Source: Deltaproteobacteria bacterium (lineage in GTDB: Bacteria; Myxococcota_A; UBA9160; UBA6930). Taken from it: 46,156 bases of DNA. Shown here piece after piece: positions 1-46,156 of the stretch (its first letter is position 1; each line of letters begins with the position of its first letter). The position numbers and the translations under genes were made by a program. The notes below the pieces were generated by a model, which saw only the letters and a list, made by a program, of their open reading frames with translations, searched no databases and had not been told where the DNA came from. The stretch is taken from contig JAJDAR010000309.1 in assembly GCA_029261775.1 (NCBI GenBank), positions 1-46,156 on the forward strand. Direction: 5' to 3'.

Positions 1-2
1 GC

Positions 3-515
3 ACCCGTTTCATCAACAGCGCCACGGTCGGTGTCTCGGGCCTGGTCTGCGCGATGGTCAATCAGACGAGCAAGCGCCTGGGCGGCACCGTCTCGTTCCT
101 CGCCGGGACCGTGCGCGCCCTCGCCCGCTTCGAGCCCACCCCCGTCGAGCTGACCCTCGATGGCGAGGTGGTGCATGCGGGACCGATCGTCCTCGCCACC
201 GCGAACAACGGGACCTACTTCGGCGGGGGAATGCGGGGGACCCCGCGTGCGCGCTTCGACGACGGCCTGCTCGTCGTGGTGATCATCCCCGGCCTCTCGA
301 AGCCCACGCTCTTCCGAAAGCTGCCGCGACTCTACTCCGGGACGCACGTCGACGTGCCGGGGGTGCTCTACCTGACGGGACGCAAGCTCGAGGCGCGCTC
401 GATCGGCAACTCCTGCGAGCTGGAGGTCGACGGCGAGCCGCTCGGACACACGCCGGCCCGCTTCGAGGTGCTGCCCCGGGCGATCACCCTGGTCGGGGCG
501 AGCGAGACCCGGTGA
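3..515 (+). CDS. Diacylglycerol kinase / YegS-type lipid kinase, C-terminal part (5' end outside window)
   Basis: Only the last ~170 residues are present; the frame is open from the window edge with no start, so the N-terminal ATP-binding half lies upstream. The visible part matches the C-terminal beta-sandwich of the DAGK_cat/YegS lipid kinase family: an FINSATVG segment near the left edge, an NNGTYFGGG turn, a DDGLLVVVIIPG strand and the closing VDGEPLGHTPARFEVLP motif typical of these kinases. Family members phosphorylate diacylglycerol or related lipids at the cytoplasmic face of the membrane. The stop codon overlaps the GTG start of the next gene (GTGA), so the two are probably translationally coupled. 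The family is clear; the lipid substrate cannot be told. Confidence 0.8.
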   Translation, partial: TRFINSATVGVSGLVCAMVNQTSKRLGGTVSFLAGTVRALARFEPTPVELTLDGEVVHAGPIVLATANNGTYFGGGMRGTPRARFDDGLLVVVIIPGLSKPTLFRKLPRLYSGTHVDVPGVLYLTGRKLEARSIGNSCELEVDGEPLGHTPARFEVLPRAITLVGASETR

Positions 516-1480
516 CGGGCCCCGACCTGTTCGAGCGGATCCGCGAGAACTGTGCCGAGGTCGCGCGGCGCGCGCGCTTCGTCAGCATCGACGACGCGGC
601 CCTCGAGCGCCTGATCGCCCTGTTCACCCGCGAGCGTCCCTCGTCACCTGGACTGGACCCGGCGCACCGGCCGTTCAAGGACCCGGAGGCCACGATCGCG
701 TTCGTGCTGACGATCAATGCGATCAACTTCGGCTCCGGCTGGTTTCCGCACCTGACCAAGCGCGACGGACGCTCGGGCTACCTGACGATCGCCGCGGCCC
801 TTCGCGAGCGCTTCGAAACCAAGGGGGCCTGGAGTGCGGGACAGCTGAGCCAGCTCGACACCGCGGACTGCGCGGAGGTCTTCGGCCAGACGAGCGACGG
901 ACCCGCGGGCGAGCTGATGGCGCTCTATGCCGAGGCGCTCCGCGATCTCGGCAGCTTCCTCCATCGGGAGCACCGCTCCCGCTTCGCCGGGCCGGTCGAG
1001 GCTGCGGGCCGCTCGGCAGCCCGCCTGGTGGCGATCCTCGCCGACGCCATGCCCTTCTACCGGGACGTCTCGCGCTACGAGGGCCTCGAGGTTCCCTTCT
1101 ACAAGCGCGCGCAGATCACCAGCTCGGACCTGTCCTCGGCCCTGGGCGGCAAGGCGCTCGGGCGCTTCGACGACCTCGACGAGCTGACGCTCTTTGCGGA
1201 CAACCTCGTTCCGCACACGCTGCGCATGCTCGAGGTGCTCCACTACGATCTGCTCCTCGAGCTCCGCATCGATCACGAGGAACTGCTCGAGCACGGCTGC
1301 GAAGCCGAGGTCGAGATCCGCGCCGTGGCGCTGCACGCGGTCGAGCAGATCGTCGCGGGCTGCCACCGCCGCGGCTGGCCCGTGAACGCGCAGCGGGTCG
1401 ACCACCTGCTCTGGTCGCGGGGCCAGGCGCCGTCGATCAAGGCCCGCCCCCGCCACCGCACCCGCTGCACCTTCTACTGA
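512..1480 (+). CDS. Queuosine salvage protein (Qng1/DUF2419 family)
   Basis: A 322-residue protein of the queuosine-salvage family (eukaryotic Qng1/C9orf64), which releases queuine from queuosine 5'-phosphate so that the base can be reused for tRNA modification. Recognisable features are the central INAINFGSGWFPHL segment followed by GRSGYLTIAAAL, the SDL...LGGKALGRFDDLDELTLFAD block, and the C-terminal HRTRCTFY ending seen across the family. Length fits the family (about 320-340). The start is a GTG in the GTGA overlap with the upstream lipid kinase. The family is best known from eukaryotes but occurs in scattered bacteria. No queuosine synthesis or transport gene is visible here, although the adjacent small permease could be a partner (speculation). 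Confidence 0.8.
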   Translation: MTGPDLFERIRENCAEVARRARFVSIDDAALERLIALFTRERPSSPGLDPAHRPFKDPEATIAFVLTINAINFGSGWFPHLTKRDGRSGYLTIAAALRERFETKGAWSAGQLSQLDTADCAEVFGQTSDGPAGELMALYAEALRDLGSFLHREHRSRFAGPVEAAGRSAARLVAILADAMPFYRDVSRYEGLEVPFYKRAQITSSDLSSALGGKALGRFDDLDELTLFADNLVPHTLRMLEVLHYDLLLELRIDHEELLEHGCEAEVEIRAVALHAVEQIVAGCHRRGWPVNAQRVDHLLWSRGQAPSIKARPRHRTRCTFY

Positions 1481-1483
1481 TCG

Positions 1484-2023
1484 ATGGCGGGCCCGCCCAC
1501 GGCCAGGAGGACCCCGGTGTTCGACCCGCAGCTCGCGTTCATGGTGGTGCTGCTGCTGGCGCTCGCGGGGCTCGCCTTCTGGCAAGGCGGCACGCCGCTG
1601 GTGCGCGAGGGCCTCGGACAAGGAGGGGAGCTGCTGCTGCGCTTCGGGCTGCTGATCGCGGTGTCCTTCCTGGCCGCGGGCCTCGCCCAGAGCCTCGTGC
1701 CGCGCGAATGGGTGCAGGGCGCGCTCGGGCACGACGCGGGGTTCCGCGGGATCCTGATCGCCACCGCGGCAGGGGCGGTGACCCCGGCCGGACCCTTCGT
1801 GTCGATGCCCATCGCCGCCGTGCTGATCCGCTCGGGTGCGGCGCCCGCGGCCGTGGTGGCCTTCCTCACCGCCTGGGCCCTGTTGGCCGTCCACCGTCTG
1901 GTCGCCTGGGAGATCCCGATCCTGGGCGTGCGCTTCGCCGTGCTGCGCTACGCCGCGTCCCTGTTGCTGCCGATCCTGGCCGGCCTGCTGGTGCGGGCCT
2001 TCACGCGGGGACCGGCTTCGTGA
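1484..2023 (+). CDS. Small permease, DUF318/ArsP-YraQ-like, half size
   Basis: A very hydrophobic protein of 179 residues with about five predicted membrane segments (roughly residues 17-34, 48-68, 88-112, 122-140 and 150-172). The AAGAVTPAGPFVSMPIAAVL signature followed by an RSGA turn resembles the core repeat of the DUF318/UPF0718 permeases (ArsP and YraQ type), which normally exceed 300 residues and contain two such repeats. This protein therefore looks like a single repeat that may dimerise. It starts 3 nt after the queuosine-salvage stop; a GTG at 1517 is an alternative start that would drop 11 poorly conserved residues. Its stop overlaps the GTG of the CoA-transferase. Substrate unknown. 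Confidence 0.6.
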   Translation: MAGPPTARRTPVFDPQLAFMVVLLLALAGLAFWQGGTPLVREGLGQGGELLLRFGLLIAVSFLAAGLAQSLVPREWVQGALGHDAGFRGILIATAAGAVTPAGPFVSMPIAAVLIRSGAAPAAVVAFLTAWALLAVHRLVAWEIPILGVRFAVLRYAASLLLPILAGLLVRAFTRGPAS

Positions 2024-3168
2024 GTCTTCCGCTGTCCGGCATCCTGGTCATCGATCTGACCCGCGTGCTGGCGGGCCCCTATTGCACGATGCTGCTCGCC
2101 GAGCTGGGCGCTCGGGTGATCAAGATCGAGAACCCGGCCGGCGGCGACGATGCCCGGCGCGTCGGCCCCTTCGTCGCGGGGCGCTCGGCCTACTTCATGT
2201 CGCTGAACCGCGGCAAGCAGAGCCTGGCCCTCGACCTCAAGGCAGACGCCGATCGCACGACCTTCGAAGCCCTGCTGGATCGGGCCGACGTGCTGGTGGA
2301 GAACTTCCGGCCGGGTGCGCTCGAGCGACTCGGCTACGGGTGGGAGACCGTGCACGAACGGTGGCCGCGCCTGATCGTCGCCCGCGCGAGCGGCTTCGGG
2401 CAGACCGGGCCCCTCCGCGAACGGCCGGCCTACGACCTGGTGGTGCAGGCGATGGGCGGGATCATGAGCCTGACCGGAGCGCCGGGCGGCGAGCCCACGC
2501 GGGTCGGCACCTCGATCGGCGACCTGGCCGCAGGCCTCTTCACGACGATCGGCGTGACCTCTGCGCTCCACCACCGCGAACGCTCCGGCGAGGCGCTCGA
2601 GGTCGACGTCGCGATGCTCGACAGCCAGGTCGCCCTGCTCGAGAACGCGATCGCCCGCTACGCGGCGACCGGCGAAGTCCCGGGACCGATCGGCTCGCGC
2701 CATCCTTCGATCACGCCCTTTCAGGCCTTCGCTGCGCAAGAAGGTCGCTTCGTCGTCGCCGCCGGGAACGATGCCTTGTTCGCCGCGCTCTGCCAGACGG
2801 TCGGACGGCCGGATCTGCCGCGCGACGAGCGCTTCGCCGACAACGCCCACCGCACCGAGCACGTGGTCGCCCTGACCGAGGAGCTGGAGGCGGTCTTCCG
2901 CACCCGACCGCTCGAGCACTGGCTCGCTCTTCTCGAGTCGGCGGGCGTACCCTGCGGTCCGATCCAGGACGTCGCCCAGGTGATGGCCCACCCGCAGGTC
3001 CAGGCGCGCCAGATGATCGTGCACGCGGACGACCCGGTGGCCGGGCGGGTCGCCATGCCCGGCAATCCGATCAAGTTCCGGGGTCGCCCCGACCCCGGCG
3101 ATCGCGCGCCGGCGCCCGAACTGGATGCCGACCGCGAGCGGATCCTCGCCGAGCTGCTGCGGGACTAG
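2020..3168 (+). CDS. CaiB/BaiF family (class III) CoA-transferase
   Basis: A 382-residue class III CoA-transferase, which moves CoA between carboxylic acids through an aspartyl-CoA intermediate. Evidence: the N-terminal DLTRVLAGPYCTMLLAELGA motif, VLVENFRPGALERLG, the YDLVVQAMGGIMSLTG block and SIGDLAAGLF, where Asp168 matches the catalytic aspartate of formyl-CoA transferase (Asp169). The frame is open far upstream of this point, but only the GTG at 2020 gives the family N-terminus and the usual GTGA overlap. It is the last gene of the operon; the next gene converges 13 nt downstream. Substrate not determinable; members act in carnitine, bile acid, oxalate or aromatic acid degradation. Confidence 0.88.
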   Translation: MSLPLSGILVIDLTRVLAGPYCTMLLAELGARVIKIENPAGGDDARRVGPFVAGRSAYFMSLNRGKQSLALDLKADADRTTFEALLDRADVLVENFRPGALERLGYGWETVHERWPRLIVARASGFGQTGPLRERPAYDLVVQAMGGIMSLTGAPGGEPTRVGTSIGDLAAGLFTTIGVTSALHHRERSGEALEVDVAMLDSQVALLENAIARYAATGEVPGPIGSRHPSITPFQAFAAQEGRFVVAAGNDALFAALCQTVGRPDLPRDERFADNAHRTEHVVALTEELEAVFRTRPLEHWLALLESAGVPCGPIQDVAQVMAHPQVQARQMIVHADDPVAGRVAMPGNPIKFRGRPDPGDRAPAPELDADRERILAELLRD

Positions 3169-3181
3169 CCCGACCCCCGGC

Positions 3182-4360
3182 TCAGCGGTCCTGGACCAGG
3201 AGCCACGCGATCCGCTCGCCGATGCGGAGCAGCGCAGGTCGCAGCTCCGCATCGAGGTCCGGGGGCGGGACGGGGCTCGGCGGGCCGGCCAGCACGGCCC
3301 GCTGCACGCGCTTGGCCGCCGCGATCTGCCGGCGATAGAACGCCTCGATCTCGTCGGCGGGCGGCGCGGCGCGTCCCTGGCGGCCGGCCTCGAGGCGCGC
3401 GGCGGCGAGCCCGGCCTCGATCACGCGGGCCTCGCGTTCGGGCACGTCGATCGGCCCTCCGCTGCGCCGCTTCGCCTCGGCGACGAGCGGCATCAGGGCC
3501 AACCGCTCCAGGACCGCCGACTCGAGGGCCGGCGCCTTCGAGGCCGTCGGCGGATGATCCTCGATGCCGGCGGCCACCCGCCAACGCTCGAGGCTCCCGT
3601 CCTGCTCCCTCGCCATCAGCCAGGCGGAGAGATCGCGGGCCAGGTCCGGAAGGTCGGCGCGCACCCAGGCCGCCTTGCGGTCGCGGCGCAGCGGACCGAT
3701 CCGCCGCAGGGGCACGGGGCTCTCGCGCTCCCAGTGCGGCGCCTCGAGGGAGTCGGTCACCACCGCGTCGGCCTTGCCTTCGAGCAGCACCGCGAGCACG
3801 TCCTCGTTGCGATCGACCGGCGTGAGCTCCGCCGCGGGAAAGCGCTCGCGGGCGACACGCTCGAGATGCCCGCCGCGATTCACAGCAATGCGTCGACCCG
3901 GCACCGAGAGGTCGGCGAGCTGGCGCAGCTCTCCCGACGCCGCGACCAGCAGCAACGGCTCCGAGAAGAGCGTCGGCACCGTGAAGGTGCCGAGGATCGA
4001 GCGCTCGGGCCGCACCGTCACGCCCGAGAGCGCGACGTCGAAACGACGCGCGCGGAGATCGCGGTGCAGCCGCGACCAGCGGAAGCGGACCCACTCGAGG
4101 GACAGGCCACGGTCGGTCGCGTAGGCGCGCGCGATCTCGACATCGAGCCCGGCGAGCTCGCCCTGGGCGTCCGTCCAGCTGAAGGGGGCGTAGTCGCCAC
4201 TGGTGCCGACGCGCAGCACCTCGCCGGAGGGCGGCTCCGCCTTCGACGCAGGGGTGGCGGGCACCTCGGAGGTCGGTGCGCGTTCGGCAGGACCGGCGGC
4301 GGCACAGCCCAGCACCAGCGTTGCGAGCGCAGCGAGCAGGCCCGGGCAGCGCGGCCTCAC
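3182..4360 (-). CDS. Lipoprotein fusing cyclohexadienyl dehydratase (PheC) and gamma-class chorismate mutase (AroQ)
   Basis: A 392-residue exported protein. Residues 1-19 form a lipoprotein signal with lipobox LVLG-Cys19. Residues ~47-265 are a periplasmic-binding-fold domain of PheC type: VGTSGDYAPFSW, FDVALSGVTVRPERS and KADAVVTDSLEAPHWE match the cyclohexadienyl dehydratase pattern (prephenate to phenylpyruvate). Residues ~280-392 match secreted AroQ-gamma chorismate mutases: Arg286 (ERL), Lys297, PIDVPEREARV (303-313) and QIAAAKRVQ (345-353). Together they would turn chorismate into phenylpyruvate outside the cytoplasm. The start is a GTG overlapping the stop of the HAD gene (GTGA); it is the only start that puts the lipobox in a normal place. 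A plain amino-acid-binding lipoprotein is the alternative for the N-terminal domain, but the C-terminal mutase motifs argue against it. Confidence 0.78.
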   Translation of the reverse strand: MRPRCPGLLAALATLVLGCAAAGPAERAPTSEVPATPASKAEPPSGEVLRVGTSGDYAPFSWTDAQGELAGLDVEIARAYATDRGLSLEWVRFRWSRLHRDLRARRFDVALSGVTVRPERSILGTFTVPTLFSEPLLLVAASGELRQLADLSVPGRRIAVNRGGHLERVARERFPAAELTPVDRNEDVLAVLLEGKADAVVTDSLEAPHWERESPVPLRRIGPLRRDRKAAWVRADLPDLARDLSAWLMAREQDGSLERWRVAAGIEDHPPTASKAPALESAVLERLALMPLVAEAKRRSGGPIDVPEREARVIEAGLAAARLEAGRQGRAAPPADEIEAFYRRQIAAAKRVQRAVLAGPPSPVPPPDLDAELRPALLRIGERIAWLLVQDR

Positions 4361-5064
4361 GCCGGGATGATCTCCAGCAGCTCCGGGATCTCGCGGATCA
4401 CGTGATCGGGGCGCATCGCGGCGTCGAGCTCGGGCGGCCGGGAAGCGATCAGCACCGTCGTCATCCCGAGCCGCCTGGCACCGAGCACGTCGTGGGGCGC
4501 CGAGTCGCCGACGAAGACCACGTCGGCCGGTGCGAGGCCCGGCGCCTTCGCCAGCGCGTGGTGGTAGATCCCCGGATCGGGCTTGCACGAGCGGGCCTCC
4601 TCGCTGGTCGTGGTCGCATGGAAATACGCGGCGAGCCCCATCTGCGCCCACAGCGGCTCGAACTGGTCGTCGTCGATGTTGCTGACGATCCCCAGGTGGA
4701 GGCCCCGATCGCGGAGCGCCGCGAGGGTCTCGTGCACGCCGGCCCGGGGCTCGACCGCACCGAGACCCACCTCCCGCTGGCCTTCGTAGAGCGCATCCCC
4801 GGCGGGCGCCTCGACGCCGAAGCGCGCGAGCAGATCGCGGTGGGCCTCGGAGAAGAGCTCCCGGTGCAGGTAGTAGGGGCGCTCGTGGTAGGCGGCCATG
4901 CGTGCGGCCATCGCCTCCCGGTAGGCGCTGCGGATCTCGTCGAAGGGCGCGTCGAGGCCGTGCTCGGCGGCCAGCTCGCGGAGCATCCCGTCGAAGTGCT
5001 CACGCACGTCGCGGTAGCGGAACAAGGTGCCCCCCAGATCGAACAGCACACCCCGAACCGCCAT
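4357..5064 (-). CDS. HAD superfamily hydrolase
   Basis: A 235-residue haloacid dehalogenase-like hydrolase, probably a phosphatase of small phosphorylated metabolites in the cytoplasm. All four HAD motifs are visible: motif I FDLGGTLF (nucleophile Asp near residue 9; the usual second Asp is replaced in DLGGT, as in several HAD subfamilies), motif II SNIDDD, motif III in the CKPDPGIYHHAL segment and motif IV VGDSAPHDVLGARRLGM. A helical cap lies between motifs I and II. The ATG at 5064 follows a purine-rich GGAGGG upstream. Its stop overlaps the start of the PheC-AroQ lipoprotein, so the two are co-translated, though no functional link is obvious. Confidence 0.82.
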   Translation of the reverse strand: MAVRGVLFDLGGTLFRYRDVREHFDGMLRELAAEHGLDAPFDEIRSAYREAMAARMAAYHERPYYLHRELFSEAHRDLLARFGVEAPAGDALYEGQREVGLGAVEPRAGVHETLAALRDRGLHLGIVSNIDDDQFEPLWAQMGLAAYFHATTTSEEARSCKPDPGIYHHALAKAPGLAPADVVFVGDSAPHDVLGARRLGMTTVLIASRPPELDAAMRPDHVIREIPELLEIIPA

Positions 5065-5155
5065 CTCTTGCCGCCCCCTCCGAACGTGTGCGAGGGTAGG
5101 CCGAAACGGCGGCCGCTCGCCGTGGGAAGCGCTCTGGGGGCTCGAGGGCCCCGAT

Positions 5156-5184
5156 TTGACCACCCACGGGGGATTCTCTAACGT
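5156..5184 (+). promoter_or_regulatory. Probable sigma70 promoter of the cold-shock-domain gene
   Basis: TTGACC (5156-5161) and TAACGT (5179-5184) are separated by 17 bp, a good match to housekeeping spacing in a region otherwise free of genes (5065-5306, about 240 bases). It would leave a leader of about 115 nt before the ATG at 5307, and long leaders are common for cold-shock genes. Judged by eye only. Confidence 0.4.
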
Positions 5185-5306
5185 CCTCGCCTCGCGGAGC
5201 AGGGGTGTCCCGACCGGTTCCAACCAGGGTCCCCGCCATCGCCCGCGGCCCCGACCCTGGGCGCCGCGTCGTGGCGCCACCGCCACCCCAAACTCGAGGT
5301 TCCGTC

Positions 5307-5783
5307 ATGCTCACCCTGGACGAGATCGAGGCGGGAGCTCAGTGCACCCACAAGAACACCGGGCTTCGCTACGCCGTCGTCGAGGTCGAGGGCCAGGAGG
5401 TGCTGCTCGAGGCCCAGACCGAGGGTCACGAGCCGCTGACCGTGCCCGCGGAGCTCTTCCTGAAGGAGTTCCACGTCGGCGAGCGCTACCTGGCCGCCCG
5501 CCGCAGCCGGGGCCGCAGCCGCGGTCGGCGCGGCGCCACCGCGGCACCCGCAGCGCCGACGGGCCCCAAGTCCAAGGGCAAGATCAAGAAGATGGTGCGG
5601 GACCGGGGCTTCGGCTTCATCCGCGGCGACGACGGCAAGGAAGTCTTCTTCCATCGCTCGGGCATGAACGGTACCGAGTACGACAACATCGCCGAAGGCG
5701 ACATCGTCGAGTACGTGATCCAGGAGGGCCCGCGCGGCGCCCGGGCGGAGCACGTGAAGACCATCTCGCCGGACGCGGCCTAG
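5307..5783 (+). CDS. Cold-shock-domain RNA-binding protein with N-terminal extension
   Basis: A 158-residue protein. Residues ~1-62 form a conserved-looking N-terminal region (LDEIEAGAQCTHKNTGLRY...) of no family I recognise, followed by an Arg/Gly-rich linker (RRSRGRSRGRRG, ~64-76) that could bind RNA. Residues ~90-155 are a cold-shock domain with the RNP-like motifs GFGFIRGDDGKEVFFHRS. The role is presumably an RNA chaperone in the cytoplasm. The ATG at 5307 is chosen because it gives the compact N-terminus; the frame is open further upstream but without a convincing start. It is monocistronic, with its own promoter and a convergent neighbour. Confidence 0.75.
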   Translation: MLTLDEIEAGAQCTHKNTGLRYAVVEVEGQEVLLEAQTEGHEPLTVPAELFLKEFHVGERYLAARRSRGRSRGRRGATAAPAAPTGPKSKGKIKKMVRDRGFGFIRGDDGKEVFFHRSGMNGTEYDNIAEGDIVEYVIQEGPRGARAEHVKTISPDAA

Positions 5784-5796
5784 GCCCGGCACTCCA

Positions 5797-5813
5797 CGGC
5801 GGGATTCCCGCCG
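5797..5813. terminator. Short GC-rich hairpin between convergent genes
   Basis: A palindromic CGGCGGGATTCCCGCCG lies in the 40-nt gap between the cold-shock-domain gene and the converging NAD synthase gene. Its position suggests a bidirectional terminator, but there is no T tract, so this rests on location and symmetry. Confidence 0.35.
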
Positions 5814-5823
5814 GCCTCCGCGC

Positions 5824-7455
5824 TCAGCCGGAGGAGTAGCGGTGCACGATGGGCAGGCGGCGGCCCGACCCGAAGGCCTTCTCCGAGACGCGCAGCACGA
5901 GGGGCGACTGCCGTCGCTTGTACTCGTTGCGGTCGAGGCGGCGCACGATGGCCGTGGCCTCCTCGGCGGTGGTTCCCGCCGGCGGCTGGATGCCGCTCGC
6001 GCCGAGCCCGCCTTCGATGGCCTGCTCGAGCACGGCGTCGAGCACCTCGTAGGGCGGCAGGTCATCGGTGTCGAGCTGATCCGGCGCCAGCTCGGCGGAG
6101 GGCGGCTTGTCGATGGTGTTCTCGGGCACGCGCTCGCCGTTCTTGTTGGCGTGGCGGGCGAGCGCATAGACGTCGCGCTTGTAGACGTCTCCCAGCACCG
6201 CGAGACCGCCGACGGTGTCGCCGTAGAGGGTGCAGTAGCCGACCGACAGCTCGCTCTTGTTGCCGGTCGCCAGCACCAGCCGGTTCTCGCGGTTGGACGC
6301 CGCCATGAGGGTGGCGCCGCGGATCCGCGACTGGATGTTCTGCTGGGCCAGGCCGTAGTCCTCCTGCTCGCCGAAGAGCGAGGCGAAGACCCTGCGATAG
6401 GCGGCGTACACGTCCCCGATGTCGACCTTGCGCACTTCGATGCCCAGGTTCTCCCCGAGTGCCAGGGCATCGTCCACGCTGTGCTCGCTCGAGAAGGGGC
6501 CGGGCATCGCGATGCCGAGCACCTGCTCGCGACCGAGGGCCAGCACCGCCAGGTGGGCCGTCACGGCGGAGTCGATGCCGCCCGACAGGCCGATCACGGC
6601 GCCGGGCGGAAGGCCCTGCTTGCGGAAGTAGTCCCGGATGCCGAGCACGAGCCCCGCCTCGAGCTGCGCGGTCCGGTCGAGCTCGGGCACGTCGTCCGGC
6701 AGGCGCCCGGGGTCGAGTGACGGCACCTCGACGATCTCGAAGGCCTCCTCGAAGAGCGGCAGCTGGGCCGTGATCCGGCCGCTGGCATCGACGACGAAGG
6801 AGCCTCCGTCGAAGATCAGCTCGTCGTTGCCGCCGACCTGGTTCGCGAAGACGATCGGCACGCCGTGGCGCGCTGCGAGTGCGCCGAAGAGCCGGCGGCG
6901 CTCGGCGGGCTTGCCCACGTGCCAGGGCGAGGCCGAGAGGTTCAGGACGAGCTCCGCCCCGGCTCCGGCCAGCTCGCCGACCGGATCGCGCCCGTAGCCG
7001 ATCTCGGCACTCCAGGCGTCCTCGCAGACCGTGAGGCCGAGCTTGCCGACGGGCCGGCGCTCGGTCGCGGCGACGAAGTAGCGGTTCTCGTCGAACACGT
7101 CGTAGGTGGGCAGCAGGGTCTTGGCCTGCACCGCGACCCGGGCCCCGTCGCGCAGCAGGACGGCGCTGTTGGCGAGGCGCTTGCCGTCCTGGGCCGGAAC
7201 GGGCAGCACGGCGCCCAGAGCGACGTCGATGCCCCGGGCACTGGCCTCGAGCGCCTCGAGCTCGCGGAGCTGATCGCGAACGAAGCCCGCGCGCTCGAGC
7301 AGATCCATCGGCGGGTACCCGGTGAGGCACAGCTCGGGCAGCACGCAGAGCTCGGCGCCCGCCTCCCGGGCGCGCTGCACGGCGGCCTCGACCCGAGCCC
7401 GATTGCCGGACAGGTCGCCGACCGTGGGGTCGATCTGCGCGATGGCGATTCTCAC
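5824..7455 (-). CDS. nadE: Glutamine-dependent NAD+ synthetase
   Basis: A 543-residue enzyme with the standard two-domain layout. The N-terminal nitrilase-fold glutaminase has the triad Glu41 (LPELCLTGYPP), Lys112 (AKTLLPTYDVFDENRYF) and Cys144 (LTVCEDAWS). The C-terminal synthetase domain has the P-loop IGLSGGIDSAVTAHLAV and the NxxSRIRG and TGNKSELSVGY segments. It converts deamido-NAD, ATP and glutamine to NAD+ in the cytoplasm. Length fits the long bacterial form. The GTG at 7455 gives the conserved MRIAIAQIDP-type N-terminus; longer open frame upstream has no family similarity. It is divergent from the alpha/beta hydrolase 80 nt away. Confidence 0.95.
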   Translation of the reverse strand: MRIAIAQIDPTVGDLSGNRARVEAAVQRAREAGAELCVLPELCLTGYPPMDLLERAGFVRDQLRELEALEASARGIDVALGAVLPVPAQDGKRLANSAVLLRDGARVAVQAKTLLPTYDVFDENRYFVAATERRPVGKLGLTVCEDAWSAEIGYGRDPVGELAGAGAELVLNLSASPWHVGKPAERRRLFGALAARHGVPIVFANQVGGNDELIFDGGSFVVDASGRITAQLPLFEEAFEIVEVPSLDPGRLPDDVPELDRTAQLEAGLVLGIRDYFRKQGLPPGAVIGLSGGIDSAVTAHLAVLALGREQVLGIAMPGPFSSEHSVDDALALGENLGIEVRKVDIGDVYAAYRRVFASLFGEQEDYGLAQQNIQSRIRGATLMAASNRENRLVLATGNKSELSVGYCTLYGDTVGGLAVLGDVYKRDVYALARHANKNGERVPENTIDKPPSAELAPDQLDTDDLPPYEVLDAVLEQAIEGGLGASGIQPPAGTTAEEATAIVRRLDRNEYKRRQSPLVLRVSEKAFGSGRRLPIVHRYSSG

Positions 7456-7523
7456 GGCCGGAGGATCGGGGGGGCGCCGGGGGCCGTCAAGCGAACGGGG
7501 AGGAGCCGGCGGGCGCGGCCCCC

Positions 7524-7529
7524 TACCCT
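7524..7529 (+). promoter_or_regulatory. -10 box of a probable leaderless promoter
   Basis: TACCCT ends 6 nt before the ATG at 7536 and no Shine-Dalgarno sequence lies between, so transcription would begin at or next to the start codon. The same TANNNT spacing recurs at other monocistronic genes in this window (before 18730, 34719, 43331 and 44185). Confidence 0.4.
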
Positions 7530-7535
7530 GCGGAC

Positions 7536-8426
7536 ATGAACGCCCCCGAGCTCGTCGGACCCAGCTCCCGATTCTACGTCTCCCAGCGCTTGCGCCTCCA
7601 CTACGTCGACTGGGGCAACGAGTCGGCGCCTCCGCTGCTGCTCGTGCACGGCGGCAAGGACCACGCCCGGAGCTGGGACCCAATCGCTCGCGAGCTGCGT
7701 CGGGATTGGCACGTCATCGCGCCGGACCTGCGCGGGCACGGCGACAGCGGCTGGGCGATCGGCGGGAGCTACGGGCTGCTCGACTTCGTCTTCGACATCA
7801 CCCAGCTCGTCGACGCGCTGGAGCTGGCGCCGCTCACGATCGTGTCGCACTCGCTGGGCGGCGCGGTCTCGCTGCACTACGCGGGGGTCTTCCCCGAGAA
7901 CGTCTCGCGACTCGTGGCGATCGAGGGGCTCGGCCCGGCGCCGGAGCTGCAGGCGCGGATGGCCGAGACGCCGATCGCGGAGCGCATGCGCAGCTGGGCG
8001 GGCGCGATGCAGCAGCTCGCGGGTCGCACACCGCGGCGCTACGCGTCCATCGACGAAGCGGCGCAGCGCATGCAGGAGGTCAACTCCTTCCTTCCGCCGG
8101 AGCTCGCGCGCCACCTGACCATCCACGGTGTCGCCCGGAACGAGGACCACACCTTCAGCTGGAAGTTCGACAACTACGTCCGGGCCTTTTCGCCGGTGCG
8201 GATGCAGCCCGAGGAGGTCCACGAGCTGTGGGCACGCATCACCTGTCCGGTGCTGCTGGTCCGGGGCATGGAGAGCTGGGCCAGCGATCCCGAGCAGGAC
8301 GGCCGCATCCGCCACTTCCGCGACGCGCGCCTCGCCAACATCGAGCAAGCCGGCCACTGGGTCCACCACGACCAACCCGAAGCCTTCCTCACCACCCTCC
8401 GCACCTTCCTCTCCCCAACACCTTAA
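7536..8426 (+). CDS. Alpha/beta-fold hydrolase
   Basis: A 296-residue alpha/beta hydrolase. It shows the LLLVHGGKDHARSWDP oxyanion region, APDLRGHGDSGW, the nucleophile elbow SHSLGG (Ser near residue 105), a late acid in the GMESWASDPEQDG region and the catalytic His in the QAGHWVHHDQPEAF block, typical of epoxide hydrolase, C-C hydrolase or haloalkane dehalogenase relatives. Substrate unknown; a single-gene transcript is likely. The stop codon TAA lies inside the left arm of the palindromic repeat that follows, so that repeat may also act as its terminator. Confidence 0.85.
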   Translation: MNAPELVGPSSRFYVSQRLRLHYVDWGNESAPPLLLVHGGKDHARSWDPIARELRRDWHVIAPDLRGHGDSGWAIGGSYGLLDFVFDITQLVDALELAPLTIVSHSLGGAVSLHYAGVFPENVSRLVAIEGLGPAPELQARMAETPIAERMRSWAGAMQQLAGRTPRRYASIDEAAQRMQEVNSFLPPELARHLTIHGVARNEDHTFSWKFDNYVRAFSPVRMQPEEVHELWARITCPVLLVRGMESWASDPEQDGRIRHFRDARLANIEQAGHWVHHDQPEAFLTTLRTFLSPTP

Positions 8427-8515
8427 GAAAATGGCCCGGCACTTTTCTTAAGTTGTTTTCTCGAGGACCCAGGTCGACAACTTAAGGGAGGGGCCGGGCC
8501 ATTTTCTTGAGTTGT
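8422..8515. repeat. AT-rich composite palindromic repeat (two inverted hairpin units)
   Basis: Unit 1 (8422-8452) is a perfect 10-bp stem, CTTAAGAAAA/TTTTCTTAAG, around an 11-nt GC-rich loop. Unit 2 (8478-8515) has arms ACAACTTAAG and CTTGAGTTGT around a GGCCGGGCC core. The units are inverted relative to each other: 8425-8440 is a perfect 16-bp reverse complement of 8493-8508. It lies exactly between the stops of the convergent hydrolase and maoC genes and contains the hydrolase stop codon. Base composition is strikingly AT-rich against ~70% GC surroundings. It resembles a REP/BIME-type dispersed palindrome or a specialised bidirectional terminator; one copy in one window cannot separate these. 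Confidence 0.75.
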
Positions 8516-8519
8516 TGGG

Positions 8520-8984
8520 TCAGGGGTAGTAGACGAGGAGGGCGTCGCCGAAGGCGGCGGGTTTGGACTCGCCTTCGATCTCGAAGCGGATGCGCACCGT
8601 GGCGCGCACCGCGCCGCCGGGGAGATCCCGTAGTGCGCGGAGCGTCGCGCGCATGCGCAGGCGGGCTCCGGCGGGGACGGGCGTCCGGAAGCGCATCTTC
8701 TCGATGCCCGGGTTGACGAGCATCCGCGCGCCCTGCACCTCGACGATCTGGCTCAGCAGGTGCGGCGCGAGGGAGGCGGTGAGATGGCCGTGCGCGATCG
8801 TCCCACCGAAGGGTGATTCCCGCTTCGCCCGCTCGACGTCCACGTGGATCCACTGCCGATCGAGCGTCGCCTCGGCGAACAGATTGATGCGCTCCTGGCT
8901 GATCAGCAGCCAGTCCGAGACGCCGAGCTCCTTCCCGACGAGGGGCTTCAGCGACGGAATGTCGGGGATGACGAGCTTCGCCAT
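8520..8984 (-). CDS. MaoC-like (R)-specific enoyl-CoA hydratase
   Basis: A 154-residue single hot-dog-fold hydratase. The hydratase-2 signature is clear: FAEATLDRQWIHVD followed by SPFGGTIAHGHLTASL, which contain the catalytic Asp (near residue 41) and His (near 46) of MaoC/PhaJ enzymes. These hydrate trans-2-enoyl-CoA to (R)-3-hydroxyacyl-CoA in fatty acid or polyhydroxyalkanoate metabolism. The start ATG is unambiguous. The stop abuts the palindromic repeat. A TATGCT hexamer lies 11 nt before the ATG, so the leader is likely very short. Confidence 0.88.
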   Translation of the reverse strand: MAKLVIPDIPSLKPLVGKELGVSDWLLISQERINLFAEATLDRQWIHVDVERAKRESPFGGTIAHGHLTASLAPHLLSQIVEVQGARMLVNPGIEKMRFRTPVPAGARLRMRATLRALRDLPGGAVRATVRIRFEIEGESKPAAFGDALLVYYP

Positions 8985-9054
8985 GAGAGCCGCGCAGCAT
9001 AGCCCGGGCGCGGACCCGCCGCGGCGGGGCTGGCATCACCTGTCCGCCCGACCG

Positions 9055-9906
9055 ATGCTCGGCGCCGTGTCGAACCGCGTCCGCGTCGGGCTGCGCCTGG
9101 ATCCCCTGCTGCCGAAGACCCCGGACGCGGGCGCCGAACTCGAGCGACTGGCCGTATTGGCGATCGAGGCCGAGTCGCGGGCCTTCGACGTGATCTGGGT
9201 CGCGGAGCGTTGGACGAGCGAGAGCGCGCTCATCCCGTCGGCGCTGGTCTTCTGCGCGGCTGTGGCCGTTCGCACCCGAAGCGTGCGCATCGCGACGGGC
9301 CTGCTGCCGCTCCCCTTCCACCATCCCCTGCGAGTCGCCGAGGACGGTGCCTCTGTGGATGGCCTGTCGGGCGGCCGCTTCGAGCTGGGTGTCGGTCTCG
9401 GGAGCGATCCCGACGCCCTAGCCCGCTTCGGCGTCGGCACGGACTTGCGGGTCGAGCGCTTCGAGGAGGCCCTCGACCTGATCCAGCAGGCCTGGCGGGG
9501 CGAACCCCTCGACGCATCGGGTCCTCACTTTCCCGTGTCGGGCATCACGGTCCACCCCCTGCCCACCCAGCCCGGGGGCCCGCCGATCTGGGTCGGCGCG
9601 GCTGCGCCCGCTGCCCAGCGGCGGGCGGCGGCCCGCGGCTGCGGCCTGGTGCTGCGCGTCGGCGACTCGCCCGGCCCGTTCCTCGAAGCCTGGCAGGAGT
9701 GCCATCCGGGGCGACAGCCCAGGCTCGCCCTGCTGCTCGGCGCCGGGGATCCCGCCCCCCAGGTCGCGATGCCGGCGCTCGATGGGGTGCGCCGCAGCGG
9801 GGCCGCGATCGACTGGATCCTGCCCTGGGGCGGGTCGGCCGGCGGCCCGGGACTCGACGAGGCCACCGGCCATGCCGAGCAGCTTCGACGGGAAACGGGG
9901 CGCTGA
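9055..9906 (+). CDS. LLM-class (luciferase-like) flavin/F420-dependent oxidoreductase
   Basis: A 283-residue member of the luciferase-like monooxygenase superfamily (TIM barrel using FMN or F420). Typical features are VIWVAERWTSESALIPSAL, RIATGLLPLPFHHPLRVAED, the LSGGRFELGVGLGS motif and the PPIWVGAAAPAAQRRAA strand. The ATG at 9055 is used; GTG at 9067 (VSNRVRVGLRLDP) is an equally reasonable start. Slightly shorter than many relatives. Second of two LLM proteins in the window (see 16571-17647), with little similarity between them. Electron donor and substrate unknown. Confidence 0.78.
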   Translation: MLGAVSNRVRVGLRLDPLLPKTPDAGAELERLAVLAIEAESRAFDVIWVAERWTSESALIPSALVFCAAVAVRTRSVRIATGLLPLPFHHPLRVAEDGASVDGLSGGRFELGVGLGSDPDALARFGVGTDLRVERFEEALDLIQQAWRGEPLDASGPHFPVSGITVHPLPTQPGGPPIWVGAAAPAAQRRAAARGCGLVLRVGDSPGPFLEAWQECHPGRQPRLALLLGAGDPAPQVAMPALDGVRRSGAAIDWILPWGGSAGGPGLDEATGHAEQLRRETGR

Positions 9907-9915
9907 GCCCTCCCG

Positions 9916-9921
9916 TATACT
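9916..9921 (+). promoter_or_regulatory. Possible -10 box upstream of the aldo/keto reductase gene
   Basis: TATACT within CCCGTATACT, a 10-mer that also occurs on the other strand just before the gene starting at 18730. No clear -35 is visible. It would place the transcript start at the beginning of the triple repeat at 9929. Confidence 0.3.
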
Positions 9922-9928
9922 CCGGCGA

Positions 9929-9980
9929 GCTTCGAACCCGGGGGCCATCTTCGAACCCGGATCGACATCCGAACCCGGGA
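9929..9980 (+). repeat. Three direct copies of a TTCGAACCCGG motif
   Basis: TTCGAACCCGG at 9931 and 9950 and the near-copy TCCGAACCCGG at 9968 repeat with an 18-19 bp period in the leader of the aldo/keto reductase gene. Function unknown. It could be an operator array on one face of the helix or a slippage product. Confidence 0.55.
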
Positions 9981-10019
9981 GGGGCCTGACCTCGACCCGT
10001 GAATGAAATGGGGAAATCC

Positions 10020-11582
10020 ATGCGTCCGCGCAACGCCTTCCTGCTCGCGCTCGGCGCGGCCGTGGCCCTCGGCTACTTCGTGGCCGGCGCCGCCCTCTAT
10101 CGCACCTCGATCGACCTGGTCTCGGCGGCATTCCCGGCAGGCGCCTGGATCCAGGCCGCCGCAGACGCGCTGGGCGTGCCCTACCCGCGACCCATCGCCG
10201 GACCTTTCTGGACCTTCGCGGGCGTGCTCGGGGCCGGGACGCTGGGCTTCTGGCTGGTTCGTCGCTCGGTGCGACGCCAGGTCGTCGCGACCGATCCCGG
10301 CCGCCGGGGCGTGTTGACCGGCGCCGCAGCCGGCGCCGCGACGGCGCTCGTTGCGACGGCCGGTGCCGGAGGCATCGCAGCCTTGCGAGCCTTCGGCGGT
10401 CTCGGCAACGAGGGCCGGGGCTGGGCTCCGACCTTCAGCGAGGTGTTCGGCGGCGACGTGGAGAAGACTTCGCCGAATCCGAAGGACAGCTGGAAGGGCA
10501 GCACGGTCCAGGACCATCGCATGCTGGGCCGCACCGGCTGGAAGGTCTCCGACATCGTGATCGGCGGGGGCCGGGTCGAGGGCGAGAAGGGGGCCGACAT
10601 CGTGCGCCTCGCCCTGGACCGCGGGGTCAACTACGTGGACACCTCGCCGGACTATTCCGGCACCGGCAGCGAGAACGCCGTCGGCCAGGCGCTGCAGGGC
10701 CGCCGGGACCAGGTCTTCCTGGCCACCAAGTTCTGCACGGCCCGCGGCCACCTGGGAGCACGGGCGACGGTCGACGAGCACAAGCGGGTCGTCGAGGAGA
10801 GCCTCTTCCGCCTGAAGACCGACTACGTCGACCTGGTGCACCAGCACTCCTGCGACGAGATCGATCGCATCACCTCCGAGACGATGCACGAGGCCTTCGA
10901 CCGTCTGAAGCAGGAAGGCAAGGTCCGCTTCCTGGGCTTCTCCTCCCATACGCCGAACCTGACCCAGGTCGCGGAGGCGGCCATCGCCGACGGACGCTTC
11001 GACGTGATGATGCTCGCCTACCACCACGGCATCTGGCCTGGCCTCGCCGAGGTGATCGGGCGCGCGCGCCGCGAGCAGGACATGGGCATCGTCGCGATGA
11101 AGACCCTGAAGGGCGCGAAACACCACGGGCTCGCCGGCTTCCGGGAGCACGCGGACGCCTACAGCCAGGCCGCGCTGCGCTGGGTGCTCTCGAACCGGGA
11201 CGTGTCGGCGGCGATCATCTCGTTCTTCGAGTTCCAGCACGTCGACGAGTACCTCCACGCCTCGGGCGGCCGCGCGACCGACCGGGACCTGGCTTTGCTC
11301 GAGGAGTACGACCGGCAGATCCTCGGCAGCTACTGCGCCCCCCATTGCGGCGCCTGCCTCGACACCTGCCCCGAGTCCCTGCCCATCCACGACGTGCTCC
11401 GGCACCGCATGTACTTTGAGGACTACGGCAACGAGAAGGAAGCGATGCGCCTCTACGGGGCCCTCGACCGGAACGCGGAGGTCTGCGCCTCCTGCAGCGC
11501 ACCCTGCCTGGGCAGCTGCCCGGTCGGCATCCCGATCCAGGACCGGATGGCCGAGAGCCATCGTCTGCTGACCCTCGGCTGA
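10020..11582 (+). CDS. Membrane-anchored aldo/keto reductase with C-terminal Fe-S cluster motifs
   Basis: A 520-residue protein. Two hydrophobic helices (~6-26 and ~62-80) are followed by a twin-arginine-like RRGVL (95-99) and a third hydrophobic segment (~98-123). Then comes an aldo/keto reductase barrel (~150-430) with the usual tetrad signatures: Asp and Tyr in VDTSPDYSGTGSENAVG, Lys in FLATKF, His in LVHQHSC. The C-terminus has two cysteine groups, CAPHCGACLDTCP and CASCSAPCLGSCP, resembling 4Fe-4S ligand sets. The ATG at 10020 is preceded by GGGGA at good spacing; GTG 9999 and ATG 10008 are in-frame alternatives. It may be a membrane redox enzyme facing the periplasm. The next gene starts 20 nt downstream. 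Substrate and partner unknown. Confidence 0.8.
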   Translation: MRPRNAFLLALGAAVALGYFVAGAALYRTSIDLVSAAFPAGAWIQAAADALGVPYPRPIAGPFWTFAGVLGAGTLGFWLVRRSVRRQVVATDPGRRGVLTGAAAGAATALVATAGAGGIAALRAFGGLGNEGRGWAPTFSEVFGGDVEKTSPNPKDSWKGSTVQDHRMLGRTGWKVSDIVIGGGRVEGEKGADIVRLALDRGVNYVDTSPDYSGTGSENAVGQALQGRRDQVFLATKFCTARGHLGARATVDEHKRVVEESLFRLKTDYVDLVHQHSCDEIDRITSETMHEAFDRLKQEGKVRFLGFSSHTPNLTQVAEAAIADGRFDVMMLAYHHGIWPGLAEVIGRARREQDMGIVAMKTLKGAKHHGLAGFREHADAYSQAALRWVLSNRDVSAAIISFFEFQHVDEYLHASGGRATDRDLALLEEYDRQILGSYCAPHCGACLDTCPESLPIHDVLRHRMYFEDYGNEKEAMRLYGALDRNAEVCASCSAPCLGSCPVGIPIQDRMAESHRLLTLG

Positions 11583-11602
11583 GCCCAGGAAGGAACCTGC
11601 CC

Positions 11603-13189
11603 ATGCGCCTCGCGCCCACGATCCGAGCCCTCGCCATGAGCGCCTCCACGATCCGAGCCCTCGCCATGAGCGCCTCCACGATCCGAGCCCTCGCCATCAG
11701 CGCCTGTCTCGCGTTCCTCTCCGGCGGTCCGGCGCTCGCGGACCACCACGCCGACGAGAAGACCGCCGCCGGATCCGCAGGATCGGACTGGTCTCTTCCC
11801 GCCGCGGACGCCTGCAACCCGACGGGTGGTCTGCTGCGAGGCCCTCGCGCCACGAGCGAGGATGCTCCGCCTGCGCTGCCCTTCGCCCCTGGCGACACCT
11901 TCGGGCTCGAGGGCGTGGACGCCTTGAAGGACTTCCTGCCCGACTTCGTGTGGCCGCACCGCGAGCGCTTCTTCTTCGAGGGCATGCGCCTCGAGATCGG
12001 TCCCTGCTTTCGCGATTTCTCGCCGCCGGCCTTCTACCAGCAGGCGAGTGAGGCCTTTCGCGGACAAGCCAGCCTCGACGACGCCGGCGGCTTGAAGGAC
12101 TACACCGCCGGCGAGCCCTTCGCGCGCGATGCGATCGCAGCCGGCGATTCCGACGCGGGCAACCGCTGGCTCTGGAACGTGGAGTTCCGCTACCAGGGCG
12201 CCGGCTTCCAGGGCAAGTTCCGGATGACCGATCTCGTCGGGCGCACAGGTCGCGCCGAGCCCTTCGAGGGCGAGATGTTCAAGATCCAGCTGGCGCACCG
12301 GAGCGACCGGGTGGCCGACGACTACGTCGCTCCGGGCGCTCGCAAGAAGCACTTCGTGGCGGGTGGGATCTTCTTCAAGCCCTTCGACGCACGCGAGAAC
12401 TCGTGGCGACAGTTCCGCGACGTCAAGCACGAGGTCGACCCCGACCGCTCGGACGACCTGCACGCGTACCTTCCCCAGTGGCGCCGCGTGCGTCGGCTGA
12501 GCGCCGGCCAGGTCGAGGGCCTGTACATGCCCTCGTTCTCGGTCGGAGTCGTCCAGAACCAGCAGCTCACCGTGGGCGGGGGCGGCGGAGACGCGGGCGG
12601 AGCCGCCGCAGCCGGTGGCGTGACGGGCATCGGCGGCACGGTGCAGAACAAGCGCAGCGGCTACGAGGGGCTGGTCCTGCGGCCCCTGCTCTACGACACG
12701 AAGGTGCTCGGGCTGCACGACGTGCTGGCCCCGATCAACAGCAAGGTGCCCGGCTACCCGGAGAACCCGGATCGCGACTTCGGCCCCTGGGGCCTCTCCT
12801 TCGCCAGCGACACCTGGGATCTGCGCAGGGCGCTGGTGCTCGAGATGCGCGCCAAGGAGAAGACCGGAGATCTCAATGCGCGGCAGGTGCTGTACGTCGA
12901 TCTCCAGACTCTGCAGCCGCTCTACATGGCCACCTTCGACGGGCGAGACGAGATGACCAACGTCGGGCTCTACGTCGGCCGCTGGAGCGAGGATCGCGAG
13001 GGCTACCCCGCCTGGCCCGACGACGAGACCCGGCCCGTGCGCGTCATCGACTCGGTGGGAGCCGCCTTCGCCAACCTCGCCGAGTCGGGCAGCTGGCGCC
13101 GGGAATCGTGGGCGAACGTGGCCACGCCGCCCGATGACCGGACGGTCAAGCGGATGAGTTCGGTGACCCAGCTGACCAAGGGGCATTGA
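11603..13189 (+). CDS. Exported DUF1329-like protein
   Basis: A 528-residue exported protein. The signal region is expanded by three copies of TIRALAMSAS before a hydrophobic core and an ALA-D cleavage site near residue 47. The mature part resembles DUF1329 proteins (LolA/LolB-like fold, outer-membrane-associated): a WRQFRDVKHE...YLPQWRRVRRL block in the middle and RQVLYVDLQTLQPLYMATFDGRDEM near the C-terminus. There is a Gly/Ala-rich insert (~330-346). A strong AGGAAGGA ribosome site 7 nt before the ATG at 11603 supports this start. It lies 20 nt after the aldo/keto reductase, so the two are probably one operon. The role of DUF1329 is not established; the family call is by eye. Confidence 0.6.
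   Translation: MRLAPTIRALAMSASTIRALAMSASTIRALAISACLAFLSGGPALADHHADEKTAAGSAGSDWSLPAADACNPTGGLLRGPRATSEDAPPALPFAPGDTFGLEGVDALKDFLPDFVWPHRERFFFEGMRLEIGPCFRDFSPPAFYQQASEAFRGQASLDDAGGLKDYTAGEPFARDAIAAGDSDAGNRWLWNVEFRYQGAGFQGKFRMTDLVGRTGRAEPFEGEMFKIQLAHRSDRVADDYVAPGARKKHFVAGGIFFKPFDARENSWRQFRDVKHEVDPDRSDDLHAYLPQWRRVRRLSAGQVEGLYMPSFSVGVVQNQQLTVGGGGGDAGGAAAAGGVTGIGGTVQNKRSGYEGLVLRPLLYDTKVLGLHDVLAPINSKVPGYPENPDRDFGPWGLSFASDTWDLRRALVLEMRAKEKTGDLNARQVLYVDLQTLQPLYMATFDGRDEMTNVGLYVGRWSEDREGYPAWPDDETRPVRVIDSVGAAFANLAESGSWRRESWANVATPPDDRTVKRMSSVTQLTKGH
11618..11707 (+). repeat. Three tandem copies of a 30-bp unit in a signal-peptide coding region
   Basis: Units at 11618-11647, 11648-11677 and 11678-11707 are nearly identical; the third diverges at ATG to ATC and at its last bases. 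Each encodes TIRALA[MI]SA[SC]. The first two copies carry in-frame ATGs (11636, 11666) that could serve as internal starts and give a normal-length signal peptide. Confidence 0.9.
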
Positions 13190-13191
13190 AA

Positions 13192-13205
13192 ATCCCCCAG
13201 GGGGA
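13192..13205. repeat. TCCCCCAGGGGGA palindrome
   Basis: A short perfect C5/G5 palindrome just after the DUF1329-like gene. Similar palindromes lie at 15646-15661 and 26845-26858. It might be a weak terminator stem or a protein-binding site; there is no T tract. Confidence 0.35.
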
Positions 13206-13253
13206 GCCCAAATCCTGAGGAATTCCGCGGAGATCCGAAAAGTGCTTCAGTGA

Positions 13254-13306
13254 CCCTGCGCACAGGGCGATAGGGGGGAAAACCCTCCCATCGAAACTCG
13301 CAGGAG
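13254..13306 (+). promoter_or_regulatory. Structured 5' leader of the small secreted protein gene
   Basis: Two consecutive hairpins precede an AGGAG ribosome site (13302): CCCTG/CAGGG closing a CGCA tetraloop (13254-13267), and GATAGGGGGG/CCCTCCCATC closing AAAA (13269-13292). They could regulate translation or stabilise the message. I compared the block with cyclic-dinucleotide GEMM riboswitches because of GCACAGGGC, but the conserved remainder does not fit. Confidence 0.35.
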
Positions 13307-13315
13307 AACCCCCCC

Positions 13316-13783
13316 ATGGATTCCCGCCCGAAGGCTCTTGCCGCGGCCGTCCTGGCCGCGAGCTTCATTCTTCCCTTCTTCGTCGCCGACTCGTCGGACG
13401 CCCGAAGCTCCAGTCGCCGGAACTACTCCGCCGAGTGGGAGTCCGAGCGCCGGCAGGAAGAGCGCGAAGACCGCCATGCCAAACGGCAGGAGCGCTACTA
13501 CGACCACAAGGAGCGCCAGCTCGACGCCGTCCTCGACACGATCGGCGGACGCGGCGGCGGCGGCGGCAGCTCGGCTAACGGCGGCCAGAGCTGCATGTAC
13601 GGCGCCGGGGGCAAGGTGATCCATCGCCCCGCCGGTGCCGTCTGCAAGGGCGACACTCCGGCGTCCCAGGCCGCTTCGTCGAGCGCCACGCCGGCGAACG
13701 CTCCGAAGAAGGAGACCAAGGGCCGCTGCGTCTACGGCAAGAGCGGCAAGGTCCTCTGGTCCGCGCCCGGCGCCGAGTGCTGA
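13316..13783 (+). CDS. Small secreted protein with two C-x16-C repeat motifs
   Basis: A 155-residue protein not assigned to a family I know. Residues 1-29 look like a signal peptide ending at SSDA-R. Residues ~34-68 are a highly charged helical stretch rich in Arg, Glu and Lys. A Gly-rich linker (77-90) leads to two copies of one motif: Cys93-Cys110 (CMYGAGGKVIHRPAGAVC) and Cys138-Cys155 (CVYGKSGKVLWSAPGAEC). Consensus is C-[MV]-Y-G-x2-G-K-V-[IL]-x4-G-A-x-C, and the second copy ends at the terminal residue. Each probably forms one disulfide-bonded mini-domain. Monocistronic, with a structured leader and a strong terminator. Confidence 0.65.
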   Translation: MDSRPKALAAAVLAASFILPFFVADSSDARSSSRRNYSAEWESERRQEEREDRHAKRQERYYDHKERQLDAVLDTIGGRGGGGGSSANGGQSCMYGAGGKVIHRPAGAVCKGDTPASQAASSSATPANAPKKETKGRCVYGKSGKVLWSAPGAEC

Positions 13784-13798
13784 GTCGCTGACTCTTCG

Positions 13799-13836
13799 AA
13801 AGGGCCCGGGGCGTCACGCGCCGCGGGCCCTTTTCG
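13799..13836 (+). terminator. Rho-independent terminator
   Basis: A long stem AAAGGGCCCGGGGCG pairing with CGCCGCGGGCCCTTT (one mismatch), followed by TTTTCGTTT, directly after the small secreted protein gene and before the converging phhB-like gene. It is the best canonical terminator in the window, and it also reads as a terminator on the minus strand because of its A/T flanks. Confidence 0.8.
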
Positions 13837-13875
13837 TTTGGGCCCTGGCCCGCCAGCCGGTTCGCCGGCTCGGCC

Positions 13876-14163
13876 TCAGCCTGCCAGCTCGTTCATCGCT
13901 GCCGCGAGCGCGACGTCCTTCGCGGTGATCCCACCCGCGTCGTGGGTCACCAGGTCGACGACCACCCGGTTCCACACGTTCGACCACTCCGGGTGGTGGT
14001 TCGCGGTCTCGGCCAGCAAGGCACTCCGCGTCATCCAGCCGAAGGCCTCGTTGAAGTCCGCGAAGCGGAACTCCCGATGGAGCTTGCCCCCCTCGAGCGA
14101 CCAGCCTTCGAGCTTCTCGAGTGCGGCCCCGAGCTCGGCCTCTCCCAGGACGGCAGCGGCCAT
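13876..14163 (-). CDS. Pterin-4a-carbinolamine dehydratase
   Basis: A 95-residue protein of the PhhB/DCoH family, which dehydrates 4a-hydroxytetrahydrobiopterin and so recycles the pterin cofactor of aromatic amino acid hydroxylases. The family motif is complete: [31 protein letters not shown] (numbered ~40-68), containing the catalytic His-His-Pro-Glu-Trp core, then [19 protein letters not shown]. The start ATG overlaps the stop of the DHH gene by one base (TGATG), so the two are coupled. No phenylalanine hydroxylase is visible in the window, so partner and pterin remain unknown. Confidence 0.9.
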
Positions 14164-15554
14164 CAGTCGTCCGAGTGGATGGCCCGGGTGAACGCCGCGA
14201 GCAGCGCCCTGCGGATCGTCGCCCGGTCGGCTCGCTCGTAGACCTTGCGGAAGGCCTTGAGCGGGATGATGCCCTTGGCCATCGAGCGGTGTCCGCCGCC
14301 GACGCCGAGGCCCTCGACGACCGCGCGCACCACCTCGCCCGCCGCTCTCACGTAGCCGACGTTGCGCACCGAGAAGACCAGGTCTCCGCCGACGATGCCG
14401 GCCGCGATCGCCCACTCCGCGCCCTCGGCCTGCAGGCCCAGGTCGGCGACCTGCGGGATCACGTCCTCACGCACCCGCCCGAGCACGAGCAGGTGGATGC
14501 CCTCCTCGACGGTGGTCGAGGCCAGGGCCCGGCCCAGGGCGCGCAGACCATCTTGCGGCAGGGCGGGACGCTCGATGCGCCGCAGGAGCGCAGGGCTGTG
14601 GCAGGCGTGGACCGTCGCGAACGCCTGCATGTCGGCGGCGCTGGTCTCGCGACCGAGCAGCTGCGTGTCGCTCTTGATTCCGTAGAGCAGGGCCGTGCCG
14701 AGCTTGCCCCGGATCTCGGTGCCGGCCGCCTGCAGGTACTCCGTCATGATCGAGGCGGTCGCGCCGTAGCTCGTCCGGATGTCCTTCATGACGGCGTCGT
14801 AACCGCTGCGCTCGGGGTGGTGGTCGATCACGACGTCCACGGAGAGCACGCGGGCGGGCGGCTGCTCGCCGAACACGGTCGGCTGCACGTCCACCAGGGC
14901 CAGGCCGTCGAACTCGTCGAGCTCCTCGGGCGCGATGACCCGGACCGCCAGGCCGAGCGCCTCCACCATGGCGACGTTCTCGGGCCGCTTGATGTCGCCG
15001 AACGAGATCAGGGGCGCCGTCGGAGCCTTGCGGCCGAGCAGGATGCGCAGGGCGTAGCCCGCCGCGATCCCGTCCGGGTCGGGATCGGGCTGGAGCAGGA
15101 TGCCGATCTTCTCGCGGCCTCCGAGCAGCTCGCGCAGGCCGACCACGCGGCGCAGGTTGCCCAGATGCGCGAAGTCGAGGTCCACGTCGTCCCGGATCTG
15201 GCTGCGCAGCCCGGTCCGACGCAGGCAGGGATGATCCGGGATGTCGTCGGCCTCGAGCTTGTCCGACATCACGAGGATGGCGCTGCCCGGCGCGGCCGCC
15301 GCGATGGCCGCAACCGAAGCCCGGACGAAGGGCCCGTCTTCGCTGACCACGGCCCACTCGTCGCCCTCCTTGGGCTCGAGCTTGGCGAGCGCCTCCGCGC
15401 TCAGACCTCCGGCGATCGAGCGGAAGCCCTGAGGCCGCGCGCGAGACTCGTCCTCGCGCGGCACCCAGAACAGCTCTTCGGCTTCACTGGCGCCGATGCG
15501 AGCCCACAGGCGGGCAAGCTCGGCCCCGTCACAGACGATGAATCGGCTGGCCAC
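14163..15554 (-). CDS. DHH-family phosphoesterase with N-terminal Rossmann-like (TrkA-N-like) domain
   Basis: A 463-residue protein. Residues ~1-110 look like a degenerate nucleotide-binding TrkA-N/RCK-like domain ([30 protein letters not shown]). Residues ~145-320 are a DHH domain: motif I QPDPDPDG (155-162), motif II VDVQP (Asp222) and the signature DHH at 244-246. The DHHA1-like tail has [17 protein letters not shown] proteins hydrolyse phosphodiester bonds in nanoRNA, pAp or cyclic dinucleotides; which applies is undetermined. The GTG at 15554 is the first plausible start; it has no clear ribosome site. Cotranscribed with the pterin dehydratase. Confidence 0.75.
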
Positions 15555-15570
15555 CCGGCCCCCATCGAGG

Positions 15571-15599
15571 CGTCGGACCGGGGATGACGGGGTCCGACG
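15571..15599. promoter_or_regulatory. 9-bp inverted repeat upstream of the DHH gene
   Basis: CGTCGGACC and GGTCCGACG are perfect inverted arms separated by 11 bp, 17 bp upstream of the DHH start and in the divergent gap with the ApaH-like gene. Could be an operator or a leader hairpin. Confidence 0.35.
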
Positions 15600-15645
15600 A
15601 CGAAGCGCGAAGCTTAGCCGACGAAGCCGAGCGCAACCTCGGCGG

Positions 15646-15661
15646 TTTCCCCTGGGGGAAA
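15646..15661. repeat. TTTCCCCTGGGGGAAA palindrome
   Basis: A palindrome with 7-bp arms in the divergent DHH/ApaH intergenic region (15555-15725). It is the second of three C/G-run palindromes located in intergenic DNA of this window. Confidence 0.4.
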
Positions 15662-15725
15662 ACTCCTCGGCCGGCGCGGCCCGGGCGATTGCCTGCCTCC
15701 GCGGTGCTCCCTACCTCTCCTCGGG

Positions 15726-16565
15726 ATGCAGCGGATCTTCGTCGGGGACGTCCAGGGCTGCCACACCGAGCTCGCCCAGATCCTCGCCCGGGCCGACCAG
15801 CGCTTCGGCCCCGAGGCGGAGCTGTGGTTCGTCGGGGATCTGATCAACCGCGGCCCGGGCGACCTGCAGGTCCTCGAGGCCGTGCGCCGGCGGGTCGAGG
15901 ACGGGCGCGCCCGGGTGGTCCTCGGCAACCACGAGCTCAACTTCCTGCGCCTGGCCTGGGGCCAGCGCGAGCTGCGCCCGGGCGACACGCTCGACCGGCT
16001 GGTCTCGCGAGCCGACGCGCGGGAGTGGATCGATTGGATCCGCAAGCTGCCCGTGATCGCAGGGGGCACGCTCGGCGAGCGGCCCTTCGTGATGCTTCAC
16101 GCCGCCAGCGCGCCCCAGTGGACGGCCCGTCAGCTGGCGAAGCGTGCCCGACGCGCCGAGCGCCAGCTCGGACACGAGGACGAGAAGGTGGCCCGGCGTT
16201 TCGCGGCGGCCACGACCGGCGGCGATCCCGAGCTCGCGGCCGTGCGGGACGATCTCGGCCGGATCCTGACCTGCCGCTCGGTGCGAGGCGATGCCTGGGC
16301 TTCGGAGCTGCCGTCGGAGATGGGCCGGGGCGCCGTGCCGTGGCACCGGCCCTGGCGTGCACGCAAGCACGCCCACGCGCTGGTCTACGGGCATTGGTCG
16401 ATGCAGGGCCTGCACGTCGAGGACTCGATCCGCGGGCTGGATACGGGCTGCGTGCACCGCCTGCCGGGCGCGCGGCTCACGGCCTGGCTGCCGGACGAGG
16501 ATCTCGAAGACCCCTTCGCAGCGCGCCAGGATCACCTCTGGGAGATTCCTGCGGAACGGGCCTGA
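15726..16565 (+). CDS. apaH: ApaH-like symmetrical bis(5'-nucleosyl)-tetraphosphatase
   Basis: A 279-residue calcineurin-like phosphoesterase. Metal-binding motifs in order: GDVQGC near residue 7-12, GDLINRGP (~38), GNHELNFLRLAWG (~65), the mid-protein LPVIAGGT...VMLHAA block and the final VYGHWSMQG (His). These match ApaH, which cleaves Ap4A and, on RNA, removes nucleoside-tetraphosphate caps. Length is typical (about 270-280). No Shine-Dalgarno sequence is seen; a TACCTC lies 8 nt before the ATG, suggesting a short or absent leader. It ends 5 nt before the stop of the converging LLM gene. Confidence 0.85.
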   Translation: MQRIFVGDVQGCHTELAQILARADQRFGPEAELWFVGDLINRGPGDLQVLEAVRRRVEDGRARVVLGNHELNFLRLAWGQRELRPGDTLDRLVSRADAREWIDWIRKLPVIAGGTLGERPFVMLHAASAPQWTARQLAKRARRAERQLGHEDEKVARRFAAATTGGDPELAAVRDDLGRILTCRSVRGDAWASELPSEMGRGAVPWHRPWRARKHAHALVYGHWSMQGLHVEDSIRGLDTGCVHRLPGARLTAWLPDEDLEDPFAARQDHLWEIPAERA

Positions 16566-16570
16566 GCTCC

Positions 16571-17647
16571 CTAGGACTCGCCGGCGCAGAGCGGGAACAG
16601 CTCGTTCGCCACCCGCTCCAGCACCGCGTAGCGCGGCTCGAAGGCGGGCAGGATCATCACCTGGTCCAGACCGGCCTGCTCGAGAGCCTGGAGGCGCCCG
16701 GCCAGCACGTCGGCCGTGCCGACGAGGCAGCTGGCCTCGATCAGCTCCCGGGTCACGAAGCGCTCCTCCTCCGGAAGCACCCAGCAGTTGTGGCCGGCGT
16801 GGATGCGCTGATGCAGCCGCTCGGCGGGCACCCGATCGAGCATCTGGCAGTAGTCGTCCCAGACGTCGGCGAGCACCGGCGGTGGCGCGTGACCGAGCTG
16901 CCGCCACTGGTCGTACGCGTAGTGCAGCGTGGCCATCGCGAAGGCCCCGCACTCCGCGCGTACGCGCGGCGAATCGGCGGCCTCGCCGGGCTCGAGCACG
17001 CTGATCGTGGTGAGGGCGGTCATCGGAAACCTCCCGCGCTCGAGCGTGCGCCCGGCCGCGCCGGCGCCAGCCGCGACGAAGCCGGCGAGCAGCCCCATGC
17101 CCTTGGGATGGGGTGGCATCGGCAGGACGGCGCCGTCCCCGTGCCGCCCGGCCAGGGCCAGGGATCGCGGCCCGAAGCCGGAAACGTAGAGAGGAATGGG
17201 ATCCTCGAAGTTGACGAAGCCCCGGTCCGGCATGAGGTGCCGGATCGGGCGGGCCGGGTCGCCATGCAGCGCTTCCTCCCCCCGGAGCAGCGGACGCAGC
17301 TCGGCCAGGGTGCGTTCGAAGGCGGCGATGCGCTGCGGAGGCTGGCCCATGATGCGAAGCGCCGTGTTGCCGGCGCCGACGCCGAGGAAGGTGCGCCCCG
17401 GCGCCAGGGCGTTGATCGTCGCGATCGCTGCGGCCGTGACGGGAGCGGGGCGCGTGCCGCTGACCGCGACGCCGGTGCCGAGGCGGATGCGATCGGTCTG
17501 GTGTGCGGCGAGCGCGAGGGTGGCGTAGCAATCGGACCAGATCATCTGGCTGTCGGCCAGCCAGGCCTGCGAATAGCCGAGCGCCTCGGCGCGCACCACG
17601 TAGCCGACATCGCCGATGTGCGACGCCACACAGACTCCGAACTGCAT
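16571..17647 (-). CDS. LLM-class F420-dependent oxidoreductase
   Basis: A 358-residue luciferase-like TIM-barrel oxidoreductase. Typical family features are the GVCVASHIGDVGYVVRAEALGYSQAWLADS N-terminus (residues ~4-33), RIRLGTGVAVSGTRPAPVTAAAIATINALAPGR, the GVGAGNTALRIMG cofactor loop and IPLYVSGFGPRSLALAG. This pattern resembles F420-dependent methylenetetrahydromethanopterin reductase-like proteins rather than bacterial luciferase. A perfect AGGAGG-type site (GGAGG) precedes the ATG at 17647. Substrate unknown. F420 use is inferred from the subfamily and not proven by the sequence. Confidence 0.85.
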   Translation of the reverse strand: MQFGVCVASHIGDVGYVVRAEALGYSQAWLADSQMIWSDCYATLALAAHQTDRIRLGTGVAVSGTRPAPVTAAAIATINALAPGRTFLGVGAGNTALRIMGQPPQRIAAFERTLAELRPLLRGEEALHGDPARPIRHLMPDRGFVNFEDPIPLYVSGFGPRSLALAGRHGDGAVLPMPPHPKGMGLLAGFVAAGAGAAGRTLERGRFPMTALTTISVLEPGEAADSPRVRAECGAFAMATLHYAYDQWRQLGHAPPPVLADVWDDYCQMLDRVPAERLHQRIHAGHNCWVLPEEERFVTRELIEASCLVGTADVLAGRLQALEQAGLDQVMILPAFEPRYAVLERVANELFPLCAGES

Positions 17648-17689
17648 GGGATCCTCCTGTCGGCGACTCTACCGCGGGCCCTGACGGCC

Positions 17690-18730
17690 TCAGCGCGCTT
17701 CGGGATCCGCCGGTCTTCGTGCCCGGTGCAGGCGCCCGAGCGACTCGTTCGCGACCCGGCGGACCTCGGGGTCCGGGTCCTCTTCGGCGACCTGGCGCAG
17801 CCTGGCGACGGCATCGTCGCCGAGCCGTGCTGCCGCGCCGGGCTCGGCGGCTGCGACCTTCCGCAGGCGCGGGTCGTTGGCGGAGAGACCTCGCTCGAAC
17901 AGCCGCGCGAGCCCCGGATGGCCGAGCAAGGTCGCGGCCCGAAGCGCCCTCGCCAGCGCCACCTCCTCGAGCGGCGCACCGGCCGCGTAGAGGTCGATCA
18001 ACCTCGCCGTGCCCTCCGGCGTCAGCTGGGCCAGCAGCGCCGAGACGGCACGGGCCGGGGCCGAGTGCTGCGGATCGGCGGCCGCGTCGGCGCGGGCCAG
18101 GGAGATCGTGAGCCGCAGCTCCGGCTCGGCGCCGAGCAGCGGCAGGAGCGAAGCCAGCGCCGCATCGCGTAGCGCCACCGGCCCTGCGTCGACCCAGCCG
18201 AGCATCAGGCCGGCCAGGCGCTCTGGGTCGCCTCGGTGCTCCACCACCCCGCGCACGGCCTGGCTCCAGCGCTGCTCCGCCTCGGCGTGGGCGAGCCGGA
18301 TGGTCTCCGACGAGTGATCCACGAGCACGTAGGGAGGCCGGGCACCCTGCAGGGGCAGGATCGCACGGTCGCCGACCACCAGCGGCGGCGGGTCGGAGCG
18401 GCTCCGCTTCACCGTGAAGACGTCGGGTGCCTCCCCGTGCAGCACCTCGAGGCGACGCAGCTGGATCCGGCCGGGCGAGAGCGACAGGACCTCGCAGAGG
18501 ACGACGAGATCCGCCTGGCCGATCCGCTCCTGCAGCGGGCGCCCGTGGGTGAGCCCGATCGGATGCCCCTGCCCCGACGCGGGAGAACCACAGACGACGA
18601 GCGCCAGCCCCACGGCGAGCGCGGGCCAGCTCCTCGTGCCTCCGAGCCGCCGTCCGTGGCGATCCGGCCCGGCGACCCGGCTCCGAAGCCGTCGGCCGGG
18701 GAAGCAGCGAGGCAAGCGCCGGGGATGCAT
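17690..18730 (-). CDS. Secreted HEAT-repeat-like protein
   Basis: A 346-residue protein without a firm family. A long basic N-terminus (~1-33) precedes a hydrophobic segment (SWPALAVGLALVVCGSPASG, ~34-53) that looks like a signal peptide. The next ~100 residues are beta-rich (LVVLCEVLSLSPGRIQLRRLEVLHG...), reminiscent of domains that measure surface-associated properties but not assignable. From ~170 on come helical repeats (GPVALRDAALASLLPLL, DDAVARLRQVAEEDPDPEVRRVANESLGRL) typical of HEAT/PBS-lyase repeats for protein contacts. The ATG at 18730 is chosen over upstream in-frame codons because TATACT ends 8 nt before it. Confidence 0.6.
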   Translation of the reverse strand: MHPRRLPRCFPGRRLRSRVAGPDRHGRRLGGTRSWPALAVGLALVVCGSPASGQGHPIGLTHGRPLQERIGQADLVVLCEVLSLSPGRIQLRRLEVLHGEAPDVFTVKRSRSDPPPLVVGDRAILPLQGARPPYVLVDHSSETIRLAHAEAEQRWSQAVRGVVEHRGDPERLAGLMLGWVDAGPVALRDAALASLLPLLGAEPELRLTISLARADAAADPQHSAPARAVSALLAQLTPEGTARLIDLYAAGAPLEEVALARALRAATLLGHPGLARLFERGLSANDPRLRKVAAAEPGAAARLGDDAVARLRQVAEEDPDPEVRRVANESLGRLHRARRPADPEAR

Positions 18731-18738
18731 GGCCGGGC

Positions 18739-18744
18739 AGTATA
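18739..18744 (-). promoter_or_regulatory. -10 box of a probable leaderless promoter
   Basis: On the minus strand TATACT (in CCCGTATACT) ends 8 nt before the ATG at 18730, with no ribosome site between them. Same arrangement as at 7524, 34707, 43339 and 44173. Confidence 0.4.
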
Positions 18745-18791
18745 CGGGCCGCCGTCCCCCTGGGCGGCCCACCGGAGCCCGCCGAGGGCGC

Positions 18792-18797
18792 TACACT
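18792..18797 (+). promoter_or_regulatory. Possible -10 box for the MoaD-like/AOR transcript
   Basis: TACACT in GCTACACTGCC lies 42 nt upstream of the MoaD-like gene; a GGGGAGA ribosome site then precedes the ATG. No convincing -35 is seen. The same hexamer occurs before the CBS gene at 26870. Confidence 0.3.
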
Positions 18798-18839
18798 GCC
18801 GACCCACCGCAGCGAGGGGCAGCCCGCCCGGGGAGACCG

Positions 18840-19112
18840 ATGCCGAAGGTGATCATTCCGCCGCCGTACCGAGGGCCCACCCAGGGCACCGGCGAGGTCG
18901 AGGTGGAGGGAACGACAGTGCTCGAGTGCCTCGAGGCCGTCGATCACAAGTACCCGGGGTTCCTCGCCCAGATCCTCGACGGCGACGGGGCCGTGCATCG
19001 CTACGTGAAGCTCTTCCAGAACGGTGACGTGCTCGATGCCGGGGCGGCGTTGCGCACGGTTCTCGAGCCCCGCGACGAGCTCGAGGTGCTGGCGGCGATT
19101 GCCGGCGGCTAG
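18840..19112 (+). CDS. MoaD/ThiS-family sulfur carrier
   Basis: A 90-residue beta-grasp protein ending in AIAGG. The free C-terminal Gly-Gly is the hallmark of MoaD/ThiS carriers, which accept sulfur as a thiocarboxylate during pterin cofactor or thiamine synthesis. Supporting segments: EVEVEGTTVLECLEAVDHKYPGF, VKLFQNGDVLDAGAALRT and EPRDELEVLAAIAGG. Lying 75 nt upstream of the aldehyde:ferredoxin oxidoreductase gene and followed by two moeA genes, it is most likely a MoaD variant devoted to the tungsten or molybdenum pterin cofactor of that enzyme. No MoaE or activating MoeB homologue is present in the window. Confidence 0.85.
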   Translation: MPKVIIPPPYRGPTQGTGEVEVEGTTVLECLEAVDHKYPGFLAQILDGDGAVHRYVKLFQNGDVLDAGAALRTVLEPRDELEVLAAIAGG

Positions 19113-19187
19113 ATCTTCCTGCGGCCATCCCGGGCGGAGTGCCCGACGCCGCATCCCGAACCTTCCAGCCCAAGCAAGGAGACGAGT

Positions 19188-20921
19188 ATGAGTGGCCCCA
19201 GCGGCGACAAGCTGATCTACGTGGACATGACCGACCAGTCCGTATCCGTGAAGGACTTCCCCGACGAGTGGAAGCTGCTCGGCGGTCGCGCCCTGTCGGC
19301 CAAGATCCTGCTCGCAGAGTGCGACCCGAGCTGTGATCCGCTCGGGCCCGACAACGTGCTCGTGATGGCGCCGGGCGTGCTCTCCGGCACGGCGGCCCCC
19401 ACCAGCGGTCGCATCTCGATCGGTGGCAAGAGCCCGCTCACCGGCGGCATCAAGGAGGCCAACACCGGCGGCCAGCCCGGCCAGCACCTGATGAAGCTGA
19501 ACGTGCGCGGCATCGTCGTGAAGGGCCAGCCGGCCGACGCGAACGCGCGCTTCGCCCTGGAGGTCACCGCCGACGATGCGAAGATCGTTGCGGCGGACGA
19601 TCACAAGGGCAAGTGGAACTATGCGCTCTGCATGGATCTGCACGAGCAGTACCCGAAGACCTCGTCCTTCATCACCTGTGGCCCGGCCGGCGAGATGCGG
19701 CTGACGGGCGCCTCGGTGGCGACGACCGATCAGGACAACCGCTACCCGGCGCGTCACGCGGCCCGCGGGGGCCTCGGTGCGGTGATGGGCTCGAAGGGTC
19801 TCAAGTACGTGATGGTCGACCCCGGCAAGTCCGGCGTCCGCCAGCCTGCCGACCGCAAGCCGTTCGGCGAGCTGTGCAAGACCTACACCAAGGACTACCT
19901 CGACGGCCCGCAGATGTTCAAGACCGGCACCAGCTCCGTGGTGCCCGTCGCCAACATGCTGCACACCTTCCCCTACAAGAACCGGGTGGAGGGCCAGAGC
20001 CCTGACGCGCAGACGCTGGACGGTGCACGCATCGTCGAGAGCTTCGAGACCCGCGGCGGCGAGATGCACAACTGCATGACCGGCTGCATCGTCAAGTGCT
20101 CGAACGTGGTCCACGACGCCCAGGGCGAGTACAAGACCTCCGCCCTCGAGTTCGAGACGCTCACCCTGCTCGGGGCCAACTGCGCCGTGGCGAGCTGGGA
20201 GGACGTGGCGGACATGGACCGGCTCTGTGACGAGGTCGGCCTCGACACGATCGAGACCGGCGCGGCCATCGCGATCCTGATGGACGCCGGCCAGCTCGAG
20301 TGGGGCGACGCCGCGGCGATGAAGAAGCTGATCGCGGAGATCCCCGAGGGCACCGATCGGGGCAAGGCGATCGGCAACGGCGCCGTGGCCACGGGCAAGT
20401 TCACCGGCCACCACCGGGTGCCGACGGGCAAGGGCCAGGCCATCCCGGCGTGGGACCCGCGGCCGCTGAAGGCGACGGGCGTCTCGTACTGCACGAGCCC
20501 GATGGGTGCCGACCACACGGCGGGCCTGATCGTGAACCCGGGCCTCCAGCCGGATCAGTTCGCGTGGGAGAGCCAGAAGGTCCAGATCGTGAACGCGGTC
20601 TGCGACTCCTCCGGTTTCTGCCAGTTCCTCCAGCCGAACCTGGACAACATCCGCGGCTTCTACGGCGCGCTCTACGGCGAAGAGGTCACACGGGAGCAGA
20701 TCCACGATCAGGGCTGGCAGTGCCTCGAGGACGAGTGGGAGTTCAATCGCCAGGCCGGCTTCACCGCGGCCGACGATCGGCTCGCCGACTGCCTCATGCA
20801 GGACGCCATCGGCGCCGAGGGCATGAAGCAGGTCTTCGATGTGCCCGCCGAGATCATCCAGGCCGTGTACAAGCGGATGCCGGCCCAGGACGACCTGTTC
20901 GAGGCCAAGGCTTCCGGCTGA
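19188..20921 (+). CDS. Aldehyde:ferredoxin oxidoreductase family protein (tungsten-type)
   Basis: A 577-residue member of the AOR family, which oxidises aldehydes or reduces acids with a tungsten bis-pterin centre and one 4Fe-4S cluster. The N-terminal pterin-binding domain is well conserved: GGRALSAKILLAE (~33-45), APGVLSGTAAPTSGR and GGKSPLTGGIKEANTGGQ. Cluster ligands appear as Cys296-x3-Cys300-x3-Cys304 and a late Cys478 in DSSGFCQF. The first spacing is x3 rather than the archaeal x2. A strong AAGGAG site precedes the ATG. It follows the MoaD-like gene and precedes the moeA pair, a typical AOR neighbourhood. No ferredoxin gene is adjacent, so the electron partner is unknown. Confidence 0.9.
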   Translation: MSGPSGDKLIYVDMTDQSVSVKDFPDEWKLLGGRALSAKILLAECDPSCDPLGPDNVLVMAPGVLSGTAAPTSGRISIGGKSPLTGGIKEANTGGQPGQHLMKLNVRGIVVKGQPADANARFALEVTADDAKIVAADDHKGKWNYALCMDLHEQYPKTSSFITCGPAGEMRLTGASVATTDQDNRYPARHAARGGLGAVMGSKGLKYVMVDPGKSGVRQPADRKPFGELCKTYTKDYLDGPQMFKTGTSSVVPVANMLHTFPYKNRVEGQSPDAQTLDGARIVESFETRGGEMHNCMTGCIVKCSNVVHDAQGEYKTSALEFETLTLLGANCAVASWEDVADMDRLCDEVGLDTIETGAAIAILMDAGQLEWGDAAAMKKLIAEIPEGTDRGKAIGNGAVATGKFTGHHRVPTGKGQAIPAWDPRPLKATGVSYCTSPMGADHTAGLIVNPGLQPDQFAWESQKVQIVNAVCDSSGFCQFLQPNLDNIRGFYGALYGEEVTREQIHDQGWQCLEDEWEFNRQAGFTAADDRLADCLMQDAIGAEGMKQVFDVPAEIIQAVYKRMPAQDDLFEAKASG

Positions 20922-20971
20922 CGCCTCGAGGCCGCGAGGCCTCCGGCGAAAGCCAGGTTCGTTTCGTTCCA

Positions 20972-21004
20972 GAGCGGGCAGGGGGGTCGACCCTCTGCCC
21001 GCTC
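20972..21004 (+). terminator. Strong hairpin between AOR and the moeA leader
   Basis: GAGCGGGCAGGGGG pairs with CCCTCTGCCCGCTC (14 bp with one G-T wobble) around a tight loop, 50 nt after the AOR stop. There is no run of T after it, so it may terminate weakly, protect the upstream mRNA or act as an attenuator ahead of the leader reading frames that begin at 21022. Confidence 0.5.
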
Positions 21005-21021
21005 GATCGTTCGAGGTGCCT

Positions 21022-21060
21022 GTGAGCACACACGCACTCGTGAGACCAGGAACTCGGTGA
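21022..21060 (+). CDS. Possible leader mini-ORF 1 (12 codons)
   Basis: GTG start, peptide VSTHALVRPGTR, stop TGA at 21058-21060 overlapping the next GTG. A GAGG ribosome site (21013-21016) lies 5 nt upstream. Translation is not demonstrated; the reading frame exists because of the tandem repeat. Confidence 0.35.
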   Translation: MSTHALVRPGTR

Positions 21061-21095
21061 GCACACACGCACTCGTGAGGTCGGCACGTTCGTGA
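21057..21095 (+). CDS. Possible leader mini-ORF 2 (12 codons)
   Basis: GTG start, peptide VSTHALVRSARS, stop TGA at 21093-21095 overlapping the GTG start of moeA. An AGGAA (21048-21052) lies 4 nt upstream. The first seven residues equal those of mini-ORF 1, then the frames diverge with the repeat ends. Could couple ribosomes into moeA or be a by-product of duplication. Confidence 0.35.
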   Translation: MSTHALVRSARS

Positions 21096-22354
21096 GCACG
21101 CGGGACGTTCGCATGCGCGGGTTCGCCGAGCGGGCGGACGTCGAGGAGGTGATCGACTTCCTCTCCGCCGCACTGCGGCCGCTGCCCGACGAGGACGTGG
21201 ATCTGCTCGCCTGCGCGGGCCGGGTGCTCGCTCGCAACGTGCGGGCGGAGGTGGACGTCCCCGGTTTCGCGCGCTCCGCGATGGACGGCTACGCCGTGCG
21301 GGGTGAGGACACGTTCGGCGCCTCGGAGTACGACCCGCTGGCGCTCGAGCTGCTCGGAGAGTCGATGCCGGGACGGCCCTTCGAAGGCCCGGTGGGCGCG
21401 GGCGAAGCGGTGCGCATCATGACTGGTGCGCCCGTGCCGAAAGGCGCGGACGCGGTCGCCATGGCCGAGGTCTGCGAGGAGACGGCGACCTCGGTCCGGG
21501 TCCGCGAGGCCGTCGCCCCGGGCCGCCACGTGGGCGCGCCGGGCGAGGACATCGCCGCGGGAACGACCGTCCTGCAGGCGGGTCGTCGGCTGCGACCCCA
21601 GGACGCGGGCCTGCTGGCTTCGATCGGGGTCGCGCGGGTCCCGGTGGTGCGCCGACCGCGCGTGCAGCTCGTGATCACCGGCGACGAGCTGCTGCCCCCC
21701 GGCAGCCGGCCCGAAGGCGCGCGCATCGTCGACAGCAACTCGGTGGTGATCGCAGCGCTCGTCGCCCGCGACGGCGGCGAGCTCCTGCCCCACGCGATCC
21801 TGCCCGACCGCGCCGAACGGATCTCCGAGTTGTTGGCCCGGGCTCCGGCCGACGTGCTGCTCGTCTCGGGGGGCAGCTCGGTCGGCAAGGAGGATCACGC
21901 CCCCCGGCTCGTGGCCGAGCTGGGGCAGCTCGACTTCCACGGCATCTCGATGCGGCCGTCGAGCCCGGCCGGCGTCGGACGCCTGCCGGGTGTCGAAGGA
22001 GTTGCCGACCGGCGCGTGTTCCTGCTGCCCGGCAATCCGGTCAGCTGCCTGTGCGCGTACGAGTTCTTCGCGGGTCCGGCCCTGCGTCGGCTCGGCGGCC
22101 GCCCCATGACCTGGCCACACCGCAGGGCCCGGCTCCCCCTGGCCCGCAAGATCGTCTCCGCCGTCGGCCGCACCGACTACGTGCGGGTCGCCATCGAGGC
22201 CGGCCGGGTCGTGCCTCTGGCGACCTCGGGCGCCTCGATCCTGTCTTCGACCGTGCGGGCGGCGGGAGCGGTGATCGTGCCGCGCGCCCTCGAAGGCATG
22301 CCCGAGGGCACCGAGGTCGAGGTGCTGCTCTACGACGAGGAGGAGGCCTCGTGA
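21092..22354 (+). CDS. moeA: MoeA family molybdopterin molybdenumtransferase, paralogue 1
   Basis: A 420-residue MoeA, which inserts metal into adenylylated molybdopterin. Domains follow the family: an N-terminal linker with SAMDGYAVRGEDTFGAS (~64-80), RIMTGAPVPKGADAV, then the MogA-like domain with VITGDELLPPG and SGGSSVGKEDH (~265-275), LPGNPVSCLCAYEFF and a C-terminal beta-barrel. The GTG start lies in the third copy of the tandem repeat; MRGFAERADVEEVI (Met at codon 7) is an alternative. Its stop overlaps the next moeA (GTGA). Given the context it may load tungsten for the upstream AOR. That metal choice is inference. Confidence 0.92.
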   Translation: MSTRDVRMRGFAERADVEEVIDFLSAALRPLPDEDVDLLACAGRVLARNVRAEVDVPGFARSAMDGYAVRGEDTFGASEYDPLALELLGESMPGRPFEGPVGAGEAVRIMTGAPVPKGADAVAMAEVCEETATSVRVREAVAPGRHVGAPGEDIAAGTTVLQAGRRLRPQDAGLLASIGVARVPVVRRPRVQLVITGDELLPPGSRPEGARIVDSNSVVIAALVARDGGELLPHAILPDRAERISELLARAPADVLLVSGGSSVGKEDHAPRLVAELGQLDFHGISMRPSSPAGVGRLPGVEGVADRRVFLLPGNPVSCLCAYEFFAGPALRRLGGRPMTWPHRRARLPLARKIVSAVGRTDYVRVAIEAGRVVPLATSGASILSSTVRAAGAVIVPRALEGMPEGTEVEVLLYDEEEAS

Positions 22355-24249
22355 AGCAGCAGCAGTTCCTCGAGGTGCTCGATCGGGACGAAGCGGAGCG
22401 CCGCTGGCGGGAGGCCTTGCGGGTGGGTCCCGTCGGCGAGGAGGAGGTGGCCCTGGAAGACGCCCTCGGCCGGGTGCTGGCGGACGACGTCCGGGCCGCC
22501 GTGGACGTGCCAGGCTTCGACCGCTCGAACATGGATGGCTTTGCCGTCCGGGCCCGCGACACCTTCGGAGCCTCCGAGAGCGAGCCGATCGCGCTGCAGC
22601 TGAACGACGAGACGATTCCGACCGGCGTCGCTCCCCAGACCGAGGTGCGCGAGGGCCGGGCCACCTCGATCGCCACGGGAGGCATGCTCCCCCGCGGCGC
22701 AGATGCCGTCGTTCCTGTCGAGGATACGGACGTCGACGGCGCGACGCTGATCGTCCGCCGTTCGCGGGTGCCCGGCTCCGCCGTCTCCTTCGCCGGAACC
22801 GACGTGGGAATGGGCGAGACGGTGCTCTTCGCGGGCACGCGCCTCACCTCGCGAGAGACCGGCGTGCTCGCGGCGATCGGCGCCTCCCGGGTCGCGGTCC
22901 TGCGGCGCCCCCGGGTGGCGATCCTCTCCACGGGCGACGAGATCGTGCAGCCCGGCGAGGCGATGCGACCCGGCCTGGTCTTCGACAGCAACGGGCGCAT
23001 CCTGGCCGATGCGGTGCGCGAGCTGGGGGGCGAGGCCTGGTTCCTCGGCGCTTTCCGCGACGACGAGGTTGCGCTGCGCGCCGCTCTCGACCGGGCGCTC
23101 GGCGAGGCGGATCTCGTGCTGCTCTCGGGCGGCACGTCGAAGGGCGAGGGCGACCTGAATGCGCGGGTCGTCGCGGACCTGGAGCCGGGCATCCTCGTTC
23201 ACGGCGTGGCCTTGAAGCCGGGCAAGCCGATCTGCCTCGCGGCCGCGGGAACTCGACCGGTCGTGATCCTGCCCGGCTTCCCCACCTCGGCGGTCTTCAC
23301 CTTCCACGAGTTCGTGGCCCCCGTGCTGCGCGAGATGGCCGGGCTTCCGAGCGAGGACCGCGAGTCCGTGACCGCACGTCTGGCCGTCCACACCCGGTCC
23401 GAGCGCGGCCGACTCGAGTACCTGCTCGTCGGCCTGGTGCCGCGCGCCGACGGCGGGCTTGCGGCCTACCCGATGGGCAAGGGCAGTGGCTCGGTCACCT
23501 CCTTCAGCCGCGCCGACGGCTTCCTCCGGATCGGCCGCAATACCGAGATCGTCGAGGCCGATCGGGAGGTCGAGGTCATGCGGATCGGCCGTGAGCTCGC
23601 CCCGGCGGATCTGGTCGTGATCGGGAGCCACTGCTCCGGGCTCGACGCCATCGCCGGGGCTCTCGCGCGGGAGGGCTTCCGGGTCAAGGTCATGGCCGTC
23701 GGAAGCCAGGGCGGCCTCGAAGCGGTCCGGCGCGGGGAGTGCGACGTCGCGCCGATCCATCTGCTCGACGTCGGGACCGGCGTCTACAACCGGCCCTTCG
23801 TCGGCGAGGGGATCGAGCTCGTGCACGGCTACACCCGGATGCAGGGCGTGGTGACGCGACCCGACGAGGAGCGCGACATCGCGGAGCTGCTCGACGATCC
23901 GGCGCTTCGCATGGTCAACCGCAACCGGGGCGCGGGAACCCGTGTGCTGATCGACCAGCTGCTGGGCGAGCGTCGACCGCCCGGCTACGCCTATGAGCCG
24001 CGCTCGCACTACGCCGTCGCCGCTGCCGTGGCCCAGAAACGGGCGGACTGGGGAGTCACCATCGAGCCGGTGGCCCGGCAGGCCGGCCTGCGCTTCCGGC
24101 CGCTGCAGGCCGAGCACTACGACTTCGCGGTACCGGCGGATCGGCTGGATCGCCCGGCCGTCCGCGCCCTGCGCGGCTTGTTGGAGCCGGGCAGCGAGCT
24201 TCGCAACACTCTGAAGGCGCTGGGCTTCGGCGCGGAGGACCCGCCGTGA
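22351..24249 (+). CDS. moeA: MoeA paralogue 2 fused to a periplasmic-binding-protein-like domain
   Basis: A 632-residue two-part protein. Residues ~1-405 are a full MoeA: SNMDGFAVRARDTFGAS (~52-68), SIATGGMLPRGADAVVPVED, ILSTGDEIVQPGE, LLSGGTSKGEGDLNARV (~253) and LPGFPTSAVFTFHEF. Residues ~415-632 are a substrate-binding-protein-like domain (LVVIGSHCSGLDAIAGAL, GGLEAVRRGECDVAPIHLLD, NRNRGAGTRVLIDQLLGE, DWGVTIEPVARQ), known as a fusion partner of some MoeAs and likely a cytoplasmic sensor or ligand-binding unit, as no signal peptide is present. GTGA overlaps on both sides place it in a tight operon. It is clearly distinct from the adjacent MoeA, not a recent duplicate. Confidence 0.9.
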   Translation: MKQQQFLEVLDRDEAERRWREALRVGPVGEEEVALEDALGRVLADDVRAAVDVPGFDRSNMDGFAVRARDTFGASESEPIALQLNDETIPTGVAPQTEVREGRATSIATGGMLPRGADAVVPVEDTDVDGATLIVRRSRVPGSAVSFAGTDVGMGETVLFAGTRLTSRETGVLAAIGASRVAVLRRPRVAILSTGDEIVQPGEAMRPGLVFDSNGRILADAVRELGGEAWFLGAFRDDEVALRAALDRALGEADLVLLSGGTSKGEGDLNARVVADLEPGILVHGVALKPGKPICLAAAGTRPVVILPGFPTSAVFTFHEFVAPVLREMAGLPSEDRESVTARLAVHTRSERGRLEYLLVGLVPRADGGLAAYPMGKGSGSVTSFSRADGFLRIGRNTEIVEADREVEVMRIGRELAPADLVVIGSHCSGLDAIAGALAREGFRVKVMAVGSQGGLEAVRRGECDVAPIHLLDVGTGVYNRPFVGEGIELVHGYTRMQGVVTRPDEERDIAELLDDPALRMVNRNRGAGTRVLIDQLLGERRPPGYAYEPRSHYAVAAAVAQKRADWGVTIEPVARQAGLRFRPLQAEHYDFAVPADRLDRPAVRALRGLLEPGSELRNTLKALGFGAEDPP

Positions 24250-25403
24250 GCGAGGACTTCATCGTCGAGATCTCGTCGCTCGCCGCGGGTGGGGACGGCG
24301 TCGGCCGCTTGCCCGACGGTCGGGTGGTCTTCGTCCCGTGGTCGGCCCCGGGCGACCGCTTGAAGGTCCGGTTGACCGAAGAGAAGCGTCGCTTCACGCG
24401 CGGACGCATCCGCGAGATCCTGAGCCCGGGCCCGAACCGCCGGGAGCCCCCCTGCCCGGTCGCCGGCCAGTGCGGGGGCTGCCGTTGGCAGCATCTCGAC
24501 TACGCGGCACAGCTCGATGCGAAGGCCACGATCCTGCGGGATGCCATCGAGCGGATCGCGGGGCTGACCGTGCCCGGCGAGCTCGAGATCGTGCCGTCCC
24601 CCGAGCTCGGCTACCGCGGCAGGGCGCGCGTGCTCGCCGAAGGCGGCCTCATCGGCTTCCGCAAGCTCCAGAGCCACGACGTCTGCGGCATCCGGCACTG
24701 CCCCGTGCTGACCGAAGGGCTCGACGGCATGCTGGCCGAGATCGCGTCCGATCCTCCGGCGGGCCCCGCCGAGTGGCTGCTCGCTCAGGGCGACGACGGG
24801 CATGTGTCGGTGCGGACCCGCGGTCCGGGCGCGCGCGCCGACGCCATCACGCTCGAGCTGGCCGGCGACAAGCTCCGCATCGGTCCCGGCGTCTTCTTCC
24901 AGGCCAACGCCCACCTGCGCGAAAGACTCGCCCAAGCGGTGCACGGCGCCGCCGGCAGCGGTCAGCTCGCGCTCGAGCTGTACGCCGGGGCCGGCTTCTT
25001 CACGCTGGGTCTCGCGCGGCGCTTCCACAAGGTCGTCGCCGTCGAGCTCGCCAAGCGCGCGGTGCGCGACCTGGAGCACAACCTGCGGGCCGCCGGCGTC
25101 GCGGATCACGTCGAAGTGCAGGCACGAGACGCGGGCGACGCCCTTGCGAAACCGCCCGAGGGGGCGCCGCCGGATGTCGTCGTCCTCGATCCGCCGCGCA
25201 CCGGGCTGCCCAAGCGCGGCGCTCAAGCGCTGGGCGCTCTCGGCGCACCCCGAGTCGTCTACCTCTCGTGCGATCCGGCGACGCTGGCTCGCGACCTCCG
25301 CACGCTCGCGGAGCACGGCTACCACCTCGAGGACCTGCAGGCCTTCGACCTCTTCCCGCAGACCTCGCACCTCGAGAGCCTCGCCGTGATGGCGAAGCGC
25401 TGA
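24246..25403 (+). CDS. TrmA/RlmD-family RNA (uracil-5-)-methyltransferase
   Basis: A 385-residue SAM-dependent methyltransferase of the RlmC/RlmD/TrmA group, which makes 5-methyluridine in rRNA or tRNA. N-terminal TRAM domain (~1-60: IVEISSLAAGGDGVGRLPDGRVVFV). Iron-sulfur ligands CPVAGQCGGC (~70-79) plus Cys in ICGIRHC-like VCGIRHC. SAM site ELYAGAGFFTLGLA; LDPPRTGL; catalytic Cys in YLSCDPATLARDL; closing DLFPQTSHLESLAVM. The GTG start overlaps the moeA2 stop. Presence in an AOR/moeA operon is unexpected; target nucleotide cannot be assigned. Confidence 0.88.
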   Translation: MSEDFIVEISSLAAGGDGVGRLPDGRVVFVPWSAPGDRLKVRLTEEKRRFTRGRIREILSPGPNRREPPCPVAGQCGGCRWQHLDYAAQLDAKATILRDAIERIAGLTVPGELEIVPSPELGYRGRARVLAEGGLIGFRKLQSHDVCGIRHCPVLTEGLDGMLAEIASDPPAGPAEWLLAQGDDGHVSVRTRGPGARADAITLELAGDKLRIGPGVFFQANAHLRERLAQAVHGAAGSGQLALELYAGAGFFTLGLARRFHKVVAVELAKRAVRDLEHNLRAAGVADHVEVQARDAGDALAKPPEGAPPDVVVLDPPRTGLPKRGAQALGALGAPRVVYLSCDPATLARDLRTLAEHGYHLEDLQAFDLFPQTSHLESLAVMAKR

Positions 25404-25418
25404 GGCCGGCTCGGTCGC

Positions 25419-26060
25419 CTACGGCTCGATCAGACCGTGGCGGAGGGCGTAGCGGACGAGCTCGGTGGCCTTCCGCGCGCCGAGCTTGCGCATCACGCTG
25501 GTGCGGTGGGCTTCGACGGTCTTGGTGCTGATGCCGAGTTCGCTTGCGATCTCCTTGGCGGAGAGTCCCTCTGCGATGAGCTGCAGCACCTCGCGCTCTC
25601 GGGAGGACAGGACGGAGAAGGGCTCGGCGCTGGCGCGCTCTGGCGCACGCAGCTGCTCGACGATCTCCTTGGCTACCAGCGGGCTGAAGTAGCTTCCGCC
25701 TTTCGTGACGGCGCGCACCGCGGAGACCAACTCGCTCACGCGGCCATTCTTCAGTACGTAGCCGTCCGCACCGAGGCTGACGGCACTCTGGATGTGCGGC
25801 GGGTCACTGTGCACGGAGAGCAGGATGACCTTCACACCGGGATGCGCGGTACGGAGACGCTGCAACGTCTCGAGCCCACCCAGCTTCGGCATCGTGATGT
25901 CGAGGATGACGACCTGCGGCTGATGTTTGGCGACGGCTTCGAGGACTTCGCGACCATCCGAGGCTTCCGAGAAGACCTCGATGTCGTCTTCCGCTTCGAG
26001 CAGGCGTCGGATCCCCTCCCGTACGACCCCGTGGTCGTCGGCGATGACAGCACCGATCAC
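25419..26060 (-). CDS. NarL/LuxR-type response regulator
   Basis: A 213-residue response regulator. The receiver (~1-120) has the acidic pair at ADDHG, phospho-acceptor Asp54 (VILDITMPKLGG), Ser82 and Lys104. The LuxR/GerE helix-turn-helix (~145-210) reads LSSREREVLQLIAEGLSAKEIASELGISTKTVEAHR (in pieces). No histidine kinase is adjacent, so it is an orphan in this window. I prefer the GTG at 26060, with AGGGGG 8 nt upstream, over the ATG at 26090, which lies between the promoter and its predicted transcript start and has no ribosome site. The gene is visibly less GC-rich at third positions than its neighbours. Confidence 0.88.
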   Translation of the reverse strand: MIGAVIADDHGVVREGIRRLLEAEDDIEVFSEASDGREVLEAVAKHQPQVVILDITMPKLGGLETLQRLRTAHPGVKVILLSVHSDPPHIQSAVSLGADGYVLKNGRVSELVSAVRAVTKGGSYFSPLVAKEIVEQLRAPERASAEPFSVLSSREREVLQLIAEGLSAKEIASELGISTKTVEAHRTSVMRKLGARKATELVRYALRHGLIEP

Positions 26061-26091
26061 AAGACAGCCCCCTGAACATTCCGACCTCATA

Positions 26092-26121
26092 AGGGTAGGG
26101 CCCCGGGGGTGTGCGTGACAA
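26092..26121 (-). promoter_or_regulatory. Sigma70-like promoter of the response regulator gene
   Basis: On the minus strand TTGTCA (26121-26116) and TACCCT (26097-26092) are 18 bp apart, giving a leader of about 25 nt to GTG 26060. By eye only. Confidence 0.45.
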
Positions 26122-26144
26122 TGGCCACGAGACGAAGGTAGATT
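26115..26144 (+). promoter_or_regulatory. Sigma70-like promoter of the TOPRIM gene
   Basis: GTGACA (26115-26120) and TAGATT (26139-26144) with an 18-bp spacer. Its -35 overlaps the -35 of the divergent response regulator promoter, so one bound protein could control both genes. Confidence 0.4.
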
Positions 26145-26175
26145 CCCGCGTGCTCGCTTTTCGCCCGGAGGCCGT

Positions 26176-26823
26176 GTGTCCACCCGTGTTGCCAAAGCTC
26201 CCAACGGGCAGAACGGTGGGAAAGCTGCGCCCTTCCAGGTCTACGTCGAAGGGGCACGGGACGGGGAGATCCTCCGTCGGTGGACGCGGCCTCTCTCACC
26301 TCGGTTGACGAAGGCGCTGGCTGCCTCGCTCGTCATCCTCGGGGGACGTCGACCGGAACGCGCTCGCGTCCATCTCGCGTCGGTGCGGGAGGAGTTCCCG
26401 GAAGCGCGGGGCCTTTGCATCCTCGACCGTGACGGAGGTTCAGAGCCCGATCGGCCCACGCCCGGCCTCGACACGTTCACCTGGAGCCGGCGCCACATCG
26501 AAAGCTACCTCCTCGTGCCGGAAGCGATTCGGCGCGCTCAACGGCTGGACCCGAAACAGAGCGCGGTGCTCGACCGCCTGCTGCGCGAGCACCTCCCTCG
26601 ACCCGCGGATGCACCCTGGGAGCGCCTCGATGCCAAGCGGCTGCTCGGACCGAAGGGCCCCTTCGCGCGGGAGTTGGGTTTCGCGCTGGCCCCGGGGCGG
26701 ATCGCGCGGGCGATGAGGCCCGCGGAGCTGGCGCCCGAAGTCCGGGACCTGATCCTGCGTCTGGGCGACGGATTGGGGTTTTCCCTGAAAGAACCCGAGG
26801 TCTCTATCCGCCTAAGCCGCTGA
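26176..26823 (+). CDS. Stand-alone TOPRIM-domain protein (OLD nuclease-like)
   Basis: A 215-residue protein with a TOPRIM fold by motif: VEGARDGEIL (Glu25) in the first strand, the VILGG turn (~53-57) and the CILDRDG strand (Asp84-x-Asp86), the three acidic positions that bind metal in TOPRIM nucleases and topoisomerases. The following TFTWSRRHIESYLLVPEAI resembles the segment after TOPRIM in OLD-family and DUF4435 proteins. Unlike OLD nucleases there is no ATPase domain attached or nearby. GTG start with GGAGG just upstream. Divergent from the response regulator. Could be an orphan nuclease subunit or part of a defence function; no experimental family role known to me. Confidence 0.6.
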   Translation: MSTRVAKAPNGQNGGKAAPFQVYVEGARDGEILRRWTRPLSPRLTKALAASLVILGGRRPERARVHLASVREEFPEARGLCILDRDGGSEPDRPTPGLDTFTWSRRHIESYLLVPEAIRRAQRLDPKQSAVLDRLLREHLPRPADAPWERLDAKRLLGPKGPFARELGFALAPGRIARAMRPAELAPEVRDLILRLGDGLGFSLKEPEVSIRLSR

Positions 26824-26844
26824 GAAGGCCCTAGAGGTGCCCCT

Positions 26845-26875
26845 CCCCCAGCTGGGGGGCTCCCCGTGGTACACT
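26845..26875 (+). promoter_or_regulatory. Palindrome plus -10 box before the CBS gene
   Basis: CCCCCAGCTGGGGG is a perfect 14-bp palindrome (26845-26858) occupying the -35 region of a TACACT -10 box (26870-26875). It may be an activator or repressor site. Related C/G-run palindromes are at 13192 and 15646. Confidence 0.4.
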
Positions 26876-26908
26876 CCTGAGTCCTCGAAGCCGACGGGAG
26901 GGCAGGCG

Positions 26909-27466
26909 ATGGCCGACGAGAGAACCGGGTTCCCGGATGCGCTCGAGTACCAGGACGAGGCCTACTTCGACCGGGGTGGCGACGGCGAGCCCCGACCCTT
27001 CGACACCACCCTGCTCCGAGAGCCCGCCACCTCGCTGAAGACGCGCAAGCCGATCGTGATGGGCACCTCCGATTCGGTCACGGACGCGATGCGGGCGATG
27101 AAGGCCGAGCACCGCGGAGTCGTCCTCGTCACCGAGGACGGGGGACCGGGCTCGGCGATCGTGGGCATCTTCACCGAGCGCGACGTCCTGTTCCGGATCG
27201 TCGATGGCGGTCGCAACCCCGCCGTCCTGGCCCTGGGTGACGTCATGACCCCCGACCCCGAGTGCCTGAGCGACGATCAGTCGGTCGCCGAGGTCCTCAC
27301 CCAGATGAGCGTGGGCGGCTACCGCCACGTGCCGATCGTCGATCCCTCGCGGCGCCCGGTCTTCGTCGTCTCGGTCAAGGACGTCGTGCAGTTCCTGGTC
27401 GACGCCTTCCCGCGCGAGATCCTGAACCTCAGCTCGGACCGGCAGCGACAGCGCGAAGGCGGCTGA
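26909..27466 (+). CDS. Two-CBS-domain protein
   Basis: A 185-residue protein made almost only of a CBS pair: CBS1 ~45-110 (PIVMGTSDSVTDAMRAMKAEHRG) and CBS2 ~112-178 (MTPDPECLSDDQSVAEVLTQMSVGGYRHVPIVD). CBS pairs bind adenosyl ligands such as AMP, ATP or SAM and usually regulate another protein. The ~40-residue N-terminus is acidic and unassigned. ATG 26909 is preceded by GGGAGG. No obvious target gene is adjacent; the following membrane protein is on the other strand. Confidence 0.88.
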   Translation: MADERTGFPDALEYQDEAYFDRGGDGEPRPFDTTLLREPATSLKTRKPIVMGTSDSVTDAMRAMKAEHRGVVLVTEDGGPGSAIVGIFTERDVLFRIVDGGRNPAVLALGDVMTPDPECLSDDQSVAEVLTQMSVGGYRHVPIVDPSRRPVFVVSVKDVVQFLVDAFPREILNLSSDRQRQREGG

Positions 27467-27500
27467 GGACTTCTCCCCAGGCTCCGTCGGTCTCGTCCGC

Positions 27501-28487
27501 TCAGCCGTCCAGAGCGTCGTGCAGCAGCGGCTCGGGCAGCTCCTCGCCGCTGCGGCGGGTCCGCCGGACCTCGCTGACCAGCGCGAGGGCACGGCGCAGG
27601 AAGACGACGCCGATCAACACGTTCCAGACCAGGAAGATGGTGTTGGTCGCGAACGCATACGCGATCAGCGAGTCGCGGTCCCCGTACCCGGCATACAGCT
27701 CGGCCCAGGTGAACTCGCGCACGCCGAAGTTGCCCACCGAGGGCAACGCGAGGGCCAGGTAGAGCAGGGGGATGCGACCCGCGAGCACGACCCAGGGGAT
27801 CGGTACGCCGAAGGCCCGACTGGCGATCCCCTGGATGAGCACGTCGAACGCGGCCAGCAGCAGGAACCAGCCGATGAAGGGCAGAAGCTGGCGCACGGGC
27901 ACCCGCTCGAGCCAGTGCAGTGCCCGCCCGACACCTGGGATCCGCTCGGCCGGAGCGAAGCGCAGCCCGAGGCCGACGGCTGCCATCGCTCCCCAGCCGA
28001 CGATCGTCGTGGTCAGCACCAGCTGGTTCTGCTCGACACCTCCCGGAAGGAAGGGCAGTACGACGGCGAGCTGGATCAACAGCACGACCAGATGGGTGAC
28101 GAAGGGGATCAGCGCGACCGCGACCACCGCCTCGACCCGCCCGGCGGTCAGCCGCGCAACCCCGACCAGGAAGGCGGCGTCCGCCAGCGGATTGCTGATG
28201 GCGCGGAAGAGTTCGGAGCCGGCCCGCAGGGCCATCACTTCGCGACGGGGGACGGGCGTGACGAGGCGCCGGAGGGCCTCGGCCTGGAGCCAGGCCCAGA
28301 CGACGAAGAAGACGATCTTGTCCAGCGAGACCACGAGGGCGAACAGGGGCAGGTTGGCCTGCCGCGTCGCCTCGACCAGCCGGCCCCAATCCGTCGCGTA
28401 ACCGAACACGTAGATCAGGGCCGAGGCCGAGACGACCCAGGGCAGGACCCGCTGCCAACGCTTCGTGCTTCTGCTCGTGCTCGCCAA
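27501..28487 (-). CDS. Polytopic membrane protein, UPF0104/LPG-synthetase-TM-like
   Basis: A 328-residue integral membrane protein with about seven or eight hydrophobic segments (for example ~14-28, 45-66, 115-145, 155-178, 205-225, 237-255 and 285-305). The GSELFRAISNPLADAAFLVG and LALALPSVGNFGVREFTWAE blocks resemble the UPF0104/YbhN-like family related to the membrane part of lysyl-phosphatidylglycerol synthase and flippase. The start is an unusual TTG; TAGCTT ends 8 nt before it, fitting the leaderless pattern seen elsewhere, and no ATG or GTG gives a full first helix. Function unknown; convergent with the CBS gene. Confidence 0.6.
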   Translation of the reverse strand: MASTSRSTKRWQRVLPWVVSASALIYVFGYATDWGRLVEATRQANLPLFALVVSLDKIVFFVVWAWLQAEALRRLVTPVPRREVMALRAGSELFRAISNPLADAAFLVGVARLTAGRVEAVVAVALIPFVTHLVVLLIQLAVVLPFLPGGVEQNQLVLTTTIVGWGAMAAVGLGLRFAPAERIPGVGRALHWLERVPVRQLLPFIGWFLLLAAFDVLIQGIASRAFGVPIPWVVLAGRIPLLYLALALPSVGNFGVREFTWAELYAGYGDRDSLIAYAFATNTIFLVWNVLIGVVFLRRALALVSEVRRTRRSGEELPEPLLHDALDG

Positions 28488-28593
28488 GGCGAAAGAAGCT
28501 AGCGCCTCGCCCTGGCCTCCGATCGGGATGGGACCGGCCTGCGGCGCTCCGTCTCCGACGGCATCGACGAGAGGGGCGTGCTACCGCAACCGG

Positions 28594-29616
28594 ATGCGAG
28601 TGATGGAGCTGGTCCGGCGAGGGCCGGCGGAAGATCGGCCGTTGCGCCTCGCCGAGCGAGAGCTGCCCGAGCCCGGCCGAGGCGAGGTGCGCGTCCGCGT
28701 CGAGGCGTGTGGCGTCTGCCGAACGGATCTGCACGTCGTCGAGGGCGACCTCGCCGAACATCGACCGCGGGTCGTGCCCGGCCACGAGGTCGTGGGCCGG
28801 GTCGAGGCCCTGGGCGAGGACGTCCGCGAGCCGGCGATCGGCCGGCGGGTCGGGGTTGCCTGGCTGCACCGAAGCTGCGGACGTTGTCGCTTCTGCACGC
28901 GCGGGGCGGAGAACCTGTGCCTCGAACCGCGCTTCACGGGTTGGGATGCCGACGGCGGCTATGCCGAGGCGGTCATCGCGCCCGCCGAGTTCGTCCACCC
29001 GCTGCCCGAGGGCCGCAGCGCACGGGAGCTCGCGCCGCTCCTGTGCGCGGGCATCATCGGCTACCGCGCCTTTCGCCGTTCGCGCATCCAGCCCGGTGGG
29101 CACCTCGGCCTGTACGGCTTCGGGGGCTCCGCCCACATCGTCCTGCAGCTGGCTCTCCATGCAGGCTGCCGGGTCAGCGTGTTCACTCGGGGCGGTCGGC
29201 ACGCCGAGCTGGCCCGCGAGATGGGCGCCGATCACGTCGGACACTCGGACGAGGCGCCCGCGACACCGCTCGATGCGGCGATCCTTTTCGCACCCGCCGG
29301 AGAGCTGGTGCCCCACGCCCTCGCGGCGCTCGATCGCGGCGGCACCCTGGCGATCGCTGGCATCCACCTGAGTGAGGTCCCGCCGTTGGACTACGCCCGT
29401 CACCTGTTCCAGGAACGCGGCGTGGTGAGCGTCACGGCCAACACGCGTGGGGATGCGCGCGCGCTGCTCGAGCTGGCGGAGGAGATTCCGATCCACTGCC
29501 ACACCCACGCCTACCCGCTCGAGCAGGCCAACGAAGCGCTGCGGGATCTCAAGGAGGACCGCATCCGCGGCGCCGCGGTCCTCGAGATCGCGAGCGGAGA
29601 CGAGGCGGCACGGTGA
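28594..29616 (+). CDS. Zinc-dependent alcohol dehydrogenase family protein
   Basis: A 340-residue MDR-superfamily dehydrogenase. Catalytic zinc ligands: Cys in CGVCRTDLH (~38-46) and His-Glu in GHEVVGRV (~63). Structural zinc: CGRCRFCTRGAENLC (four cysteines, ~92-106). Cofactor site GLYGFGGSAHIVLQLA is NAD(P)-binding. The LCAGIIGYRAFRRS segment is typical of the AdhA-like bacterial subgroup. ATG 28594 (or ATG 28603) starts the conserved region. It overlaps the following HAD gene (GTGA), and the pair probably forms an operon divergent from the membrane protein gene. Substrate not determinable. Confidence 0.88.
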   Translation: MRVMELVRRGPAEDRPLRLAERELPEPGRGEVRVRVEACGVCRTDLHVVEGDLAEHRPRVVPGHEVVGRVEALGEDVREPAIGRRVGVAWLHRSCGRCRFCTRGAENLCLEPRFTGWDADGGYAEAVIAPAEFVHPLPEGRSARELAPLLCAGIIGYRAFRRSRIQPGGHLGLYGFGGSAHIVLQLALHAGCRVSVFTRGGRHAELAREMGADHVGHSDEAPATPLDAAILFAPAGELVPHALAALDRGGTLAIAGIHLSEVPPLDYARHLFQERGVVSVTANTRGDARALLELAEEIPIHCHTHAYPLEQANEALRDLKEDRIRGAAVLEIASGDEAAR

Positions 29617-30374
29617 AGCTCCTGGCTCTCGACTTCGACGGCGTGATCTCCGACTCGGCGCCCGAGGCCTTCCTGGTCGCCGTGGCGAGCTACCGGGACG
29701 TGTGGCCCGGGAGCCGGCTCCCCGCCGTCGGGGCGATCGACGACGCGCCCGCCCTCTATCGTGCGTTCGTCGAGCAGATGCCGCTCGGCAACCGGGCCGA
29801 GGACTTCGCGGTCGTGCTGCGCGCACTCGAGCAGGACGTCGCGCTGCCGGATCAGCCGACCTACGACGCCTTCTTTCGCACCCAGGACGAGGCCGAGCTG
29901 CTCGCCTTCCACGAGCACTTCTACGAGGTGCGCAGCGCCTGGGCCGCCCGGGATCCCGAGGGCTGGCTCGACTTGATGGCGCCCTACCCGGGCTTCCTGG
30001 AGATGCTGCGACGCCGGCGCGGCGATGCGCTGCTCGCGATCGCGACCGCCAAGGACCGTGCCTCGGTCGAGCGGCTTCTCGTCCGCTACGGCATCGAGGA
30101 CCTGTTCCCGGGCGAGCGGGTCCTCGACAAGGAGGCGGGCCGACACAAGCGAGCCCATCTCGAGGCCCTGGCCGGGCGTCACGGCCTGGATCCGGCCGAG
30201 CTCACCTTCGTGGACGACAAGCTGAACCACCTCGAGTCCGTGGCGGGCCTGGGCGTGCGGACGGCCCTGGCCGGTTGGGGCTACAACGGGCCCAGGGAGC
30301 ACCTCGCGGCCCGGCGGGGCGGCCACCTGGTGCTCTCCCTCGACGATGCCGAAGCGATCTTGTTCGGCGCGTGA
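29613..30374 (+). CDS. HAD superfamily hydrolase
   Basis: A 253-residue HAD hydrolase with motif I LALDFDGVISDS (Asp7, Asp9), a helical cap (~20-125), motif II in AIATAKDR, motif III in DKEAGRHKRAHLEAL and motif IV TFVDDKLNHLESV. The whole resembles phosphoglycolate-phosphatase-like and homoserine-kinase-adjacent HAD proteins, but the substrate is undetermined. GTG start overlaps the alcohol dehydrogenase stop. Not closely similar to the other HAD protein in this window. Confidence 0.85.
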   Translation: MKLLALDFDGVISDSAPEAFLVAVASYRDVWPGSRLPAVGAIDDAPALYRAFVEQMPLGNRAEDFAVVLRALEQDVALPDQPTYDAFFRTQDEAELLAFHEHFYEVRSAWAARDPEGWLDLMAPYPGFLEMLRRRRGDALLAIATAKDRASVERLLVRYGIEDLFPGERVLDKEAGRHKRAHLEALAGRHGLDPAELTFVDDKLNHLESVAGLGVRTALAGWGYNGPREHLAARRGGHLVLSLDDAEAILFGA

Positions 30375-30425
30375 TCTCCGGGCTTCCAGTACCTACCCTG
30401 TCCTGACCCCCAGAAAGGTCCCGCC

Positions 30426-30998
30426 ATGAGCCTCCAGCCCGGCTTGGGCTTCCGCATGCATGCGGAGCGCACTCCCAACCCCCAGAGCATCAAATGGGTC
30501 CTGAGCCAGGAGCTCACGACCGAGGGATCCACGGCCAACTTCCGCGAGCCGGTCGACCCTCTCGTCTCGCCCCTCGCCGCCAGCCTGTTCGCGGTGCCGG
30601 GCGTGGTCGGCGTGTTCGTGGGCTCGAACTTCGTCACCGTGACCAAGGAAGAAGAGCTCGAGTGGACGGACCTGGCACAGCCGGTGGTCGATGCCATCAA
30701 GGCCTTCGCAGCCGGCGGCGAGGCGGCGCTCGGCCCCGACTTCCAGGCGACCGAGGTCGCCGGGCCCGGAGGTGAGGTCGTCGATCGCATTCGCTCCGTC
30801 ATCGAGCAGGACATCCGACCGGCGGTCGCGATGGACGGCGGTGACGTGGTGTTCGTGAGCTTCGAGAACGGCACCGTCGAGGTGATGCTGCAGGGCTCCT
30901 GCGTCGGCTGCCCCAGTTCGACCGCGACCCTGCGTTTCGGCATCGAGAATCGGCTGAAGGAGGCGGTCCCGGAAGTCGAGCAGGTGATCCAGGTCTGA
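30426..30998 (+). CDS. Nfu-type iron-sulfur cluster carrier with Nfu_N domain
   Basis: A 190-residue protein with both Nfu modules. Residues ~8-95 are the Nfu_N domain (RTPNPQSIKWVLSQ...SPLAASLFAVPGVVGVFVGSNFVTVTK), and residues ~118-188 are the NifU C-terminal domain with the cluster-binding CVGC and the IRPAVAMDGGDVVFV strand. It carries 4Fe-4S clusters to client enzymes such as lipoyl synthase; the two-domain form is that of mitochondria and many proteobacteria. An AAAGG site precedes the ATG. The client set here could include the iron-sulfur proteins of this window (AOR, RNA methyltransferase, aldo/keto reductase). That is inference. Confidence 0.9.
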   Translation: MSLQPGLGFRMHAERTPNPQSIKWVLSQELTTEGSTANFREPVDPLVSPLAASLFAVPGVVGVFVGSNFVTVTKEEELEWTDLAQPVVDAIKAFAAGGEAALGPDFQATEVAGPGGEVVDRIRSVIEQDIRPAVAMDGGDVVFVSFENGTVEVMLQGSCVGCPSSTATLRFGIENRLKEAVPEVEQVIQV

Positions 30999-30999
30999 C

Positions 31000-31022
31000 A
31001 GACCGCAGGCGGTCTCGAGACC
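31000..31022 (+). terminator. Hairpin after nfu
   Basis: AGACCG/CGGTCT around a CAGG tetraloop (31000-31015) overlaps the palindrome GGTCTCGAGACC (31011-31022), immediately after the nfu stop. There is no T tract; a weak or factor-dependent terminator is possible. Confidence 0.35.
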
Positions 31023-31108
31023 GTCGGTGAGCCCGCGCACGTTCCCCCCATGCGTCGCGGGCCGAAGAGCAGCCAAGCCGCAGCATCGGGCCAGGGAGGC
31101 CGCAGGCC

Positions 31109-32713
31109 ATGGGTGGGGGAATGGGCGACGAGCCGCGACGTGCGTTCTTTTCGGGAACGCGCCGCAGGCGGAGGCTCGGGATCGGCCGTCTCACGCGCCG
31201 CTCGGCCCAGCCTGGGTCGGAGGCCGAACCCCCCGAAGGGCGCGCGGCACCGGAGCGGCCGCGGCGGACCCTCAGCGCCCTCCTCGAGACCGCACGTCGA
31301 CACCTCGGGGCCGCGGCGCAGGGGGGTCGAGAACGGCTCCGGGCCCTGGCCGAGGCCATTCCGAGGGGTGCGGAAGCCCCGCTCCGAAGCACCGGAGCCC
31401 GAACACGGCACCGCGGAGGGCGACCTTCCAGCCGGCCGAAGATGACCGTCCGCGGAAAGCTCACGCTCGCCGCGCCGCTGCTGCTGCTCGTCCTGTTCCT
31501 GCTGCTGCAGGGCCGGGGAGCCACTCCTGCGCCGGAAGCGCAGATCGAGCCCGCGCCGGAAGTCTCCGCAGGGCCCGAGGCCGAGGTCTCCGCCGAGCCG
31601 ACGCCGCCGGTGCCGCCCGTGCCAGCTCGCACCCGTTGGGCCGAGCCCCCGGTCGCCCGCGAGGCGCTGGCGTCGCTCGAGGAGGACGCCGCCGGTGGGC
31701 TCACCCTCGACCCGGACCTGACCCGCAAGGTGTGGCAGGTGCTCGATCGAGGCCGCGTGGCCCTCGGGCACGTGCTCGTCATGGACCCGCTGACGGGCGA
31801 GCTCCTGGCCTACGTCTCGACGGACCCGCAGGCCTTCCCGCCGGACCGCACCTATCCGGCTGCCTCGCTGGTCAAGATCGTCACGGCGGCTGCGCTGCTC
31901 GATGCCTCGCCTTCCGCGGCGGCCCGACCCTGCCGCTACGCAGGCAACCCCTACCGCCTGAACCGGCGCGGAGTCGATCCGCCGGCGCGAGGCGGCAACC
32001 AGATGAGCCTGCGTAGGGCGATCTCGACCTCGAACAACAAGTGCTTTGCGCAGTACGCCGTGCACCGCCTCGGGGGCGCGCGCCTGCTCGACGCCCTCGA
32101 CCGCTTCGGGCTGCTGCGACCCGCCGCACCGCTGTACCCGGCCGGCGCCGTCGTGGATCCGGGCGAGGACCCGCTCCAGCTCGGCAAGCTGGGCTCGGGC
32201 CTCGACGGCCTTCGAATCACGCCTCTGCATGCGATCCAGCTCGCCGGGGTGCTCGCCCACGGTCGACGGGTCGAGCCGACCTGGGTGGTCGAGCGCGATG
32301 CCGCCGACCTGCGCCAGAACGGGCCCTCCGGAGATCGCGTCCTGACGGACGGGCTCACCCGGGACCTGCGGGAGATGCTCGTCGACACGACGCTGCGCGG
32401 CACCGCCCGCAAGGCCTTCCGCACCCGACGCGGACGTCCGCTCCTGCGCGGCATCCCGGTCGCGGGCAAGACCGGCAGCTTGAACGGACGCAACCCGGAC
32501 GGCCGCTACGAATGGTTCATCGGCGTCGCCCCGGCCGACGCTCCGACGATCGCCGTCGCGACCGTCGCCGTGCAGGGCCCCCTCTACTGGATGAGCGCCA
32601 GCCAACTCGCGGCCGAGGTGCTGAAGGTCGCGTTCTGCCCGAAGGGCGTGTGCAGCTCCGAGCCCCCGCAGGCACGGCGGATCCGGGTCGACCAGGAGAA
32701 GGTCGGCGGCTAG
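31109..32713 (+). CDS. Membrane-anchored penicillin-binding transpeptidase without accessory domains
   Basis: A 534-residue protein. Residues 1-110 form an Arg-rich, probably cytoplasmic tail of low complexity. A transmembrane anchor spans ~116-136, then an Ala/Pro/Glu-rich linker (~138-180). The transpeptidase domain (~195-515) carries the penicilloyl-serine motifs Ser253-x-x-Lys256 (AASLVK), Ser308-Asn-Asn (STSNNK) and Lys454-Thr-Gly. There is no glycosyltransferase domain and no N-terminal dimerisation domain typical of PBP2/PBP3. It may be a peptidoglycan crosslinker or a penicillin-sensitive carboxypeptidase-like enzyme. ATG 31109 or 31121 could start it; MTVRGKLT at 31442 would remove the tail. 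Confidence 0.78.
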   Translation: MGGGMGDEPRRAFFSGTRRRRRLGIGRLTRRSAQPGSEAEPPEGRAAPERPRRTLSALLETARRHLGAAAQGGRERLRALAEAIPRGAEAPLRSTGARTRHRGGRPSSRPKMTVRGKLTLAAPLLLLVLFLLLQGRGATPAPEAQIEPAPEVSAGPEAEVSAEPTPPVPPVPARTRWAEPPVAREALASLEEDAAGGLTLDPDLTRKVWQVLDRGRVALGHVLVMDPLTGELLAYVSTDPQAFPPDRTYPAASLVKIVTAAALLDASPSAAARPCRYAGNPYRLNRRGVDPPARGGNQMSLRRAISTSNNKCFAQYAVHRLGGARLLDALDRFGLLRPAAPLYPAGAVVDPGEDPLQLGKLGSGLDGLRITPLHAIQLAGVLAHGRRVEPTWVVERDAADLRQNGPSGDRVLTDGLTRDLREMLVDTTLRGTARKAFRTRRGRPLLRGIPVAGKTGSLNGRNPDGRYEWFIGVAPADAPTIAVATVAVQGPLYWMSASQLAAEVLKVAFCPKGVCSSEPPQARRIRVDQEKVGG

Positions 32714-32737
32714 GCGGGCCGGACGTCGTGGCCCGCC
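32713..32737. terminator. Bidirectional hairpin between convergent genes
   Basis: GGCGGGCC and GGCCCGCC form a perfect 8-bp stem with a 9-nt loop, starting at the last base of the transpeptidase stop and ahead of the converging PilZ gene. Confidence 0.45.
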
Positions 32738-32760
32738 GCTCGCGCGGGGCGCCGCACCGT

Positions 32761-33906
32761 CTAGCCCTCGTCGGCCTCGCTGCGATGCTCGAGGATGCTC
32801 GAGACGATCGATCCCATCGAGTCGCTCTCACCGTCCTGCAGCGGCTCGACTGCGGGAAGGTGGGTGATCAGCTTCTCGAGCCGCTCGGCCACCCCGGGAT
32901 CGAGCTCGACGAAGCGAAGGCCGACTCCGGCCGTCTCCTCGTCGTTGACGACCTCGGCACCGACACGGATGGGCGACTCGTTCGCGTCCCCGTAGAGTGC
33001 GAGCTCCAGCCGGTCGCCCAGCTCGAGGCCGGCGTGGGCGTCGATGCGCATGCCGCCCATCGAGAGGTTGCGTCCCATGATCACGCTCTGGGCCTCGCCC
33101 GGCGTGGCGACCGCGCGTTCGTAGAGCACGCGCTCGTGCTTGCGTCGATCGTCGGGCGTGGCCGGTGCGGCCAGCGGAGTGGGCTCCGGGCAGGCCCGCT
33201 TGTCGAGGGCGACGGCCTCGGGGAGCACCGCGGGACCATGCACGCGGTCGTTGAGGATGTTGAAGATGCGGCGCCGCGCGTTCATCGACAGCTTCTCGAA
33301 GTGAATCGCCGCGGCGAAGCTCGCGCCGCCGCTGTTCTCACCGGCGGCGTTCACGCGCAGCACACTGCCGCGCAGGCTCAGACCGCGACCGTCCGTCACG
33401 CCCGAAGGCAGCTGGATCGTGAGCCGACTGCCGGGTGCGAGGCGCTCCTTGACCAGCAGGCGGCCACCGCTCAGCGAGAGGTCGGCGATCCAGGCCTTGC
33501 GGTGCCGCAGGCCCACGCGGTAGCGGACCGGGTAGCCGATCGGCACCCGCGGATCCTGTCGGCGCTCGGCGCCGGAGTAGAGTCCCTTCAGCAGGACCAG
33601 CCGCAGGGCGTAGGGATGCACCGGGCGTCGGATCAGCAGATCGAAACCGGCGCGACGCAGTCGATTGCGCAGCGTGTTCGAGTCCTCGGTCACCACCGCG
33701 ATCTTCTGGGGCGCCTTCGGGCCGACGGGCCAGGGCTCGGCGATCAGCGCGCGTCGCGTCGTCGCGATGAAGAGATCCCGGGGTGGCTCGATTTCGGTCG
33801 GCACCTGACCGCCGCGCATGTGCACGAACTCCGCACCGAGCTGGGCGAGCAACGTGCGCACGTCGTCGAGCTCGCCGTCGTCGATCAGCAGCACCGAGGG
33901 TGACAT
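32761..33906 (-). CDS. Tandem PilZ-domain protein with N-terminal receiver-like domain
   Basis: A 381-residue cyclic-di-GMP effector candidate. Residues ~1-108 resemble a receiver domain (VLLIDDGELDDVRTLLAQL) lacking an obvious phospho-acceptor site, so probably not phosphorylated. Two PilZ domains follow, each with a full binding motif: R116-x3-R120 with DLSLSGG (142-148), and R255-x3-R259 with NLSMGG (280-285). Two intact sites suggest binding of c-di-GMP dimers by both domains. No enzymatic output domain is present. It lies 67 nt downstream of the CPBP protease gene, same strand. Confidence 0.82.
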   Translation of the reverse strand: MSPSVLLIDDGELDDVRTLLAQLGAEFVHMRGGQVPTEIEPPRDLFIATTRRALIAEPWPVGPKAPQKIAVVTEDSNTLRNRLRRAGFDLLIRRPVHPYALRLVLLKGLYSGAERRQDPRVPIGYPVRYRVGLRHRKAWIADLSLSGGRLLVKERLAPGSRLTIQLPSGVTDGRGLSLRGSVLRVNAAGENSGGASFAAAIHFEKLSMNARRRIFNILNDRVHGPAVLPEAVALDKRACPEPTPLAAPATPDDRRKHERVLYERAVATPGEAQSVIMGRNLSMGGMRIDAHAGLELGDRLELALYGDANESPIRVGAEVVNDEETAGVGLRFVELDPGVAERLEKLITHLPAVEPLQDGESDSMGSIVSSILEHRSEADEG

Positions 33907-33973
33907 TCGCCTGGTCTCGCTCCGGCTTCGGGGCCTCGCGGGAGGCGCCGGTCCGACCTCATGAGTCGGCAGA

Positions 33974-34675
33974 TCAGTGCCCGTCCTGAAGTGCATTCCC
34001 CTCGGGGATCGAGCTCTTCCGCTGCTGCCTCCGGGCCACTTCGCCCAGCACGGCGAGGGCAGCGAGCGCCCACGCCGAGGCCGCCAGGAGGCCCCCAGGA
34101 GGCCCCGTGATCCCCAGCCAGACCGAGGCCACGGCCAATGCGTTGTTGCAGGCGTGGGCCAGGACGGCCGGCCAGACGCTTCCCGAGAGCAGGGCGATCG
34201 CCCCGAGGTAGAGCCCCAGCCCGAACGCGGCGGTGGCGTGGACCGGATCCCCGTGCGCGACGCCGAAAGCGGCCGCGGCGAGCGCCACGGCCACGCGCGC
34301 GTCGAAGCGCTCCTGGAGGAAGCGCTGGACCAGTCCCCGGAAGAGCAGCTCCTCGCCGAGCGCGGGCAGCACGACCAGGGCGAGCAGCAGGCCGAGGACA
34401 TCGTCCGTCTCGCGGATCCAGCGGTCGAGCCCGCCGAGCTGGCCGACCTCGCGCAGCTCGACGCTCCGCAGAACCAGATCCAGCGCGATCGACGCGCACA
34501 GGAAGCCGAAGGCCAGTGCGACCACCGGGCCGATGCGCAGCCGACTGCGAACCAGGCCGAGATGGAAGCCCACGCGGCCGGGGAGCGACAGCGCACCCGC
34601 GATCGCCAGTCCCAGCCAGAAGAGCTGGGCCAGCAGCGCCCACCCGAGAGCCTCCACACCCACAGCGTATCCCAT
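33974..34675 (-). CDS. CPBP-family intramembrane glutamic protease (Rce1-like)
   Basis: A 233-residue membrane protein with about six hydrophobic segments. Active-site motifs of the CPBP/Abi (Rce1) family are intact: Glu108-Glu109 in ALGEELLFRG, His141 in FGVAHG, and His174 with Asn178 in LAHACNN. These proteases cleave membrane-linked peptides; bacterial substrates are mostly unknown, with roles in bacteriocin maturation or immunity in some species. ATG 34675 is chosen; GTG codons a few residues later are possible. Its promoter region is shared with the divergent yqgE gene 43 nt away. Confidence 0.83.
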   Translation of the reverse strand: MGYAVGVEALGWALLAQLFWLGLAIAGALSLPGRVGFHLGLVRSRLRIGPVVALAFGFLCASIALDLVLRSVELREVGQLGGLDRWIRETDDVLGLLLALVVLPALGEELLFRGLVQRFLQERFDARVAVALAAAAFGVAHGDPVHATAAFGLGLYLGAIALLSGSVWPAVLAHACNNALAVASVWLGITGPPGGLLAASAWALAALAVLGEVARRQQRKSSIPEGNALQDGH

Positions 34676-34706
34676 GGCCCGGGGGCGCTTCGGTCACCCG
34701 GCCGGC

Positions 34707-34712
34707 TACCCT
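34707..34712 (+). promoter_or_regulatory. -10 box of a probable leaderless promoter
   Basis: TACCCT ends 6 nt before the GTG at 34719, same sequence and spacing as at 7524; no Shine-Dalgarno sequence lies in between. Confidence 0.4.
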
Positions 34713-34718
34713 TCGCGG

Positions 34719-35285
34719 GTGACCACACCCCTCGCACCCGGCTTCCTGGTTGCGCTCGATCCGATCCTGGACCCGAACTTCGCCCGCACCGTGGTGCTCA
34801 TGCTGCACCACGACCCGGAGCAGGGCGCCTTCGGCCTCGTCCTGAACCGAGCCACCGACTTCCCGATGAGCGAGCTGTGCAAGACGCTCGAGCTCGGCTG
34901 GCACGGCGATCACCGGGCAACGGTCGACTGGGGCGGGCCCGTGCAACCCGATCAGGGCTGGGTCGTCTTTCGCGACCCGTTGATCGGTGCCACCGACTCC
35001 GAGCGCGTGTTCGGCGACATCTCCTGGAGCGGGTCGAGGGAAGCCCTGCGGGACGTCACCGAGAACCCCGACAGCGCTGCTCGCATCTTCCTCGGCTACG
35101 CGGGCTGGGGGGCGGGCCAGGTCGAAGACGAGATCGCCGACGGGGCGTGGCTCGTCGTACCGATGTCGGACGACCGGGCCGGGGCGCTGGTCTTCGACAC
35201 CACCCGGGACGAGCTCTGGACGGCAGCCGTCCGGAGCCTCGGCATCGAGCCCGCGACGTTGGTCTCCACCCAGGGCGTGAACTGA
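34719..35285 (+). CDS. YqgE/AlgH family protein
   Basis: A 188-residue protein of the UPF0301 (YqgE/AlgH) family. Diagnostic segments are APGFLVALDPILDPNFARTVVLMLHHDPEQGAFGLVLNR (in pieces, residues ~4-42), the VDWGGPVQPDQGWVVFRD strand, ARIFLGYAGWGAGQVEDEIADGAWLVVP and FDTTRDELW. Length is usual (about 185). The biochemical role is not settled, though it is broadly conserved and linked in some species to alginate or stress regulation. GTG 34719 gives the family N-terminus. Confidence 0.93.
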   Translation: MTTPLAPGFLVALDPILDPNFARTVVLMLHHDPEQGAFGLVLNRATDFPMSELCKTLELGWHGDHRATVDWGGPVQPDQGWVVFRDPLIGATDSERVFGDISWSGSREALRDVTENPDSAARIFLGYAGWGAGQVEDEIADGAWLVVPMSDDRAGALVFDTTRDELWTAAVRSLGIEPATLVSTQGVN

Positions 35286-35296
35286 ACCGGCCGCCC

Positions 35297-35320
35297 TCGC
35301 CCGCGGGAGCCCGCGGGCGA
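35297..35320. terminator. Bidirectional hairpin between yqgE and the FHA-GGDEF gene
   Basis: TCGCCCGCGGG and CCCGCGGGCGA are perfect 11-bp inverted arms separated by two bases, in the 42-nt gap between convergent genes. Confidence 0.55.
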
Positions 35321-35327
35321 TCGACCC

Positions 35328-36263
35328 TCAGCCTGCGACGCAGTTGCGGCCGGCGTCCTTGGCGGCGTAGAGGTGTCCGTCGGCCTCGCGGACCAGGTCT
35401 TCGACTCCGCGGAGACCGTCGTGCCAGACCCCGACGCCGGCCGAGACGGTGATCTCGCGGGGCGCCCCGTCGATGACGGGCGCCAGACTCTCGACTGCCG
35501 CACGCAGCATCTCGGCCACCACTCGTGCACCTTCGGCACCCGTCTCGGGCAGGATGACGAGGAACTCCTCGCCCCCGTAGCGTGCGACACAGGCTTCGCG
35601 TCGGAGCTGGTCGCGCAGGCAGACCGCCACCTGCCGCAACACCTCGTCACCGGCAGCGTGACCCGCCTCGTCGTTCACGAACTTGAAGTGGTCGATGTCG
35701 AGCAGCACCACCGACAGCTCGCGCCCGTGGCGTCGCGTGCGGGACATCTCCCGCTCCAGGAACTCCACGGCAAAGCGGCGGTTGTAGATCCGGGTGAGCT
35801 CGTCGATGACCATCGATCGGTAGAGCTGCTCGTGGTAGCGGCTCTCGACCGCGCCCTCCTCCAGGTACTTGATCACACAGTCACCCATGCGGATCAGGTC
35901 GCCTCCCTCGAGGAGGAAGTCCTCGTGAGGCGGGAGCGCCAGGCCGCCGAGCACGGTCCCGTTCGTCGACCCGAGGTCCTGGAGGAAGGCCTGGCGGTTG
36001 CGGATCGTCAGCTTCGCGTGGCTGCGCGAGACGCTGGAGTCGAAGATCTGCACGCCCGCGCTCGAGCCCCGGCCGACCACGAGTTCCGCATCCTCGATGG
36101 GGATGCGCCGTCCGAGCTGCGGCTCGCTCAAGACGACCAGGCAGGAGCGCCCGACACCCGCCGTCCCGGTGGACTGCCTGCGGGCATGGGTGGTGCTGGT
36201 GGTTTCGTCGGCGCCGGATCCCACGCAAGACGGATCGGCTCGGCGCTTCCCAGCCTGAACCAC
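35328..36263 (-). CDS. FHA-domain diguanylate cyclase
   Basis: A 311-residue protein. FHA domain ~40-135 (VVGRGSSAGVQIFDSSVSRSHAK with DLGSTNGT), which binds phosphothreonine. GGDEF domain ~148-310: DELTRIYNRR at Asp154, then Gly230-Gly-Glu-Glu-Phe234. GGEEF is an active-site variant compatible with diguanylate cyclase activity. The product-inhibition RxxD five residues before GGEEF is degenerate (RREA), so feedback inhibition may be absent. No membrane segment, so cytosolic c-di-GMP synthesis under control of a Ser/Thr-kinase signal is likely. GTG 36263 gives ~35 weakly structured N-terminal residues and has no clear ribosome site. Confidence 0.88.
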   Translation of the reverse strand: MVQAGKRRADPSCVGSGADETTSTTHARRQSTGTAGVGRSCLVVLSEPQLGRRIPIEDAELVVGRGSSAGVQIFDSSVSRSHAKLTIRNRQAFLQDLGSTNGTVLGGLALPPHEDFLLEGGDLIRMGDCVIKYLEEGAVESRYHEQLYRSMVIDELTRIYNRRFAVEFLEREMSRTRRHGRELSVVLLDIDHFKFVNDEAGHAAGDEVLRQVAVCLRDQLRREACVARYGGEEFLVILPETGAEGARVVAEMLRAAVESLAPVIDGAPREITVSAGVGVWHDGLRGVEDLVREADGHLYAAKDAGRNCVAG

Positions 36264-36344
36264 CTGGAGGGTCCGGCCACCTAGGGGAAACCCCCGGGGC
36301 CGCGGGCGCCTTGCCCGGCGGCTCGGGTCGGAGCCTGGAGAGGC

Positions 36345-37220
36345 TCAGAGGTACTGGCCGACCCCTTCGCCGGGCTTGGTCGGCGGGGGGGCCTCTGCCG
36401 TGCGTCCTGCCAGCACCTCTTGATAGGTCGCGCCGCCGAACATCTGCTTCAGTCGATCGTCCCAGCCATCTGCCGTAGTGCCGACCATCTGCACCGCGAA
36501 GCGGAGCTCGTCCTCGCGGAACTGCTCCCCGAGCAGGACCTCGTCGAACCAGATCGAGCGATGCTCCACGTCGAGGGCGAAGCGCCCGAACATCATGCCG
36601 AAGTTGAGCCGCGCCAGGAAGAGACCGAGCTCGGGCGTGACGTCGACCCCCACGTTCGTGATGGCGAAGATCCGGACGACGACCTGCCCGTCCGGCGTTG
36701 CGCGCGGAGCGACCGTGAGGTGGACGTCGTCGATCGGCAGCACGTAGTCGCCGTCCGCGTCCTGCTCCGGCGCACGGCCGAGGATCTCGGTCACGACGCT
36801 CTGGATGCGGGTTCGGGCGATCGTCAGCTTCTGCCTGGCCTCGTGCTCAGCCCGGTGACTGCCATGGCCGATGTCCAGCGGCGCCTCCGGCTTCTCGCCG
36901 AAGACCTCGACGAGGGTCTCCTGAAGCGAGCGGACCGCTGACTCCGCGTCGGGTGCGGCGAAGCTCCAAGGGCGGGTGGGATCACCCGGGTCCTCCGAGG
37001 CGAAGCCGTGTTCACCCAATGCGCTGCGAAGCGACGGCTCGAGCTCCGGCGCGCCCTTCGGCCGGCCGGGGACGCGCACCTCGATGCCTCCGTCCTCGAG
37101 CCGCACCACCTCCACGAGATGCAGCGGTCGCCCGCTCGGCACGGCGGCGACGAAACCGAAGGCCTCGAGCGCTTCGACTTCGGCCAGGAGGAACGATCGT
37201 GCGGCGGCCGGGTCCGTCAT
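36345..37220 (-). CDS. YbjN / type III chaperone-like protein
   Basis: A 291-residue protein with two segments. The N-terminal ~100 residues are of unknown family (LLAEVEALEAFGFVAAVPSGRPLHLVEVVRLEDGG). The C-terminal ~130-270 resembles the YbjN/CesT secretion-chaperone fold (IDDVHLTVAPRATPDGQVVVRIFAITNVGVDVTPELGLFLARLN..., in pieces), found in proteins that modulate stress response or act as chaperones. There is no secretion system in the window, so an actual type III role is unlikely. ATG 37220 with AAGGAG 8 nt upstream is a firm start. Confidence 0.6.
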   Translation of the reverse strand: MTDPAAARSFLLAEVEALEAFGFVAAVPSGRPLHLVEVVRLEDGGIEVRVPGRPKGAPELEPSLRSALGEHGFASEDPGDPTRPWSFAAPDAESAVRSLQETLVEVFGEKPEAPLDIGHGSHRAEHEARQKLTIARTRIQSVVTEILGRAPEQDADGDYVLPIDDVHLTVAPRATPDGQVVVRIFAITNVGVDVTPELGLFLARLNFGMMFGRFALDVEHRSIWFDEVLLGEQFREDELRFAVQMVGTTADGWDDRLKQMFGGATYQEVLAGRTAEAPPPTKPGEGVGQYL

Positions 37221-37318
37221 CGGCGACTCCTTCGAAATGGCGTGCCCCGACGGTACCCCACGCCGCAGCCGGCACGCGGCAGGTCCACTGGCGCGGGCGG
37301 TCCGCCCTGATCGCGGGC

Positions 37319-37352
37319 TCGATCGGCGCCGGTTATCATCGGCGCCGATCGA
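37319..37352. promoter_or_regulatory. 13-bp perfect inverted repeat upstream of the SDR gene
   Basis: TCGATCGGCGCCG and CGGCGCCGATCGA are separated by the 8-bp AT-rich GTTATCAT, which contains a -10-like TATCAT. The layout suggests an operator that overlaps the promoter. It ends 15 nt before the SDR start. Confidence 0.55.
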
Positions 37353-37367
37353 AGAGACGGAGCCGGC

Positions 37368-38141
37368 ATGATCGAGAACCTGTTTGCGGTGAAGGACAAG
37401 GTCGCAGTCGTCACGGGCGGAACCCGCGGCATCGGCCTGATGATCGCCCAGGGCTACGTGGAGGCCGGCGCGCGCGTGATCGTGGCCTCCCGGCGGGCCG
37501 ACGCCTGCGAGGAGGCCGCACGCGAGCTGGCCAAGCTGGGCAGCTGCCGGGGCATCGCCGCCGACCTTTCGACCGAAGAAGGGGCGCAGGCGCTGGCGAG
37601 CGAGGTCGGCGAGCACGAGGACGCAGTGGACATCCTCGTGAACAACGCCGGCGCCAACTGGGGAGCGCCTCTCGAGGAGTTCCCCGACTCTGGCTGGGAC
37701 AAGGTCTTCGACCTGAACCTCAAGGGGCCCTTCCACACGACGGTGAAGATGCTCCCGCTGCTGCGCAAGAAGGCGACCGCGGCGGACCCCTCGCGGGTGA
37801 TCAACGTGGGGTCGATCGACGGACTGCAGGTGCCGGACCTCGAGACCTACTCCTACTCCTCCTGCAAGGCCGGGCTGCACCACCTGACGCGGGTGCTCGC
37901 GAAACGACTGGCGCGCGAGCACGTGACGGTGAACGCGATCGCTCCGGGGCCCTTCCAGAGCAAGATGATGGCGGCCACGCTGGAGCAGTTCGGAGACCAC
38001 ATCCGGGCGTCGAATCCGCGGGGCCGGATCGGTGAGCCCGAGGACATGGCCGGTGTCGCCCTCTATCTGGCCTCGCGCGCGGGGGCCTACGTGACCGGCG
38101 CCGTCATTCCGGTGGACGGCGGCATCTCGACGACGCTGTAG
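37368..38141 (+). CDS. SDR-family oxidoreductase
   Basis: A 257-residue classical short-chain dehydrogenase. Cofactor motif VVTGGTRGIGLMIA (~14-27), ILVNNAGANWG, catalytic Ser in NVGSIDG and YSSCK as the Tyr-x3-Lys pair, then NAIAPGPFQSKMM and the C-terminal VTGAVIPVDGGIS. The ending resembles 3-oxoacyl-ACP reductases and gluconate or rhamnolipid-type reductases, but the substrate is undetermined. GGAG six nt upstream supports ATG 37368. A palindrome precedes it. Confidence 0.9.
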   Translation: MIENLFAVKDKVAVVTGGTRGIGLMIAQGYVEAGARVIVASRRADACEEAARELAKLGSCRGIAADLSTEEGAQALASEVGEHEDAVDILVNNAGANWGAPLEEFPDSGWDKVFDLNLKGPFHTTVKMLPLLRKKATAADPSRVINVGSIDGLQVPDLETYSYSSCKAGLHHLTRVLAKRLAREHVTVNAIAPGPFQSKMMAATLEQFGDHIRASNPRGRIGEPEDMAGVALYLASRAGAYVTGAVIPVDGGISTTL

Positions 38142-38142
38142 T

Positions 38143-38766
38143 TCAGCCCAGCCCGGAGAGCCGGCGGAGCTGGGTGCGCTGGACGTCGAGGCTGATCTCG
38201 TTGAGCGCCTCCTGGAAGGCACCGCCATCTTTGTGGGAGACCGAGAGGAACCCGTAGCGGTACTGGCCGCCGGGCTTCTGTCGCGTGCTCTGAACCGAGG
38301 CGGTTCCCTCGCAGTGCCGGCCGTCGTAGTCGATCCGCACCGACACGGTCTCTCCGATCGCGAGCTTCTGCTCGACCACGGCCGCGAAGCCCGTCGAGCT
38401 GATGTCGACGACCTTGCAGCCGTTCTCGGTGCCCACGTCGGCGGCGATCTTCGCCGTGATGGTCGAGACGCGGTAGTGCTGGCGGCTCTCTGCGGAGACC
38501 GGATCCCCGAGCGGCTCGAAGATCACGATCTTGCCGGTCTCGGTGTCGTCCAGTGCGTGGACGTGGGCGGGCTGCTGCATGAACTCGTGCTTGATCTCGA
38601 AGTAGATCAGCACGTCCTGTCCCGCTTCGAGCGGAGGGGAACCGGCGCTGAAGGTCGCGATCCAACGCTGGTCCTCGTCTGCTCCGTCCACACAGGCGTG
38701 GTGCAGGATCCGCTCCGTCGTCACCCCCGGATCGCGGAAATGGACCTCGGTGCCTGCCTTGATCAT
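38143..38766 (-). CDS. PilZ-domain protein (YcgR-like arrangement)
   Basis: A 207-residue protein. Residues ~1-95 form a beta-rich N-terminal domain (TEVHFRDPGVTTERILHHACVDG, QDVLIYFEIKHEFMQQPAHVHAL), comparable in position to the YcgR N-terminal (PilZN) domain. Residues ~98-205 are PilZ with SRQHYR (R-x3-R) and DISSTG, the c-di-GMP binding motif. GGGGAGAGG directly before the ATG is the strongest ribosome site in the neighbourhood. Tail-to-tail with the SDR gene (one base between stops). Probably a c-di-GMP receptor acting on motility or surface properties. Confidence 0.78.
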   Translation of the reverse strand: MIKAGTEVHFRDPGVTTERILHHACVDGADEDQRWIATFSAGSPPLEAGQDVLIYFEIKHEFMQQPAHVHALDDTETGKIVIFEPLGDPVSAESRQHYRVSTITAKIAADVGTENGCKVVDISSTGFAAVVEQKLAIGETVSVRIDYDGRHCEGTASVQSTRQKPGGQYRYGFLSVSHKDGGAFQEALNEISLDVQRTQLRRLSGLG

Positions 38767-38918
38767 CCTCTCCCCTTCACACGCGTCGGCAGGGAATGGA
38801 TCGGCATGCGTCGCTGCAATGGGAGGGTTTTGTTGGGCTTCGGGCCTTGCGAGTGCCGCGCCCGTCATCGGGCATGGGGCGAAGAACCGATGCCTTTCCG
38901 GTCTTTCCGGGCGGGTGG

Positions 38919-39683
38919 CTAGGAGGGATCGAGCAGGGGTCTCAGCACCAGCCGCAGCGCGATCACGGTGAGCACTCCGCGGTAGAGCCACCCGAACACC
39001 ACCTCGCTGACGCGGTCGAGGATCCGGCTCCCGAACCAGGTGCCCGCCATGACGGCGACGATGGAGCCGATCAGGAGCGGCAGGTGGTCCTGATACGCAA
39101 AGCCGACCAGACCGAAGAGCAGGATCTTCACGAGGTGGGCGATCGCCTGGCAGGCGGCCTTCGTCCCGACCAGCTGCTGCCGGGTCAGGCCGAGGTTCAG
39201 GAAGAACGGCGCGATCAACGGGCCGGTCGCGCCGAGGGTGACGTTCAGCAGACCCGCCACCGCGCCGACCCCGAGAAAGCGACTCCGGCCCCGTGACGCG
39301 GGCGTGTCTCCCTGGGCGGGACCGAGGCCCAGCAGGAGGACGCGCGGCGCCCAGGTCGCGAGCAGCACGAAGACGCCGATGGCGATCTCGAGCCCGTCTT
39401 CCGGAAGCTCGCGAACGACGGCGAGGGCCAGCAGCCCGGCCGGCAGCAAGGGCAGCGAGTACCTCCACAGGATCGGCGCGTCGACGTGGCGCCGCTGGAT
39501 CCAGGCGCGCGAGCCGTTGGAGGCGAGCTGGATGGCGCCGTGCAGGGGAATCGCGACGAGCGGCGGCAGCCACAACAGCATCGCCGCCAGCAGGGTGATG
39601 CCGCCCGCCATGCCGACGATGGCGGAGAGCACCGCCGTCGCGAAGGCCACGGCCCACAGGATCAGGACCGAAGAGTCTTCCAA
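38919..39683 (-). CDS. TauE/SafE (TSUP) family membrane transporter
   Basis: A 254-residue integral membrane protein with about eight hydrophobic segments and the paired TSUP motifs: AIVGMAGGITLLAAMLLWLP near the N-terminus and the second-half counterpart LLNVTLGATGPLIAPFFLNLGL. The family exports sulfite or organosulfur or carboxylate compounds. The TTG start at 39683 is supported by a GGAGG five nt upstream. Divergent from the HTH-citrate synthase gene across an AT-rich region with a plausible promoter. Confidence 0.82.
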   Translation of the reverse strand: MEDSSVLILWAVAFATAVLSAIVGMAGGITLLAAMLLWLPPLVAIPLHGAIQLASNGSRAWIQRRHVDAPILWRYSLPLLPAGLLALAVVRELPEDGLEIAIGVFVLLATWAPRVLLLGLGPAQGDTPASRGRSRFLGVGAVAGLLNVTLGATGPLIAPFFLNLGLTRQQLVGTKAACQAIAHLVKILLFGLVGFAYQDHLPLLIGSIVAVMAGTWFGSRILDRVSEVVFGWLYRGVLTVIALRLVLRPLLDPS

Positions 39684-39768
39684 GGATCCTCCGAGCGACG
39701 CGCGGCTTCCGGTCCATCGGTCATCTCCGTCTCCCGCGTCTCGAGTGGCGCCTTCGTTCCAGTCGGCT

Positions 39769-39796
39769 AGCGTACGAGATCATCATCATTTATCAA
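39769..39796 (-). promoter_or_regulatory. Possible promoter of the TauE/SafE gene
   Basis: On the minus strand TTGATA (39796-39791) and TACGCT (39774-39769) with a 16-bp spacer, in the AT-rich divergent region. It overlaps the palindromes next to the HTH-citrate synthase start. Confidence 0.4.
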
Positions 39797-39814
39797 TCTT
39801 GATCATGAATCAAT
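39791..39814. promoter_or_regulatory. Overlapping ATCAA/TTGAT palindromes at the HTH-citrate synthase start
   Basis: ATCAATCTTGAT (39792-39803) and TTGATCATGAATCAA (39799-39813) overlap and cover the ATG at 39805 and the -35 of the divergent promoter. This is the usual geometry of an autoregulatory operator shared by a divergent pair; the region is sharply AT-rich for this genome. Confidence 0.5.
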
Positions 39815-41043
39815 CTATTGAAGACGCGGGGTGGATCGGGGCCGCCGAGGCGGCGGCCCTGCTCGGCATCAAGCGCGCCACGCTCTACGCCTACGTGAGC
39901 CGGGGACAGGTCGCGAGCCGCCGATCCGGCGCCGGGCGGGAGCGCCGCTATCGGCGTGCCGACCTCGAGGCCCTGCGCGATCGAGGCCGCCAGCCTTCCC
40001 CGGAGCGCGCCCTGCGCTGGGGCGACCCGATCCTCGAGAGCTCGATCACCGACATGACGGCCGAGGGGCCGGCCTACCGGGGTCGGCCCGCACTCGAGCT
40101 CGCGAGCCGGGGCGTGGGCTTCGAGCAGGTGGCGGAGCTGCTTTGGACGGGGACGCTTCCGGAGCAGGAGACCCGCTGGGAGCCGCTCGCGGAGCTCGAA
40201 CCGGACTTCCGTCAGCTCGCGTCGATCCTGCCCCCGGCGGCACCGCCGCACGCCGTCCTGTCGACGGTCGTCGCCCTGAGTGGCGCCCAGGATCACGGGC
40301 GATACGACACCACGCCCGCGTCCGTGATCGCGCGCGCGCGCCACGTGATCCGGATCGTCGCGGCCAGTCTCGCCCTGCCCCGGTCCCCAGCGCGGGCGGA
40401 GAAGGCCTGGCGAGCCCCGACGATCGCGGCCGCCGTGGCCCGCGCGCTCGGCGCCCCCCGGACCGCGGAGCCGGCGCTCGACCGGGCGCTGGTGCTGCTG
40501 GCCGATCACGAGCTCAACGCGTCGACCTTCGCCGCGCGCGTGGTGGCCTCGACGGGCGCGGATCTGTACGCCTGCGTCCAGGCGGGCATGGCCGCACTCT
40601 CCGGGCCCCTGCACGGGGCCGCCACCGACCGGGTGGAGGCGCTGCTCGCGGAGGCCGTCGGCGCCGATCGGCCCGAGAGCGTCGTCCAGGAGCGCATGCG
40701 CCGCGGTGAGCGCCTGCCCGGCTTCGGCCATCCTTTCTACCCGGCAGGCGATCCCCGCGCGCGCTTGCTCTTCGAGGATGCATGGGCGCAGTCGCCACGC
40801 ACCGAAGAGTCGCGCGCCGTCGACGCGCTGGTCGGAGCGATGGAGCGTGCCGGGCGCCCGGCGCCCAACCTCGACGTCGGTCTGGTGGCCCTGCGCGCCG
40901 CTCTGTCGCTGCCCGTCGGAAGCGCTGCTGCGCTGTTCTGCGTCGGGCGCTGCGCCGGGTGGGCGGCCCACGCCCTCGAGCAGGCACGGACCGGTCACGT
41001 GCTGCGGCCCCGCGCCCGCTACCGGGAGCACGACCTGACCTAG
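39805..41043 (+). CDS. Citrate synthase-family protein with N-terminal helix-turn-helix domain
   Basis: A 412-residue fusion. Residues ~10-58 form an excisionase/MerR-type HTH (WIGAAEAAALLGIKRATLYAYVSRG). Residues ~72-400 are a citrate synthase domain that keeps the catalytic residues: His235 (DHELNASTF), His270 (SGPLHGA) and Asp316 (GDPRARLL). So both DNA binding and acyl-CoA/oxaloacetate chemistry look possible. HTH-citrate synthases of this layout are known in databases but their role is not settled. No Shine-Dalgarno sequence precedes the ATG. Divergent from the TauE/SafE gene. Confidence 0.85.
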   Translation: MNQSIEDAGWIGAAEAAALLGIKRATLYAYVSRGQVASRRSGAGRERRYRRADLEALRDRGRQPSPERALRWGDPILESSITDMTAEGPAYRGRPALELASRGVGFEQVAELLWTGTLPEQETRWEPLAELEPDFRQLASILPPAAPPHAVLSTVVALSGAQDHGRYDTTPASVIARARHVIRIVAASLALPRSPARAEKAWRAPTIAAAVARALGAPRTAEPALDRALVLLADHELNASTFAARVVASTGADLYACVQAGMAALSGPLHGAATDRVEALLAEAVGADRPESVVQERMRRGERLPGFGHPFYPAGDPRARLLFEDAWAQSPRTEESRAVDALVGAMERAGRPAPNLDVGLVALRAALSLPVGSAAALFCVGRCAGWAAHALEQARTGHVLRPRARYREHDLT

Positions 41044-41099
41044 CGACCTGGGTGCGGCACCTCTTCACGTCTGGAGGAAGGTGCGCCTGGGAGACGCGA

Positions 41100-43331
41100 T
41101 CAGCGCGAGGCGTCGAGCAGCTCGCTGTCGGCCCGAGGGCGGGCACCGATCCACTCGAGGAGGCGTCGCACGGCGTCGACGTTGGGCAGTCGATGCTGCG
41201 CGGCCGTCGGCGTCTCGGCGCTTCCGACCCGGAAGGTCATGGCCAGCCCCGAGAGGAAGCGGAAGGCGTCCTCGTCGGTCTGGTCGTCGCCCACGTAGAT
41301 CACGCGCACCCGCTCGGACCAGGCCGGCCCGTAGCACTCGCGCAGGATGTGGAGGACGGCGCGCCCCTTGTCCCAGCCGATCGGCGGCCGGGCCTCGAGG
41401 GCGGCGTGGGCCTCGCGGGCCTGGTAGCCGTGGTTGGCCATCACGACCCGCGCCTTCTCCAGCAGCGCTTTGCGCTTGCTCTCGGGCACCGGGCGCACGT
41501 GGAAGGTGAGCGTCGGTCCCTTGGCCTCGGTCCAGGCGCCGTCCCTGGCGATCTTCTCCAGCCCCACCAGGAGATCGCGGCTTCGCCCCTCGTAATGGAT
41601 CAGGTCCTGGTGGCGAAAGCTCTCGATCGACGGGCCCTCGACCTCGAGTCCATGGTTCGCGGCGTAGATCAGGTCGGGGTCACCGACCATCTTGCGGATG
41701 TCGGCCATGGCCCGACCGCTGACGATCGAGACCTCGGTATCGCGACGACCCGCACAGCGGGCGAGAGCCTCACGCATCGTCTTGCGCAGCTTCGCCTTCG
41801 AGGGATGGGCGGCGATGGGCGTGAGGGTGCCGTCGTAGTCGAGGAAGAGACAAAGCGGATAGCGCTTCACGTAGCTCACGAGCCAGCGATGGATCTCCTC
41901 GTCGGAGATCGGCTGCAGGTCGGCCCGCTCGGCGGCCGCCGCCGTGAGGAAGCCCCCCACCCAGGCCTCGACGTCGTCGCGCCGTTCGCGACGCCGCAGG
42001 GAGGCGATGCGCGAAGCGCGCTCGTCCTCCCCCATCGTCAGGCCCCGGTGGATGGCCTCGGCGGTGTCGTCGAGATTGAAGGGATTGACGAGCAGCGCCT
42101 CGCGCATGGTCTCGGCGGCTCCGGCCATCCGCGACAGGATCAGCACCCCCGGGTCGTCCACCTGGCAGGCGACGTACTCCTTGGCGACGAGGTTCATGCC
42201 GTCCCGCAGTGGCGTGATCAGCGCGACCTCCGCGTCGCGGTAGAGACCACAGAGCCTCTCGCGGGGCATGGAGCGCACGAGGTAGCGGATGGGCGACCAG
42301 GTCGAGGTCGCGAAGCGGCCGTTCACGCGACCGACCAGCCCGTCGATCTCGCGCTTCAGGTCCTGGTACTCCTCCACCTCCGAGCGGCTCGGGACGGCGA
42401 GCTGCAGGAAGACGACCTCTCCGACGTGCTCCGGGTGCAGCTCCAGCAGCCGCTCGAAAGCGCGAATCCGCTCGGGAATCCCCTTCGTGTAGTCGAGGCG
42501 ATCGACTCCCAGCACGATCCGCTCGCGCTTGCGCTCACGCCCGGCCTTCATCGCCGCCTTCTCGAACTCGGCGAACTCGATGCCGATCGGGAACACGCCG
42601 ACCCGAGCCACCCGATCCCCGTGTTCGACGACCATCGATTCCATGTCGACCCGGGCCCCCAGGATCCTCGCCGCACAGTCGAGGAAGTTGCGCGCGTAGG
42701 TCTCGACGTGGAAGCCGATCAGATCGCAGGCGAGCAGACCGCGGAGCAGCTGATGGTCCCACGGACAGAGACGGAAGACGTCGTAGGACGGGAAGGGGAT
42801 GTGCAGGAAAAAGGCGAGCCGCGCGTCGGCGTTGGCCCGGCGCATGAACTCCGGGGAGAGCATGAGATGGTAGTCATGGATCCAGACCAGCTCGGCCTCG
42901 CGCGCGTGCTTCTCGGCCACGTCCGCGAAGCGCTGGTTGACGGCCTCGTAGCCCTCCCAGTCGACGCGCTCGAACTGGGAGAGCGCCGGGAGCGAGTGGA
43001 AGAGGGGCCAGAGGGTCCGATTCGAGAACCCGCGGTAGTAGCGCGCGACCTCCGGCTCGCTCAAGGGGACCGGAGCGATGCGGTAGCTGCCGGCCCGGGT
43101 CGAGATGCGCTCGTTGCCTCGAAGCTCGACGCCCGGCCAGCCGATCCAGGTCCCGCCGCGCTTGCGCAGCACCGGATCGAGTGCGGACACGAGGCCGCCG
43201 GACGACCGGCTGCGCTTCAGGCCTTCCGCCGTCCGCGAGTAGGTGAAGGGCAGGCGGTTGCTCATCACGACGATCGGACGATCACTCGCGGTGGGTGTTG
43301 CGGCGGCTCTGGACTTGCGGCGGGTGGGCAC
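41100..43331 (-). CDS. Bifunctional trehalose-6-phosphate synthase/phosphatase
   Basis: A 743-residue OtsA-OtsB fusion. Residues ~20-480 are a GT20 glycosyltransferase (VVMSNRLPF, WIHDYHLMLSPEFMR, LGVDRLDYTKGIPERIRAF, LRDGMNLVAKEYVACQ) that makes trehalose 6-phosphate from UDP-glucose and glucose 6-phosphate. Residues ~505-735 are a HAD phosphatase (CLFLDYDGTLTPI, SGRAMADIRKMV, GWDKGRAVLHIL, VIYVGDDQTDEDAF) that releases trehalose. The fused form is common in eukaryotes and occurs in some bacteria. GTG 43331 with TACCAT seven nt upstream suggests a leaderless start. Confidence 0.93.
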   Translation of the reverse strand: MPTRRKSRAAATPTASDRPIVVMSNRLPFTYSRTAEGLKRSRSSGGLVSALDPVLRKRGGTWIGWPGVELRGNERISTRAGSYRIAPVPLSEPEVARYYRGFSNRTLWPLFHSLPALSQFERVDWEGYEAVNQRFADVAEKHAREAELVWIHDYHLMLSPEFMRRANADARLAFFLHIPFPSYDVFRLCPWDHQLLRGLLACDLIGFHVETYARNFLDCAARILGARVDMESMVVEHGDRVARVGVFPIGIEFAEFEKAAMKAGRERKRERIVLGVDRLDYTKGIPERIRAFERLLELHPEHVGEVVFLQLAVPSRSEVEEYQDLKREIDGLVGRVNGRFATSTWSPIRYLVRSMPRERLCGLYRDAEVALITPLRDGMNLVAKEYVACQVDDPGVLILSRMAGAAETMREALLVNPFNLDDTAEAIHRGLTMGEDERASRIASLRRRERRDDVEAWVGGFLTAAAAERADLQPISDEEIHRWLVSYVKRYPLCLFLDYDGTLTPIAAHPSKAKLRKTMREALARCAGRRDTEVSIVSGRAMADIRKMVGDPDLIYAANHGLEVEGPSIESFRHQDLIHYEGRSRDLLVGLEKIARDGAWTEAKGPTLTFHVRPVPESKRKALLEKARVVMANHGYQAREAHAALEARPPIGWDKGRAVLHILRECYGPAWSERVRVIYVGDDQTDEDAFRFLSGLAMTFRVGSAETPTAAQHRLPNVDAVRRLLEWIGARPRADSELLDASR

Positions 43332-43338
43332 GCGCGGG

Positions 43339-43344
43339 ATGGTA
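43339..43344 (-). promoter_or_regulatory. -10 box of a probable leaderless promoter
   Basis: On the minus strand TACCAT ends 7 nt before the GTG at 43331 with no ribosome site between them. Confidence 0.35.
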
Positions 43345-43427
43345 GCGGCTCGTCGGGCGACGCTTCGCAGCGAGGCCGCGAAGACCCGAAGACCGGTGCG
43401 CATCCCGCCAGAAGGACCCCCGGATCG

Positions 43428-44138
43428 ATGGACACGGACGTACTCGCACTGGGGATCGTCTGGTACGCGGTCCTGCTGCTCTCGCTCACGGTGCACGAGG
43501 CGGCCCACGCCTGGGCGGCACTGCGCGGAGGAGATCCGACCGCCCACCACGACGGCCAGGTCTCGCTGGATCCGTGTCCCCACGTGCGCCGCGAGCCCTT
43601 CGGCACCGTCTTCGTGCCGATCTTCTTCTATTTGTGGTCGGTGCTGCAGGGGCGACCGCCCTGGATGATCGGCTGGGCCAGCACCCCCTACGACCCGGCG
43701 TGGGCCTTCATCCACCCCCGGCGCGCCGGCTGGATGGCACTGGCGGGACCGGCGTCGAACTTCCTGCTCGCCGCCCTGGCCGGCCTGGCGATCCGGATCG
43801 GTTTGGCGACCGGAAGCCTCGAGCCGGGCTATCGCGCCCTCGAGAGCGTCGCCATCGCGACGACCCCGGGCCTGGCCGCCACGGTCGCCACCTTCCTGTC
43901 GCTGCTCTTCTCCTTGAACCTGCTGCTCGGCGTCTTCAATCTCCTGCCCTTTCCACCCCTCGACGGAGCGGGCGTGCTCAACCTGTTCGTGAGCGAGCCA
44001 CGAGCCCAGCGCCTGATGCACTGGATGACGCAGCCCGCGCTGCGCTACGGCGGCTTTCTGGCGGCCTGGTTCGCCATCCGTCCGCTCTTCGGACCGGTCT
44101 TCGATCACGCCTGCGACTGGCTCTACGCGGGCATCTAG
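43428..44138 (+). CDS. Site-2 protease family (M50) metalloprotease
   Basis: A 236-residue membrane protein with about five hydrophobic segments. Zinc motif His23-Glu24-Ala-Ala-His27 in the first membrane segment and the third ligand in NLLPFPPLDGAGVLN (Asp). This minimal rhomboid-free M50 layout without a PDZ domain is that of small bacterial S2P homologues, which cleave membrane-bound regulators or act in other proteolysis. Substrate unknown. ATG 43428 is preceded at a distance by GAAGGA. Confidence 0.83.
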   Translation: MDTDVLALGIVWYAVLLLSLTVHEAAHAWAALRGGDPTAHHDGQVSLDPCPHVRREPFGTVFVPIFFYLWSVLQGRPPWMIGWASTPYDPAWAFIHPRRAGWMALAGPASNFLLAALAGLAIRIGLATGSLEPGYRALESVAIATTPGLAATVATFLSLLFSLNLLLGVFNLLPFPPLDGAGVLNLFVSEPRAQRLMHWMTQPALRYGGFLAAWFAIRPLFGPVFDHACDWLYAGI

Positions 44139-44172
44139 CCACCGCGCTCCCGAATCGCGGGGTCCACTTCGC

Positions 44173-44178
44173 TAGCCT
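44173..44178 (+). promoter_or_regulatory. -10 box of a probable leaderless promoter
   Basis: TAGCCT ends 6 nt before the ATG at 44185, with no ribosome site; same pattern as at 7524 and 34707. Confidence 0.35.
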
Positions 44179-44184
44179 TCGGGG

Positions 44185-44838
44185 ATGATGCGAGGGGGCC
44201 GAAGCGCCCGCACCCGGAGGGCGGTGGGACGTCTCGCAGCGGCCCTGATCCTGCTGGGCCTCCCCCGGCCGGGCCTGGGCGAAGAGCCGGCACAGGCCTC
44301 CTGCCCGAAGGGGACGAGCCTCGCCCGCAGCGAGCCCAAGGGCTCCTCCTGGTGCCAGCGGCCGGACGGCACCCAGCACGGCCCGAGCTTCTCTTGGTAC
44401 CCGGGCGGCCAACCCCGCGCCGTCGCCCGCTTCGACGCCGGCGAGCTCGACGGTCGCTATCGCGAGTGGCACCGGAACGGAACGCTGCGGGAGGAGAGCC
44501 ACTACGAGAAGGGGCGCCGCCACGGGACGACGACGCGCTTCGACGAGGCGGGCACGAAGCGCTCGGAGGAGCCGTACCGGAACGGAAAGCTGCACGGCGA
44601 ATCCCGGGTCTGGCACCCCAACGGCCAGCTCTTCGCCCGGTCCTCGTACGAGAACGGCGAGCGACATGGCAACGCGGAGACCTGGTACGCGGACGGCACC
44701 CCGCAGACGAAGGGGCAGTTCGCGCGCGGGGCCTATCACGGCACCTGGATCGGCTGGTGGGAGAACGGCCAGAAGAAGAAGGTGGCCGAGTTCGACTCCG
44801 GCAAGGAGCTCACGCGCGAGTTCTTCGAACGCGAGTAG
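44185..44838 (+). CDS. Secreted MORN-type repeat protein
   Basis: A 217-residue exported protein. Residues ~1-32 form a signal peptide with basic start and cleavage near GLG-EE. From ~60 on come about five to six MORN-variant repeats of the YwqK type (DGTQHGPSFSWYPGGQPRAVARF, KLHGESRVWHPNGQLFARSSY, NGERHGNAETWYADGTPQTKGQF), each about 22-24 residues. Such repeats fold as a beta-ladder; their role outside toxin-antitoxin contexts is unknown. ATG 44188 is an alternative start. Confidence 0.78.
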   Translation: MMRGGRSARTRRAVGRLAAALILLGLPRPGLGEEPAQASCPKGTSLARSEPKGSSWCQRPDGTQHGPSFSWYPGGQPRAVARFDAGELDGRYREWHRNGTLREESHYEKGRRHGTTTRFDEAGTKRSEEPYRNGKLHGESRVWHPNGQLFARSSYENGERHGNAETWYADGTPQTKGQFARGAYHGTWIGWWENGQKKKVAEFDSGKELTREFFERE

Positions 44839-44862
44839 CCGGCGCCGGTCGCAGCGCCGCCC

Positions 44863-45675
44863 TCAGGTCTCCCGCAGGAAGTCGATCACGGCAGCGTTGA
44901 AGGCGTCGGTCTGCTCGATGTTGACGCAGTGAGCGGCGTCTGGGATCAGCACGTGGCGTGCGTTCGGCAGCTTGGCGGACATCACCTGGCCCGCCGGCAG
45001 GTAGGCCGCGTCGTTCTCCCCCACGAGCACGAGGGTGGGGATCCGGATCTCGGCGAGGCGATCCAACGTGGACGGCGCCGGGCCCGCCACGCGTCGCCCG
45101 AAGCTCGCCACACCCATCGCGCTCTGCGCTTCGATCGCGCGTCCTGCCGCCTGTGCCGCCGGCAGATCGGGCTTCAGGCCGATCGCGTTCGGAGCGGCCC
45201 GACCGCTCGTGTAGCCCTCGAAGCCGACCCGCTCGAGACGGCCCGCGATGCGCCCCACCTGGGCCTCCCAGCCCGCCTGCGCCTTCGGGTTCTTGAAGCC
45301 GGGACCGCTGGCGACGAGCAGCAGCGCCTTCACGCGCTCCGGGTGGCGCAGGGCGAAGTGCTGGGAGGCGAGGCCTCCGAAGGAGAGCCCACCGACCACC
45401 GCAGGCTCTCCGGGCGCCGCCCAGTCGAGCACGCGGCCCAGGTCGTCGACGACCTGCTCCATCGAGTAGGCGCTCTCGGCCTCCGGGGCCTCGCTCTGCC
45501 CGTGACCGCGATAGTCCCACAGCACGACGCGGTAGCCGGCGTCGGCCAGGGGCCCGACCTGTGCGCGGAAGTTCTCGTGGGTCTGGCAGTAACCGGGGGA
45601 GAGCACGAGGGGCGTTCCCTCCCCGGTCGCTTCCGCGTAGAGGCGGACACCGTCGCTGGCGTGGACGTCAGCCAT
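44863..45675 (-). CDS. Alpha/beta-fold hydrolase
   Basis: A 270-residue alpha/beta hydrolase. Oxyanion region LSPGYCQTHENF, WDYRGHGQSE, nucleophile Ser in GLSFGGLASQHFA (~residue 98), late acid in LVGENDAAY and the catalytic His in DAAHCVNIEQTDAFN. Resembles 3-oxoadipate enol-lactonase-like and related esterases. It starts 4 nt after the SRPBCC gene stop, so the two are an operon. Not close to the hydrolase at 7536. Confidence 0.85.
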   Translation of the reverse strand: MADVHASDGVRLYAEATGEGTPLVLSPGYCQTHENFRAQVGPLADAGYRVVLWDYRGHGQSEAPEAESAYSMEQVVDDLGRVLDWAAPGEPAVVGGLSFGGLASQHFALRHPERVKALLLVASGPGFKNPKAQAGWEAQVGRIAGRLERVGFEGYTSGRAAPNAIGLKPDLPAAQAAGRAIEAQSAMGVASFGRRVAGPAPSTLDRLAEIRIPTLVLVGENDAAYLPAGQVMSAKLPNARHVLIPDAAHCVNIEQTDAFNAAVIDFLRET

Positions 45676-45679
45676 CGGT

Positions 45680-46105
45680 CTACCGAGCGGATTCCATGCG
45701 TCGGTGCAGGGCGTCGGCCATCTGCTCGAGCTGGTCCTTCATCGGCGCGCGGATCGTGAACTCGGGGACGAAGGCCTTCGTGCTGCCGTCGAGCTCGAGG
45801 AGGACGCGCGTGCCGGCTCCGCGGGCTTCGAGCCCGACCCGACCCTCGAGCCGCTTCCAGACTCTTCCGTCACACACCTTGGAGAATCGCACACCTCCAT
45901 CCGGCTGGACGTCGAAGTGGAAGGTGGCCTCCCCGTCCTGGCCCAGGGCCCGGTAGCGGGAGCGGACCGTCTTGCGCGTGTCGCTGCGACCGACGATCTC
46001 GTTGTCCGCGTCCGGGAAGAGCTCGATCAGGATCTCGTCCTCGAGCAGGATGGAGCGGCAGGCCTCGGGAGAGGCTCGTACTTCGAAGCGCTTGTCCAGA
46101 TGCAT
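45680..46105 (-). CDS. SRPBCC/DUF2505-like protein
   Basis: A 141-residue protein that fits a START/SRPBCC-type ligand-binding fold, close to DUF2505 (beta-rich, LEARGAGTRVLLELDGSTKAFVPEFTIRAPMKDQLEQMADALHRRM ending, in pieces). No catalytic residues are expected; these proteins bind hydrophobic ligands or polyketide intermediates. GAGGAGGA before the ATG is a strong ribosome site. Same operon as the alpha/beta hydrolase downstream. Confidence 0.6.
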   Translation of the reverse strand: MHLDKRFEVRASPEACRSILLEDEILIELFPDADNEIVGRSDTRKTVRSRYRALGQDGEATFHFDVQPDGGVRFSKVCDGRVWKRLEGRVGLEARGAGTRVLLELDGSTKAFVPEFTIRAPMKDQLEQMADALHRRMESAR

Positions 46106-46140
46106 GGGGGTTCCTCCTCGGGCCGCGGGGGACGGCCCGT

Positions 46141-46156
46141 TCAGCGGATCTCGAAC
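46141..46156 (-). CDS. C-terminal end of an upstream minus-strand gene (partial)
   Basis: A possible reading frame enters from the right edge and ends FEIR-stop at 46141. It lies 35 nt upstream of the SRPBCC gene on the same strand. Only five codons are visible, so nothing can be said about its product. Confidence 0.3.

Follow-up and report, generated by a model that had tools for sequence, protein, structure and literature searches.

A lineage-specific tandem repeat at the probable moeA start, next to a conserved RNA hairpin

Analysis of a 46,156-nt stretch of a deltaproteobacterial draft genome (the window) suggested that a repeat array in front of moeA arose when the region where moeA initiates was duplicated in tandem, a lineage-specific and frame-neutral change that was probably kept because it does little harm and that may modestly affect translation of moeA (probability about 0.6). 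The repeat, its reading frames, its absence in relatives and independent analogues at other loci were all observed directly. Overall, the repeat is real, its origin is ordinary and a mild translational effect is possible; the surprising part of the locus is the neighboring hairpin, a promising candidate for a cis-acting RNA, so far undescribed, that serves Mo/W cofactor genes.

Repeat array and overlapping frames at the probable moeA start

The gene order at the locus is aldehyde ferredoxin oxidoreductase (AOR), hairpin, array, moeA, second moeA-like gene and TRAM-domain RNA methyltransferase. In the following feature lines, the repeat copies, the minicistrons and the modules are defined by sequence.

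19188–20921, + strand: AOR gene, upstream (Pfam AFOR_N 1.7e-54, AFOR_C 4.7e-55)
20972–21004, + strand: conserved RNA hairpin before moeA (14-bp stem, 5-nt loop; 14-nt arms 93% complementary; covariation in 23 orthologues)
21022–21044, + strand: first exact 23-nt copy
21022–21060, + strand: minicistron 1, 12 codons, MSTHALVRPGTR and stop; its TGA overlaps the next GTG as GTGA, and GAGGTG lies at 21013–21018
21040–21056, + strand: GTGAG-bounded module B (17 nt)
21057–21079, + strand: second exact 23-nt copy, spaced 35 nt from the first
21057–21095, + strand: minicistron 2, 12 codons, MSTHALVRSARS and stop; its TGA overlaps the moeA GTG, and AGGA lies at 21048–21051
21075–21091, + strand: GTGAG-bounded module C (17 nt), with the GAGGT that serves moeA and with CGGCACGTTCG, perhaps left over from the 5' end of moeA
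21092–22354, + strand: moeA (MoeA_N 2.5e-47); the third, degenerate copy probably supplies its GTG start
22351–24249, + strand: second moeA-like gene, which includes a PBP-like domain; GTGA overlap with moeA

A genome-wide search found exactly two copies of GTGAGCACACACGCACTCGTGAG, starting at 21022 and 21057, and a third copy at 21092 agrees in nine of its first ten nucleotides and diverges beyond, confirming the original prediction of two exact 23-bp copies and a partial third spaced 35 bp apart. The pentamer GTGAG occurs five times (21022, 21040, 21057, 21075 and 21092) at spacings of 18, 17, 18 and 17 nt, bounding modules in an A-B-A-C-moeA architecture. Chance is excluded as the source of the 23-nt repeat, since the longest exact local repeats in Markov sequences of the window's length reached only 11–14 nt (offsets 10–60). 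Comparison of the two 35-nt units revealed agreement at 23/23 of the first positions and at 4/12 positions of the tails, so that all eight mismatches fall within the last 12 nt (P ~2e-5, computed by hand, under an even spread over 35 positions). A single 35-nt duplication followed by neutral decay is therefore a poor fit; the confinement of the mismatches indicates either that copying proceeded module by module at GTGAG microhomology or that selection has kept the 23-mer.

Neither a second GTGAG array nor another copy of the 23-mer was found elsewhere in the 5.3-Mb draft genome, which argues against a regulon of such sites and led us to reject the repeat as a regulon site; the exact 23-mer was also absent from the viral contigs searched. 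In the window genome, aligning the upstream region locally against the moeA start gave no significant general similarity (P = 0.15). The array's likely link to moeA rests on register and on an 11-mer, CGGCACGTTCG at 21082, which matches moeA's own CGGGACGTTCG at 21101 in 10 of 11 nucleotides.

The last GTG of the array had been taken as the moeA start. This assignment is probable because the RDVRM motif just past it is conserved across the order and most relatives begin MRDVRM; the conservation of RDVRM as coding sequence led us to reject the ATG at 21113 as the start.

Both mini-frames proposed originally are present, with stop and start overlapping as GTGA at 21057–21060 and 21092–21095, and both have the Shine-Dalgarno (SD)-like sequence ascribed to them, GAGGTG before 21022 and AGGA before 21057; GAGGT stands 10 nt before 21092. 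However, because 35 is 2 mod 3, 12-codon frames ending in the next GTGA arise almost automatically: one unit length in three leaves the right remainder, and for a 35-nt unit flanked by GTGA on either side an open 12-codon frame has P = 0.88. The coupled geometry is thus no independent evidence beyond the unit length. Mini-frames that end in GTGA and have an SD match no shorter than 4 nt turn up in about 18% of random leaders, but those with a match as long as GAGGTG (6 nt) in only about 1%, so that frame 1 would not be expected to have so good an SD as a matter of course. Predicted start-site accessibility was alike across the three GTGs and does not discriminate among them, and a promoter scan of the locus found no promoter.

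The conserved hairpin upstream of moeA

The strong hairpin reported just before the array is present, and a comparison of 49 moeA loci found it at roughly half of them. In an alignment of 23 orthologues, 94% of stem cells pair and both sides change in 7 of the 14 pairs; the covariation score exceeded that of all 500 shuffles, a control that leaves relatedness in, and sliding the partners lowered pairing from 94% to 47–56%. The base of the stem, CGGGCAG/CTGCCCG, is nearly fixed, the loop and outer pairs are variable and the flanks covary. One-sided changes correspond to G-U pairs on the moeA strand, and the + strand outscored the − strand at each locus where both gave a score.

A covariance model detected the hairpin in 27 of 61 genomes of the order, in searches that took in the genomes used to build the model. 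In all 24 genomes checked (E <= 9.0e-5, moeA on the same contig), the hairpin lies 4–100 nt 5' of the moeA match and on its strand; the best matches in the other three genomes (9.2e-5 to 8.4e-4) are located elsewhere. At an E of 1e-4, the hairpin was not found in any of 11 genomes from other orders of the class. These genome searches, in which nearly all genomes had it before moeA alone, together with comparisons within the genus, led us to reject a stock terminator reused genome-wide. A role as the 3' end of the AOR gene is disfavored by two loci, L041 and L059, in which the hairpin stays with moeA and no AOR was detected upstream, and a DNA operator is disfavored by the varying spacing of the arms, including an extended stem at L064, and by the strand-sense G-U pairs.

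No Rfam family reached its gathering score on the hairpin, and the Moco/Tuco riboswitch covariance model gave no match up to E = 5. That riboswitch is likewise an RNA structure before Mo/W cofactor genes, but it forms a multistem junction (PMC2408646), whereas the window has a single hairpin lacking an Rfam match. In most orthologues TTT follows the stem after ~3–6 nt, where the window has only GATCGTTC, and a terminator scanner found no intrinsic terminator at the window locus. The simplest role suggested by the sequence would be to terminate some of the transcripts and so keep moeA expression below that of AOR; such partial termination leaves the fixed stem sequence unexplained.

Array and leader frames in relatives, and independent duplications

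The original prediction held that relatives lacking the repeat in an equal moeA context would count against a functional chain, and comparison of moeA 5' regions revealed just that: the repeat is absent, moeA is kept and many of the loci lie behind the same hairpin. With up to three mismatches allowed, the 23-mer was found in none of 60 relatives of the order, four congeners included. The moeA genes of these congeners are 79–81% identical to that of the window, and their hairpin-to-moeA spacers measure 24, 24, 57 and 58 nt, compared to 87 nt in the window. In three of them (G002, G003 and G004) moeA starts with TTG and a mini-frame of the array kind is absent; no leader peptide is conserved among the relatives compared. 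At the G002 locus (L007), the moeA frame is seemingly interrupted soon after its start, with a protein match from residue 31 and an in-frame stop, reflecting either real damage or a draft error.

The fourth congener, G001, is perhaps the sister species of the window genome: the AOR tree places the two side by side with moderate support (85/95), and the moeA tree does not resolve their relative position. Its moeA (locus L034) starts GTGAGC, and an SD-preceded 11-codon ATG frame ends in that GTGA. This frame is weak evidence for a functional leader, since ~18% of random leaders, as noted above, carry a comparable frame whose SD match is 4 nt or longer, and it showed no significant similarity to the moeA start.

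A scan for repeats over 155 start windows of moeA and moeA2 placed the window array (23 nt, unit 35) second to a longer run in G010 (locus L038; 25 nt, unit 32), a member of the same family in another genus; a third long run, at L102, was discarded as a repetitive coding tail. In G010, GAGGCCCCGGCATGAGACAGCAG is duplicated in tandem at 32 nt at the moeA/moeA2 junction (4245–4313), such that moeA stops at ATGA and is followed by an 11-codon frame, MRQQRLAEAPA, that stops at the ATGA of moeA2. A pattern search found this duplication in G010 alone among 80 genomes of the order; it is absent in the congener G013. The prediction that no such geometry had been described stands insofar as we found no duplicated coupled start region in the literature, but G010 supplies an analogue in the same operon, and termination-reinitiation at overlapping stop and start codons is well described (PMC6728339, PMC10666635).

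Another duplication precedes moeA in G022 (locus L068, ~2960–3030), where tandem copies of a 31-nt unit bearing the SD GAGGTGCCC and the start yield a frame of 12 codons whose stop lies 5 nt inside moeA. This moeA copy sits behind a second AOR operon of G022, its upstream region aligns locally with the moeA start at a significant level, unlike in the window genome and L034, and the duplication was found in G022 alone among 80 genomes. In G035 (locus L025), four 17-nt units resembling CGGGAGCACCTGGAACT lie between hairpin and moeA without start/stop overlaps; G059 (L164), of the same genus, has no array. The L025 and window arrays align over ~57 nt (matched by 0/2000 dinucleotide shuffles and 1/2000 column permutations), for a pair picked after viewing 155 windows, and their likeness could reflect shared origin, a shared site or chance. 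All of these duplications are singletons at the species level, as expected of small tandem duplications that come and go.

Proposed mechanism and alternative explanations

We propose that duplication of the moeA initiation region gave rise to the GTGAG-bounded modules A-B-A-C-moeA, and that the 35-nt unit, being 2 mod 3, would make the extra starts open two 12-codon frames, each stopping at the next GTG. Initiation at 21022 could thus be followed by a stop and a new start at 21057, then by a second such step at 21092. In general, reading from the new start of an NTGA-bearing unit of 2 mod 3 would end at the TGA of the following copy, where the ribosome would be handed to the next start, whereas a unit of 0 mod 3 would lengthen the protein and one of 1 mod 3 would be read in the third frame past the start until a chance stop. 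Units of 35 and 32 nt are both 2 mod 3 and so keep the coupling intact, and the 31-nt unit of L068 is rescued by an early stop. Since the termination-reinitiation register is preserved, such duplications could be tolerated without any need for function. Translation of the mini-frames, reinitiation and the smallness of the effect are all inferred, and an effect of the array on moeA translation is plausible. The idea that the initiation region was duplicated and then retained for translation divides: the duplication and the coupling geometry are supported, and retention for such an effect is weakened by four congeners and 56 further relatives of the order that keep moeA but do without the repeat.

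We consider it unlikely that successive minicistrons form a selected chain that loads and relays ribosomes, raising or setting moeA translation past the terminator-like hairpin. The SD-like sites of frames 1 and 2 have a more favorable spacing than the GAGGT of moeA itself, which lies 10 nt from its start, the 23-mer is kept exactly where the 12-nt tails are not, and G001 has its own frame ending in the moeA GTGA; yet the other three congeners show no conservation, GTGA-ending frames with an SD are common in random leaders, and the G001 frame does not resemble the moeA start. Similarly doubtful is a broader proposal, that recurrent, frame-filtered duplication of NTGA-overlapping starts gives operons chains of coupled minicistrons tuning the next gene; if true, a new coupling step could be gained in one mutational event, since units of 2 mod 3 are self-consistent. 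The five GTGAG repeats, 17–18 nt apart, could instead be a binding-site array for a DNA regulator or RNA-binding protein, with incidental reading frames, as the alignable 17-nt array at the same place in G035 might suggest. This is improbable, however, given that the array is single-copy in its genome, that the 23-mer is missing from congeners and any array from the genus mate of G035, and that the L025 comparison was chosen after inspection.

That the array attenuates cofactor synthesis through leader peptides, as the original prediction had offered as its other option, is very improbable. Short frames do adjoin a strong hairpin, but the hairpin lies 5' of both and is transcribed before them, so their translation cannot decide its formation; moreover, the peptides contain no run of a sensed residue, relatives without the array conserve the hairpin, and the Moco/Tuco riboswitch is not matched. 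The chance that the repeat is an assembly artefact is slight. The draft comprises 578 contigs and assembly of short tandem repeats is error-prone, but with 12-nt tails that differ between the units, collapse or false expansion is unlikely, and a 35-nt unit is shorter than ordinary sequencing reads.

Comparison with known systems places the tandem duplication near established translational coupling. Short stop/start overlaps mediate tight coupling by termination-reinitiation in bacteria and archaea (PMC6728339, PMC10666635), with further support in PMC12548453. The array shares with these systems the ATGA or GTGA common to stop and start, the −4 nt overlap spacing and SD-like sites inside the upstream frame; it differs in having two upstream frames in series, each of 12 codons, which stem from a lineage-specific duplication and encode no conserved product. 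Like mgtQ, an intergenic small open reading frame before mgtB that promotes downstream translation, it sets short frames between genes of an operon, with a possible influence on initiation at the start that follows, but mgtQ is reported to act via alternative stem-loops and specific codons (PMC8092293), neither of which was seen at the window locus. If the chain is translated, it would offer a natural test both of how far a termination-reinitiation relay can run through very short frames and of reading-frame filtering of gene-junction duplications.

Elsewhere in the window, a 30-nt unit is present in three nearly identical copies (11616–11705) at the start of an open reading frame (11603–13189), repeating TIRALAMSAS in an N-terminal, signal-peptide-like region.
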